From Dermatophagoides farinae (Eukaryota > Arthropoda > Arachnida > Sarcoptiformes > Pyroglyphidae), in NCBI RefSeq assembly GCF_024713945.1, contig NC_134677.1, positions 995,001 through 1,059,000 on the forward strand: a stretch of DNA of 64,000 nucleotides, written 5' to 3'. Shown in pieces: positions 1 through 64,000 of the stretch (within the stretch, counting starts at the first letter, position 1; each line of letters starts with the position of its first letter). The notes under the pieces were generated by a model. The model worked only from the letters and a program-made list of their open reading frames with translations, was not told the origin of the DNA and ran no database searches. The position numbers and the translations under genes were made by a program.

Positions 1-30
<30 letters not shown>
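1..30. repeat. (GT)n microsatellite at window edge
   Basis: Fifteen perfect GT units starting at the first base, so the repeat probably extends beyond the window. Confidence 0.95.
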
Positions 31-31
<1 letters not shown>

Positions 32-3000
32 GTGTATATATATGTATTTCGTATCAAAGACAATCCATCACTCCCGAAAAAAAAGTATCATTATTATTAT
101 CATCATCATCAATTCTTCTTCATTGTTGGATTGATTCATTTGGATTCAAATGAAAGAATGGAAAAAAGTTCCAATTTTTTGTTGTTGTTGTTGTACACCA
201 AGTACTGAAATGACTTTTATTTTTTTCTGTTTCATTTTTTTTTGTTGTGTTTTGTTCTTTGCTGCAGCAATGAAAAAGAAAATGTTGTTGTTGTTGTTGC
301 AATGAACCGGATCTCGGTGACAATCAGCCAACCATCACATCGTTTGTTGGTTGCTTAGGTTTTTTTTCCATCTTTGTTGATGGGTAGTGGATGGTGGTGG
401 TGGCAAAAAGAAAAGTGGCTTAATCTTATTCATTCATTTTTCTTCGTTTCCATGACAAGGTTCATCGATTTTTCATTTTTGTTTTTTTTTTTTGGCAATC
501 TTTTTGACATCACTTGTATTTTTGTTGTTGTTGTTGTTGTTGTTGTTGTCATTGTTCATTATAAAACATAAAATGGGCAATAATCATCGTTTTCACTATC
601 GGATTCTGGATTCTTGTTTTTTTTTCTTAGTTATCTAAAATCAATCCCTTTGGCTAAATTTACTGCTCAATAATAAAATGGGCAGCATTAGAAAAAAAAT
701 TGCTCTTCATAAATATCGTAATTTTTTGATCCTAACTTTTACGTTGTTGTTATTTTTATTATCAGAAAAAAAACACACACATTTTCTCCTTCCCATAGAT
801 TATTGCCTGAGACTGCATCTTTTTTTTGTACAACTAATTTCCGCTGTTCTAGATTCATATCTCGTCATTTCATTCCCTGTTTGCTTAGTTGTTGTTGTTA
901 TTTGAATTGTTTTCATCATGATCCATGGTGATAACACACCCAGAGTGAGATAGTCAAAAAAAAAAACAACTGAGAGAAAATAAAATCAAAAATTCCATGT
1001 ACAAAGCCTTAAACAGGATGTCAGGAAAAAAAAGCAATTCTTATTTTCAACCCAAAGAAAAAAAAATAATGATGATGATGAGGGAAATGAAAATATTTAT
1101 TATGGTGGTGAAGCCAACATTTTAACATTCAGTTTTTTTTTTTGTTTTCTTTGAATTTATAATAAACAAACAATATTCACTGTTTATGTTTAACAAACAA
1201 CAACAACAACAACAGTGAAAACAAACGTTTTTTTTCATTGTTGATGATGATTGAAATTCAAATTGAGTGTTTCATTTGATTGAATGATGCTATGCCTATG
1301 CGGTTGATGACCAAACATGAAAAACAGTCTCATTTTTTTTTTTTTTTTGCTTCTATTGCTACCCATAAAGAAACAAATGGTCCAAATTGATTGTCTTTTT
1401 TTTGTTCACAACAACAACAACAACAAAAAAATTCACGACATAATGTGTTCATTTCCCATTTTTTTTGTCGACTGTCATCATCATCATCATTGTTGTTGTT
1501 GTTGTTATTATGGATCATTTCGAAAATTGCTTCACTCACCAGAAAAAAAAATAAAACATTTCTCTCTCTTTAGGATTCAAGAATGAGTATCATTTTTGTT
1601 TTTGTATTTCGAAAATTAATATAGAATTCAAGATGAAAAGAAAAATTCAATGGTCATCTAAATTGTTGATCATTAGGTTTTTTTCTGCTCATTTTTGGTT
1701 CGTAGAATTTTTTTTTCTGAATCAAGAAAAAAAAGTTTGTCAAGTTGACAAATTTTTTTTATTTTGCCATTATCAGCGAACAGAAACAAAAATTGAGAAA
1801 AAAAATTCTTTGATCATTTTTCCATCGCATTATAATGACTTGAAAAAAAGAATATTCTGGGTCAAAATTAATTGAAACAATAAGACAAAACAAATGGAAA
1901 AAAAATGGAAAACAGAATCGTTAGATCTGGATTTTTTTTTCGTCCTGTTCACGAATCCAAATCAAATTGAATTACAACCAGAACAACGACGAAAAAAAAA
2001 TCCAGAAATTCGTACCATTTTTCTTTGCCTAGAACATTTGATCTGGATGTCTCACTGATGATGATGATGATGATGGTGTTCAGAAGTGCAAAATAAAAAT
2101 TGAAGAAAAGAAAAATTTCCCAGATAGAAAAAGCAAAAATGAATGGTGACTAAAAACGTGATGGTCTCTATTTTTTCTATATCTTTTCATCTCTCATTTA
2201 CACATGGAAAAAAAGTCAGTAGAGATTCTAAATTCCAAAAACATCTAAAGAAATCAGCAGAAAAAAATACGCACATATTAATCAACAATGAACATGAAGA
2301 GAGAATAAAAATGTGCTTAGGAAAGCCCTTTTTTCTCGGTTTTTGCCTTCCACTATCATTACTGCTACTACAACCAATTTTATCCCATATCATTTTGCTT
2401 GTTTGTTGTTCCAAAGAATAATTTTCAGATATTTGACTCTCTTGATTGTCTAACTTTACGAATAAAAATAAATCCTATAGTGTGATGAAACTTTTTTTCT
2501 CATATTCAGGTCCAAAGAATCAAGAGTCATGTCATCATGATGTATTGTAGTCGTTGTTGTTGTTGAAACAACGAAAATGAAAAGAAAAAAAAATTGTCGA
2601 TTACTATTGAATTGGAATGGATTGGATTTTGTTTTTTTTCTTTGCTTAGAAATAGCTACAAAATGACAGACAAAAAAAATTCACAAAAATCAAGAATGAT
2701 TGTCGTTGTTGTCGGTGGATGACCATGAAATAAATTTGTTTTCGGTACGGCAAAATAAAAAATCCCACAACGCAATTCAATTCAATGATGATGATGGATA
2801 TCAGTGTCGAGAATGTTTATGACAAAGAAAAATTATCAAAGAATCATAAAGAGTCGAGAAAAAAAATTTGTTGAATTTGCAAATTTGCTTTTTCGATTCT
2901 TGGAAAATGGATATTTCCACACACACACACACATTTATAATCGCGTGTGTATGTTTGGTGTAAATGGTTTTTTTTTTGTTTTTGATTTTTCGATGAAATC

Positions 3001-3462
3001 CGATAGCCATTTGTTTTGTTTTTATTCGTTTATAGCCACAATTCATTTCATGATGGTGGTCACGATTTTTATTTCTCTTCATCGATAAAATATGTAGAAT
3101 TTCATTTCATTTCACTTATTTCTGGTCAGCATAAAAATTGAATTTTTCACTTGTTCAATTGTTGTAAAAAAAATAATGATGGAAAGAATTCAAACAAAAC
3201 AAAAATTCAACCAACAAATTTTCATCATTATAAGCAGTAGTAGCAGAATTGAATTCTTAAAATTTTTCGCATAAATATAAAAATAAAAATGGAACAGAAT
3301 ATCTCTTATTGAGTGAGTAAGTGAATGAGTAAGCAAACAAGTAAAAAAAAATTCCTAAGAAATCATTGTAAATCACTAGTGATTTTTATGTGTGTGTGCG
3401 TCTAGAATTCTTATTATTGCATAATTCTTAATGCACATGATTTTATTTTTATCAATCAATCG

Positions 3463-3466
<4 letters not shown>

Positions 3467-3494
<28 letters not shown>
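3467..3494. repeat. (AC)n microsatellite
   Basis: Perfect AC dinucleotide run of 14 units in non-coding sequence. Confidence 0.95.
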
Positions 3495-5236
3495 CATTGT
3501 CATTCAATACCAATAATGCCAATAACTGATGAACGAATTTTCAATATCAACAATAAGAATCAAAGAATAGAGATGATGGAATTACAATAAAAAAAAATTG
3601 AAATTCAAACATTACAGTTACACAGCTCATTTCTCATTTTTTGCCTACTACTACTACTACTACTACTCAATCTCAATGGTTCCAAAATTTTTTTTATATA
3701 GCCACCATAATAATAATAATAATGATGATCATCAATAATTTCTAAAACATAAAAATCATCATCAACGATATGAAAAGTTTTTCTTTTTCTTTATTCTTTG
3801 AAATTGAATGACATTTCAATCCGTTTTTTTTTTGGTTCTCTGTAACCAGTAACAGCAGCAAAAAAAAACGGATTGATTTATGGTTGAATTGATTTCTCGA
3901 TTTGTATATATATATATAACTGTGGATGCATCTCAAGAAAAAAAACCAGAACAAACAAAAGTTGATGATTTTCATTATAAAAATTGAATCCATTTTTTTC
4001 TGTTCTGTCATTGTTGTTGTTGTTGTTGTTGTTCCATCATCATGAACAACAAACAGAAGACCAAAAAAAAAAAAACTTTTATATCTTGTCATGATGCGGG
4101 AAATATAATTGTTTTGTTTGTTCATCAACAACAACAACAACATACCCGATATGATATGATTATGTTGATTCTGTTGAAATCATTGAAACATGAAAATGAA
4201 ATCAAAAAATAACAAAAAAAAAACAGACATCATTTTTTGTCATCAAACCAAGAAAATGATGAACGAAAATAAAAAATCAAACGAACCAAAAAAAACTTTG
4301 TACATTGTGTGTGTGTGGGAATTCTGTACATTTATTTCTAGATGTTTGGTGGAATAGAAAAATTCATGTGAATTGAATTGAAATTCATTAGGCCATATTT
4401 TTTTTCGTCTCAATTTAAAAATTTGTTTTTGTTTGTTTCTTCCTGTTTTTTTTTCAGTGAGAAAATTCACCATTCCATTCAACCATATGATCGACGACTA
4501 ATGATCGTTTACGTTGCTGTTGTTGTTGAGAAACGTCAAACATTCCGTCGTACTTACAAGAATAGAATGAATGAAGTGTATGAGCAATGGCAGTTTTGAT
4601 TTCGATATCCGCTATCCATTTCTAAATCGAATGGAATGCATTTCCACTTTTTCTTTTTTTTCCATTGAAATTAAAACGACAACAACAACAACAACAACAA
4701 CAAAAAATCGAAATCGAATAACAATCACACACTCACTTAACGGGAAATAAATATCCCAAAACACAGATCCATAGATCCGATCTCAGTGGAAAAAAAAGCA
4801 AGCAATGAGTTTCAATTTTTTTTGTCGTTGTCGTTGTTGTTGTTGTTTAGAATCGAAAATGAAAAAAAGAAGAGAGACCGGCACAACAACAATACCACCG
4901 CCAATGCTATGCCGTTTTACCATCATCAATCAATCAATCAATCAATCTGTTTTTAAGCGACAAGCAAACCAAGCAGTACAGTTTTTTTTTATTTTTATTA
5001 TTTCACTATAGAATATAGAATTGAAATTCTTGTTTTTTTTGTTGTTGTTGTTGTTGTTGTTAGAAACGCCATTGTGTTCAATGCCATTGTTGTTGTTTGC
5101 CTCATAAAGAAGGAAAAAAAGGCAATGAGGCAAACTGGATGGATAGATATTGAATAGTTTCGTTTTTTTCCCTTTTTTTTTTTGATTCACATCGATGAAT
5201 AATTCAAATAGATTCCTCCTATTAGATGGTCTTTGT

Positions 5237-5237
<1 letters not shown>

Positions 5238-5268
<31 letters not shown>
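5238..5268. repeat. Poly-T run of 31 bases
   Basis: The longest homopolymer I saw in the window; most others stop at 8-9 bases. No gene-like sequence sits beside it that would suggest a retrocopy poly-A tail. Confidence 0.9.
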
Positions 5269-5269
<1 letters not shown>

Positions 5270-6162
5270 ATGTGCCAAAGAATGGTGATGTTATTATTGG
5301 GAAAAAAAACTCCCAAAAATTTTGTCCAAAGGATGGTTATTCATAAAATTCGCATATGGTTTTTTTTTCTTTGATCCATTGTGGTTCATGACACAGTGTT
5401 TATTTTCCACTTTTCACATTGTTTTCTTCTTTTTTTTTAATCTATTTGATGATGATGATGATTGAATATAAAGATGTTGTGTAAAGATCAATAAGACTTT
5501 TATCAGTGAATGTGGTAATAATGGTAGTAGTAGTAGTAGTAGTAGTATTGGTGGTGGTTAACCAATCAACCACACACGCCATTATGACAACGATAATATA
5601 AATGGACAGTGATCATCGTTATTCATCGATAATAATTGACCAATTGGAAATTTATTTCATTTATTGTAACAAGATTTTGAATGAATTTGATACAGAATCC
5701 ATTCTGTTGTTGATTCTGTTCCAAAAAAAAACAACATAGCAACAACAACAACAGTGACACAGACACATTTACAACATATGTAAAAAAAAGGGATACTTAT
5801 TTGTTATTCTGAATTGCATTTTTTTTTTTTTACTACCGATCCATGGAACAAGATGGAGAGAGAGTGAGTGAACAAAAAAAAACATGTTAGCATGTCGATG
5901 TTGTGTTTGTTTCGGTGTGTTCCAACAAAAAAAAAAAAAAAACAAAAAAAAACTTGATTCCAACTATTAGATTCAGATTGAAAATGTTTGTTCACGGTGT
6001 TGTTGTTTTTTTTTTTTGCATTCTCTCATTCTGGAATAAGTTCTTAGATTCATTGGTTGGTTCGTTTGCACTAGAATCTAGAGTCTAGAGATTGTGGATG
6101 TATTGAGAAAATCAGAAAAAGTTTTCATTTTCTTTACTTTTCTTCAAAACACACAGTCACAG

Positions 6163-6205
6163 GATAGATAGATAGATAGATAGATAGATAGACAGATAGA
6201 TAGAT
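6163..6205. repeat. GATA tetranucleotide array
   Basis: About ten GATA units with one GACA variant near 6191. It is the only sizeable tetranucleotide array in the left part of the window. Confidence 0.9.
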
Positions 6206-7670
6206 ATAATATGTGCTCGTATTTTTGTTTCTACTCTGTAAGTACATTGCATACTTTATGCGGATGTTAGTGCCTGTTTTTTTTTTGTATTCAGCAAAAT
6301 GGTTTTTTTTCTCCTGGTGATGGAGATGGTGGTGTGCAGGTTGGGTGGAACAAAAAAAAATTTCTCATTCTTAGTGTGTGTATCCGAATGTGTGTGTGTG
6401 TGTGTGTGTGTGTACGGTACAGATATATATAAAATTAATGAGCCATAATGCTTGTTTTCCGATTCTAGAAACTATGATGATTCTGGTTGCTTCATTTTTT
6501 TTTCTAAAACCAAATTGTAATGTAGAATATAGAAAATGGAATGGATGATTTTTTCATTTCATTTCATTTCATTTTTTATTCTTGCTGTTGTTGTTGTTGT
6601 TTTTTGCTGTTTCTGTTTTTTTTTCTTCTTCTTTTTCTTCTTCTTATGAAACAAGATGTTTTTGTTTTTTTCGCCAATGTAAGAGCACCACTTACGTTAT
6701 GCATTTATCTGTATATATATAGTGAATGGTGATATTAATACTAATGATGAGGAACACAAACACGCAGACCCACAAAAAAAAACAGAGTCAGAGACAGAGA
6801 TAAAAAAAATATACATCATGTCTGTGTATGTAATGTGAAATTGTAATTTTTTTTTTCCAACGAAATTTCCTAAAAATGAATAGTCATCATCATTTATTTG
6901 ATTTCGTAAGAGAGTGGCATATATATATATCAATTTAAATGGTTTAACCCCATCAGAATACAAAAACAAAAAAAAAAACAAAATCTGATTCAGTATCTAG
7001 TAATTGAATGAATGTATGAATGAATGATGAAAAAGGAAATGACAAACTATTGAAAAAAAAGTGCACTATAAACTTTCGAATGAAATGTGGATGAAAAAAA
7101 ATCTACTTGAAGAAAAAACAACAACAAAAAATGTATGTGAAAAGATGCATGAGAAAAAAAGGGGATCCAATGATGATGATTCTGGAACAAGAGTAGTAAA
7201 TTCTGGAATCAGTGAAAAAAAAACGAAAGTTTTCAACAATAAACATCTGGGGCTGAAACAAAAAAAAGAAGCTTGAAGAATGGAAAAATTAATCGGGTTA
7301 TTTTGTTGTTGTCTCAATTTTTCTTTTCAATTTTTGTTTTTGTTTTTTTTCTTTTGTTTTATTCTTCGGATTCTTATCCAATTGCCCAAATGACGGTGAG
7401 AATGTGTGTGTGTGTCTAGCGGTTGTCAAATAAAGACAGTATTTTTTCCATTATTCCACAAATTCCACACGACGACGACGACAAAAAAGAATTTCGAAAT
7501 CGAATGAAGAGAGAGAGAAAAAAACTTATAAGCTGACAGTGACGGAAATACCATTTTCGGTGGAATTTTTTTTTCAATTTAATCTAATTTAAATTTTTTC
7601 TTTTTCACATAAAAATCAATTATTCATCAATTTTTTTTATGTTTTTTTTTGTTGTTACTCATGATATTAG

Positions 7671-10600
7671 GTCCATCAATGACCATTGCCACATCGCAAA
7701 GAATTTCGGCCAATATTGGTGATAATGTGATTTTAAAATGTGCCTTGGAATCATCAATGTCTTCATCATCATTATCATCATCATCATCATCATCAACAAT
7801 AGTGAACAATCCAAATAATCATCAAACATCATCAACATCATCATTATCATCATCATTAATTGGTGGTAAAATATCACAAGCATCAGTATCATTATCAACT
7901 GAACCATTCATGATACAATGGTATAAGGATGGTTCAAAAAATCCCATATACATTTATTATGAAAATTTTGATCCAACCTATGGTGATGGTTTTGAAGGAC
8001 GTGTATCATTAGTAGATAAAAATACACAGGCATCATTAAATTTATCAAATATAAAGGATAGTGATCAAGGATGGTATGAATGTAAAGTATTCTATTTAAT
8101 GCGTGAAAATAATGATGATGATCCGGGTAAAAATCGTACAAGAATTTTACTTGAAGTTAACTGTAAGTATTTGCCATTCTATGACAATGATCATCATCAT
8201 GATCATGATGATGACCCTTGTGTTTCATTCATTCATCTTCACATCAAATCAGAATCTGCATGAATTTTTTTTTTATTCATAAAAATTTTAAATAAAAAAA
8301 AAGTTTCTGGAAACAAAAATAGTGAAAGTAACAGCACGACAACATCTTGCAATAATAATACAAAAAAATAAAAGTTTCTCATCCATAAAATATTTGGCTG
8401 TTGTAGAAAAGGAAATAAATTCTTTTGAATGGATAACAAGATGATAATGTTGTTGTTCAACAAGAATCGAACTGTTTTCCATACACACACACACACAGAC
8501 ACTGGTTATCAACAAATCAAATTCTGGCCATTGAAAATAAAAAATAGAATCAAAAGAATAAAAAAAACTTTTTCTCTACAAATAAAAGTTTCATATTTTT
8601 TTCTGAATTTAAATCTTGAATTTTTTTTCCATTTACCTGATCATGGACAATCAGAACAACAGCACAGTGGAAAACTTTGCTTTTTAAATGTATCAATATA
8701 CTTGAGGCGATTTCTTTTTTCTTTTTTTTCCGTTCATATAAAATTCAGAAACCTTCAGGTATAACATGATTCTGGATTCTGGATTCTTTTTTTTCATATC
8801 ATCGACATTTTGATTTTGGATTTTCCACTACAGTGGAATTAAGTTAAAGAAGAAAAAAAAAATAATTAATTTTTAAACGAATCAGATTCAGTTAGACTGA
8901 TGTGCACACAGACTTAAGCCCACGATGATGATGATGATGATGGCAAAAAAAATTCATTAATCATTTTGACTAGAAAAAAAATCAGAAAGCAAAAAAGTGA
9001 ATCAAAATAAAAAAAACGGAAAAGGAAAGAGAGAGAGAGAAACGATAAATTATTCAATACATGATGGAATATTGATGGAATTTAGTTCAGGAATCATAAT
9101 AATAATGAAAAAAATAGACTTAATTCTTTTGATTTTCGTTGAATATATTCAAAATAGCGGATGAGAGAGAATGATAATCGCATTTTTTTTTTGTTCTTCT
9201 TGGTAATTAATAATAACCAAGTTTTTTTTTGGTGATGATAATTCATCTTCAATCAACCAGCGAAAACAGTAAAAAAAACATTTTTGATTATATAATTAAT
9301 TAACATTGAAAAAAAAACCGAACGAATGAATGAATGAATGATAATCTAAGAATAAAATTCTCAATCATTTTCTGATCTCAATTCTTGATTTTTGTTGTTT
9401 TTTTCTCTGTTAAATATAGCACCACCACATTTTAAAGAGAAACCACCAGAAGCTGTTTTTGTTAAATCAGGCGATTCATTAACAATACATTGTCGTGCAC
9501 ATGGAACGCCAACACCAACGGTTCTTTGGCAAAAGGTAGCGTGGCAGTGTTGTTTTTTTTTCATTCTTCACTTCGATTTTTTTTTCATTTTTTTTCCAGG
9601 ATAATTCCTTAGTTCAAAATAGTGCCTCAATACGTGTTCATGGTGGTGAATTGATATTGAAATCAATTCAAAAAGATGATACCGGTACCTATGTTTGTAT
9701 AGCAAAAAATCGTCAAGGTTCATTATCGGCCAATACACAAGTGTTGATTTCATCACCGGCTGAAATTGTCAATCCACCACGTAATACAACAGTATTGGAA
9801 AATAATCGTGTAGAAATGTCATGTGGTGCACGTGGTACACCATCAAATATCACTTATCGTTGGTATCATAAAGGAATTTTGATTAGTCAATTACAAAAAT
9901 TAGCACATCGAACAAAAATAAAAACCGATGGTACATTAGTGATATTATCTGCTGAACCAGATGATGGCGGTAAATTGACCTGTGATGCAACCAATGGTAT
10001 TGGTGAGCCAGATACTGCCTATGCTCAACTTAGTGTTGAATGTAAGTGTTAAATAGTAATAAATGTGTGATTTAAAAAAGAAAAATTGTTTTCACAGTTC
10101 CAGCACGTGTAACATATTCACCTGCACGACAATATCTACCTCTTGGCATGTCAGGCATTGTACGTTGCTATATACAGGCATCACCACAATTACAATTTGC
10201 TACATGGACAAAAGATCATCGAATGTTTGATCCAACAACATTACCGAATGTTGAACTATTAGCCAATGGTTCATTATTGTTTCATAAAGTTTCACAAGAA
10301 CATCATGGTTTTTATCGTTGCACGCCATATAATCTACAAGGTACTGGACAAAGTTCTAATTCAATGGAAGTTATTGTTCGTGGTAAGTGTTTGTAGCTGG
10401 TTTAAAAAAAAAACAAAATCAAAAATCTCAAATTTTTCAAGCAATCATCATCATCATCATTAATTGAATTAATCATTTATCCAGACGGTAAAAAGCTTTT
10501 TTTCAGCTTGAAAATCACAGAAAAAAAATTTTTTATTTATATTTCAACAAAAACGAAAAAAAAATCAAATCAAATCAATAATTTTCACTCATTGATCGAT

Positions 10601-13600
10601 TGAACAACGATCGAATGTAATCGAATCAATTTCAGTCGACTTGAACATGTTTTTATCGGAAAATTTTTTTTGTTTTGTTTTGTTTAATGCATTACAAATG
10701 GCAACCAAAATGGAAAAAAAACCAAAGAAAAAAACAGAGAGCAACTCCATCCATTACATTATAATCTATCTATCCATCTAGGATGTTTTCCAGTTTAGTT
10801 TATGAAGTAACTGTACCGATTTTTTTGGGGGGGGGGTTTTCCATAATTTTCAGTTCGTTTAATGTTTTCGGCATTGTGTCCAGATTTTTTTCTGGCTTTT
10901 TTTTGGTACATTAAAGCATATTATAAATGGATGAAATGAAAGGTATTACAAAAAAAACAAAGGATAATAAAAGACGATAATTTATTCAATGTTTTGATGA
11001 TGATGATGATGATGATTACTATTTTATTTTTGTTCATCAACTGGTCAGTTGTTTGGTTGACCGAAAAGTTTTCACTTGTTTTATGTACATGTGTATGTAT
11101 CCGACAACAACAACAACAACAACAACAACAAAAACAACGAATAATGATCATTATCGTTGTTGTTTTTTTTTTTATTCGGATGATGAAACACAAATAATCA
11201 TGTATATATACAGAAAAAAAATCAGTGCATTGAAGTGAATTTTTTTTCCTGTTTTGTTTTGTCTTGATTTGACATTGTTTTTTTTTTTTTTTTTTGGTTG
11301 GTTGAAAAATTTTTATTTTTGTTTTTTTTTTATGCGTAATAAAAATAGGTGAAACACACACACACACACTTGGTTTATGAGCAAGAAGAGAATGATTCCA
11401 TCTAGCTGCTGACATCATATGGTCATCGTGATGATGGTCATCGTGATGATGGTGGCCATTCCCATTGCACACATAAATAATACGTGAGCACAACTACATT
11501 TCTAACAAACAAATCGTGATTCGATTTCCAAATAAATGTTTTGTACAGAAAAAAAAACAAATTCGAAAAAGCCTATAACATTTTCATTGTCAAAAATGGA
11601 CGGTGGCTATTGGCTTTGATTCTGTTGTTTTTTTTTTTTTTTTTTGTTTTTGTTTTTTTAGTTTAGTTTGCAAGTCATTTCCTAATGTTTTGCACTTTTA
11701 GCCCTTTACTTTTTTATATTTATTATATATAACGGCAAAATAAATGATCCTTACTTGATAATCATCGATCTTTTTTTTTTGCTTTTGCTTTCACATTTTC
11801 CGTTTTGACCATCGTTAGCCATTTGATTCATTGATTCATTCATTAATCATTAGAATCATATATATGATTTGACATTGAATTGTGATCTGGTTTCATATTT
11901 CGACAATAATCATACTGATTAATAACAACGAATGAATCCATGGACAATGTCCATGTCCATGTGTGTGTGTGTGTATGTGTGGATGTAGTTGGCATGATCC
12001 AAATAAATAAATGAAATGAAATTCTAATCACGTGCATTTCATTATGAATTTCAATGTTTCGATTGAGAAAAAAATTATTATTTTTTTTCAACAACAAAAT
12101 TTGTTTTGAATTTGACATTTCATATGAAAAAAAAATGAGAAAATTGATTGTTAAATGTGTGACAAATAGAAATAAAAATAGAAAATTAGGTCACACACAC
12201 ACAGAATTACAGAGACCAGAATTTTTTTTCTGGTGGTGGTACTTTTTTGAGTTTACCCGTTCAATATATCCAGAATACGGAATGAATATCGCCCACACAC
12301 ACACACACACACACACAGACATTTATTGACGATGTTCCAAGGAAAATGATTCCAACCCAAAAATAGCATCAATTTAATCGACCAAAAAAAAAAGATTAAA
12401 GCTCGTTTATGTCCGTTTTCTAATTCATTGGAAAACCAACTACCACTACTACCACCACTAATAATGTTATTGATTCACAAAAAAATAGTAGAAAAGAGTT
12501 CTTGGTGTGTTCCAAATTTTTTTTTTTGATAACAATCGTCACACACAGATTCATGGATGGAAAAAGTTTTCAAAAAAAAAAATTTTCTTTTCAGATTCCA
12601 CTTAGATTCCATATATACTGTAATTAAGTTTGAAGTGTAAGAAAAATGGAAAATTATTCTTTGCTCTTCTGGCATCTGGCAATGTTTGGATACAAAAGAT
12701 CTTGGCAAAAGAATTTCTGTGGTATAAACCTGGATTATGATGATGATGACGATGATGATGATAATCGATATGTTTATAAATCATTGCGTGATGAATTTCA
12801 CTTTCTAATCATTTTTTTGTGATGCTTTATTTTTTTTTCTCATTTCATGTTTGCGTGTCAATCGATTTGTTTTTTTTTCTATTGGAAAACGAATCAAAAC
12901 ACATCATTTTCTTTTCTTTTTTGGTGCTGATAACAAAACAAAAACGAAATAAACAAACCAAAACAAACAAACATCAATGATTGATCATCATCATGATGGA
13001 ATATAGAGCCACCAATGTTTAAAATATCACCACAAGAATATTATGTATCATCAATGGATGATGATGTTACAATGTCATGTGAAGGAATGGGACAGCCAAA
13101 ACCAAAAATCAGTTGGAAACGGGTATGTATATAGTGATTACTGGATTTGGATTCTTTTTTCTATGTCATAGTTATTCTTGATAAAAAAAAAAAAAAAAAA
13201 AATTCTTTGCTCGATTATTTAAACGAATTAAAAATATTCCATGAAAAAGACGATGGCTGTAGTGAAAAAAAAAAATCTAATTTAATTGTTTTCATAGGAT
13301 TTAGATAGAGAATTTTTTTTTTGCAAGAAAAAAAACGTCAATTTTAGTGTTTCATTCATTGATTGCTTTAAATTTTCATTTTCCACTTTCAATGTGGGTG
13401 TATGTGTGTGCGTGTGTGTGCAATAAATTAAACGACTATAGTAATTCTGTGTAGAATTTAGAAAGAGATAACACTGTGATGGTGGAATTAGCTAAGTAGA
13501 AATGATAATGATGACGATGTGTAATGAAAAAGAATTAGTATTCAAGCATCCAATGGATGTTATCATTGGATCAGTGGAAATTTTCTTTTTTTTTTTATCA

Positions 13601-15850
13601 AGTTAATAGCTCCCATAGGATCGATGAATCTGTGGAATTTATTTCTTAATTTTTTTTTACATTTTTATTTCGATTTTTATTTGTTTGTTTGATTGATAAT
13701 TTAACTTTTGTCTGATATTGATATTTTTTTTCCCATTCTGTTATTGACAATTATATTAGATTGGTGGCAATGGAAAAATGCCCAAACATTCATATCAACG
13801 TAATGGAAATATAACATTGGTCAAATTGAGAAAAGAAGATTTTGGCCATTATGAATGTGTGATTGAAAATGAAATTGCCATTTTGGTTGCTCAAACAGAG
13901 ATCCGTATGAATGGTATGTTGATGGTTGAATTTTTTTTTTCATTTTTTTTAAATTTTTTTTGGAGTAAAAAAATGTTTAATTAACTACTAAATTGACTAC
14001 TATTACTATGTGTGTGTAAAACAAATATGAATATGTGATTAATTAATCCACCCATACTTACACACACATGACCATGGCCGTCAATCAATCAATCTATGTA
14101 TGGTCAAAAAAAAGCTCTAAATTCATATATGCAAACGACAATCATACACGCATACATACACACACACATACAGTAGGCAATGGAAATGCATTTTTTCCCT
14201 CCCCCATCCCACCTACGCATACCATTTTCCATTCCACACACTACACAAACGACCAAATTCATCATCATCATTAAATTAAGCTTCATCCATTTTCATTTTT
14301 TCCATATATTTTTCATTCATAACAAAGTTTTTCATTTCCATACTATCCATCATGTACGTATGTAAATGGTAATTATTTTGTAATTAGATTAATAACCAAA
14401 AAAAAAAACATGCTCACATCACATTGCAATTGTGTGGATACATGTGTGTGTGTATCGTAAAACACCGTAAGTTCATCATTCATAAATATCACGACAGTAT
14501 TTTCCGACATCTTTTTCTTCTCCAACCCCCTCCTCCCCCTCCTGTAAAAAAAGCAGCGGTTTATCATATGTGTATGATCCAAGAATTTTCTTTTTTTCAT
14601 CAGAAAAATGGAAAATAATAATAGGGTCGGTTTCATTTCGGTTACAATAATAACAACAACAACCACGACAGTTTATTAGACAATGATTATGATGATGATC
14701 TCTTCAATAATAACAATTTGCAAAAAAAACACACACACACAGTGAGAGAAAGAGAGAGAGAGAGAATCATAAAGAATCATGGCCAGAATATGAAATGACG
14801 CCCTCTGTGGATTTTTTTTTCACCTCCTCTACCTCTACTTATCCATATGGTTTGCCCAACTCTCAACATTGTGATTATCATGATGATGATGATGATGGTG
14901 TGTGTGTGTGTGTGTGGGTTCCAAATCATCGAACAAAATTAGGTTTTTGATAGATCAATAAATTGATTGACCAATGCCATTGATCTGTCATCAATTTTTT
15001 TAATTTTTTTTCTCGTGTTTTTTTTCTGTTTCACACAGGTACCACGCCTTATGCACCAACCAATTTGACTATCAATACAAGTGCCTATGCTGCAACATTG
15101 ATGTGGCAACCAAATTTTGATGGTGGTCTACGGCAACATTTTACAATAAGGTATGAATATTCTTTCTTTCTATCTTTATTTTTATAATAATCAAACCAAA
15201 ATAGACCAGTTAGATTATCGGTTTGTTTGAACTGTATTTTGATACACTGTGTGAACCAAAAAAAAAAAATATCCATTTGGGAATTAATTATCGAATTTGT
15301 TTCATCTTTTTTCTGTTGTTGTTGTTGTTGTCCAATTAGCTTAATTAATCAATAATAAAACAGACACAATGGTGTTATAAAACCAAATTCATTCCAATTG
15401 TTAAATTAGTTTTTTTTTTTTTTTTTGCTGGATTCATATCACCTGAAATTGTTTGGTTTTTTTGTTGTTGTTGTGAAAAAGTGATTAAATCGGTGATGAA
15501 AATTCATTTCAATAAGTTTTGAATGGACTAACAGAATAGTCGGGAAAATTTGATCATGAATTTTTCTTTCTTCTATTTATAGAATTTTTTTTTGCTCTCC
15601 AGTGGTATTCATTTTTTCAAACTCAATCAAAGAATAAAAAAAATGGAAGAATATAGAAAAAGAAAAAACATGAACACAAACCAAGTCCCCTTAGACAGCG
15701 ACAACGTCAACAACAATATGCACTTACTATTGTCGTTTTTTTTTGGAATCGGAATTTTTTTTCTATTCATTTCGATGATGATGATGAAAATTGAAATTGC
15801 AATTCAATTACAGAATTCAAGAGAAATGAATAAAAGTAAAAAAAAACATG

Positions 15851-15887
<37 letters not shown>

Positions 15888-18679
15888 TGTAATGTTTTTT
15901 ATTTTCATTGGAAACCATTTTTCATTCATCATTTACACTTTGAATTTTTATTTTTATTTTTGCGAGAGAGAGAGAGAGAGAGAACAAGAGCAAGAAAAAA
16001 TTGAATTTTTTCATAGAATTGAATTTTTTTTTCATTGTGTTTTGAGTTTTGTCACCGATATTTCCATTCCGATTTTTTCTTTTTTGATCAATTTCAATTT
16101 GATAAAAAACTTGAGACTTTTTTTTTTTTTTTTTGCTAGTGAAAAATCAATGAAATCAAAGACGAATGAATGCAAACATCAAAAAAAAAATCTAAATTTC
16201 ATCATATCGATAATCTAAACACCAAAAAAAAATCTATTGAATTTATCTATAATTTCACATTATTTTTTTTTGGCCATCTGTTTGGCCATTTCGTTTTCAT
16301 CATCTGGATTTTATTCAACAACAAAAACCAGACATATAAATTGGTCAAATGATATGGTCAATAATAAGATTAGATGAATGAATGAATGAATGGAAAAAAA
16401 AGACAAGACCTCAGATGTATTTATCCATTTTTTTTTGTTGATGAATAAATCTTATTATTATCATTCATTCTTTTTTGTTGTTGTTGTTGTTGTTCTAAAT
16501 CCAGAGAAGAAAAAAAATCTGATGAAATGAGGTTTTTTTCCACTATCATACATGTGAATAATGTTCATTCCATTCTATTTTATTTTGTTGATGCAGATAA
16601 TAATGTTCCAAGTTGATGATGATGATGATAGTCATCATCATCATCATGGACCGGAATCGACAACAACAGCAGCAGCAGCAGAAACTAACCAATGACATAG
16701 ATTTGTTTGTGTCTGATAGTGATGATTTGTTGTTGTGCAAAAAAATGAACATCGTCTAAACTAAATCAATGTCTTGTGTGTGTGTGTGTGGTTCAATTTT
16801 CATTGATGATGATTATGATGATTTCAGCATTTTTTTTCTTATTCTAGATCTTCTGGACAATACACACACATATTGCCATCCGGAACTCGAATAACTATTT
16901 CTTTTCTTTTCTTTTTTTTCGTTTCGGTAATCAGAATCGACAACAACAACAAAATGAAATACCAGCAATCGATGATGATGATGATGATCAAGATTGCAAT
17001 TATTTTTTCATGTAATGAAAATAAAAACGTTTTTTTTTCGTTGTTAGATTCTAAAGTTAATTATCATTATTCTTTGGTTGTTAAAAAACAGAAAGCTGAA
17101 AGAATTGGAAATCCTAGTGATCAATTTTCTTTCCAGTTTTTTTTTGCTGCTAATGCACTAATATTTATCATCATTTTTTTTTTGTTGTTGTTGTAGTAAT
17201 TGAAGTTGTGGTTCAAAGATTTCCGTTTTTTTTGTGTGTGTGTGTGTCGTAAAGTGAATATTTTTTGATGATTGATTAAGCAATTATCGATTGGATATTG
17301 AACCCAACAAAAAAACAAGGTCATTGCAAAGATTGAAAAAGTGATTCATTTTTATGTATGTTTTTTTTCTCAATTTTTATTTTTAGATATCGATTGGCTC
17401 AATCTGATGATAGTGGTTGGAAAACGATGCGTGTACAGCCATCGGATTCAAAAGTATTTAGCATCTATAATCTACAATCAGATATGGAATATGAATTTCA
17501 AGTGTATGCAACAAATTCATTGGGACGTGGACCAGGTTCTGATTTGATTAAAGCCAAAACTAAATCAAAACCAGATGTAGAGCTATCTTGTAAGTAATAA
17601 TAATAATAAATGTTTTATGAGATTCTGTTCAATATAAATGATGTTTGAGAGAATTTTTTTTTTTTTTTTTTGCTGGTAAATATAAATTTAAACCACAACA
17701 AACAAACAAATCTGTCATAGTTATTGTTCAACCATTTAAGTATTTGTCGAAATTCAACAAAGAAGAGAGAAAAAGAATTTTTTTTTTCTTACTTTTCTAT
17801 TTCCAATGCCATCAACATTTCAAGTGTCCAATTGTCAATTGTCGACAAATTGAATGTTGATGGTGTGGGAGGGGGGTTGAATCTTTTTTCTAATGTCTCT
17901 GTGTATGTGTGTGTGTGTGACAATCATGTGATGAAAAAAAAGCCGGAATTTTTGAATATTCCGGACATTCGTTGCATGAGACCTTTTAGAAGAAGAATTT
18001 TTCTTTTTCGCCTCAACTACAATGGTGTGTCCAAGAAGAATTTAAAAGATTCACTATGGTGTGACAGGATAAAAGTAGTTCACATCAGAATTCTTTCTTT
18101 TTTTTTTGTTTGAATAATAATGATATATACAGGACAGGAATAGAAATAGTATAGAATGATGGGAACTTTTTTTTCATTTATTCTTTTATTCCATCTTTCA
18201 TCCGGTCATATTTTCAATCGATTTGTTATTATTTTCCATGTCATATCATACTTTTACTTTTATTTTTTCTTTCGATTCTGGTTCGGTTATCGTTGTTGTT
18301 GTTGTTGATGGATTCCATCATCATCATCATCATCATCATTGAATTTCCGCAACAACAACAACAACCCGAAAAAAATTTTTTCGGCAACAACTCTGAACAA
18401 AAAAAAAAATTGTAGACAAAACTCTATATGTGTATATGCCATTTCAAACCATTCATCCGAATCAGATTCAATGCGACTACTACTTGGTATTGTTATTATT
18501 GTGTGTGTGTGTGTGAATAAAGTGCAAGGAAAAAAAGAGATGATGATGATGAACGAGAAAAATATAAATGGAAAATTTTTTTTCCGCTTCTTTCTCCTTT
18601 CGCATCACTAAATTGGACATACACACACACACACACACAAACACAGACGCAATTCATAAAATAACTGAGAAATCTTGTG

Positions 18680-18744
<65 letters not shown>

Positions 18745-21700
18745 TTGCAAAATGACAAAAGATTCAAATATATTATTGACCAAAGAAAAAAAAACAGTAG
18801 TGGTAATAGTGGGGTTAGTGTGGCAAAAAAAAACAAAAACAAAAACAAAAAAAAAAAAATTGACATTCAATTTATGAAATGAAATGTGAAACGAAATGAA
18901 TGAATATTTCCACCCTCCCCCCACCGTCCCTACTCATTCAATTCCCGGATACCATCATTCTCTATCCACTGGTTTTTTTTTGTGTTTTTATTTCGTACCA
19001 AAAACAAATGATGATGATGATGATGATGATGGCCAAATTGATTAAAACCAGCCCATATATAAACATGTTACGCACACACACACACAAAACAATAGGACGC
19101 CAGCAATTGGGGCAGAATACAATGATATACAGATGATGATGATGAGATCCAGAAATAAAGCTAAAGCCAATGATGATGATCATTACTCTAGTGGCATTAT
19201 CATCATTGTGATTGTGATTCTGTGTGTGTGTGTGTGTGTGTGTTGGACTAGAATATACAATAAAATACCAGTGAATAAAAGAAAAAAAAGAAAGTAGAAA
19301 GATAATGAGAAAAAAGACAAAAGAGAAAGTGAGAGAGAGAGAGACAGACAGAATAAATGGGGTAAATGTTATGCAGAATAACTAGAATACGTCGTTCGAT
19401 CGAAACCAAAAAACCAAAAAAAAAAAAAAAAAAAAATAGAAAGAAAGAATAAATCCACAGAATAATTTTTGGTTCAATTGAAACGTAACCAAAAATATTA
19501 TGAAAATTCATCCAAATCTATTCTATTGATCATTTGGATCGATAGAATATATTCTTTTGTTTTGTATCTAGTAGTCTAGTTATCTTATTTTCTTTAATCA
19601 TGAATGGAAAAAAAAATTCTTTATGGAATTGAATTTATTTTTATTTTAATGAGTACAAAACAATGCTCTACTGCTTACCAAAAAAAAAACGTGAAAAACA
19701 ACAGAAACTAATCAAAATTCTTTGACCGAATGAAAGAATTTGAACGCAAAAAAAAACAACAACAACAACAGCCATGGACTGGTTGAATTAAGCTTTATCG
19801 TGACAATGATATTCGAAACAAACAAACAAATGAAAAAGAATTAATTCGAATTGATAGAAAGTTGATCATATATTCATTGAATCTGTCATTGTTTATTATT
19901 GTCTCTGTCCTGTTTGTTTGTTTGTTTGAGCTTGTTGCCGTCGTCGTTGCTGTTGTTGTTGTTTTCATTCATTAAATTCGTTAAATTTTTTTTGCATTTC
20001 TTGCATTTTATTCATTCATTCATGAGTTTCAAGCATCGATTGAACAGAGAAAAAACGACATTCTTTTGTTTTTGTTTTTGTTTACTATATATGCGATCCA
20101 GGCAATTGATATTGATGATATGGAAAGAATTTTTCATTTTCATTTTCGTTGTTTGTTTGTTTGTTTATTCAGTATCCTATATCTGCAGAATATACACTTG
20201 GTTACGTCAACAGGAATTCATATGATATGTCTATACATGAGAACTATGGAAGTGTGTGAGAGTGAACAAAAAAAAAAAAAAAAAAAAACTGAATTAATGA
20301 AATTCGATCCATCTTATACAGACACACACACACACACACAGACACACTGAATGTTGTTACAGATATGAATTTTAAAAAGAAGCAAAGCAAAAAAAAAAGA
20401 ATTAGAAAAAATCACTGAATCATAAATATTAAGAATCATCATCACCGTGTATTGAAATTCTTGATTAGATTCATTCAATTTTTTTTTTTGGCACTCACAG
20501 GCCAGATATTGAATATAATGATATGATAATAATCATGATAATATATTCTATGGCACCCAAAAATGAAGAGAATCATGAAACAACATTTCAACTTGTTATT
20601 GAATTCTTTTCTCTTTTCTTCTCATTTTTTTTGTTCCTTAAATAAACCGACGAGAATTAGACAGTTAGAGTTTGGGATTTTTTTTCTCTCTCTCTCTCTT
20701 GCTTCTTACAAAAAAAATGATTGTGATTAACATTTAAATGACGAATAATAATTCAATTGTTGTCGTTTTTTTTATATTCTGTTTTGAATGTGAAACAAAA
20801 AAAAATGAGAATAAATCCAATGTGGATCGAGGCAATTGTCATCACTACCATTTTCTCATTACCATCATCATTAGAATTTTAAGTTCATGCCCACCATTCT
20901 TGATGAAGAACCATTCGTTAAAGAATCAGGAAAAAAAATTGTCTTTTCCAATGTTAATCAAGAATCAAAGTGAAATTTATAAAAAAAAAAAAATAGAACC
21001 ATTGTAGCCCATCACGTGATCACTATTTATGGGGAACTTTTTTATTTGAATGAATTAAATTCCCGTAAACATTCTCATAAAGAAAGTTATGATAAAAACT
21101 CAATGATGATTTGTGTGTATGTGGATGGACTTTGATCATTCACTTTTATCAAATAATCGAGTGAATTGAAATGAAAAAAAAATCATCATCATCATCACCA
21201 CTTATCTCTTGATTTGTAATTTTCATTTGTGACATAATGTTCTATATATCAGACGACGACTAACTATTACTACTATTATCGATGGTTAAATCAAGCAATT
21301 TACAAAAACAATTTTCTTGTTGTTGTTGTTGCTCCTTCAACATAATGACAACAACAACAACAATAACAACAACAACGATGATGATAATAATAATGGAGAA
21401 TGTAAAATAATAATCACTGATACTTGAAAGTTTTTTTTTCTTCCAAGAAAATTCTGTAATTCTGATTAAATCTTTCATTGAATGTGAATGATTCATTCTT
21501 TTATACATACACACACACACACACACGAATACTAAGTAATTAACTTTAATTTTATCTCTTTGAAAAACGTAATGTAATTGTTGTTGTTGTTGTTGTTATT
21601 ATTCAAGTGGTGAATCGATATATACAGCCCATGAATTTGTAAACAAAACTTTTTTCTATTTTCTTCTTTTTTTTCCATAGTACAAAATATTGTATCACAA

Positions 21701-23039
21701 TCGGATCCGGATACAACGACCAACAATATGATTAGAACATTAGATGTACCGACAGTAATACCGGAATCATTATCAGCAATATCTGGAATGTCAACAAAAT
21801 TATCGATTCTTAATAATGATAATAATAGCCATTCGATTGATAGCGGTGGAAGTAGTGTTGGTGGTGGTGGTAATGGTGGTGTAACACCCGGATCACCACG
21901 TAATGTAAGCATTGAAAAAATGGCACAAGGTTGGGTTGTATCATGGTTACCACCAATGCATCCACAACCAACACCGGTAGCTTATTATTCTGTAGAATAT
22001 CGTGAAGGCGATGGTGATTGGAATATGTCCGAACAGATTGCTCAAGATAATGCCTATCTAAGTGAGTAGTTTTTTTAAAAAATTTTCATTTCAGATTTTT
22101 ATAATGTTTTGTTTTTTTTCATAGTAAAAGAGTTAAAAACATCAGTGAAATATACGATACGTGTATGGGCCTTTTCCATATTGGGCATTGGCACGGCAAG
22201 TTCATTGATCGAATATAAAATAACAAGTAAGCAGAGTTTGTTTGTCCCTTGACGCTAATTTTTCATTCATTCACAATTTCATTTTCCATTGTTGTTGTTG
22301 TTTTTTTTTCTGGAACGAACCAAAATTCTTTTTAAAAAAAACAGACACCAGTGGCAGTATGAAAGGATCACGAGCAATAACAGCCGGTGTTGTTGGCAGT
22401 GTTTTGTTTTTTGTTGCTGCCATAATATTATCCGTATGTGCCGTAAAAATTTGCAATAAACGTAAACAAAGAAAAATGGAAAAAGGTAAGCGTTGAATTT
22501 TCATTCTCATTTTCTAAATAACCTGCCCCCTCCAAAAAAATGATTCTCATTACCAGATTAATATGATGATGATGATGATGATGATGATGACCATGACCAC
22601 CTTGGTCAAATCTGCAATCAATCAAATTGCACAGAAAAAAAAGCTGTCATCATCATCATCATTGTTGTGTGAACAAAGTTGTAGGCAAATAATGAAAATT
22701 GAATTGAATCAGAAAAATTCTGGTAATTCAAATACATACTATATATGGCATAGATTCTGGCAACAAAATAGAATTCCAAATTATCGTTATGATTATGAAA
22801 AACGTGTGTGTGTGAGAGAGAGAGAGAGAGAGAATGAGATCCATTTATAAGTTTGGCCTACCGAACCGAAATGTCATTGCATTTCGTTGAAGACATTAAT
22901 TTAATGGATCAACATTTGAAACACATGCACACACACACACATTTAATATGCGCGAGTGAGAAAAAAAATACAAAAATGACCAAAAAAAACACACACACAA
23001 ACGGCAAATAAGCATCAAATCTAAAGGGACCATCATCAT

Positions 23040-23077
<38 letters not shown>

Positions 23078-23608
23078 GATAATATCGTATTAAATTCATG
23101 AATCGACAAAATGATAGAAACCCGAAACTGGAAAGTTTATTTTCATCATCGAATCTTTTTACGTGGTAATCAATTTTAATTATTAAAAATCCCCAATCGT
23201 ATTTTAGTTATGTCAATGTATGCATGCATGTCCGTAGAATGGTGGATTGGGAGGGTGGATGTATAATCGAAGAATCGAGAAGAAGAAAAAAAAATATATA
23301 TATATATAGGAATTTGATTTCGTGCCAAAGAATTTATCGGAATCGATTCATTGTTTTTTTTTGTTTTGTTTTGTTTTGTCTCATTGTTTTTTTTTATCAT
23401 TTTCACATAGCTTATATGATGGTTACATGTCCAGTAATGGACGGTGTTAATGGTACCCATTCACATCATGGTAGTCCAGTTACATTGAAACAGTAAGTAT
23501 GGAATTTGTTTGTTTGTTTGTTTTTTTCGAAATTCAAAAAAAAAAATTCTTTTTCTTCTTCTCTCGCTCATTTTTTTTCCTACAGAATTGCTCAAGCAAA
23601 TAAAAAAG
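7671..23608 (+). CDS. tutl: Protein turtle / IGSF9-family neuronal adhesion receptor (13 exons, both ends incomplete)
   Basis: Exons 7671-8162, 9420-9535, 9600-10041, 10098-10382, 13007-13122, 13760-13913, 15039-15150, 17387-17589, 21681-22061, 22125-22226, 22345-22485, 23411-23492 and 23586-23608 join in one frame (about 883 codons) with GT-AG ends. Domain order is that of turtle/IGSF9: Ig1 (exon 1, DSDQGWYECKV), Ig2 (exons 2-3), Ig3 (exon 3), Ig4 (exon 4, SPQLQFATWTKD and RCTPYN), Ig5 (exons 5-6, EDFGHYECV), FN3-1 (exons 7-8), FN3-2 (exons 9-10), then a TM helix (VGSVLFFVAAIILSVCAV) and a basic stop-transfer in exon 11. The family mediates adhesion controlling dendrite branching and axon tiling at the neuronal surface. 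Ig1 carries a Ser-rich insertion and FN3-2 follows a Gly/Ser-rich linker. The signal-peptide exon and distal tail are unresolved. Borderless is the main alternative paralogue, but the Ig1 and Ig4 wording favours turtle. Confidence 0.9.
8163..9419 (+). other. turtle intron 1
   Basis: Begins GTAAGT and ends in TATAG. It holds (CA)n and (GAT)n repeats and poly-A/T runs; no additional exon seen. Confidence 0.8.
10383..13006 (+). other. turtle intron 4
   Basis: A 2.6-kb intron from GTAAGT to an ATATAG acceptor. It contains (CAA)n near 11103, (GAT)n and a (CA)n run at 12294-12317. Open frames inside are repeat translations. Confidence 0.8.
13123..13759 (+). other. turtle intron 5, splits Ig5
   Basis: GTATGT donor to ATTAG acceptor, phase 0, interrupting Ig5 between WKR and IGGNGK. 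Only A/T runs and a short GT repeat inside. Confidence 0.8.
13914..15038 (+). other. turtle intron 6
   Basis: GTATGT donor to CACAG acceptor. It holds CA/GT repeats, a short C-rich patch near 14520-14540 and GAT repeats; no exon seen. Confidence 0.8.
15151..17386 (+). other. turtle intron 7, splits FN3-1
   Basis: GTATGA donor to TTTAG acceptor, placed in the middle of the first FN3 domain. The 208-codon open frame near 15.6-16.2 kb is driven by GT, GA and T repeats and has no recognisable domain. Confidence 0.75.
15853..15886. repeat. (TG)n microsatellite
   Basis: Perfect TG run of about 17 units inside turtle intron 7. Confidence 0.95.
17590..21680 (+). other. turtle intron 8 (largest)
   Basis: A 4.1-kb intron separating the two FN3 domains, GTAAGT to CATAG. 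It is the most repeat-dense intron, with the longest GT run of the window (18684-18740), CA runs, GA runs and A/T homopolymers. No exon seen. Confidence 0.8.
18684..18740. repeat. Longest (TG)n microsatellite of the window
   Basis: About 28 uninterrupted TG units, flanked on the left by a (CA)n run near 18620-18640, so the two could form an inverted-repeat structure. Confidence 0.95.
22486..23410 (+). other. turtle intron 11
   Basis: GTAAGC donor just after the basic juxtamembrane segment, CATAG acceptor before the AYMMVTCPVMDG tail exon. It contains (ATG)n, (GA)n and a long (CA)n around 23040-23075. Confidence 0.75.
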
Positions 23609-25701
23609 GTAAAATGAATATTTCCATTTTGTTGTTGCTGTTGTTGAGCTCAAATTCTCTTTTTTTTGTTATCCAGATTTTCACAAAGCAGAATATCAAG
23701 TCTGAAAATAACGAATGATGATGATGATCATCTTCATCAATTTTATTTCGATGGTGGTGGCAACAACAAAAAAAAATGACTTCTAAATCTACCTGGTGGT
23801 ACACCGGCACAGCAAGAGATAATAAATGACAATATCCAATTGACTACCAACAAGAAAAACTAGAAAAACCAATTATAGTCATCGATATTTTTTTTTTGCA
23901 AGTTAAACCACCGTTTTGTGTGTGTGTATGACAAACTCAACAGACACAGCTTGAAACAATCTACTACTACTATGGTCTATTATTCTGGCTTTTTTTTCTT
24001 AAGAAAAAAAAATGACAAGAATTTTTTTTCTGAAAAAATTCTTGCCAAACAACAGAATCGACAACCCAAAAACAATTTTCATAAATCATTTTTTTTTTGA
24101 GCAACACGACTACCAGAAAAAAATTGAAGAAATGACATCCATGTGAAAGTAAAAAACAGGGAAAAAAAGAAACAAGAAAACCTAAAAAAAAATGACGACA
24201 TGTGATAGTGATAATAATGACCTCGAAGAAATTGGAACAACCAAAAAAAAAAGAATTATAGAGACCAAAAAAAAAAATGAAATGAAGAAACATTCGGTTA
24301 CATTGTCGTCAGAATTGGTTTCGTTTTTTTTTTGTTCTTTGTTCTTCTTCTCAACAATCATTCATTGTTACTGATGATGGTGGTGGTCCAAGAGAATGAG
24401 AATGAAGAAAAAAAATGAAAAATTGAACCGACAACCGAAAATAAAACTGGAAAAAAATCTGTATCTGTACAACACAACATTGAATGAATATATGGTCACA
24501 CAGCGAAAGTGAGAGAGAGAGAGAGAGCTACCCGGAAAAAAACTTTGAGCTCCATTTCCATTTGTCGTTGTCGTTGGCGTCGCTGTTGGTCGGCCCAGAA
24601 CATGATGACACAATTCAGCCCGAAGTGGATTTTTTGATCTAGCAAAAAAAAAAAGTTTTCAACATTGATCCACCATGACTATGACTGCTGCTATTACAAC
24701 CATCACCACCGTCGCCACCACCACCACCACCACCACTGCTGGCTGGCTGGTTGGCTTGCTCATCATAAGCGTCAACGAAGAAGAAATAAGAAACATTTCG
24801 ATGATTTTTGATTCATTTTTTTCATTTTCATCCATTTATATATCTTGATTGTTTTGTTTTGTTTTATTTTGTTTTTCATGTGTCTTTATTATTCCACATG
24901 TGAATATATATGAATGATATTTTGATTTTGATTTTTTTTTTTTTTTTTTTGATTCACTAAATAAATTGTGGAAAAAAAAATTTTTTGAAAATAGAATTGA
25001 ATCAATGCCTTGTTGTTTTTTGTTTTTTTTCTGTTTTCGTTCGACCACAAAAAACAAAACCAGAATCAAAAATAGTGTGTGTGGAAAAAAAATAAACATT
25101 TTCTGGTTTTGTTTTCCATTCACCGCCACCGCTACCACCACAGCCAAAAGAATAGGAAAAAGATTCATCATTGGAAATTTGGTAAAATAGAATCGAAACT
25201 TTTTGTTGTTGTTGTTGTTGTTGTTGGAATCGTCTAAAGTAGAGAGACAATACACACACACACACAAGCAATAAATTTTGATTAGTTGTCCTATTTACTG
25301 CGTATGTGTGTGTGTGTGTGTGTGTGTGATACCCATAAACATTTTTCTTTTTTTTTGGGCCAAAACAAACAAAAATATATCGGTTTCATTTTTTTTTCTT
25401 GGAGATAAAATATAAAAAGTTTTCATTTTTTATGGATTTCTTATTCACACACACACACAGAAAAAAATACTGAGCAAATGGAAAATAAATTGAGCTAGAG
25501 AGAGAGAGATAGAGAATCTTTTTGGCCATCTGGTCATTTTTTTTTTTTTTTTGATTCCAAAAAAAAGAATCGCCAGATGAAACAAAAAAACAAAAAGAAA
25601 TGTTTGGCATACATATATACTGAATAATTTAATAAATTTAATTGTTATTTATGTTGTAGTCAATGTCGCTGCTGCTGCTGCTGCTGTTATTTTTGTTGTA
25701 G

Positions 25702-25752
25702 AAATAGAAACAGAAAAACCACCAAAACTTGAAAAAAAATTGACCTTTGAGT
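25702..25752 (+). other. Candidate small exon of the turtle cytoplasmic tail
   Basis: A TTGTAG acceptor, 51 open bases reading (G)EIETEKPPKLEKKLTFE and a GTAAAG donor. Entry phase 1 matches the exit phase of the 23586-23608 microexon and the exit is again phase 1. The charged, repeat-poor composition differs from its surroundings. No homology is recognised and splice sites this short arise by chance, so the call is weak. Confidence 0.25.
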
Positions 25753-26788
25753 GTAAAGCAATCATGTGATGTGCGTGTGTGTTTATTTAAAGTACCAACA
25801 AAAAAAACAACAACTCCATATCGTTCAATGATGAAATAAAAAAAAAATCCATCAAAAATTATCCAAGCAGATCATTATTGTACAAATGGAAAAAAAAATA
25901 TTGACAAAAAAATGAAAAAGAACCATTTTGATAACCATGTTGTCAACCAAATGTTCTTGTTGTTGGTGGTTGAATGATTCGAGTATTGATGATTATGATG
26001 ATGATGATGATGATTTATAAGTACATGTGCCGCGGGTATATATCTCTTCATTATCATCATGACTAAAATATACGCCACCACACAGGAATATATTCAAAGT
26101 CATTAACTCTTGCTGTTTTTTTTTCTTGTTCACTATCTCTCTCTTGCTGTTTTTTTTTCTCTGCGATTCCCGAAAACAATGACATTATGAATTTGAAAAT
26201 CTATTTTCTCAAGAATTTCATGTACCAAAAAGAATTACACGCTCCAAGGATGAAATGCCGAAACTTTAAGACAGAAATTTATCAAATGAGATTCTGTTAT
26301 ATATACTCACTGACAGTGGAAGAAAAAAAAATGAAGAAGAAGATCTTGACTTCTTAATATAATTGAATACAAAACAAAAAAAAAACAGACAAACAAACCA
26401 GACAAACGAATTGGAATTGGAGTTTTTTTTTCACCGAAACGATAATGATGAAAAAATGCTAATAGTAATCGGTCGGTCGGTCGTTTGGTCGGTGGGCCAC
26501 AGCATCATCATTGTGGAATGGCATGGTCGTATCCGACGGACCGAACGGACCGGACCGGCTGAATAAATTGAGATCAGAATTTTTTTTTTTTTTTTGCTTT
26601 TCTTCAAGCCGATACACAAAAAAGCCAAAAAGAAATTATTCGTATAATTTATTTAGTATAAGTACCGTTCCAGAAAAAAATAAACAAGCAAACATGATGA
26701 TGATGATGAAGAAAAAGTGAAAACCCGGAATTTTTTTTTCTTGTTTTACTTATTGTTCTTTGTTGCTGTTGTTGTTGTTGTCCTTCAG

Positions 26789-26880
26789 ATGATATTCGAT
26801 TCTTAATGATGCCTTATGGCACCGTATTAAGATGCATTCACATTTCGATTCGATTCGATTCAAATATGACCGGAAAACTC
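26789..26880 (+). other. Candidate downstream turtle exon (end uncertain)
   Basis: A strong polypyrimidine tract and TCCTTCAG acceptor open a phase-1 compatible frame reading YDIRFLMMPYGTVLRCIHISIRF. No clear donor or stop marks the right end before a CA repeat. Codon phase would accept either the 25752 or the 23608 exon upstream. Product similarity is not recognised. Confidence 0.2.
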
Positions 26881-27753
26881 ATACACACACACACACGCAC
26901 ACACGGAATTTTTTTTTTTGTTTTTCATTTTCGATTTCAGTTCTTTGTTTGTTTGTCTATAATTCCCAAATGAGTTTGATAATTGTACAGGATGATGATG
27001 ATGATGACGACGACGACGACGACAACAACGTCAAACACACATATTCAGTCGATTTGGATTAAATTTTAATGCTGCCACCATCAATGATAATGATGATTTT
27101 TTTTCTGTTTTGTTTCTCAGGGCCAAACAAACGAACAAACGAAAAAACGAACGAATGGAAAAAAAATTTGTGACAAAAAAAAATACAAATACAAATCATA
27201 ACAATGACGACGATGATGACGTTTATGTTTTGTACAAAGGGTTCATCATCATCATGATCATTATTAATTTATTCATAAAGCGACACCGATCGACTATGTA
27301 TGTACAATTGGATGGAAAACAAACAAAAAAAAAATTTTTTCATATTTGAATAAATTACACAATTAATGAGCTTTTGTGTTTGGCAGTAGAATTTCATATT
27401 TCTAAATTTTCTAAATAAAATAACAAAAATATTCGAATTGCGGCTGCGTTTTTGATCATTTTTTTGGTTTTTCACATGAGGGGGTGGACTATACCTTGAT
27501 GAATGAAAAAGTATTGAGTTATTTTTTCTTTTGGCCCTAGAACAGTTAGAATCGATCGAAATTCGCTATTGGCAACTGGAATGAATCATCATCATGAACA
27601 ACGAATCAACAACAACAACAACAACATAAAGAATGATTCTGTTTTTTTCCGGTCCAAAATCATTTTTTTTTTTCATTGCTTCGGTTATCATCATCGTCAT
27701 TGTTGTTTTTATTTTTAATTTGAGGAATTTTAAAGAATATTAAACAAAAAAAT

Positions 27754-28782
27754 ATGAAAAAATCCACCTCAATCCTTATAACAATAATGTTATTCATTTT
27801 ATTCAATCTGATTGTTTATCTATTCATCTATCATGATCCTGGTAATATTTCCACAACATTTGATGATCTATATGAATATCAACCTGAGCAGCAACAGCAG
27901 CAGCAACAACAACAACAACAATTAACGATAAATGGAAAATTAACATTTTCACGTCATAAATCAATTATATCAAATTTATGGCTAATATCGGTGATTATAA
28001 TTATCGTACTATTAGCATTTTGTTTTAAAACAACAACAACAACAACAAAAACAACAAAATCATTACAAAGATATAATGGTAGTATAACAAATCGTTTGAC
28101 ATTAATACGTCGTAATCAATGGATGGATTCTAGTATCAATCAAAATATTACAAGCAATGCCGGCGGCGGTGGCAACACTGTCAGCATAAATAATGATCAA
28201 AATGTTTATTTTAATCTAGTTTCAATGAATTATCCACAACCAAATGATATGTATTATGATGATGATGATGATGATGATAATGATAATGATTCAATAATTA
28301 GCCAAAATCAAAATAATGTGAATAATACAACAACATCAGCATCATCATCATCATCATCATCATTATCATCACCACCACCTGATTATTATCAAATTGTATT
28401 ACCGAATACAACGAAAAAATTATCATCATCAATATCATCACCATCATTATCATCATCTACAAAATCATTGACAACAACCAAAATGATTAAACAACGTTCC
28501 AACAACAATGGTAATAATATGATGATGATGATGATGGAATTACCACCACCATCATATGAAATGGCAGTAAAAGATTTTGATCGTCATCAAAACAGTGGCA
28601 ATGATTATATGATTCGGAATCAAACATTGTCAGATTCTACAAACAATCATCGTCGTGAATCAACGATAACAACAACATCATCACAACATGAATTGAGCAT
28701 TACAACTATTGCCAATTCAAATAATGATGTTATAAATTCGGTTTGTACAGCTGCTACGGCTATGGTTGAAATAGTGGAATGA
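27754..28782 (+). CDS. Orphan single-pass membrane protein with two PPxY motifs
   Basis: A single uninterrupted frame of 342 codons. Residues 6-26 are a hydrophobic signal peptide or anchor, residues 27-70 a short polar segment with Q10-11, residues 72-91 a second hydrophobic helix (ISNLWLISVIIIIVLLAFCF), and the remaining 250 residues a low-complexity cytoplasmic-type tail with Asp, Asn, Ser and Thr runs. Two WW-ligand motifs stand out: PPDY (208-211) and PPSY (265-268, in ELPPPSYEMAVKDF). Paired PPxY motifs behind a TM helix are typical of adaptors that recruit NEDD4-type ubiquitin ligases, for example Commissureless or NDFIP. That is analogy, not homology I can show. A poly-A signal lies 210 bp past the stop. 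It could be a 3' piece of a larger gene, but the intact start and stop favour an independent one. Confidence 0.65.
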   Translation: MKKSTSILITIMLFILFNLIVYLFIYHDPGNISTTFDDLYEYQPEQQQQQQQQQQQLTINGKLTFSRHKSIISNLWLISVIIIIVLLAFCFKTTTTTTKTTKSLQRYNGSITNRLTLIRRNQWMDSSINQNITSNAGGGGNTVSINNDQNVYFNLVSMNYPQPNDMYYDDDDDDDNDNDSIISQNQNNVNNTTTSASSSSSSSLSSPPPDYYQIVLPNTTKKLSSSISSPSLSSSTKSLTTTKMIKQRSNNNGNNMMMMMMELPPPSYEMAVKDFDRHQNSGNDYMIRNQTLSDSTNNHRRESTITTTSSQHELSITTIANSNNDVINSVCTAATAMVEIVE

Positions 28783-31700
28783 AAAAAAAAATCGTATCAT
28801 ATTGATACGATAACTAGAACCAGAATCGATAACAGAGAATTCCAGAAACGAAAACGAAAACGAAAAACGAAAAAAAAATTTGACTGTCTCATACATACAC
28901 ACATACATACACGAATCATCGTAGTCGTGGTCGTCGTTACACGACATTAACGATCAAGTTTCAGGGGCCATTAATTTACAATTACCCAACAAATAAAAGA
29001 ATATATCCATCGACGACATTCGACTGTTGTTCAATGTTATTTCTGATACTGGTGAACAGAATTTGATTCCATAACTCTCAATAACACACACACACACATC
29101 GAACATCGACCTCTGGGACAAAGTGGAAATGAAGCGCAAATCCATTGGAAAAAAAAACAAAGCAAAAACAACAACCAAAATGACTTTCGTTTCAAATATT
29201 GAAATAACCGAACCGAATTGATGGGCGCTGATTATGATTATGATTAATTTTCTTGCTGGATATCATATACACGACACACGACACACCCATATATAAAATA
29301 TATCTAAAGAGCCTAAATATCAATTTTCACCGTTCATTGTTCATTTGGAACCCCAAACATTATCGTCATCATCATCATCATCATCGTATACGTAATCATC
29401 CATTAAAAACACAAAAAAAAATTAAAGCCAAAACTGAGATCCATATAATCGAACAAGATGAATGAATGAATGAAAAATTCAAATTCCATGTTCAAAGCAC
29501 ACATACACACACACACACACACACACAGACACACAGACACACAAAATTCCATTATGTTCATCGTTCATTTATAATAAATGAAATGTAAATGTAAAGAAAA
29601 AAAAAATTCCCGATACATTCATGAATTTGTCACCGAATTGTTGATTTATCGAATAATTTCATAATATCAAAATCACAAGAATTAAGTATACATCGATGAC
29701 ACACACACACACACACATTATTATGATCATCCATGATCCAAAAAAAAATTTTTTGTAAATTATTACACATTGCCATTTTCCATTGAATCACAAATTAACG
29801 GATTTTTCGTTTTTTTTTCACCACCAATAACGATTCCAAAAATTTCTTTCATTGCGCGTCTGTACGTGTTATTATTAGTCATATTTTCGAGTGTGTGTGT
29901 GTGTGTGCATTTGTTTGATTTTATTATGAGAAAAAAAAACCGCAAAATGGAAAACAAAATAAAATAGAAAAAAAAATCGAAAAAATCTTTGTGTGTGTGT
30001 GTGTATGAAGTTGTTTATTCGATTTAGAAACGTAGAAAAAGCCAAAGAAAAATTTATTGATCCAAAGAAATTTTTTTTTTCTGGCGGTGGCCGTGGTGGT
30101 GGTGGTGGTTTGAAAAACATACTGCCGTTAAGAATCGTTCAACCAAATGAAAAAAACCGTTCGATGATGATGATGAGAAAAGGAAATGACTATTTTGTGT
30201 TGCTATTTCTCATGGTCTTGTCATTTCACTTGACAGCCAAATAAAACAGGGGAAAAAAATCGGCGATTGTCAACTTTAAATTCGATTTTTTTCCCTCATT
30301 ATTTTTTTTTTGGTTTCAGTTTCAGAACTTCTGAAAAAAAACAAAACAAAATAAAATTTCTTGGCCTTAAAAAAAAATCGATATATTTGTGCGTGTGTTT
30401 TGTACAACCTCTCTTTATCTCTCGCTCTTGCTTAAAAGTGGTGGTGGCGGTGGCGTTAGCACTCGAAAGTGATCATCATGCAAGTATTGGGTTTTTTTTT
30501 CTCTCTCTCTCTCAGTGACAAAAGTATTGCAGAAAAAAAACAAAACAAAAAAATTTTTCAAGATCCACTTTTTTTCGGTGCAATTTTTTGTGTGTTAATC
30601 CTGTTATCCTGTTATTTATTCTATGTCGTCGTCGTCGTCGTCAAATATGAAAATGATGATGACGATGACGAGAAAATGAAATTTACATCATCATCATCAT
30701 CATTTTCAGCAGCGGCCGCAATATAAAAAGCACTGAAAAAAATATACAAACATTCCACATGACAACAACAACAACAAGTGATGAAGCAAGCTAAAACATC
30801 GCCATCGTCGTCGTCAATCTTCAGTCATTCAATAATTGTGTCCATAATTATAGATAGTAATAAGATGGAGAGTTTATCAATCAATAATAATAATAATACT
30901 GTTGTATAATGTTTGAAACGTAAAAAAAAAATCTAGTTCAATGTCGAATGTGCGTGTGCGTGTGTGCGTGCGTGAAAAAAAGAGATAAAATTTCTCTTTT
31001 GTTTGAAAAATGAATCCAAAAAAGAAGAAATTTTGATACAAGAAAACAAAAAAAAAGTAAATTAACAAAACAAGGTAATCCAGCCATAACCATTGAAATG
31101 AATTGAAATGAAATGATCCAGAATGAATGTCACCATCATCATGCCACCACCACCACCATCAACAATAATCAGATCTGATAGTGTAGAACTTTCTTGTTTT
31201 TTTTTTATCCCAAAAAAGTTTTTGTTTTTTGTTTTTGATTAAATAATTATTGATTAACTTTGCAGTCGAATGGATGAATTTTTGTTCAAACAAACAAACA
31301 AAAAAAACCTGTATCTCTTTCGTTCGTTGGTTCGTTGTTTTATCCATTTCATTTTTTTTTTTCGATATGTTAATCAATCAATATGGTAACCGATTATTGA
31401 TGGCTCTTTTTTTTCTTGTGTCAAAAAAAAAAAAAAATGAAAGTAGTTCCATAATGGCCATGGCCCATTGGATCATTGACTCTTCTTTCTATTTTTTTTC
31501 TCTCCATGAACAAACGAAAAAAAAAATGAATTAACATAATTCTTCAAGGTGAACAATAAATACAAGAAATAAAAACTTAAATAATAAATAACTACCGGCT
31601 AATAATAATAATAATCATTTAAAAAGTATTTGGCCAATTAAAAAGGTTTTTTTTTTCTTTATCGAAACAAACAAAACAAAACAAAACAAAAAAAACCATA

Positions 31701-32962
31701 CGGTTGAATACCACTGTTTTATTTTTGTTGTTGTTGTTGTTGTTTTCAATCACAGTGCTGTAGTTCCCATGATTGCCGCTTTCAATGTATATTTAAGGGC
31801 CAAATGGCGCTACATGTACATTTGTTTATGTCTCTCACAAACTGTCAGTATGTGACACACACACACAGTGAGAGAAAATATGCAACAAGTTGTTTACCAA
31901 AAACATCGTGAAGAAAGCAAAAACGAAAAAAAAATGTCCAAAATCGAAACATGTTTTTTTTCATCATTTCATTTCATTTCCACACATCTTCTTCACACAA
32001 AGTATTGATGCAATCATCAATCAAATATAAACAACATTGAATGATTATGTAATCAAATGTTCAAGTTGTTTCAAAATGGAAATGTGAATGAATGAAAATA
32101 AAAAAAAAAAATTCATAATAATCATATCATGGTTAAACATAGATTTGTTTGGATTGAAAATGAAAATTGAATCTTTAAATCTTTTGAACGATGATAATTT
32201 CCAATCATCATCATCATCAACGTTGTTTAATTTTGAAATATCTTGCTTCTACAGTTTCTTTTTCAATGTGATGTGAAATCGTCATGCAAACAAATTTTTT
32301 TTTTTTGTTTTTCATTTTCAACAATTTTCGAATTGAATCACATCGTATTTCACACTGTGGTTGCCTTTTTTTCATCATCATCATCATCATCGTCATCATT
32401 GCCATTATAAAGTGTCCGAAAATTATCGTCGAAAATTTTTCCTTTTTCCTTTTTAACTCTTCCTTGTTTTATTTTTGGTTTCCATTATGATGATTATTAT
32501 TATTACTACTACTGTTGCTGGAATTTACTGGAAATAATCAAGGAAAGATTTTTTTTTCATTCACCAATTACTCACCATTATCATCATCATTCTCCACTGG
32601 TGTCTTTTTTTTGTCTTTGTTTTCCTTTTGTTTACATTTTCATTGTTTCATTGCATTGATAAATAAATATAGTTACGATACGATGATGATGATGATGAGT
32701 TCAATCATCAATGATTGATCGAGATCACGATTTTTTTTGTGTATCAATCATTCAATCAATCAACCAGACAAAAAGGAAATTTTAAAAAAATTTAATTTTT
32801 TGTGTTTTGTCTCGTTTCTTCGAATAAAAATCATCATCATCATCATTCTGTGAATCATTCATTCATTTTGTGTGTGTATGTATGTGTATGTGTGTGTGTG
32901 TGTTTGATTGACATTCGATCAAAATTCCATCATTTGGTGATATATTAAAACCGACAAATAAA
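28783..32962. other. Intergenic region between the PPxY gene and TTC39
   Basis: The first 230 bp are relatively repeat-poor and probably the 3' UTR of the PPxY gene. The rest is CA, GAT, GTT and A/T repeats. A small non-repetitive patch near 31750-31825 is the exception. The last few hundred bases should contain the TTC39 promoter, but no core element could be assigned. Confidence 0.6.
28992..28997 (+). promoter_or_regulatory. Poly-A signal AATAAA of the PPxY gene
   Basis: Canonical AATAAA 210 bp after the stop codon. AT richness makes chance matches common. Confidence 0.4.
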
Positions 32963-35900
32963 ATGAGTTCAAATAATCGAAAGAAATCCACCATGAATGG
33001 TGGTATTTCTATTAACAATATGGAACAACAACAACAACAGAAACAACAACAACAACAAAAACAGAAACAAAAATCTCATAATAATAGTCATAATACAATG
33101 AATGGCAATTGTGTTGGTGGTAATGGTGGTGGTGGTGGTGGTGGTAATGAAAAAAAACCACAACAATTAAATGGAACTAATCAAAATAATGGATCCACGA
33201 CGAAAACAACGGCAACAAAGGTGACCGGAAAAACTTTTGGTCGATTTCTTTATGAAAGGTGAGTGTGTGGTACTTTTTTTTTCTCACTAGACTAGGTCAG
33301 TGTATTCATCAATGTTTTTTTTTTTGCATCACTTGATCGTAGTTTTAATCGTGAAAATTTGGATGAATTATTTCGTCCTGGACAACAATCTATTGAAAAT
33401 TATAATCTATCATTGGCACATCAACGTGCAAATTGTGCATTAGACATGTATCTTGGTGAGAATAATGTACAAGGTGGTATTGAACGTTTTGCCGATATTA
33501 TTGATGAAGGTCCAATGGAATCATTATCATGGGCTGCTTGTTTCGTCATACGTGCCGGACTAACATTGGATAAAGTAAGTTTTTTGTGTGTGTGTGTATG
33601 GTCCAAACCAAAATTGAACCAACGAGTGTGTCCAAATGAACTGAATTTCTATATTCTTCTTCAGAATTTGATTCTACACAATGAAAATATTTAGATATAG
33701 ATGCAGGACACAATATTCAATATATTTGAAAAGAAAATAAAATGAAGAAAAAAAAAGTTTTCTGCCGAAAACAGAAAGAAAACTTTTTTTTTCTTCATCG
33801 ACAATTTTGATTGTCCATCATCATCATGTTAATTGCTGTTGTTGTCGTCGTTGTTGTTGTTGTTGTTTGAATCTTGATTCTGGATTCTTGTAGTAGTGTT
33901 CAATATTCAAACACAAACACTGAAAGAAAAAAAAATCGAATCATCAAACTATAACGATGATAAACTTTAGTTTTGTATGTGTGTTGGTGATAATTTTAAG
34001 AAAATTTTTTTTTTTTTGCAATTGCAAAGTTTTTTTCTTCCGTTTTTTCCGAAAACATCTTCATTCTGACCATTTATGTCCATCATCATCATCATCATCA
34101 TCATCATCTAATCAACAACAAATCTTTATTTATATAACGACTGATTGATCGATTGGAAAGAAAGAAAGAAAGAATGAATGAAAAAAAAAATCGAAATCTA
34201 TTCAAAGTTTTTGTTATTATTAGTAAATAAAATTCGTTGTTTTTCGTCAGAAATCATTGAACAATTTTGCACGTTTCAACGAGTTTTTTCTTCTCTCTCT
34301 CTCTCCCCCTCCCCATCACACACAGCAAAGGTTAGCTGTTTTTTCAACTTCAACGACCTTTTTTTTCTTCAGAAACCGATGAAACTTTTTTTTTTGTTTC
34401 TGTTACTGATGATCAAATGTGAATCGATGAAAAAAAAAATAATCGTAATGAGTGTCGAATTGTGTGTGTGTGTAATCAAGAGAGAAATAGCAAAACAAAA
34501 AAGAATTTTTCCATTCCAAAATGAAATGAAAAATAGATAGATGAATGGTGGATGGAATTCCGCTATTCATCCATTCTTCTTCTGAAGAATATTCTTTAGT
34601 CGGCATCATTAGGATAATAGATGATGATGATGATGATGGAATAAATGTTTGGATCCAACAAAAAAAAAATTTGTTTTTTTTTCACTTGTTTCACTTTTAA
34701 GTAGGAAAAATTTAAACTAACTTTTTTTTTTCTTTTCCTTAAAATTCTTTTCTTTTCTTTTCATTCAATGATGATCACCATTATCTTTGATGATGATGAT
34801 GATGATGACGATCATCATCATCATCATTCACAAATGTGTCGTCGAACAGTGAACAAAAAAAAAAAAAATGCTTCCGTGAATTACTTTTATGCCAAGTTGA
34901 AATTGAAGTTAAAGTTGAAATTTTCACTAAACTTTTTTTTTGTCTGATAATAATAATTTATTGATGATAACTAAACAGAAACGTTATGCACTACAATTTT
35001 TTTTTTTTTTTTACATTTTATATCCATCTATGATGAACTTTTTGAATCCGAAAAAAAACGTAACAAATTTCATTTTGTGCAGTGCCCGATGAAAAAAAAA
35101 CCAATTTTTTTTTGTTGTTCTGTTTGTTTGTTTTGTTCATGTGCATTAATATATTCACATATATATATAACGTTATATTTGAATTTTTTTCTTCACTATT
35201 TTTATATTTATACAGGATGATATTGAAAAAGCACGTAAATGTCTACAGCATACGGCCAAAATGTGTCAGAAAATGATGAAACATTCATTTTTGGATAACA
35301 TCTCCAAATGGATTGTTGCACCAAATTATGATAAATATACTGATGGTATGTTTGTTTCAGTTTTTTTTTTGTTATTGAAAATTAGTAGTGGAAGGGTAGG
35401 GAATTAATGATTTTAGTTTTTCGTTTTTCGTTGATCATCATCAATATTAATTAATTTTGTTTTTTTTTCATTTTATATATCAACACATTGATTAATGATG
35501 ACCATGGTTGATTTCAATTAATCAATATGAAAATCAAAGTGGAAATATTTGCCGAAAGTTATTATGCTCAACAGCTTGCATTATCGATTGCATTGTATGC
35601 ATTCGAAACGAATAGTGTTTTTACATTGATCAAATTGGCCTATCATCTAAGGGGTTTAGTGCGTAAACATACGTAAGTTGTTGTTGTTTGTTTGAATTGA
35701 ATTTTGAAATTTAAATTTAATTTTTTTCATTGCTTCGCAGTGAATTATGGCAAGTAAAAAAACGTCGTAAATTGTGGCAAGATGAACAATCACGGCTATA
35801 TTTTGAGGCACATATGCGTTTTGCAAACGGTATGATCAACGTGGTCATTAGCCATACGCCGCCGAAATTTTTGCGTATCATGAATTTTTTAGGCTACAAA

Positions 35901-38900
35901 GGCACAGAAACAATCGGTTTGAATGAAATGAATCGTGTTGCATTCGATTTGAATGCCGGTTATTGGACCAAAATGGCACAATTGACATTAATTTATTATT
36001 GGGTTTATGGTAAACCACATGGTGAAAATGTACCGGATGATTTATCATTATGTAAAAAATTAATTGAAGCTGAATTGCAAATGTTTCCACAGGTTTGTTT
36101 TTCATTTGTCTTAAGTGAAAAAAAAACAAGAAAATGAAGATCCAATCATTTAGTTTCATGGTAAAAACTTGTCAACGGTTCATTCTGTAGTTATATATAG
36201 AGGTGTGAAGTTGTAAAACAAAAAAAAAACGGCAACAATGAACATGTCTATTTTACTGCTGAACCAAAGAATCTTTTTTCGTTTTTTGTTTGACAAGAAA
36301 TTTTTTTTTTTAGTATTCAACTCATATTCAGATGATCATCATCAGCAAGTTTTAGTTCAAGAATCTTTTGTATTCTTTCACCGTCTCTTTACTAGCACCT
36401 AGTTTTAGTTTTAGTTTTGGATCAAAATTTGATTTTCTCATTTTTGTCATAATTCCATATATATATCACATCATCATCACATTATTCTGTTTAACCAGAA
36501 AAAAGAGAGAGAGAAAAAAAAACTTTTTCTTCTTTGTTTCGTTTCCTTTTCACACATTTCATTCATTCCATTCCATTCATTCATTTCTTTTGTGATTACT
36601 TTACTTTGCTATCTTTTTCTCACTTTCTTTGTCTCATTTAGTTTCTTTTGGTTTCAAAGTTTTTTTGTGTGTGTGTGTGTGTGTGCGCGCCAAAAGATTT
36701 ATTTCCACAAATAACGTAATATAATATAATTCAGAATTTACATGACAAAATGTGATCATGATGATGTTGTTATGTGATTTGATTTCTAAATGATGACGAT
36801 GATTGGATTTTTTTCATTTTCATTTTTATTTTGCTTGTTTTTTTTCTCTGTATTGATTAATTGATTTTGTTTTTCTTTCGCTTTATAATATAGAGCATGT
36901 TATATGGATTAGCTAAAGCAAAAATTGAACAGATCAACGGTGAATTTGATCGAGCCATAGAAATATTACAAGGTTTGGTAAGGGCACCAAATCTAGCCAT
37001 TGCATATAAAGCATTCTATTTTGAATTAATATGGTGTTATGCCATCAAATTGGATTGGAACAATTGTATATTGTGTGCGGATAAAATACGTGAAAGTAAA
37101 CATTCACCGGTTTGTATGGCATTTTTGAATGCCGTTTTTCGTTATGTAAAAGGTGTGGATGATAAAAATCAACAGTTATTGGATCAGGCATCCGAAGAAT
37201 TTGAGTAAGTTTTTTTTTCATTTTATATTTTTATTTTTTGGCTCATATTCTGTTGCTCAATTAACAAGCGGTGTAGAATTTTCTTCTTTTTTTGCTCATT
37301 TTTCACACTAAAACGAAAAAAAAGTCGATCCTTAGTTGGGTTCATTTTTTTTTCTTCAAAAAAAATTTCAACACTGACTTGCTATAGTAATGATCAAGTT
37401 CAGCGAATTTTTTTTTAGAAATAAACTTTTTTTGAGAAAAATTTTTCTTGAAAACTTTTTTTTTCTAGTTTCCCAGTTGTAAAATAGGACAAATGAACAT
37501 AATGATGATGATGTGAAAAAAATTTTCAGCTCATGATGATGATTGTTGTTGTCATTGTGTTTATTTAACTGGAGAAAAATTTTATACTTGTCACACACAT
37601 AACAATGTCATTTTCTCTTGTTGTGAGTTTTTTTTTGAATAATAATGATTACAACACTGGTAAAAATGAAATTCAGTAAACAGAATTACATGTAGTTTTG
37701 CCTTGGGCTATTCATATTCGCTATATTCTTGCGTGTCTATGTGTGTGTGTATGTTTCATTCAATTTTTTTTCTGGAAATTTATTTTTAAAAATTTGAATT
37801 TTTCTTTCTTTCTTTTCCTTTCCATTGCTTCTTCATCACCTGTGCCGTTATTTGATTTTGATTCATTCAAAAAAAAAGACGTTTACCAAGTCTTCGTATA
37901 CGACATTTTGGTAAAACAATGACCACAGAAAAAGCAGCATTAGCGAATGCAGCATTATATTTTAAAAAAGGAAAATGTCTCGTATTACCCGTTATTGTAA
38001 GTATTTTTGTTTTTCAATCAACCTGGCAACCGATCAAATCGAATTGAATGCGTTAAAAACAAAAATTCCAACAACAACAAAAAAACAAAATTTTCATCGA
38101 TAAATTCAATCAAATAAAATGCATAGGCAAACGAAAACGAAAAAAAATACTGAAACAGAATGTTATTCTTTTTAATGTTTTTTTTCTGCTAGTTGTTGTT
38201 GTTGTTGTTGTTGTTTTTTTCCCGTGATATTTGTTCGATCGGTTGCTCGGTTGATATTGATGATAAATGGTTATTAATCATTTTTTGTTGTTGTTGTTGT
38301 TCCACATGAATGCCATAAAAAATGCATCATCAATGGATGGCGAATATAAATTTTTTTTTTTTTTTTTTTTTGGAAAACGCACAAACACAAACAAACAAAC
38401 AACCAACCCAAACAAACAACAATGTTTCGATATTATTTCAACCATTATTATGATTGTATTATATGCTGACAATAACAACGACGAAACAACGAAAAACAAC
38501 ATCTATAGGCAATGCTTTATTCTGGTAACTATCTAATGTTTGTTCGTGATCACAATCAACTGGCCAAACTGATGGATCGTTGTGAACGTGAAGTAAAACT
38601 TTATGAACCAGATATTGGTAAGAATCAACACAAAACATAAAGTCATATAAATTATTGTACACAATTTATATGAAAATATAACAAACACGGAATATTTGTT
38701 GTTGTTGTTGTTTCATTCATTCATTTTTTTACAATTTTTTAATTCTCTCACTCTCCTCTTTTTTTCTTTTATCACCTGAATTTTAGAAAATTCTCATTAT
38801 CTTGATAATTATCTGACGGCATTATTCTATAAATGTGTATTATTACGACGACAACAACGTTATGAGGAAGCAAGAAAAAATCTACAATTTATTCTTGATT

Positions 38901-41133
38901 CGTATGTATTTCATTTCATTTTTTTTTATAATTCAAGTTTCTCAATTCATATTTCATTTGGCCATGTAAATTTACACAATTCATTCATTCAGAATCTGAG
39001 TATTTATAACCCTCATTCTGCCCATTCACATATACTGTATACTGATGTTTATTTTTTCTCATTTCATTTTCATTCCTGTTTTTTTCCATGTTATCAGTAA
39101 TATAACATGATGATGTTTTACAATAACAACTACACCATCACTACTACCACCACCACCCCCACCACCACTATCCACGAATGAATCATGAACCAAAAAAAAA
39201 AATTTCGTTTTTTTTTGATGGATCACCCAATGAGGGAGATTGTTTCTTTCATTCACATCTGATGATGATGATTCTTGTTTTTTTTTCGTTTCGTTTTGTT
39301 TGGATCATCATCATCATCATCCATCCATCCATCCAGAATGATGATGATGATGATCCATCAAAACATCATCATTGCAAAATAGGGCTGATTCTGTTGTTGT
39401 TGTTGTTGTTTCATGAATAATAATAACATTTATATTGATGAATGGGCAACAACAGTAGTGGTAGTGATGGTGGTGGTGGTCCATCAAAGTTCAAACGTTG
39501 TGGAGATAGTATTTCCACAAATGGTTAATGCCGGATGTTAAAATTTAACATTTGTAAATTTCATTTTCTCCGATAAGGTTACCTTTTGCCGGATGATTTG
39601 TTTTCATTTTCTCCTTTTCTCTCTCTTTCTTCCTTTCTCTTACTCATTCATATTGAATTGAGTCAAATCCAAAAATAGACCCAGTTTAGTTTAGTTTAGT
39701 TTGGGTTCATTTCAAATTCCAAATTCATCATTATCATCATCATCATCCCCTATATTCTCTTTTCATTTCATTTCATTTATATTCACACCACACACACCAA
39801 ACACACAAACGGACACAACGAACACATGAAAATGTAACTTTTGATATTTCAGCGCCAAACAAAACAGAAGAAGAAGAAGAATAAGAAAAATTGACCCATA
39901 CATTCATCATCATACACAGTGTTTGTATGTCCCCTTCAAAGTAGACTTTTCAACGTTAAATCCACACACACAAAAATGCATAAAAAAACATTTTTTTGTG
40001 TGTGGGCTTTTCGTGTTTTTTGCATGACCGGCTTTTTTTTTATTTCACTTTCCCAACAATTGCATTATATTTATATGTATATATTTTGGTCATGGGGAAA
40101 TGAAAAATCTTTCACAATAACGATAGCATTGGATATCTATTTTTTTTTTTTTTTTGAAAATGGAAAAAAAACATACAGTGGTTTTAAGATTCAATTTCAA
40201 TTTCATTTCGTTTTTCAATTCAACGAAATTACAATTTAAAAAAAACAGAAAGAAAATGGATAAAAATCACTGTCCAATTCTGTTTTTTTTTCAAAAAAAA
40301 AAAAAAAAAAATTCCATTGAATAGTCTGATGGTGGTGGTCAGTGGTTTTATTTCCTTTTCTTTTCTGTCGGTTTTCAAACAAACATAAAACTGACAGTTT
40401 TTTTTACTTATATTCTGAGGTTTTTTTTCATTTTTATTTTTTTTTGAGAAACTGAAAATTGATTTTTTTTCTTTTTTTTTCTCGTTGTTCCTCTTACTTC
40501 CTTTTCTTTTTTTTCATTTCTTATCATCATCAAATCAAACAAACAAACAAACTATGAATGAATGAATGAATGGACAACAACAACAACAACAAAACCAAAG
40601 TCGAGATCGTATCGAATTGGAAACATCAATTGTACCGATGGCAACATTAGAAATGGGCCTAATTGAAATTGAACAAAATAATCATGATGATGATGCAAAA
40701 AAATGGCTTGATCATGCTGAAAAAGATTTTGCCGGATATACTGCAGAGAATTTTGTACATTTAAAAGTATATGCTGCCATACGTATGATGGGCTATAAAA
40801 CTGATAAAGAAATGGCTAATAAAGAAAAATGTAAGTAAAATCACACATACACACACACACACACACACAATCATTGTCTCTCATGTGTTTGTATCATTCA
40901 ATTTTTTCTAATCTTTTTTTGTTTGTTTTGTTTTGTTTTGTTCAATTCAATTCAATTTTTTTTCCACTGTCTCTGTGTCTGTGTGTCCATCATTGTTTGT
41001 TTTTTTTTCTTGTTGTTGTTTCCGGATCGATGAAAATACCCGCACAGTAAACAAACATATCATACAATGGCTTAAATTTCATGAAATTTCATTGAAAAGA
41101 TATCAAGAAATAATTTGTAATGACAAGATTTAG
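32963..41133 (+). CDS. TTC39: Tetratricopeptide repeat protein 39 (TTC39/IML2 family), 11 exons
   Basis: Exons 32963-33258, 33343-33574, 35216-35345, 35540-35672, 35741-36092, 36894-37204, 37879-37996, 38509-38617, 38787-38901, 40601-40830 and 41048-41133 splice in frame to 704 codons ending in TAG. Residues 1-95 are low complexity (poly-Q, poly-N, poly-G). The family core starts at FNRENLDELF and includes the helical pairs of IML2/TTC39 proteins: YYAQQLALSIALYAFE, the PPKFLRIMNFLGYKG segment matching the vertebrate PPRVLRLLEFIGFSG region, AKAKIEQINGEFDRAIEILQ, and the C-terminal DDAKKWLDHAEKDFAGYT repeat. Mammalian TTC39B affects LXR turnover and lipid metabolism; yeast Iml2 acts with lipid droplets. 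Length is close to human TTC39B. The acceptor before 35540 lacks a pyrimidine tract. The A, B or C subtype cannot be assigned by eye. Confidence 0.9.
33575..35215 (+). other. TTC39 intron 2
   Basis: GTAAGT donor to TACAG acceptor. It contains CAT/ATG repeats, (GAT)n and T runs; no exon found. Confidence 0.8.
36093..36893 (+). other. TTC39 intron 5
   Basis: GTTTGT donor to ATATAG acceptor. It contains a (GT)n run near 36665-36690 and T-rich sequence; no exon found. Confidence 0.8.
37205..37878 (+). other. TTC39 intron 6
   Basis: GTAAGT donor; the acceptor is an A-run followed by G rather than a pyrimidine tract, but codon phase and family similarity on both sides support it. Contents are A/T homopolymers. 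Confidence 0.75.
37997..38508 (+). other. TTC39 intron 7
   Basis: GTAAGT donor to TATAG acceptor, phase 0. It contains (GTT)n and a T run of about 20. Confidence 0.75.
38902..40600 (+). other. TTC39 intron 9
   Basis: GTATGT donor to an AAAG acceptor preceded by a (CAA)n repeat. The in-frame ATG-rich stretch just before 40601 reads MNGQQQQQQNQ and could be mistaken for a start, but phase 2 splicing from 38901 gives a continuous TTC39 protein. Contents are CAT repeats and A/T runs. Confidence 0.7.
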
Positions 41134-41362
41134 AAACGAAACCAAAAAAAAAATTGAACACCAACCTATTACCCGCAAGTACGCTTGTTGGATGATTTTT
41201 TTTTCGTTATTTTTCAATCAAAAAAAAAATTCTGTTATACCCTGCCCAGAATTGTCTTGTGTTTTAAATGTTTAAAAAAAAATTTCTAATTGTCCCCTTT
41301 GTCTCTATTTTTGACCAAATTTTTTTTAATGATTCTGTGTTTTATATGTATTTTTTTTGATG

Positions 41363-41368
41363 AATAAA
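41363..41368 (+). promoter_or_regulatory. Poly-A signal AATAAA of TTC39
   Basis: AATAAA 230 bp downstream of the TTC39 stop, about 100 bp before the end of the convergent phosphatase gene. Confidence 0.45.
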
Positions 41369-41466
41369 AAAAACAAAAAAAAAATTTCTCTCTCTCCTCT
41401 CTCTCTCTCTCATCATATTCATTTGTGTTTGCAGGATTTGCTGTGGTGATGTGATGGCGATTATTG

Positions 41467-42588
41467 TTACTGTTGTGGCTGAAATTTTGCTTTCAATTTT
41501 CGATCACTATTTGTTTTACTATGCTTTTGTGACATTGTTGTTGGATTTTGTTGCTGCACCGGTACATTGGTGGTGATTGTTGTTGATTGACCAATCATCA
41601 TCATAGGATTGGTGGCGGTAGTTGCTTGATTAATGAATTTAATAATCACAATGGTCATATTATCTTTGCCTTGTATACCACGTTCAGGCATCTCTTCTGG
41701 TAATATTTTCCTAATAATATCTTCAGTTATTTGACTTAAACGATCTGTACGTATACGACGACCAATATATTGTATAATTTCATCATTTGTCATTGAATTC
41801 CATATACCATCACACATCAATACCATAAATTGATCAGTTTTTTCATTATATGGTTCAACAATAACATCTGGTAATGCAATAATCATTTGTTCAGTCAATT
41901 GTAGATCTGGATTACATTTATACATATGATCACCGAATGCACGTGATACATTGATTTGCATATTGATACGGCCACGCATAACAGTACCACCAGCATGTTC
42001 AATTCTTGTCATTTCTTGTGGATCATCTGGTTTTGTATCCACAGATAATGGAACTGGACGACCATTCCTGGATAAAACACATCTTGAATCGCCAATATTT
42101 GCACAATAAAATGTATTATTCTTTAACAGACAAACCACTGCTGTTGATCCACTAGTAAATCCAGGCGTATATTCCGGTATATTTGGATGCATCATTCGTC
42201 GAATTTCACGTAATTCATTTACCGATTCACGTAATAACATTGAATTATCCAACAAAATAAATGCCTCTTTTAAACCATCAACAATATGACCATTTTGATA
42301 TTTACGATTACGGCGTATATATTCTGGTAAATATTTAGCTGCATATGTTGAAACTTCAACACCATTATGTCCATCGAATACAGCGAACAATGATGATTGT
42401 TGTTGTTGTTGTTGCTGGTGTGGTTGTGTCGTTGTATTATCACCATCCAAATATGGTATAATTACGTGTACATCTTCCATTGTATTACGCCAACCTTGAC
42501 ATGATGTGGCGGCAAATTCAAAATTTGGTCCCGAACCAACACTTGTATGCATCGAACGAATCGCTTGTCGTAGATAAACGCTAGCCAT
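41467..42588 (-). CDS. PPM1G-like PP2C serine/threonine phosphatase
   Basis: An intronless 373-codon metal-dependent protein phosphatase. The metal-site and catalytic motifs of the PP2C fold are all present: RNTMED (34-39), FDGH (71-74), SGSTA (146-150), GDSR (166-169), RAFGDH (216-221), CDGIWN (259-264) and KDN (308-310), so it should be active on phospho-Ser/Thr. The stretch SRAFGDHMYKCNPDLQLTEQMIIALPDV resembles PPM1G (PP2C gamma), but the long acidic insertion of vertebrate PPM1G is absent, and Q7 (58-64) sits just before FDGH. I chose the ATG at 42588; an in-frame ATG at 42681 would add 31 basic residues of 5'-UTR character. It is convergent with TTC39 and lies 0.3 kb downstream of OSCP on the same strand. 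Confidence 0.9.
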   Translation of the reverse strand: MASVYLRQAIRSMHTSVGSGPNFEFAATSCQGWRNTMEDVHVIIPYLDGDNTTTQPHQQQQQQQSSLFAVFDGHNGVEVSTYAAKYLPEYIRRNRKYQNGHIVDGLKEAFILLDNSMLLRESVNELREIRRMMHPNIPEYTPGFTSGSTAVVCLLKNNTFYCANIGDSRCVLSRNGRPVPLSVDTKPDDPQEMTRIEHAGGTVMRGRINMQINVSRAFGDHMYKCNPDLQLTEQMIIALPDVIVEPYNEKTDQFMVLMCDGIWNSMTNDEIIQYIGRRIRTDRLSQITEDIIRKILPEEMPERGIQGKDNMTIVIIKFINQATTATNPMMMIGQSTTITTNVPVQQQNPTTMSQKHSKTNSDRKLKAKFQPQQ

Positions 42589-42743
42589 ATTTTTTTTTGT
42601 TTCGGCAAACTTGAATAATTTCTTTCTTTTTATTTTTATGGCTGCAAAATTCAAAATCAACATCGAATGATTTTTTTTCATGAATTTTTACATAAATTTC
42701 CATTCAATTGTTGTTGTTGTTGTTGAATTAAGAGAAAAGGAAT

Positions 42744-42749
42744 TTTATT
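42744..42749 (-). promoter_or_regulatory. Poly-A signal AATAAA of the OSCP gene
   Basis: AATAAA on the minus strand 133 bp after the OSCP stop, in the short gap before the phosphatase start. Confidence 0.45.
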
Positions 42750-42881
42750 TTCAATTTTTATCAATTCAATTATTACAATTTTTTTTGTTTCACTAAATTT
42801 AATTTTTTTTTCAACGAAAATTCTCGAATCAACAACAATGTTGAACTGAACTGAGCTGAGCTTAGCTTAGTTGTGATGTGA

Positions 42882-43650
42882 TTACAATGGCTGTTTCAAT
42901 AGATTAACATAATGATTGAATTTACGTCGTATGGACATATCTACATAATGTTCACCATCAAAATCGACCATCAATCCACCGAGAATGTCTTTATCAACTT
43001 TTACATTGACCAATAATTTTTTGCCTGAACGAAGAGAAAAACATTAGAACCAAATGGATTAGATGAGAAATAATAAAAAAAAACCTTTAGCAAAATTTTG
43101 TAGAATATCATTCAATTCTTTCTTGGATTCAGCATCCAATGGTGATGCAGCAGTTACAGTGACATTAATTTCACCACGTGAAAAGGCCATTGCTTTGTTG
43201 AAAATACGTGATATTGATGGAAAATATTTCATACGGTTATTTTCGGCCAACACTGACAACAAATTGACGGTCATTTCATCGAGATTCAATTTGGATTGAA
43301 GAGATTTGCCAAGAATTTCCTTTTTTTTAGCAGGCTAACAAAAAAAATAGAAAAAAGAATTAGCATCAATTGCAAAAACAACAAAAATTTTTTTTCACAC
43401 TCACTTTAATCAATGGATTTAAAAGAAAATCACGAAATTTAACATCTTTTTCATGAAGTTCCAATAATGTTTTCAGATTTTTATCCACTTGTTCTAATTT
43501 GTTTTTTTTCGATGCAGCTGAATACAATGCCGTAGCATAACGGCCACCAATACCGAACATTGGTACCGGTGGTTTAATCATTTTGGTAGCCACTGATTGT
43601 GTTGATAGGGCACATCTGGATAATTGCATCAATGATTTTCCTGAAGCCAT
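42882..43650 (-). CDS. ATPsynO: Mitochondrial F1Fo-ATP synthase subunit O (OSCP)
   Basis: Three exons, 43405-43650, 43085-43334 and 42882-43024, give 212 aa, the usual OSCP length. The protein joins the F1 head to the peripheral stalk of mitochondrial ATP synthase. The N-terminus (MASGKSLMQLSRCALSTQSVATK) is an Arg/Lys/Ser-rich, acid-free import presequence. The core has GIGGRYATALYSAA (the conserved start of OSCP helix 1), FRDFLLNPLIK, LLSVLAENNRM and the C-terminal VDKDILGGLMVDF ... DMSIRRKFNHY block that defines the delta/OSCP family. Intron 1 has a GTGAGT donor; intron 2 has a weak GTTTTT donor but is supported by phase and homology. It shares a 417-bp divergent promoter region with NHP2. 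Confidence 0.95.
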
Positions 43651-44067
43651 TTTGGATTGATGAATTGATTTTTTCTACAATTTAAATATATCGAATAAAG
43701 AAAATTACATTTGAAGACATCACACAACACCACAATACACGCTCACCTTAAGTTGCCCTGAATTTTTGTTTGTCTAAATCAACATAAGTATGCTTTCTGA
43801 TGTGTTAATAGTGCATGCTGCAGCGCATGCATGCTTTTTTTTTCGTTTCATACAAACAATTCTTTCAATCAAACGCGTGAGTTGAATCCATCTTGGAACC
43901 AGAACCAGTGTTTCTGGATTGTTTTGATATTTTGTGTAGAAACAAATTAAATCCATAAAAATTCCTGATAAATTTCCGTAAGTTTGAAGATTGTTTTTAT
44001 TTTATTTTAGCAAATTTTTATTTTTGTGTGTTGAAAAAATGGTCATTTTCAGTACGACAAAAAAAAT
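43651..44067. promoter_or_regulatory. Divergent promoter region of OSCP and NHP2
   Basis: A head-to-head arrangement of two housekeeping genes with 417 bp between start codons. Unlike most intergenic DNA here it has few simple repeats. Three GCATGC hexamers lie within 22 bp (43813-43834), next to a T9 run, and are candidate promoter elements. No TATA box can be assigned in such AT-rich sequence. Confidence 0.55.
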
Positions 44068-44715
44068 ATGGGACACAAACGAAGTTTGGACAATGCCAAT
44101 AATAATGTTGATGGTGATCAAGAATGTTCCACCAATCCTATTGATCAACAGCCATCGGCGAAGAAAATGAAAACATCGAAAAAAATGAATGGATCAATTC
44201 AACTTGAAGATACTATTGAAGATGTGTCAGTGAAAAAAGAAGAAAATGAAGAAAATGTTGAAATTGTACCACGAACACGTCGTGACATGATACAATTACC
44301 GTATGATCAGAAATTGAAATTTGTTTCGATTATTGCTCAACCGATGGCTGGAAAAAAATTGGCTAAAAAATTATTCAAATTAATGCGAAAAGCAAGTAAA
44401 CAATCGAGAAAAGAACAGCTACGTATTGGATTGAAAGAAGTACAGCTTCGTATACGTAAAGGTGAACGTGGTATTATTGTATTTGCTGGCGATGTAACAC
44501 CGATCGAAATAATGTGCCATTTACCTGGCATTTGTGAATCAAAAGATTTGCCATACATTTATGTACCATTTCGTACGGACATATCATCAGCCATTGGTGT
44601 ACGACGACCAGCTTTAATGGTATTGATTAAAACACATTCTGAATATCAAGATTTATATGATGAATGTGAAACTAAAATTCGTGAATTGATGCTAGAATTT
44701 TTGAAAACCATTTAA
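44068..44715 (+). CDS. NHP2: H/ACA ribonucleoprotein subunit NHP2
   Basis: A single-exon gene of 215 aa. NHP2 is the L7Ae-family core protein of H/ACA snoRNPs, which guide rRNA and snRNA pseudouridylation in the nucleolus and Cajal bodies. The L7Ae domain spans about 75-210: IAQPMAGKKLAKKLFKLM, the GLKEVQLRIRKGERG RNA-binding stretch, IVFAGDVTPIEIMCHLPGICE and the DLPYIYVPFRTDI segment, closely matching human NHP2 (KGVKEVQ-type and CHLP motifs). The first 70 residues are a charged, Lys/Glu-rich, nuclear-signal-like extension (AKKMKTSKKM), longer than in vertebrates. The CHLP motif and the GVRRP loop favour NHP2 over the paralogue SNU13. Confidence 0.95.
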   Translation: MGHKRSLDNANNNVDGDQECSTNPIDQQPSAKKMKTSKKMNGSIQLEDTIEDVSVKKEENEENVEIVPRTRRDMIQLPYDQKLKFVSIIAQPMAGKKLAKKLFKLMRKASKQSRKEQLRIGLKEVQLRIRKGERGIIVFAGDVTPIEIMCHLPGICESKDLPYIYVPFRTDISSAIGVRRPALMVLIKTHSEYQDLYDECETKIRELMLEFLKTI

Positions 44716-44797
44716 ATACCATTCGATTTGGTTTTTGGTCACCTGATTACCAGATGGTTTTTGAACAACAACAACAACAACAAAATTATCTCGTAAC

Positions 44798-44803
44798 TTT
44801 ATT
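44798..44803 (-). promoter_or_regulatory. Poly-A signal AATAAA for the Q-rich minus-strand gene
   Basis: Minus-strand AATAAA 165 bp after the stop of the 44968-45591 gene, lying inside the likely NHP2 3' UTR, so the two convergent transcripts may overlap. Confidence 0.35.
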
Positions 44804-44816
44804 TTTCAAAATGGTA

Positions 44817-44822
44817 AATAAA
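44817..44822 (+). promoter_or_regulatory. Poly-A signal AATAAA of NHP2
   Basis: AATAAA about 100 bp after the NHP2 stop, at a typical distance. Confidence 0.5.
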
Positions 44823-44967
44823 TATTAAAATTTTATGTTTTCTTTTTTCAGTTTGTTCCAGAATATGGATGTGTGTGTGACATATTATTTGGTCTATGAA
44901 TGAATGAATAAATGAATGAATGATCTGAAATCATCCTTAATTACTGATTTTGACTTAGTTACGTTGG

Positions 44968-45591
44968 TCATTTCTGTCGATATCGTTCTAATTGTTGTTT
45001 CAATGATTGAATCAGATTCATTTTACATTTATCAATATCTTCATCGGTTTTATTCATATTCATATCATTATTGTTATCAACCATATGATGATGATTATTG
45101 TTCACATCAATTTCATTTTTGATTGGCAATGATGAATTTGTTGATTTCTGTTCTTCAGACATTAGTAGCCTAAGAAAACGTTCCAAAACATCTTTATCAA
45201 GCATTTCAATTTCATTCGATGACATTGATAGTAATTTTTCAATATCGAAAATATTTTTCATTTGCTGCTGTTGCTGTTGTTGTTGTTGCTGCTCATTCGG
45301 TACCGAATATGAACGTTTTTGCTCTTGATGCTGCTGCTGTTGTTGATCAAATTGAAAAATTCTATTTTTTACCGATAAATTATTTTTCATTGTCGATTTC
45401 GATGATGATGATTGTTCAATCGGCATCGATACACGTCTAGGTGATTGTGGTTCTTGTTGTTGCTGCTGCTGTTGTTGTTTATTGGAATATTGATTTAAAA
45501 AACTTTTATATGAACGATATGAACCTTGTGGAAAATTTCTTGGTGACGATTTTATCGTCGAATTATCATTATTATTACTAATGAATGGCAT
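44968..45591 (-). CDS. Orphan Gln/Ser/Asn-rich protein with SYKxYKxF-type motif
   Basis: An uninterrupted 207-codon frame. I do not recognise a domain. The N-terminus holds SYRSYKSFLNQY (24-35) followed by poly-Q; the middle has a basic/proline SPRRVSMPIEQ segment and two further poly-Q blocks; the C-terminal half contains an amphipathic, non-repetitive stretch (FDIEKLLSMSSNEIEMLDKDVLERFLRLLMSEEQ) likely to be helical. The ending is Asn/Asp-rich and finishes LIQSLKQQLERYRQK. Non-repeat segments keep normal codon use, which argues for a real gene. It shares the 12-residue motif with the gene at 46909-47892 on the same strand. Disordered scaffold or RNA-regulatory proteins often look like this, but no function is claimed. 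Confidence 0.6.
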   Translation of the reverse strand: MPFISNNNDNSTIKSSPRNFPQGSYRSYKSFLNQYSNKQQQQQQQQEPQSPRRVSMPIEQSSSSKSTMKNNLSVKNRIFQFDQQQQQHQEQKRSYSVPNEQQQQQQQQQQMKNIFDIEKLLSMSSNEIEMLDKDVLERFLRLLMSEEQKSTNSSLPIKNEIDVNNNHHHMVDNNNDMNMNKTDEDIDKCKMNLIQSLKQQLERYRQK

Positions 45592-46908
45592 GATTGATTG
45601 ATTTAAAATGAAAGCTGAAATTTTTTTTTATATTTAGAAAATTCAAAATTTTTAAAATTAAAAATCAGTCGTTATCATCATCATCATTGGTTATATTAAG
45701 TACGTACGTTGTTTTTCAAGTTTTTTTTTTTTTTTTTTTTTTTTTGGTTTCTTTCTGCTTCCAGTAATAAATGATAAAACACCCAAATAATGAATGTAAA
45801 TCAATCTCTCTATCTCTCTGATTTATGTATGTGTATTACACGGTAATCACACAGGAAATTTCCACATAAAGATGTTATATATATATACAGTTACCAGTGG
45901 CGATGATTTTTTTTTACGTTGTAAGATGATGATTCAAAATACGTAGTAACCAAAACATAAATTGAAAATCTGATATGTGCCAGATTTTTTTTTTTATTTA
46001 CATCAAACACGGATATCAAACATTCAATCAACAATGATTGTCTTATCAATTGCCTTGTTTAAAAAGATTTTCGTGATAGCTATTTGTCTGTATGTGTGTG
46101 TGTGTGTGTGTGTGTATGTATTTGGTGATTGTTGATAATTTAATCTGTGTCTACTGCAGCTGCTTTTTTTTTTGTTAATCCATTAAATACTCATTAAATG
46201 ATGTCTGGTATCCAAAAATACAAAGTTCAATTGATTGAATGAATGAAAAAAATACGTAGAAACCAAAACCAAAAAAAAAATCATCACCAAGATAATGATA
46301 ATAGGTATATATAGTCAGGTAATGTAACTTGATTATGGTTATCCTTGAAATTAATTTTTTTTTTTTCATACTTTTTCATTTGAATGAATTGAATGTAATA
46401 TGCCGAAATGAACAGCAACAACAACAACAACAACTCTTCAAACACTTGTGGATTTACTTGTTTTTTCTATTTATTCATTTACACACAATAAATATTTTGA
46501 TGCAATAATGAATCACATTCACTCACGTGTGAATCATTTACACACACACACAAGACATGATTCGAAGGCCATTTTTTTTGGTCATGAATCATCCACTACT
46601 GCTCATCATTGGATCATTGATCATCTTGATCATTGAATGAAACCGAAAAGACAATGAAAATTCAAAATTTTTTTTAATCAATCAATAATGATAACAATCT
46701 GAATAAATTTTTTTTGTTTTTATAAATAAGCAACAACAACAACAACAAACAAACAAACAAAAAAATAGAAAGCAATTAACAGGTAATTTGATTATTATGT
46801 AATTTTTAAATTTGTTTTGTTTTTTTTTCTTATCACACGAAAAATTTCCGAAAAAAAAATTTTTGTTTTTCAACTTATAGTTGCCATGTGGTTTTTTTTT
46901 TTTTTTGG
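45592..46908. other. Intergenic region between two orphan genes
   Basis: Contains a T25 run (45721-45745), a (GT)n run near 46091-46115, CAA repeats and AT-rich sequence. It probably carries the promoter of the 45591 gene and the 3' UTR of the 46909 gene; no exon seen. Confidence 0.6.
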
Positions 46909-47892
46909 TTATTTGGCTGTTGTAGTAGTTGTAGTTGTAATAGTATAGTTATTGATAAAATCTTTATATGCTTTATAGCTACTTATAATTGGTGGTGAAC
47001 GACCGGAAATGATTGTTGTCGTTGTTGATCCACTACTACTGCCATTATAGCTATCATTTGATGATGATGGTGATAATTTCTGAAATGGTCTTGGCATCAT
47101 CAATGACAATGTTGATGATGACGATGATGATTCAATGTTTAAATTTTTCGACAATTGACAATCACGACCAACAGATGGCGATGAATCATCGGGCAATTCT
47201 TCATCTATTTTTATTGATGATTCATTATCATTGATTTGATCACCATTACTGTTTTTGGAATTTTGTTTGGAATCAATTCCATTACATTTCTTGTTATCCA
47301 CAACATCATCAACATTATGTCTATCACAATCGGATATTCCAATCTGATTGATTAATGTTGATTTTTTCGATTCAATCACATTGGCATTTGGATTTATTTT
47401 ATTTGTTGCCATTATTGGCGGTGATGTACTTCGAAGTCTTGCACGTGTTGTTTGTAATAATCGATTACTATCATTCAATTGATCAACGTCATGATCATCG
47501 GAAATAATAACACTGTTATTATTATGATCATTGATTTGATGATCCAATTGTTTTTCATGTTGTTTATCCATCGTCACCTTTTGATAAATGGTTGATTTTG
47601 TTGTTGTCGTTGTTAATGAACAATTTCCACCATCATTACAATTGCCACAAATAAAACATTGATCAACACCACAGATGACTGATTTGTCAAGTTTAATATA
47701 AAGTTGATTGATTTGTTCAATCAATGATTCTTTTGATTCCGCCGATGACGATGATGATGATGCCATTAATTTCAATCTTTCTAAACATTTTTCATATTGA
47801 CGATATTGTTTCAATTTATGCGGTAATCGTAATGTTTTCCATTCATTTGTAAGTAAATCAATTTCTTTCTGCACATTTGTTGTGGATGCCAT
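46909..47892 (-). CDS. Orphan protein with N-terminal helical segment, Cys cluster and C-terminal SYKxYKxF motif
   Basis: An uninterrupted 327-codon frame with a good start context (AAAAATGGC). Residues 1-75 are non-repetitive and helix-prone (VQKEIDLLTNEWKTLRLPHKLKQYRQYEKCLERLKLM ... LIEQINQLYIKL). Next comes a tight cysteine cluster, CGVDQCFICGNCNDGGNC, that could bind a metal. The remainder is Asp/Asn/Ser-rich, with proline-directed SP sites (STSPP, SPSVG, LSPSS, SPP) and ends in SYKAYKDFINNY (305-316) plus a Thr run. No family is recognised. The terminal motif recurs near the N-terminus of the adjacent 44968-45591 product. Proline-directed SP/TP sites suggest kinase control; that is inference. 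Confidence 0.6.
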   Translation of the reverse strand: MASTTNVQKEIDLLTNEWKTLRLPHKLKQYRQYEKCLERLKLMASSSSSSAESKESLIEQINQLYIKLDKSVICGVDQCFICGNCNDGGNCSLTTTTTKSTIYQKVTMDKQHEKQLDHQINDHNNNSVIISDDHDVDQLNDSNRLLQTTRARLRSTSPPIMATNKINPNANVIESKKSTLINQIGISDCDRHNVDDVVDNKKCNGIDSKQNSKNSNGDQINDNESSIKIDEELPDDSSPSVGRDCQLSKNLNIESSSSSSTLSLMMPRPFQKLSPSSSNDSYNGSSSGSTTTTIISGRSPPIISSYKAYKDFINNYTITTTTTTTAK

Positions 47893-50800
47893 TTTTTTTT
47901 TTTTTTGCTTCTTTCAATTCTGAATCCACATTCATTGGATCGCACACAAAAACATAGGAAAAGTCACTAATAATACATGACACGTACAAAAAAAAAATTG
48001 TAGCGTTTTTTTTTATGATGATGAAGCTGATGATTTTAGTATTTATTTTAATGATAAAAAACAAAAACAACCTGTTGTCAATGTTTGTTGTTTATCGTCA
48101 TTTTTTTTCTCAATCATTAATACACATATAGATGCTGATGATGATTTTTATGGAATGAATGATTTTTTTTTGTTATTGCTCAGTCTGAGTATGCGATGAT
48201 GATGATGATTATATGATGTCGGTGATCGGTATTTGTTGGTTGTTGTTGTTGTTGTTATCGTTGTCGTCGGCAGAAATGATGATGATGATTGTCGCAAGTC
48301 GGTAAATTGTTGCCAATGATGATGATGATGATGATCATACACAAATCGATAAAAAAAAAGAGAGAGAAAGTCGGATTAATATTGGATTATGGCCGCTGAT
48401 GATCAAATTGATGATGATGGATAGTGGTCCATGTGGGATAAATATATTTGTTTATTTTTTTTCCACAAACACACAACAACAACAAAAAAAAATGAAAAAT
48501 CTTTTTCCATTTTCTAGTCAGATTTTCTTTACTTACCTCACACACACGTCTTCCTTGTTTTCATCGCTTTCTATTGAAAGTTGTCTCGTCTGTTGTTGTT
48601 GTTGTTGTTGTTGGATCAATCATTCCAACGTCATCTCTCTCTCTCTATCTCCCTGTTTGTATATTTTCTGTATTTTATCATCAAGATTTCTATTTCAGAT
48701 ATTCAGTTTAGCTCCACTTTGCTTGTGCTGTTGTTGTTGTTTCCTGTAACCAAATTGAAAATTTTTTCTGACGAAAAAAAAAATGAAAATAAACTTTTCA
48801 AACTTGAATATATAAAACTGGTACCTGACGTTGACGACTACGTTGTTGTTATTGATGATGATGATGATGATGATGATGACAGGTTAAATGAATTGAGATT
48901 CAAAAAAAAAATGAAAAGTTTTTTCATCTATCCAACATATAATATGATAAAGAAAAAAATTGATGGCAGAAGACAAAATCGGAGAAAAAAAAACTTGAAT
49001 TTTTCGTCATTTTTTTTCAATCCACCATTTTTCATTCATTCATTTTTTTTTTGCTCATTTCAATTCAAATCATCAACTCAATCATTCATTCATTCATTCA
49101 TTCATCAGGCGCTACCACCGCCACCACTGCATGATTGTAATGGGGGGAAAAAAAATCTAATAAACACAGGCATTAGTAGACACACACAGGTATCTTCATG
49201 TTAAATCAATCGATGATGATGAACGATTTGTGGTAAACAGCACGCACATGAACACATTTTCAATTCACACTTGGCACACACTCGATATGATGGGCTTATA
49301 TTGATGATGATGATGATTAAAACATAAATATATTTGAGATTCTAGTAATCAATCTTGATTGAAATGTGTGTGTGTGAATTGAAAGAAATGAAAATGAAAC
49401 AAGGAAATATCATTGAAAAGGTTACACAGCACACGTATACGTGTATTACACAACACACAGACTTTCTCCCTCTCTCTCCGTCTCTACGGTTTCATTATTG
49501 ATTATCCAGGTGTATGACCAATGTCCGAATATGGAAAGTTGTTTATGCTAAACAAGTTAATAATGAAAATGGAAATGTTCAAGTGATTTCGTGATTTTTT
49601 TTTTAAAAATTTTATTTGATCGATATCCGTGATATTATTTTGTCCAAAATTTTCATTTTATTTGGAAATTTTTTTTTCTCTGTGTCTCTTATTTCTTTCA
49701 CTTATTACTTTGGCAAGAGAAAAAAAAACAATACAAAAAAATCATAAAAATCAAATCAATGATGATTGCTTGATGTGTGTTCACAATCGATCATTCAACA
49801 ATTGATGCAAGATGTCACACAGACTAACAGACAGTCACACACAAATTGAATTTATTGATCAATGATCAATGATAAATGTTGTTTTTCTTTTCAGAAAAAG
49901 ATTTTATCATTTTTTTTTTTTTGTTAAGAAAATAATGAGAAAAAGAACAGATGGACAAACATTTTTTCAACGTCAATTTTTAGTTTCATTGAAGAAATGT
50001 ATGCTGCTGCTGTTGTTGTTGTTGATCTATTTTGAATGATAAAATGATTGACCAATTTTGACAAACATCGATCAACGATCAATGTTTGTTTGTTTGTTTG
50101 TTTGTTTGTTTTTTTTTTCATATACAGACAGAACAAAAGTGAGTTTTTTTTTAGTTTTAACAAAAAAAAATCAACAAAAAAAAAACAATCAAAACATTGA
50201 ACAACAGTTTTCAGCAAACAATTTCTCAATCATAATCATTCAAATTTTAATTTTTATTGTTGTTGTTGTTGTCGGAAATCCGAATCCACTACACACAATC
50301 ATATATGATCATAAATTCGGTATTCATTACCGCCGTCATCACCACTACCACTACAAACACACACATACTTTCTGCTCTATTTTTCTGTTTTGTTTTTGGA
50401 TCTCAAAATATATTTGATATTTGAACTCAATGAGATATGATATTATGATCCAATTCCTTTACAATTTTGGTTTGTAAAAAAAATTTTTTTTTTCTATATA
50501 ATTTCGAAAACTTTTTTTTTTTTGCTAACCTAGATATATGATGCTATATACCTGTATTTGTTGTGGATTTTGTGCTTGTATGTGTGTGTGTGTGTATGTG
50601 TGCAAGAATGATTTTTGATTACAGATCTCAATATAGTCAATGATGATGATGATGATGATTCTTATTCAAGTGAATGTCTGTAATTAGTATACGATTAGTG
50701 ATTGTTATTGTATTTGATGGCATTCATATTGTCTTTTTTTTTTTGATTATTCGGAATTTTTTTCCCCCCACACATTGTTTGTTTGTTTGTTTATTTGTTG

Positions 50801-50959
50801 TATTCGAGAAATTTTGAAAAAAATAATTTTCCAATGATGATGATGACTAATCGAATTCAAAATGTGGAAAAATAATGTCTAGTCATCAAGATTGAGTAAA
50901 TTTAAATTTTTAAATTCGAATTTGAATCTGAATTCGAAATTATTTTCAGGAGAAAAAAA
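47893..50959. other. Repeat-rich intergenic region upstream of orphan gene and downstream of receptor array
   Basis: Contains GTT, GAT, CAT and A/T repeats. A minus-strand frame at 48148-48342 (reading WQQFTDLRQSSSSFLP then a Thr run) has some coding character but is short and low complexity. From about 50927 the sequence belongs to the duplicated 3' flank of the receptor genes. Confidence 0.5.
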
Positions 50960-52415
50960 TCATGATTGAAATTTTCCAATAAATAGCTGCATTATCAACA
51001 GATACATGGCCATAATTTGAGCAACAATCTATGGATAAAGAATGAAAAGAAAATTATTCGGTTGTTTTTGTTTTTTTTTGTTCGTAATCGAAATCGATCT
51101 CACTTACCGTTATCTGTATGATTGGTCCCAATTTTATGCCATCACTTCGTGTAAATATTAATGAATCTGTATCGATCAATGTGACATGATTTTGTATTTT
51201 CAAATGATTTCTTAAATCAATATGATATTTAGGAATAATTTTCTGTGTATCATGAATACGAATTTGTTTTAATTGTACAGCAAGTTTTGTTACTATTTTT
51301 GTATATGAAAATAACATTGTTATACTCAGAATGATTAGTTCAATAAAACATATGCGAAAAATCCATTCCATTTCTATACAAGTTAATACGTAAAGAAAGA
51401 AACCAATTATAATGGAACATAATTGATTTAATGCTGTTAGATGTAATCGCCAATAATGAATTTGACAAAATATTTCATCAATCAATTGATTTATTGATCG
51501 TATATATTGTCGTATACAAATGTTGATTTGTTGTTTATTCATTCGTTTAGTTGTTGTAATATAAATGACCATAATTCTATAATCAACATATTTAATTAAT
51601 CTTGCCGATTTATATCGTAATATTAACAGTATGATTGGAAATAATGTTAATATTGATACTAACAAATCAACAATAATGAATGCCCATGTGGTCCACATGA
51701 ATGTTATGAATAATGAATATCCATAGTAAAGCAGATATGAATTATAAAATAGATGTAGATTATTCATTTTCGGATCACTTATGAGGAAAATGGCCATGGA
51801 TGTAAATCCGGTTGCTAAAGGTATACTATATGTACAGAATATACGAATTAAACAAAAAAATTGTATAAATAATCTTAACGATATATCTGGCTGGTAATCA
51901 TTTCGTTTAATCATTTTTTGACGTTTTCGTTTATTCAATCGTGAATCAAGTAAACTGTAGATTTGTTTTGAATAGATAATGTTTAATTTGAAGAAAAAAT
52001 TTGCTTCACTTGAAATGAACATAACAATCCATTGTGTTAATGCTGTTATCGATAAAAAACAGGTGGTCATTTCCATACTAAATGTATTGCCTTTTAATAA
52101 ACGAAATTCTGAACCAAAAATGGTTAAATATAAACTATCATCATTGTCAATGAAATTGGCTATAATGAATGAACGAATAATGAAAAATAAAAGAAATACA
52201 AATATAAATTGAATTCGTTTATCATTGATTGTTGGCCATCGTTTGTCCAATGAATGTTTTTTCAATCGTCGATAATGTTGATAATGTTTGAATAGTGATC
52301 GAAAACATTTTTCAGTCAAATAATCAATGTAAATATTTTCATCTGGTATTGGAATAATTAAACAACGAAGAATTAGACTTATAATTCGATGTTGAATTTC
52401 TTGCAATGATATCAT
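50960..52415 (-). CDS. Gustatory-receptor-like 7TM chemoreceptor, copy 1
   Basis: Two exons, 51108-52415 and 50960-51028, separated by a 79-bp phase-0 intron (GTAAGT to CATAG), give 458 aa. Hydrophobic helices lie near 69-90, 115-134, 183-213, 225-268 (two), 328-347, 351-370 and 437-453, fitting a seven-TM arthropod chemoreceptor. The last exon encodes IVAQIMAMYLLIMQLFIGKFQS, the position and shape of the gustatory receptor TYhhhhhQF signature, and a final short exon after a phase-0 intron is a hallmark of that family. Such receptors form ligand-gated cation channels in sensory neurons. I start at MISLQEI because copies 2 and 3 begin at the same place; the open frame extends 35 codons further without conservation. 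The ligand is unknown. Confidence 0.75.
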
Positions 52416-52874
52416 CTTGTTTGTTTCTCTTTGTGTGTATGTGTTTGTGTAGTGTTCACAATCGTTAACTGCCAAATGACATAACCAACAAAAATGTAAT
52501 TTAAAAAAATTTAATACCAATGAACCAATGTTGGTGGTGGTTAATTAACAACCTAGAAACAAGCCAAACAAACAAACTTTTCATTAAATTTTTTCATTGA
52601 ATGTTGTTTTTTGAATCATTTTCAAAAGTTTTATTTTTTTGATAATTAATTCTGAAAGATGATTTTATTCATTAGAATATTTCTTTGGAAAAAAATGTTC
52701 TTCCACACATTATTCAAAATGTTTTTATTGATTGATGATTAGAGATAATTTAAGAAAGGATTCGAATTACATGTATTATTGATGACGCTTGGAGATAGAA
52801 CGTCACATTGAATTTCTGCCACGGCGGTTTTTTTTTGTTCCGGTGAATTCGAAATTATTTTTAGGAGAAAAAAA

Positions 52875-54342
52875 TCACGATTGAAATTTTCCAATAAATA
52901 GCTGCATTATCAACAGATACATGGCCATAATTTGAGCAATGATCTGTGAATAAAGAATAGAAAGAAAATTATTCGGTTGTTTTTGTTTTTGTTTTTTTTT
53001 GTTCGTAATCAAAATCGATCTCACTTACCGTTATCTGTATGATTGGTCCCAATTTTATGCCATCACATTGTGTAAATATTAATGAATCTGTATCGATCAA
53101 TGTAACATGATTTTGTATTTTCAAATGATTTCTTAAATTAATAGGATATTTTGGAATAATTGCCTGTGTATCATGTATACGAATTTGTTTTGATTGTAAA
53201 ACATATTTTGCTGCTATTTTTGTATATAAAAATAACATTGTTATACTCAAAATGATTAATTCAATAAAACATAGACGAAAAATCCATTCATTTTTAACAC
53301 TAGTCAATACATAAAGAAAGAAACCAATTATAATAGTACATGATTGATATAATGTTGTTAGATGTAATCGCCAATAATGTATTTGACAGAATGTTTCATC
53401 AATCAATAGATTTATTGATTGTACATATTGTCGTATACAAATGTTGATTTGTTGTTGTTGATATCGTTGTTTGGTTTTTGCATCATAATTCTGTTTAATT
53501 CTGGCTATTCTATAATCCACATATTCAATTAATCTTGCCGATTTATATCGTAATATTAACAGTATGATTGGAAATAATGTTATTATTGATACTAACAAAT
53601 CAACAATAATGAATGCCCATATGGTCCACATGAATGATATGAATAATGAATATCCATAATAAAGTAGATTTGAATGATAAAATACATGTATATTATTCAT
53701 TTTTGGATCACTTATGATGAAAATGGCCATGGATGTAAATCCTGTTCCGAAAGGTATACCAAATGTACAGCTTATACGAATGAGACAAAAAAATTGTATA
53801 AATAATCGTAACGATATATCTGGCTGATAAGCAATTCGTTTAATCATTTTTTGACGTTTTCGTTTATTCAATTGTGAATCAAGTAAACTGTAGATTTGTT
53901 TCACATAAATGATGTTTAATTTGAAGAAAAAATTTGCTTCCTTTGAAATGAACATTACAATCCATTGTGTTAATGCTGTTATCGATAATAAACAAGTGGT
54001 CATTTCCATACTAAATGTATTGCCTTTTAATAAACGAAATCCTGAACCAAATATGGTTAGATATAAATTATCATCATTGTCAATGAAATTGGCTAGAATG
54101 AATGAACGAATAATGAAAAATATAAGAAATACAAATGCAAATTGAATTCGTTTATCATTGATTGTTGGCCACTGTATTCCTACTGATTGATCGGCCATTC
54201 GGTTATGATCATATTTGAATAGTGATTGAAAATATTTTCCAGTCAAATAACTAATGGGAATTCGTTCATCTGGTACCGGAATAATTAAACAACGAAGAAT
54301 TAGTCGTATAATTCGATGTTTAATTTCATCCAATGATATCAT
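52875..54342 (-). CDS. Gustatory-receptor-like 7TM chemoreceptor, copy 2
   Basis: Exons 53029-54342 and 52875-52943 (phase-0 intron, GTAAGT to CACAG) give 460 aa, a tandem duplicate of copy 1 shifted by about 1.92 kb. Most residues match copy 1 by eye, including the last exon. Differences cluster in two places: the N-terminal loop around residues 45-60 (YDHNRMADQSVGIQWP instead of YQHYRRLKKHSLDKRWP), and the loop before the helix near 300, where copy 2 reads IARIKQNYDAKTKQRYQQQQ. There is no frameshift or stop, and substitutions keep the helices hydrophobic, so both copies look functional. The duplicated unit includes 5' and 3' flanks. Confidence 0.75.
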
Positions 54343-54874
54343 CTTGTCTCTCTTTCTGTCTGTTTGTGTTGTGTTCACAATCATTAACAGTCAAATGACA
54401 TAATCAACGAAAATGTAATGTGTGAAAATGAAATAATTATGGATACCAATGAACCAGGTTGGTGGTGGTTAATTAACAACCTAGCAACAAACCAGACAAA
54501 CATTTCATCACATTTTTTTTATTGATTGTTGTTTTTTGAAAGTTTTTTTCACTTGAATTTTTTTTTTGTTTTTTTTTGAAAATTAATTCTGAAATATGAT
54601 TCCATTCATTTATATGGAATATGAATATTACTTTGGAAGAGAGAAAAAAAAGGTACACGCACGAATAATTAATTTTTTTTTTTTGGTTTGTTGAATTTTC
54701 ATTTGAAAATTTTGAAATTTTTTTAGTTTTTTTTAAAAAATATTAGTTAATCAATCTGAATTGGTTGAAACGAAATGTGCTGAAATGTTTATGATGCCGA
54801 TGATTGATTGATTGATTGATTGATTGTGTTGACAATCAAATTTTCTACTATAAAATTCATCAACAATGCCTGTT

Positions 54875-55332
54875 TTATTGCAATTTTCCAATAAGTAGCT
54901 GTATTATTAACAAATAAGTGGCCATAATTTGAGCTGGAATCTGATTGAATTCATAACAAACAAAAAAAAATTGTTTTCATATTTTTAAAATATATTCAAT
55001 TCATTGATTTATTGATTTACCTTCAATTTTGTGATTGGTCCCAATTTCATACCATCAGTTTGTGTAAACATTATTGAATCTGTATCGATCAATGTGGCAT
55101 AATTTTGAATTTTCAAATGATTTCTTAAATCAATACGATATCTAGGAATAATGATGGTCTGTGTATCATGGATACGAATTCGTCGATGATGTTGATAATG
55201 TTTGTATAGTGATCGAAAACATTTTCGTGTTAGATAATCAATAAAAATTTTTTTATTTGGTATTGTAAAAATTAAACAACGAAAAATAAGACGTATAATT
55301 CGTCGTAGAATATATTGAAAGGATATCATCAT
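54875..55332 (-). pseudogene. Internally deleted gustatory-receptor-like copy 3
   Basis: Exons 55021-55332 and 54875-54940 encode 125 aa. The first 50 residues (MMISFQYILRRIIRLIFRCLIF ... FRSLYKHYQHHR) match the N-termini of copies 1 and 2. The next residues (RIRIHDTQTIIIPRYRIDLRNHLKIQ ... DGMKLGPIT) jump to the region 50 residues before the last intron, so about 335 residues containing all central TM helices are gone. The junction is in frame, the donor (GTAAAT) and acceptor (ATCAG) are intact, and the last exon reads IPAQIMATYLLIIQLLIGKLQ, an even better match to the TYhhhhhQF signature. It cannot form a channel and is most likely a pseudogene. An expressed truncated product remains possible because nothing in the frame is broken. 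Confidence 0.75.
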
Positions 55333-58300
55333 CCTGTGTGTGTGTTTTGTTCACGTTAACCGATTGACAAATGGCACATAACAAAACAAAAAAAAATGTG
55401 AACCACATATAAACCATGATCGATTGATTAACGTGCAAAAATAAATGAAAAAAAAGAATATTCCGTACTAATTGAAGAAAAAAACTAATTTTCATCTTAC
55501 CATAATTGATGATTTTTGTTCATGTTAATTGTTTGTGAATTTTTTTTTTAAAAAATTTTATTCCACTTGAATTCCGTTTAATTCATTCAAAATGGAAAAA
55601 AAACTTCATCGATTTTCTCATTGAAAATTTTCTGTTTATTCATCATTTATCATTATTTGTTGTTGTTGTTGTTGTTGTCGTTTAGAATTTATTCATTCAA
55701 TATTAAACAACAACAACAACAGAAATAAAAAGACAATGAATGATAAGAGATGCTTCAGATTTGATTTGAAATTGTTTTTTTTTCTCTCATTGCATGAAAA
55801 AAAAATTGTTCACATTTCATTGTCAATCACATTGACGATTGAATTACCATTTTCTTTCTCTCTCTCCATTTGCTGTTGGTGTTGTTTCAGTTATTGTTAT
55901 TGAAATCGATGAAATTGAATCCATGAATCCGGGTGTATGGAAATGAATAATTTTTTTTCCCATTTTATGCACATGGATTCCATTTATGTCAAATATAAAT
56001 GTATGTGTGTGTGTGTGTGCGTTGGTCTTTGTCGATGTGTTAAAAGCATTCATTGAAATGGCGATATACAGAGAATAAATGAATAAATTAATTGAATTTC
56101 GTATCGAAATTGACAATGTTTATTTTGGCCAAAAAAAAAAGAAAAAAAATGTCTTGAGATTATTTGAACTGATCAATCAATCAGTGTACAGAGTTTTTTT
56201 TATTGTTTTACAAGAGACAAAAATTTTGATTCTTTTTTTTCGATTTCCGTCGTCGTTGTTACAGCTGCTGCGAAATGTTATTCTTTGACCTACTGTGTGT
56301 GTGTGTGTAACACACCATGCACACATGTTTGCATGGACATTCCCGAAAACCAGGAAATTCATTTCATTTCAAAAATTTTTTGATTTGAATTTTCTTTTTT
56401 TTTCCGACTAGAACCAAATTTAATTTTTAATTCAATTTTATTTCCATTTTCATTTTGCTGGATAGAATTTTGCATTTCATCATCATCGTCATCATTCAAA
56501 ATAAATTATCAAATTGAAGACTGGAGAGAGAAATAGCAAAAAAAAAATCAATTCATCTTGGGATTTCATTTTGTGTGTGTGTGTGTATTGAATCCAAACA
56601 TTCACACACACACACAAACAAGCCTTAGGCCTTGTTGATGTTGAGCAACAATGGTATTAATGATGAATACCAGAATATTCATGAATCGTCGAACACATAT
56701 ATATATATATAGAATTCACAATTTCCATTACTATAGTGGCTTGTATATTCTGTGGCCATTGTTTTGGGTGGTCGATTTTTGTTTGTTTGTTTATTCACAA
56801 CATTTCATTCATTGTATTTTTTTTTTTTTTTTTTTGCACTCTCCAAAAATTTTTTCATTGTTAGAATTAATTTCGGACAAAAAAAAATTTTCCGGAAAAA
56901 TTCTTGAATTAGTCTAGTCGTCATAATAGTATTCTTCCTTGCTCTTTCTCTCCTGTTCATCATCGAATTTTTGTTTTCATTTCTCTGTGTATTTGTTTTT
57001 GTTTCCGTCCAAATTCAATAGAATTTGTTCTGTTTGTTTATTATTAGTTTTTTATGACCAGAATTTCGTAATTTTTGTCTTATCCAGTTTCATCCACAAT
57101 AATTATCAATTATTTATCGATTAATTATTTGGATTTATTTTTTCTATAATTAATTTACTTGTTTTGCTTCCAATGTCGTAAATTTTTTTTTTTTGCATCT
57201 TCATTATTCACATTAGTCTGTTGATTATAATGAGAGAGATTTTCATTCATTGATTAATCATCGTTTTAATACTGTTTGACCATTGGTCATCATAAAAAAC
57301 TGCTCCATAATGGACATTGTTTTTTTGCAGTATTTGTTGTTGTTGTTGTTGTTGTTGTTATTTCTTGATGTTTGTATCGAATTTCAAATTAAGGGAAAAA
57401 AATTCTTCTAAATCCTATCACATTTAATCAATGTTTATGTGATGGAAAGTTTCCATTAAATTTTTTTTTTATTTGTTTTGTTTCTTGGTGTTTTGTTTCA
57501 TCATCATCATCATCATTATATTACAATTGACCGGTCAAACAAAATTATCATCAGAATCTGGACAATCATTGGAATTTTTTCATTCAATTCAATCAAGTTT
57601 TTTTTTCATTCTCGGATATCATAGTTTTTGTTTTGTTTTGTTTCACGAATATCGGGTTTGTTTGTTTATTTTTATCATTTTCTTTTGTTTGTTTGTGGGT
57701 GTGTGTGTTCGTCAAAGCAAAGGAAATGTGATAGGAACGACAAAAAAAACACACGAATGAATGAATTCCAATGAACCAATTGATGATAATAACTCCAACG
57801 CCTTAATCATGTCTTGTCATATGATAATCGACATTTTTTTTATCTGGTTCTTGGTCAAAGTTAATATCGATATATCGATGTGTGTGTCTTTGATGTGAAT
57901 ATTCAGGTTATTAATCTTGACACACACACACACACACGCAAACAAAAGAAAAATGTTCCCGGAAATTTTTTTCCCGAGACTTTTTTTTTGGTCAAACAAA
58001 AGATTTTGTATATAAAAACTAAATGAATAATGTTTTTTGATTCCATTTGACACACACGCAAACAAATAAACATTTTTTCCTGTACCATTTGTTACACAAT
58101 AACAATCGATCATTTTGCCCTTAGAAAAAAATAACAAAAATTCTAATGGAAACAAATCGAACAGCAGCAAAAAAAAAAAAAAAAAATACACAATAACAAC
58201 GATAAAGATGTTGTTGTTTCCAATTTTTGTACTCACAAAAACATATCCATACATCACCATTGTGCATTTGTCATTTTTTTTTTGTTTTTTTGTTTTATCC

Positions 58301-61300
58301 ATAATAACTAGGTAACTAGATTCCAATTTCAGACATCATTATTTCATTAAATCATCATACGGTGATGATATTAATGGTCATTTGGCATTTCTTTCTTCTT
58401 CTTTTCATTTATCATCGTCGTCGTCGTCGTTGATGATGATGATAGAATAATGATATTATAATCCGATTATTTTCATATCGATTTTCATCATTTTTTTTTT
58501 CTTCGTCTTTCTAATTTTCTACATTCGGTTCGTTGATTTTTAATTCTGAAAATGATTTGTGAATCGTCGTTGTCTTTTTTTTTTCTTTGTGAATATGAAA
58601 ATCTAAAGTTTGTTTTTGGCGTATTTGTTGCCAAGTTTTCTATTTTCTTTCAGTTTGTTTTACTTGTTCCGAAAAGTTTTCGTTTTTTCCATCAAATATT
58701 ATTCTTTTGATTGTCGTTATGGTATTTGTCGTCATTGCTTTCCGGTCGTTGATTTTTTTTTTCATAATCATCATCATCATCATCATTAATGGCGGTGGTA
58801 ATGTTTTGAGTTTTTTCGTTTGAAACCAATAACCACCAAAAACACACAGAAATGGAGATTATTTCTATATTTCTTGATCTTTCTGTTCAAGTTTGTGTCA
58901 AAGAATAATCAATTAGAGCCAATCGATCATCATTGACTCGTAATGATTGATGAGGCAAACGAATCAAGATCGTTGATCATTTGTTTCATTTTAATTAAAT
59001 CATCCCCATCATCATCATTGGTCATGTGCAAATCAATGGTTGGAAATTATTTAATTTTTAAAGCAATTCTTTTGATGATGGAAAAACTTTACAGAATTTT
59101 GCGAAAAAAAAACAGAAAAACATTGTTTCAAAATCTTGATTATTTTGTATCTGTCTCTTCCTTTACTACTGTTTATATTTTGATTTTATAAATCATGACG
59201 ATGATGATGATGATGATGATGATAAACCCAGCAAGAAGAATATCAACACAGCGATATAATGTTGAAACGATTCTTATGAATAGGAATTTTGGAAAAAAAA
59301 TTCCTTTACACACACACACACACACACACACAACATACACTGATTGCGCATGCTCTTTTTTCAAACATTATATTCTGGAAAGCATATATTAAATAGAATT
59401 CATGACCACAACAACAACAACAACAGCAAAAAAAAACTATAGAAAAACATCCATTTGTTTTCCATCTCAGAATCGGCGCACGGAATCCAATTGAATGAAT
59501 GAATGAAAAAACGGAAAAGAAAATATTACCTTTCAAGTACTACAAACAAACAAACACACACACAAAACACTTGCATATCGACAACAGTCGAGTATGGATC
59601 ATCATTGACTAATTTTATATCGATTTTATTGATGTTTGTGTTTCTGTAAATCATCATGTGATTCAATTCGATTGAATTTTTTTTTTTAAGTGTTAATCAT
59701 CATCATCATCACCAGCACAGTAAAAGTAAAGTTTTTTTTGGCCAAGTAGCGGCACAATGTTAAAGTTAGTAATAACCTATGCTAAAAAGTATAATACTCC
59801 ATATATCCGTATTTTCTATGCTTTACCAAACCTTGTGGGATAAAATTTTTTTCCCCACTTCCAAATGATTCAATATTTCATTTCATAACCATATAATTAC
59901 AAATTGTAGACAATTACAATTATTGCTGTTGTTTCATAATAATTTTCTCTCTCTCTCTCTCCCTCGTTCGTCCACAGGCTAGGTTATTATTATCATCATA
60001 ACTTTAATAATGATAAGGAATTTTTTTTTACTGATCCAATTGAATCAAATTGATCATTGGAATGGCAAAGAAAAAAAAATGATACAAGAATTAATTATTA
60101 AACACACCAGTTCTTGGAACAAAAAAAAACCAAGTTCTGCTACATATAAAGGAAAAAAATAATGAGAAAAACCAATCTATATTGCTTTTTGAAATTCCAA
60201 ACATTTTGGAACACTAACGAAAAAATAAAAAAAAGTGAATATAAGAAAATTTGAAACTAATTATCATTGTCCTTTGAAAACAGAATCAAAGAATGAATGA
60301 AAGAATTCATGTTGGATATGAGGAAAAAAAAATTTTATTCTTTCTTTTAGTTCTGATTTTAGTACGCTGATAATTATGATTATTAATTATTTTTTTTTCG
60401 CTTCCAGTGATTATTATGGATGTCTTTCATCATTTTTTCACCATCATCGTCGTCATTGATCAGTGCAACATTTTTGATCTAGATTCTATTTAGTTTTCTG
60501 GTGTGTGCACCAGTAAATGTGTTTATTTGTTTTTGAATTTTCACCATCTCTGCAAATATAAAACCGGAAACATATTCTCAGCCACATCATCATCATCATC
60601 ATCAAAAATAGTAATGAAAGCAGCACCAGCATTAACATTGTCATCAGATTAAGAATTTCTTCTTTTCTTAAACATAATCAACAACACTCATTCATTCGTT
60701 CAAGTGTACATACACACATACACACAAACAAATTGCAACATTTACAAATTCAAATGTAAAACTTTTTTCAAAATAAAGTTTTATATTAATGTTTCAATCG
60801 AAACAAACAAACAAACAACAACAGCAACAACAACAACAACAGGCAATCATTGAACGACCGAACAAACAAACAATAGGAATACGAAATTGATTTGTAAATG
60901 TAAGTATTAACGAAAAAGAATTATGCCAAAATTTCTTGTTTTCGATGATAATTTCATTCATTTATTGGTGGCAATGTGAATTTTGTTTTTTTTTCTAATT
61001 AATTTGAAAATGAAAATGAACGATTCTATGGCATCACTGAGCATTTTTTTTTCTCTCTCTCTCTCTGGCCATTTAGAATAAATAATGTATATATTGTAGT
61101 GTCGTAATAATTTTTTTTTTTTTTTTTTTGTTAATTTCTACTGGCTGGAATTTATTTATTTTTTCCAAATGGGCAAGCAAAAAAAAAAATTCAAAATCCA
61201 TCCCAAAAGATTCCATGCCAATGATAATAATAATGATTTTGTTGATGTTATCATCATCATACATATATATATATATAGTGAGGATTTGAATTTGTAGCCA

Positions 61301-61351
61301 AGTTGAATTTATATACAATAATAAAGTTATTCAAGTTTGTTTATTCCAAAT

Positions 61352-61355
<4 letters not shown>

Positions 61356-61422
<67 letters not shown>
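61356..61422. repeat. (TC)n microsatellite, about 67 bp
   Basis: An uninterrupted TC dinucleotide run, the longest of this type in the window and a polypurine/polypyrimidine tract. Confidence 0.95.
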
Positions 61423-61425
<3 letters not shown>

Positions 61426-62255
61426 TCTTAAGGGGATTTCTATAAAATTCTGATTCTCTCTAATGTTTGTTTGTGTGTATATGGTTGTAGAAAATGGAAA
61501 ACAAACATCACAAAAACAAAAGTTAGCCAGATTTTTCAGTTATTTTTAGTAGAGAAAAAAAAGAAAAGAATTTTTTTTTTTACTTTTAATTTCACAATCA
61601 CACACACACACACACACACACAGCGAATGAGAGACAGTGGCAGAAAGTTTTTGTGATTTGAAACTTTTTCTTAGAACTTTTGTTGTTGTTTTTGTTGTTG
61701 AAATTTCAACCATAACTTTATTGCAAATTCTATTGTCTGTGTGTATGGCCACAATGTGATGATGTTTTGAATGACAAAGATGAAGAGAAAAAAAAACACA
61801 ACGAAAATATTGTGTCATATTCTGGCTAATCATATATTTTTTTTTAATTTGAAAATCAATTTTTCATTTTTGTTATTATTATTGTTGTTGTCGTTTTGTT
61901 GTTGTTGTTGTTGTTTGGTGAAATTAAAAATCTTTTCAATCTACAGTTATCTCTTGTAGACACAATTATTTCATTCATTCATCATCATGATGACAACCAG
62001 GAACAGAAAAAATCAGATTTCGGTTATTGTTGTTGAAATCTGATATATTCATCATTATGAACGGTATTATCCGTCATCATCATTGAATTTTTATTTTTTT
62101 CTGTCTGTCTGTTTGTTGTGTTTAAACAAAAATGAGTTATGAATTTCAACACACAATGCAAATAACAACAACAACAACAACAATAAATAATAAATAAATG
62201 ATGCTAAATGTTGCCATCTTTGTCGGATTATTTTGACTTTGCAATCAATATCAAT

Positions 62256-62408
62256 TTACGTGAATCCATCACCATCATCAGCAGTTGGTTGGCTGAAAAG
62301 TTTTACACGGTAATTATTCGGTCGATTGGTCATTATTTTGGTTATAATCGTTTTTTTCTTCATAACCTGTAATTGATGTAGACATTTTAATGGTGGACAA
62401 AGATGGAA
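62256..62408 (-). other. Possible minus-strand terminal exon
   Basis: A pyrimidine-rich TTTTTTTTCAAG acceptor on the minus strand opens a frame of about 50 codons to a TAA, reading FHLCPPLKCLHQLQ ... MTNRPNNYRVKLFSQPTADDGDGFT. The final segment is repeat-poor and protein-like. No upstream exon or homology was found, so this is only a candidate. Confidence 0.2.
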
Positions 62409-63748
62409 GCCTTGAAAAAAAACGAACGAATAAACAAACAAACAAATAAAATAAAATTAAGACAAATTTACAAATTATAAATGGATATAAAACGTCAATA
62501 AATAGCCAAGTAAAATGGATAGATTAATGGCCATAGAAAAAAACGGTTGCTTTTTTTTGGTGATGTTTATGGCTCCACAATTTGTGTGTGCGTGTGTGTA
62601 TTTCCTAAATCATTTATTCAATTGGTTAATCAAATTGTTGACGACTGTATTATTTTTTCGTTTTTCGCTTCTATACTTAAACAAACTATAATCGTTTGAT
62701 AATGTTTTCGTCTTTTTTTTTCTTGTTTGTTTGTTTCTTCATCATTGTCTATCATCAAAATAAAAATGATCTTTTAAGCTTTGAAAAGCAGTTTATTTTA
62801 TTTATTTTTTTTTCAGCCGGAAAATGGAAAAAAAGACAAGAAAAAAAAGAACCAATATGTGTGTGTTCTCAGTATTTTTTTTATAGCAATAATTTTCATT
62901 GGAATTTTAAAATGAAATGCGATTATTTATTCTTGTTGTTATTGTTGTTGTTTTTTTTTGCTTGCCGATACAATCATTTGATCCATCGATCGATGATTAT
63001 TTTTTTTTGGTAAATACTGGCCATATTCTTTTTCTTCTTCTTCTTAGTTTTTTTTTGACATTCTTTCTTGTTTATCGATGAAAATTTTTTCATTCATTAT
63101 TTATTCTCGAACCAAAAAAAAAAAAAATGGAGAAGAAAATTCTTTTCAACTACCAAATATAACTGATTCCAATATTGATGTTGAATTTTTTTATTTTTTC
63201 CTCTCCATTCTCTATAGTGTTCATTGAATTTTTCTTAATTTCTTGAAATTTTTCTGAAATTTGTCATAAAAAAAATGTGAACGTCAACTTTGATATTTTT
63301 CCTGTTTAAAAATGTATATTTTTTTTGCAGTGATCATAAATAAATTTTTTTCGTACGGGCCGAATTTCCGATAAAATGTGAAGAATGGTGAGAATTTAAA
63401 AGCGTAATTGAATGGAAAAAAAATTCTTGCAGTGAATTTCATTTTCATTTTCATTTTTTTTCACTTTTAAAATACATAGAAATAACCTTTTTTTTGGTAT
63501 TGGTGCATAAAAATTTTTTTTAGACCGTAATCATCATCATCATCATTCTGAAATTGTTTTGGATCAACATTCAATTTATTTGTAAAAATTGTGTAAATGT
63601 TTATTTTTTTTTTTGTGTAAATTTATTTTCTTCTCTTCCCATTTTTATTCATTGTTTTTTGTTTTCATTGAATCAGTTGAATTAGCTTTTGTTGTTGTTG
63701 TTGTTGCTGCTGCTGCTGTTGTTATAATTGAATTGGATTCATTCAATC

Positions 63749-63952
63749 ATGAACATCGTGGTATCATCATCATCGTCGTCGAACAATGTAGCCTGTCAGA
63801 AGCTCCGATTCATTGCGGTTTATTCTGTTTTGTTTTGTTTTGTTATGGTTGTCGGCTTGCTTATAAATATCGTTGAACGGAAAAGAAAAAATTATTCTTG
63901 TTTTTTTCATTTCATTCATGATATTCAGATTGAATTTAAAATTGCTCATTGA
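63749..63952 (+). CDS. Possible 5' exon of a small membrane protein
   Basis: From the ATG at 63749 the frame reads a short Ser run, NNVACQKLRF, a 21-residue hydrophobic helix (IAVYSVLFCFVMVVGLLINIV) and a basic ERKRK stop-transfer, then a T-rich tail to TGA. The topology resembles a signal-anchor, and the sequence is less repetitive than its surroundings. The overlapping frame also stays open, the hydrophobic stretch could simply reflect T-rich DNA, and no family is recognised. Confidence 0.25.
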   Translation: MNIVVSSSSSSNNVACQKLRFIAVYSVLFCFVMVVGLLINIVERKRKNYSCFFHFIHDIQIEFKIAH

Positions 63953-64000
63953 TATGATGTGAAAATGGAAAATTCCCTATTTTTTCCATTTGGCCAATTC

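Follow-up and report, generated by a model that had tools for sequence, protein, structure and literature searches.

A small tandem array of probable, highly divergent gustatory receptor genes in the dust mite Dermatophagoides farinae

The arthropod gustatory receptors (Grs) carry the motif TYhhhhhQF in their last transmembrane segment (TM7). A phase-0 intron just before the exon encoding TM7 is general, although not universal, in the Grs (PMC2680840, PMC9998090), and in Drosophila the proteins Grl36a and Grl43a are reported to have been recognised partly by this intron and by a variant TM7 motif (PMC9998090). The Grl proteins are described as cryptic relatives of the Grs, as the genes reported here would be, and they offer the closest precedent for recognition by intron and TM7 motif; they came from structure screens in flies (PMC9998090), whereas the mite genes are linked by profiles and introns. 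The receptor BmGr9 is reported to be a fructose-gated tetrameric cation channel (PMC11100771, PMC10769236). In mites and ticks, the published figures are 13 predicted chemoreception proteins in Sarcoptes, of which one is called gustatory-receptor-like and others sweet-taste-receptor-like (PMC4930577), four gustatory-receptor-like proteins assigned by KEGG in D. pteronyssinus (PMC12105342), 24 Grs in Neoseiulus cucumeris (PMC6902594) and, in one table, 5 to 689 Grs in other mites and ticks (PMC6275457). Among the literature matches listed, in a coverage that leaves most subscription papers outside, no title or opening of an abstract names the genes described below.

We examined a stretch of 64,000 nucleotides of the D. 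farinae genome (hereafter the window) and read one of its loci, with a probability of about 0.87, as a short tandem array of strongly diverged Gr-family genes, two of them intact-looking and the third an internally deleted remnant. Like the arthropod Grs (PF08395, 7tm_7), represented here by Drosophila Gr64a and by the recognised D. farinae Gr at locus L001, the window genes have a predicted inverted seven-transmembrane pattern, a final phase-0 intron located at the same codon and a TM7 placed on a short last exon, and they occur as tandem copies accompanied by remnants. Unlike them, the window proteins have no Pfam or PDB sequence match and, in the aligned register, have lost the T, Y and F of TYhhhhhQF; their genes also lack the penultimate intron predicted in L001.

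Layout of the array and gene models

Copies 1, 2 and 3 lie in tandem on the minus strand and, as read from the sequence of the window, have a common last-exon design (window coordinates):

51108..52415, minus strand: copy 1, exon 1; 436 codons with TM1-TM6, frame open up to the GTAAGT donor
51029..51107, minus strand: copy 1, phase-0 intron of 79 bp, GTAAGT...CCATAG; its aligned codon is that of the predicted last intron of the recognised Gr
50960..51028, minus strand: copy 1, last exon; 23 codons including the stop, with most of TM7; IVAQIMAMYLLIMQLFIGKFQS, then stop
53029..54342, minus strand: copy 2, exon 1; 438 codons with TM1-TM6, open frame; protein 82% identical to that of copy 1 exon 1
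52944..53028, minus strand: copy 2, phase-0 intron of 85 bp, GTAAGT...TCACAG
52875..52943, minus strand: copy 2, last exon; 23 codons including the stop, with most of TM7; IIAQIMAMYLLIMQLFIGKFQS, then stop
55021..55329, minus strand: copy 3, exon 1; 103 codons, the N-terminus joined to the segment preceding TM7, as placed by alignment and junction
54941..55020, minus strand: copy 3, phase-0 intron of 80 bp, GTAAAT...AATCAG
54875..54940, minus strand: copy 3, last exon; 22 codons including the stop, with most of TM7; IPAQIMATYLLIIQLLIGKLQ, then stop

The spliced products of copies 1 and 2 would be 458 and 460 aa long, and the open frame of copy 3 has 124 codons. The exon-intron structure of the array is real, and its splicing in vivo is presumed. 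A preliminary description of this DNA had proposed a short final exon of 22-23 codons, stop included, after a phase-0 intron, and this holds for all three copies (23, 23 and 22 codons, behind GT-AG introns of 79, 85 and 80 bp); it had also placed the end of the unspliced frame about 12 residues into the intron, a figure to be corrected to 17 residues in copy 1, 19 in copy 2 and 3 in copy 3. The same description counted three receptors, of which two receptor-like genes stand. Copy 3 is a remnant, because its alignment with copy 1 reveals an in-frame loss of 334 codons, TM1-TM6 included, which rules it out as a third receptor.

Elsewhere in the window, a PP2C protein phosphatase gene is found at 41467-42687 on the minus strand (Pfam 1.2e-61) and, on the plus strand, an L7Ae-family RNA-binding protein at 44035-44715 (Pfam 5e-17) and an open frame with an Iml2/TPR39 match at 35721-36137 (Pfam 2.8e-11). 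Immunoglobulin-domain open frames with a sub-threshold fibronectin III match lie at 7613-10052 and 21635-22069, also on the plus strand, and are perhaps exons of a single cell-surface gene. A tRNA scan and an Rfam scan at the gathering threshold gave no matches over the whole window.

Sibling genes and the connection to a recognised receptor

It had been suggested that these proteins are divergent enough to escape a simple search, and a profile search of the spliced products against the Gr/7tm_7 models had been proposed as a check. Pfam returned no family at E<=10 for spliced copies 1 and 2, so the proposed check gives no direct match to the Grs. A PDB sequence search likewise found no match, either to copy 1 exon 1 or to the family profile described below. 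Over the genome (62,435,336 bases in 22 contigs), the 7tm_7 profile had hits at E<=0.001 in two places, both outside the window, among the best 14 candidates scored, and the 7tm_6 profile found L001 and one further place, L031.

The array has relatives within the genome. The exon-1 protein of copy 1 retrieved loci on contigs C2 (E 6.2e-6), C6 (6.6e-5) and, weakly, C3 (0.72); the C3 protein retrieved the C6 locus (1.2e-39), the C2 locus (7.7e-21) and, weakly, the window (0.76); and the C6 protein led to C3, to C2 and to the window (8.1e-5, 1.3e-4). The sibling loci are as follows:

G000:C3:4949500-4954500 (L026): tandem array with two full-length single-frame genes and partial copies between and after them
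G000:C6:4037500-4043500 (L025): two copies, C6a and C6b, both fitting a penultimate Gr-type intron and both changing frame
G000:C2:7816000-7819000 (L027): one sibling; splice sites are predicted where each of the two terminal Gr introns would lie

C6a has one mid-gene frame change, which may be an intron or a shift, and C6b has additional breaks. Pfam searches at E<=10 of the joined C6 and C2 siblings returned nothing relevant. In hhalign, where each E-value refers to a single pairwise comparison, the window pair matched the four sibling sequences with a probability of 97.9% (E 3.2e-13, 408 columns), the C6 and C2 subset at 9.8e-12 and the C3 subset at 5.6e-6, the best of 15 decoys reaching 0.015. 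The decoys were drawn from 21 GPCR and MFS loci in this genome, of which 15 were used (L045, L050, L060, L061, L062 and L065 being left out), each represented by its longest open frame, trimmed to 600 residues, whether or not this was the receptor or transporter frame.

The recognised Gr, L001, lies on C6 at about 145 kb and matches Pfam 7tm_7 at 1.9e-8, 7tm_6 at 9.5e-7 and the Drosophila Gr64a chains at 4.5e-5. A six-sequence family profile, made of the window pair and the four siblings, aligned with the main exon of L001 at E 1.1e-5 and, once its two terminal exons were included, at 1.9e-7 over 193 columns, up to residue 448 of the 458 of copy 1. In the controls, the reversed comparison of the family with L001 gave 0.5, the best of 100 block shuffles 0.029, and the best of the 15 decoys compared with the six-sequence family 0.012. 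The siblings without the window copies reached 8.2e-8, the C6 and C2 subset 1.6e-8 and the C3 pair alone 0.0073, whereas the window pair alone had no detectable similarity to L001 (E 0.35). Judging from these subsets, the window genes join the Gr family via their siblings and not by themselves.

A second reference cluster was compared in the same way:

G000:C4:5654500-5662500 (L029): three Gr-like genes, with ...NYIVILLQTE close to the end

Its middle gene scored 25.7 bits against 7tm_7 as an open frame (cut-off 26.6) and 28.7 bits in the genome search. The cluster gave E 0.56 with the family and 0.39 with L001, and homology of the family to this cluster was rejected for want of signal. One of the 15 decoys reached 0.002 with the same cluster, and single comparisons near 0.002 can therefore be noise.

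Terminal introns, topology and the TM7 motif

All three copies have, as predicted from the sequence, a phase-0 intron immediately upstream of the exon for TM7. When the profile alignment was inspected by eye, the last intron was seen to follow the same column in L001 and in copy 1. Counted from a GF-like anchor (G = 1), it comes 17 codons further on in L001 and in copies 1-3, and the C2 sibling has a GTGAGT donor at this point. A predicted phase-0 penultimate intron is located 13 codons before GF in L001, C6a, C6b and C2. Splice sites were assigned visually both in L001 and in the siblings, and for the siblings this was done in knowledge of the GF spacing, which makes the coincidence of the penultimate introns the weaker evidence; the match of the last intron between the window and L001 is the stronger item, since the window introns had been fixed beforehand and the alignment uses no intron information. 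For the C2 sibling, the candidate last exon VIANTTTLFILVAQN (VIANTT-TLFILVAQN) was chosen by eye among 10 candidates and a later check did not confirm it.

Copy 2 has seven hydrophobic segments, and its K+R counts, taken in order over the N-terminal part, the successive loops and the C-terminal tail, are 10/2/11/1/11/1/8/1, a pattern that predicts an inside N-terminus and an outside C-terminus. Copy 1 has the same charge alternation and a weak eighth hydrophobic segment at residues 11-29. This orientation is the reverse of that of the GPCRs. AlphaFold models of the exon-1 proteins of copies 1 and 2, made from these two window sequences, had a mean pLDDT of 38.6 and are evidence neither way.

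The last exons encode MYLLIMQLF in copies 1 and 2 and TYLLIIQLL in copy 3, as had been noted for the place of TYhhhhhQF, yet the register set by L001 starts one residue earlier, giving AMYLLIMQL in copies 1 and 2 and ATYLLIIQL in copy 3. L001 has six codons (TIAAVA) followed by SYFLIVADF, and copy 1 has six codons (IVAQIM) followed by AMYLLIMQL; in this register copies 1-3 all have the spacing of L001. The register first proposed keeps Y and F in copies 1 and 2 and T and Y in copy 3, whereas the L001-aligned one leaves Q as the only one of the four canonical residues (T, Y, Q and F). The TM7 motif is too degenerate to be diagnostic of the Grs, where the preliminary description had spoken of a diagnostic last exon; the Gr-family reading itself is supported by the chain of siblings to L001, the position of the last intron and the predicted inverted topology.

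Frame maintenance, alternative readings and significance

Chance does not account for two open frames of more than 430 codons at a GC content of about 27%. Copies 1 and 2 differ by about 148 substitutions (40.2 synonymous and 107.8 nonsynonymous), and none of 3000 neutral simulations of 148 substitutions was stop-free. A constraint read from a simple dN/dS of 0.67 vanished against composition-matched simulation, in which 1004 of 3000 neutral runs were as low, and the nonsynonymous change between the copies is at the neutral level. Copies 1 and 2 look like genes whose frames are maintained and whose amino acids are drifting fast or diversifying.

The neutral level of nonsynonymous change could also mean that copies 1 and 2 descend from Grs but have lost their function and are decaying like copy 3, from which TM1-TM6 are gone; the fragments and broken frames among the C3 and C6 siblings point the same way. 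However, both copies have kept full-length frames and consensus splice sites, and the simulations never left such frames without stops, which makes a decay of this kind unlikely. Conversely, copy 3 could be a working mini-gene, with a single-pass TM7 peptide modulating the full-length receptors, given that its deletion is in frame, its splice sites are retained and its 124-codon frame is open; yet in 4000 simulations a frame as short as this survived neutral drift in about 22% of cases at 25 substitutions and in about 7% at 49, we know of no precedent for such a modulator peptide, and we give this idea hardly any weight.

A more general objection would be that the array belongs to another multi-pass membrane family, a rhodopsin-type GPCR or a transporter, resembling the Grs by composition. 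The missing direct Gr match of the window proteins in Pfam and PDB, the degenerate TM7 motif and the absence of fold evidence would all agree with it, but the GPCR and MFS decoys gave E>=0.012 with the family where the recognised Gr gave 1.9e-7, the topology is predicted N-in/C-out and the last intron is at the Gr position. Taken with these three observations, an origin in another family appears very improbable, and we favour the Gr-family reading, in which copies 1 and 2 are probably very divergent new members of the known family and two probable receptors, their channel function and ligand being presumed.

In a receptor of Gr/Or descent, the intact copies would be seven-helix proteins with a predicted inside N-terminus and outside C-terminus, and their products would be expected to form tetramers acting as ligand-gated cation channels, with a pore lined by TM7, most of which the very short last exon encodes. 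The tetramer and the pore features come from published Gr/Or structures. The site of action would presumably be sensory neurons.

Few gustatory receptors are on record, in the sources cited above, for the astigmatid mites, the allergen-producing dust mites included. We tentatively suggest, at somewhat less than even odds, that much of the taste-receptor repertoire of the house dust mite consists of a fast-evolving Gr subfamily that is specific to mites and escapes Pfam; if so, the published counts, as they appear in those sources (one in Sarcoptes and four in D. pteronyssinus), would be too low. A Pfam scan is blind to this lineage and the route through siblings and introns finds it, and the latter could thus serve for a recount of Grs across mites, while the window genes are concrete candidates for expression and channel assays.
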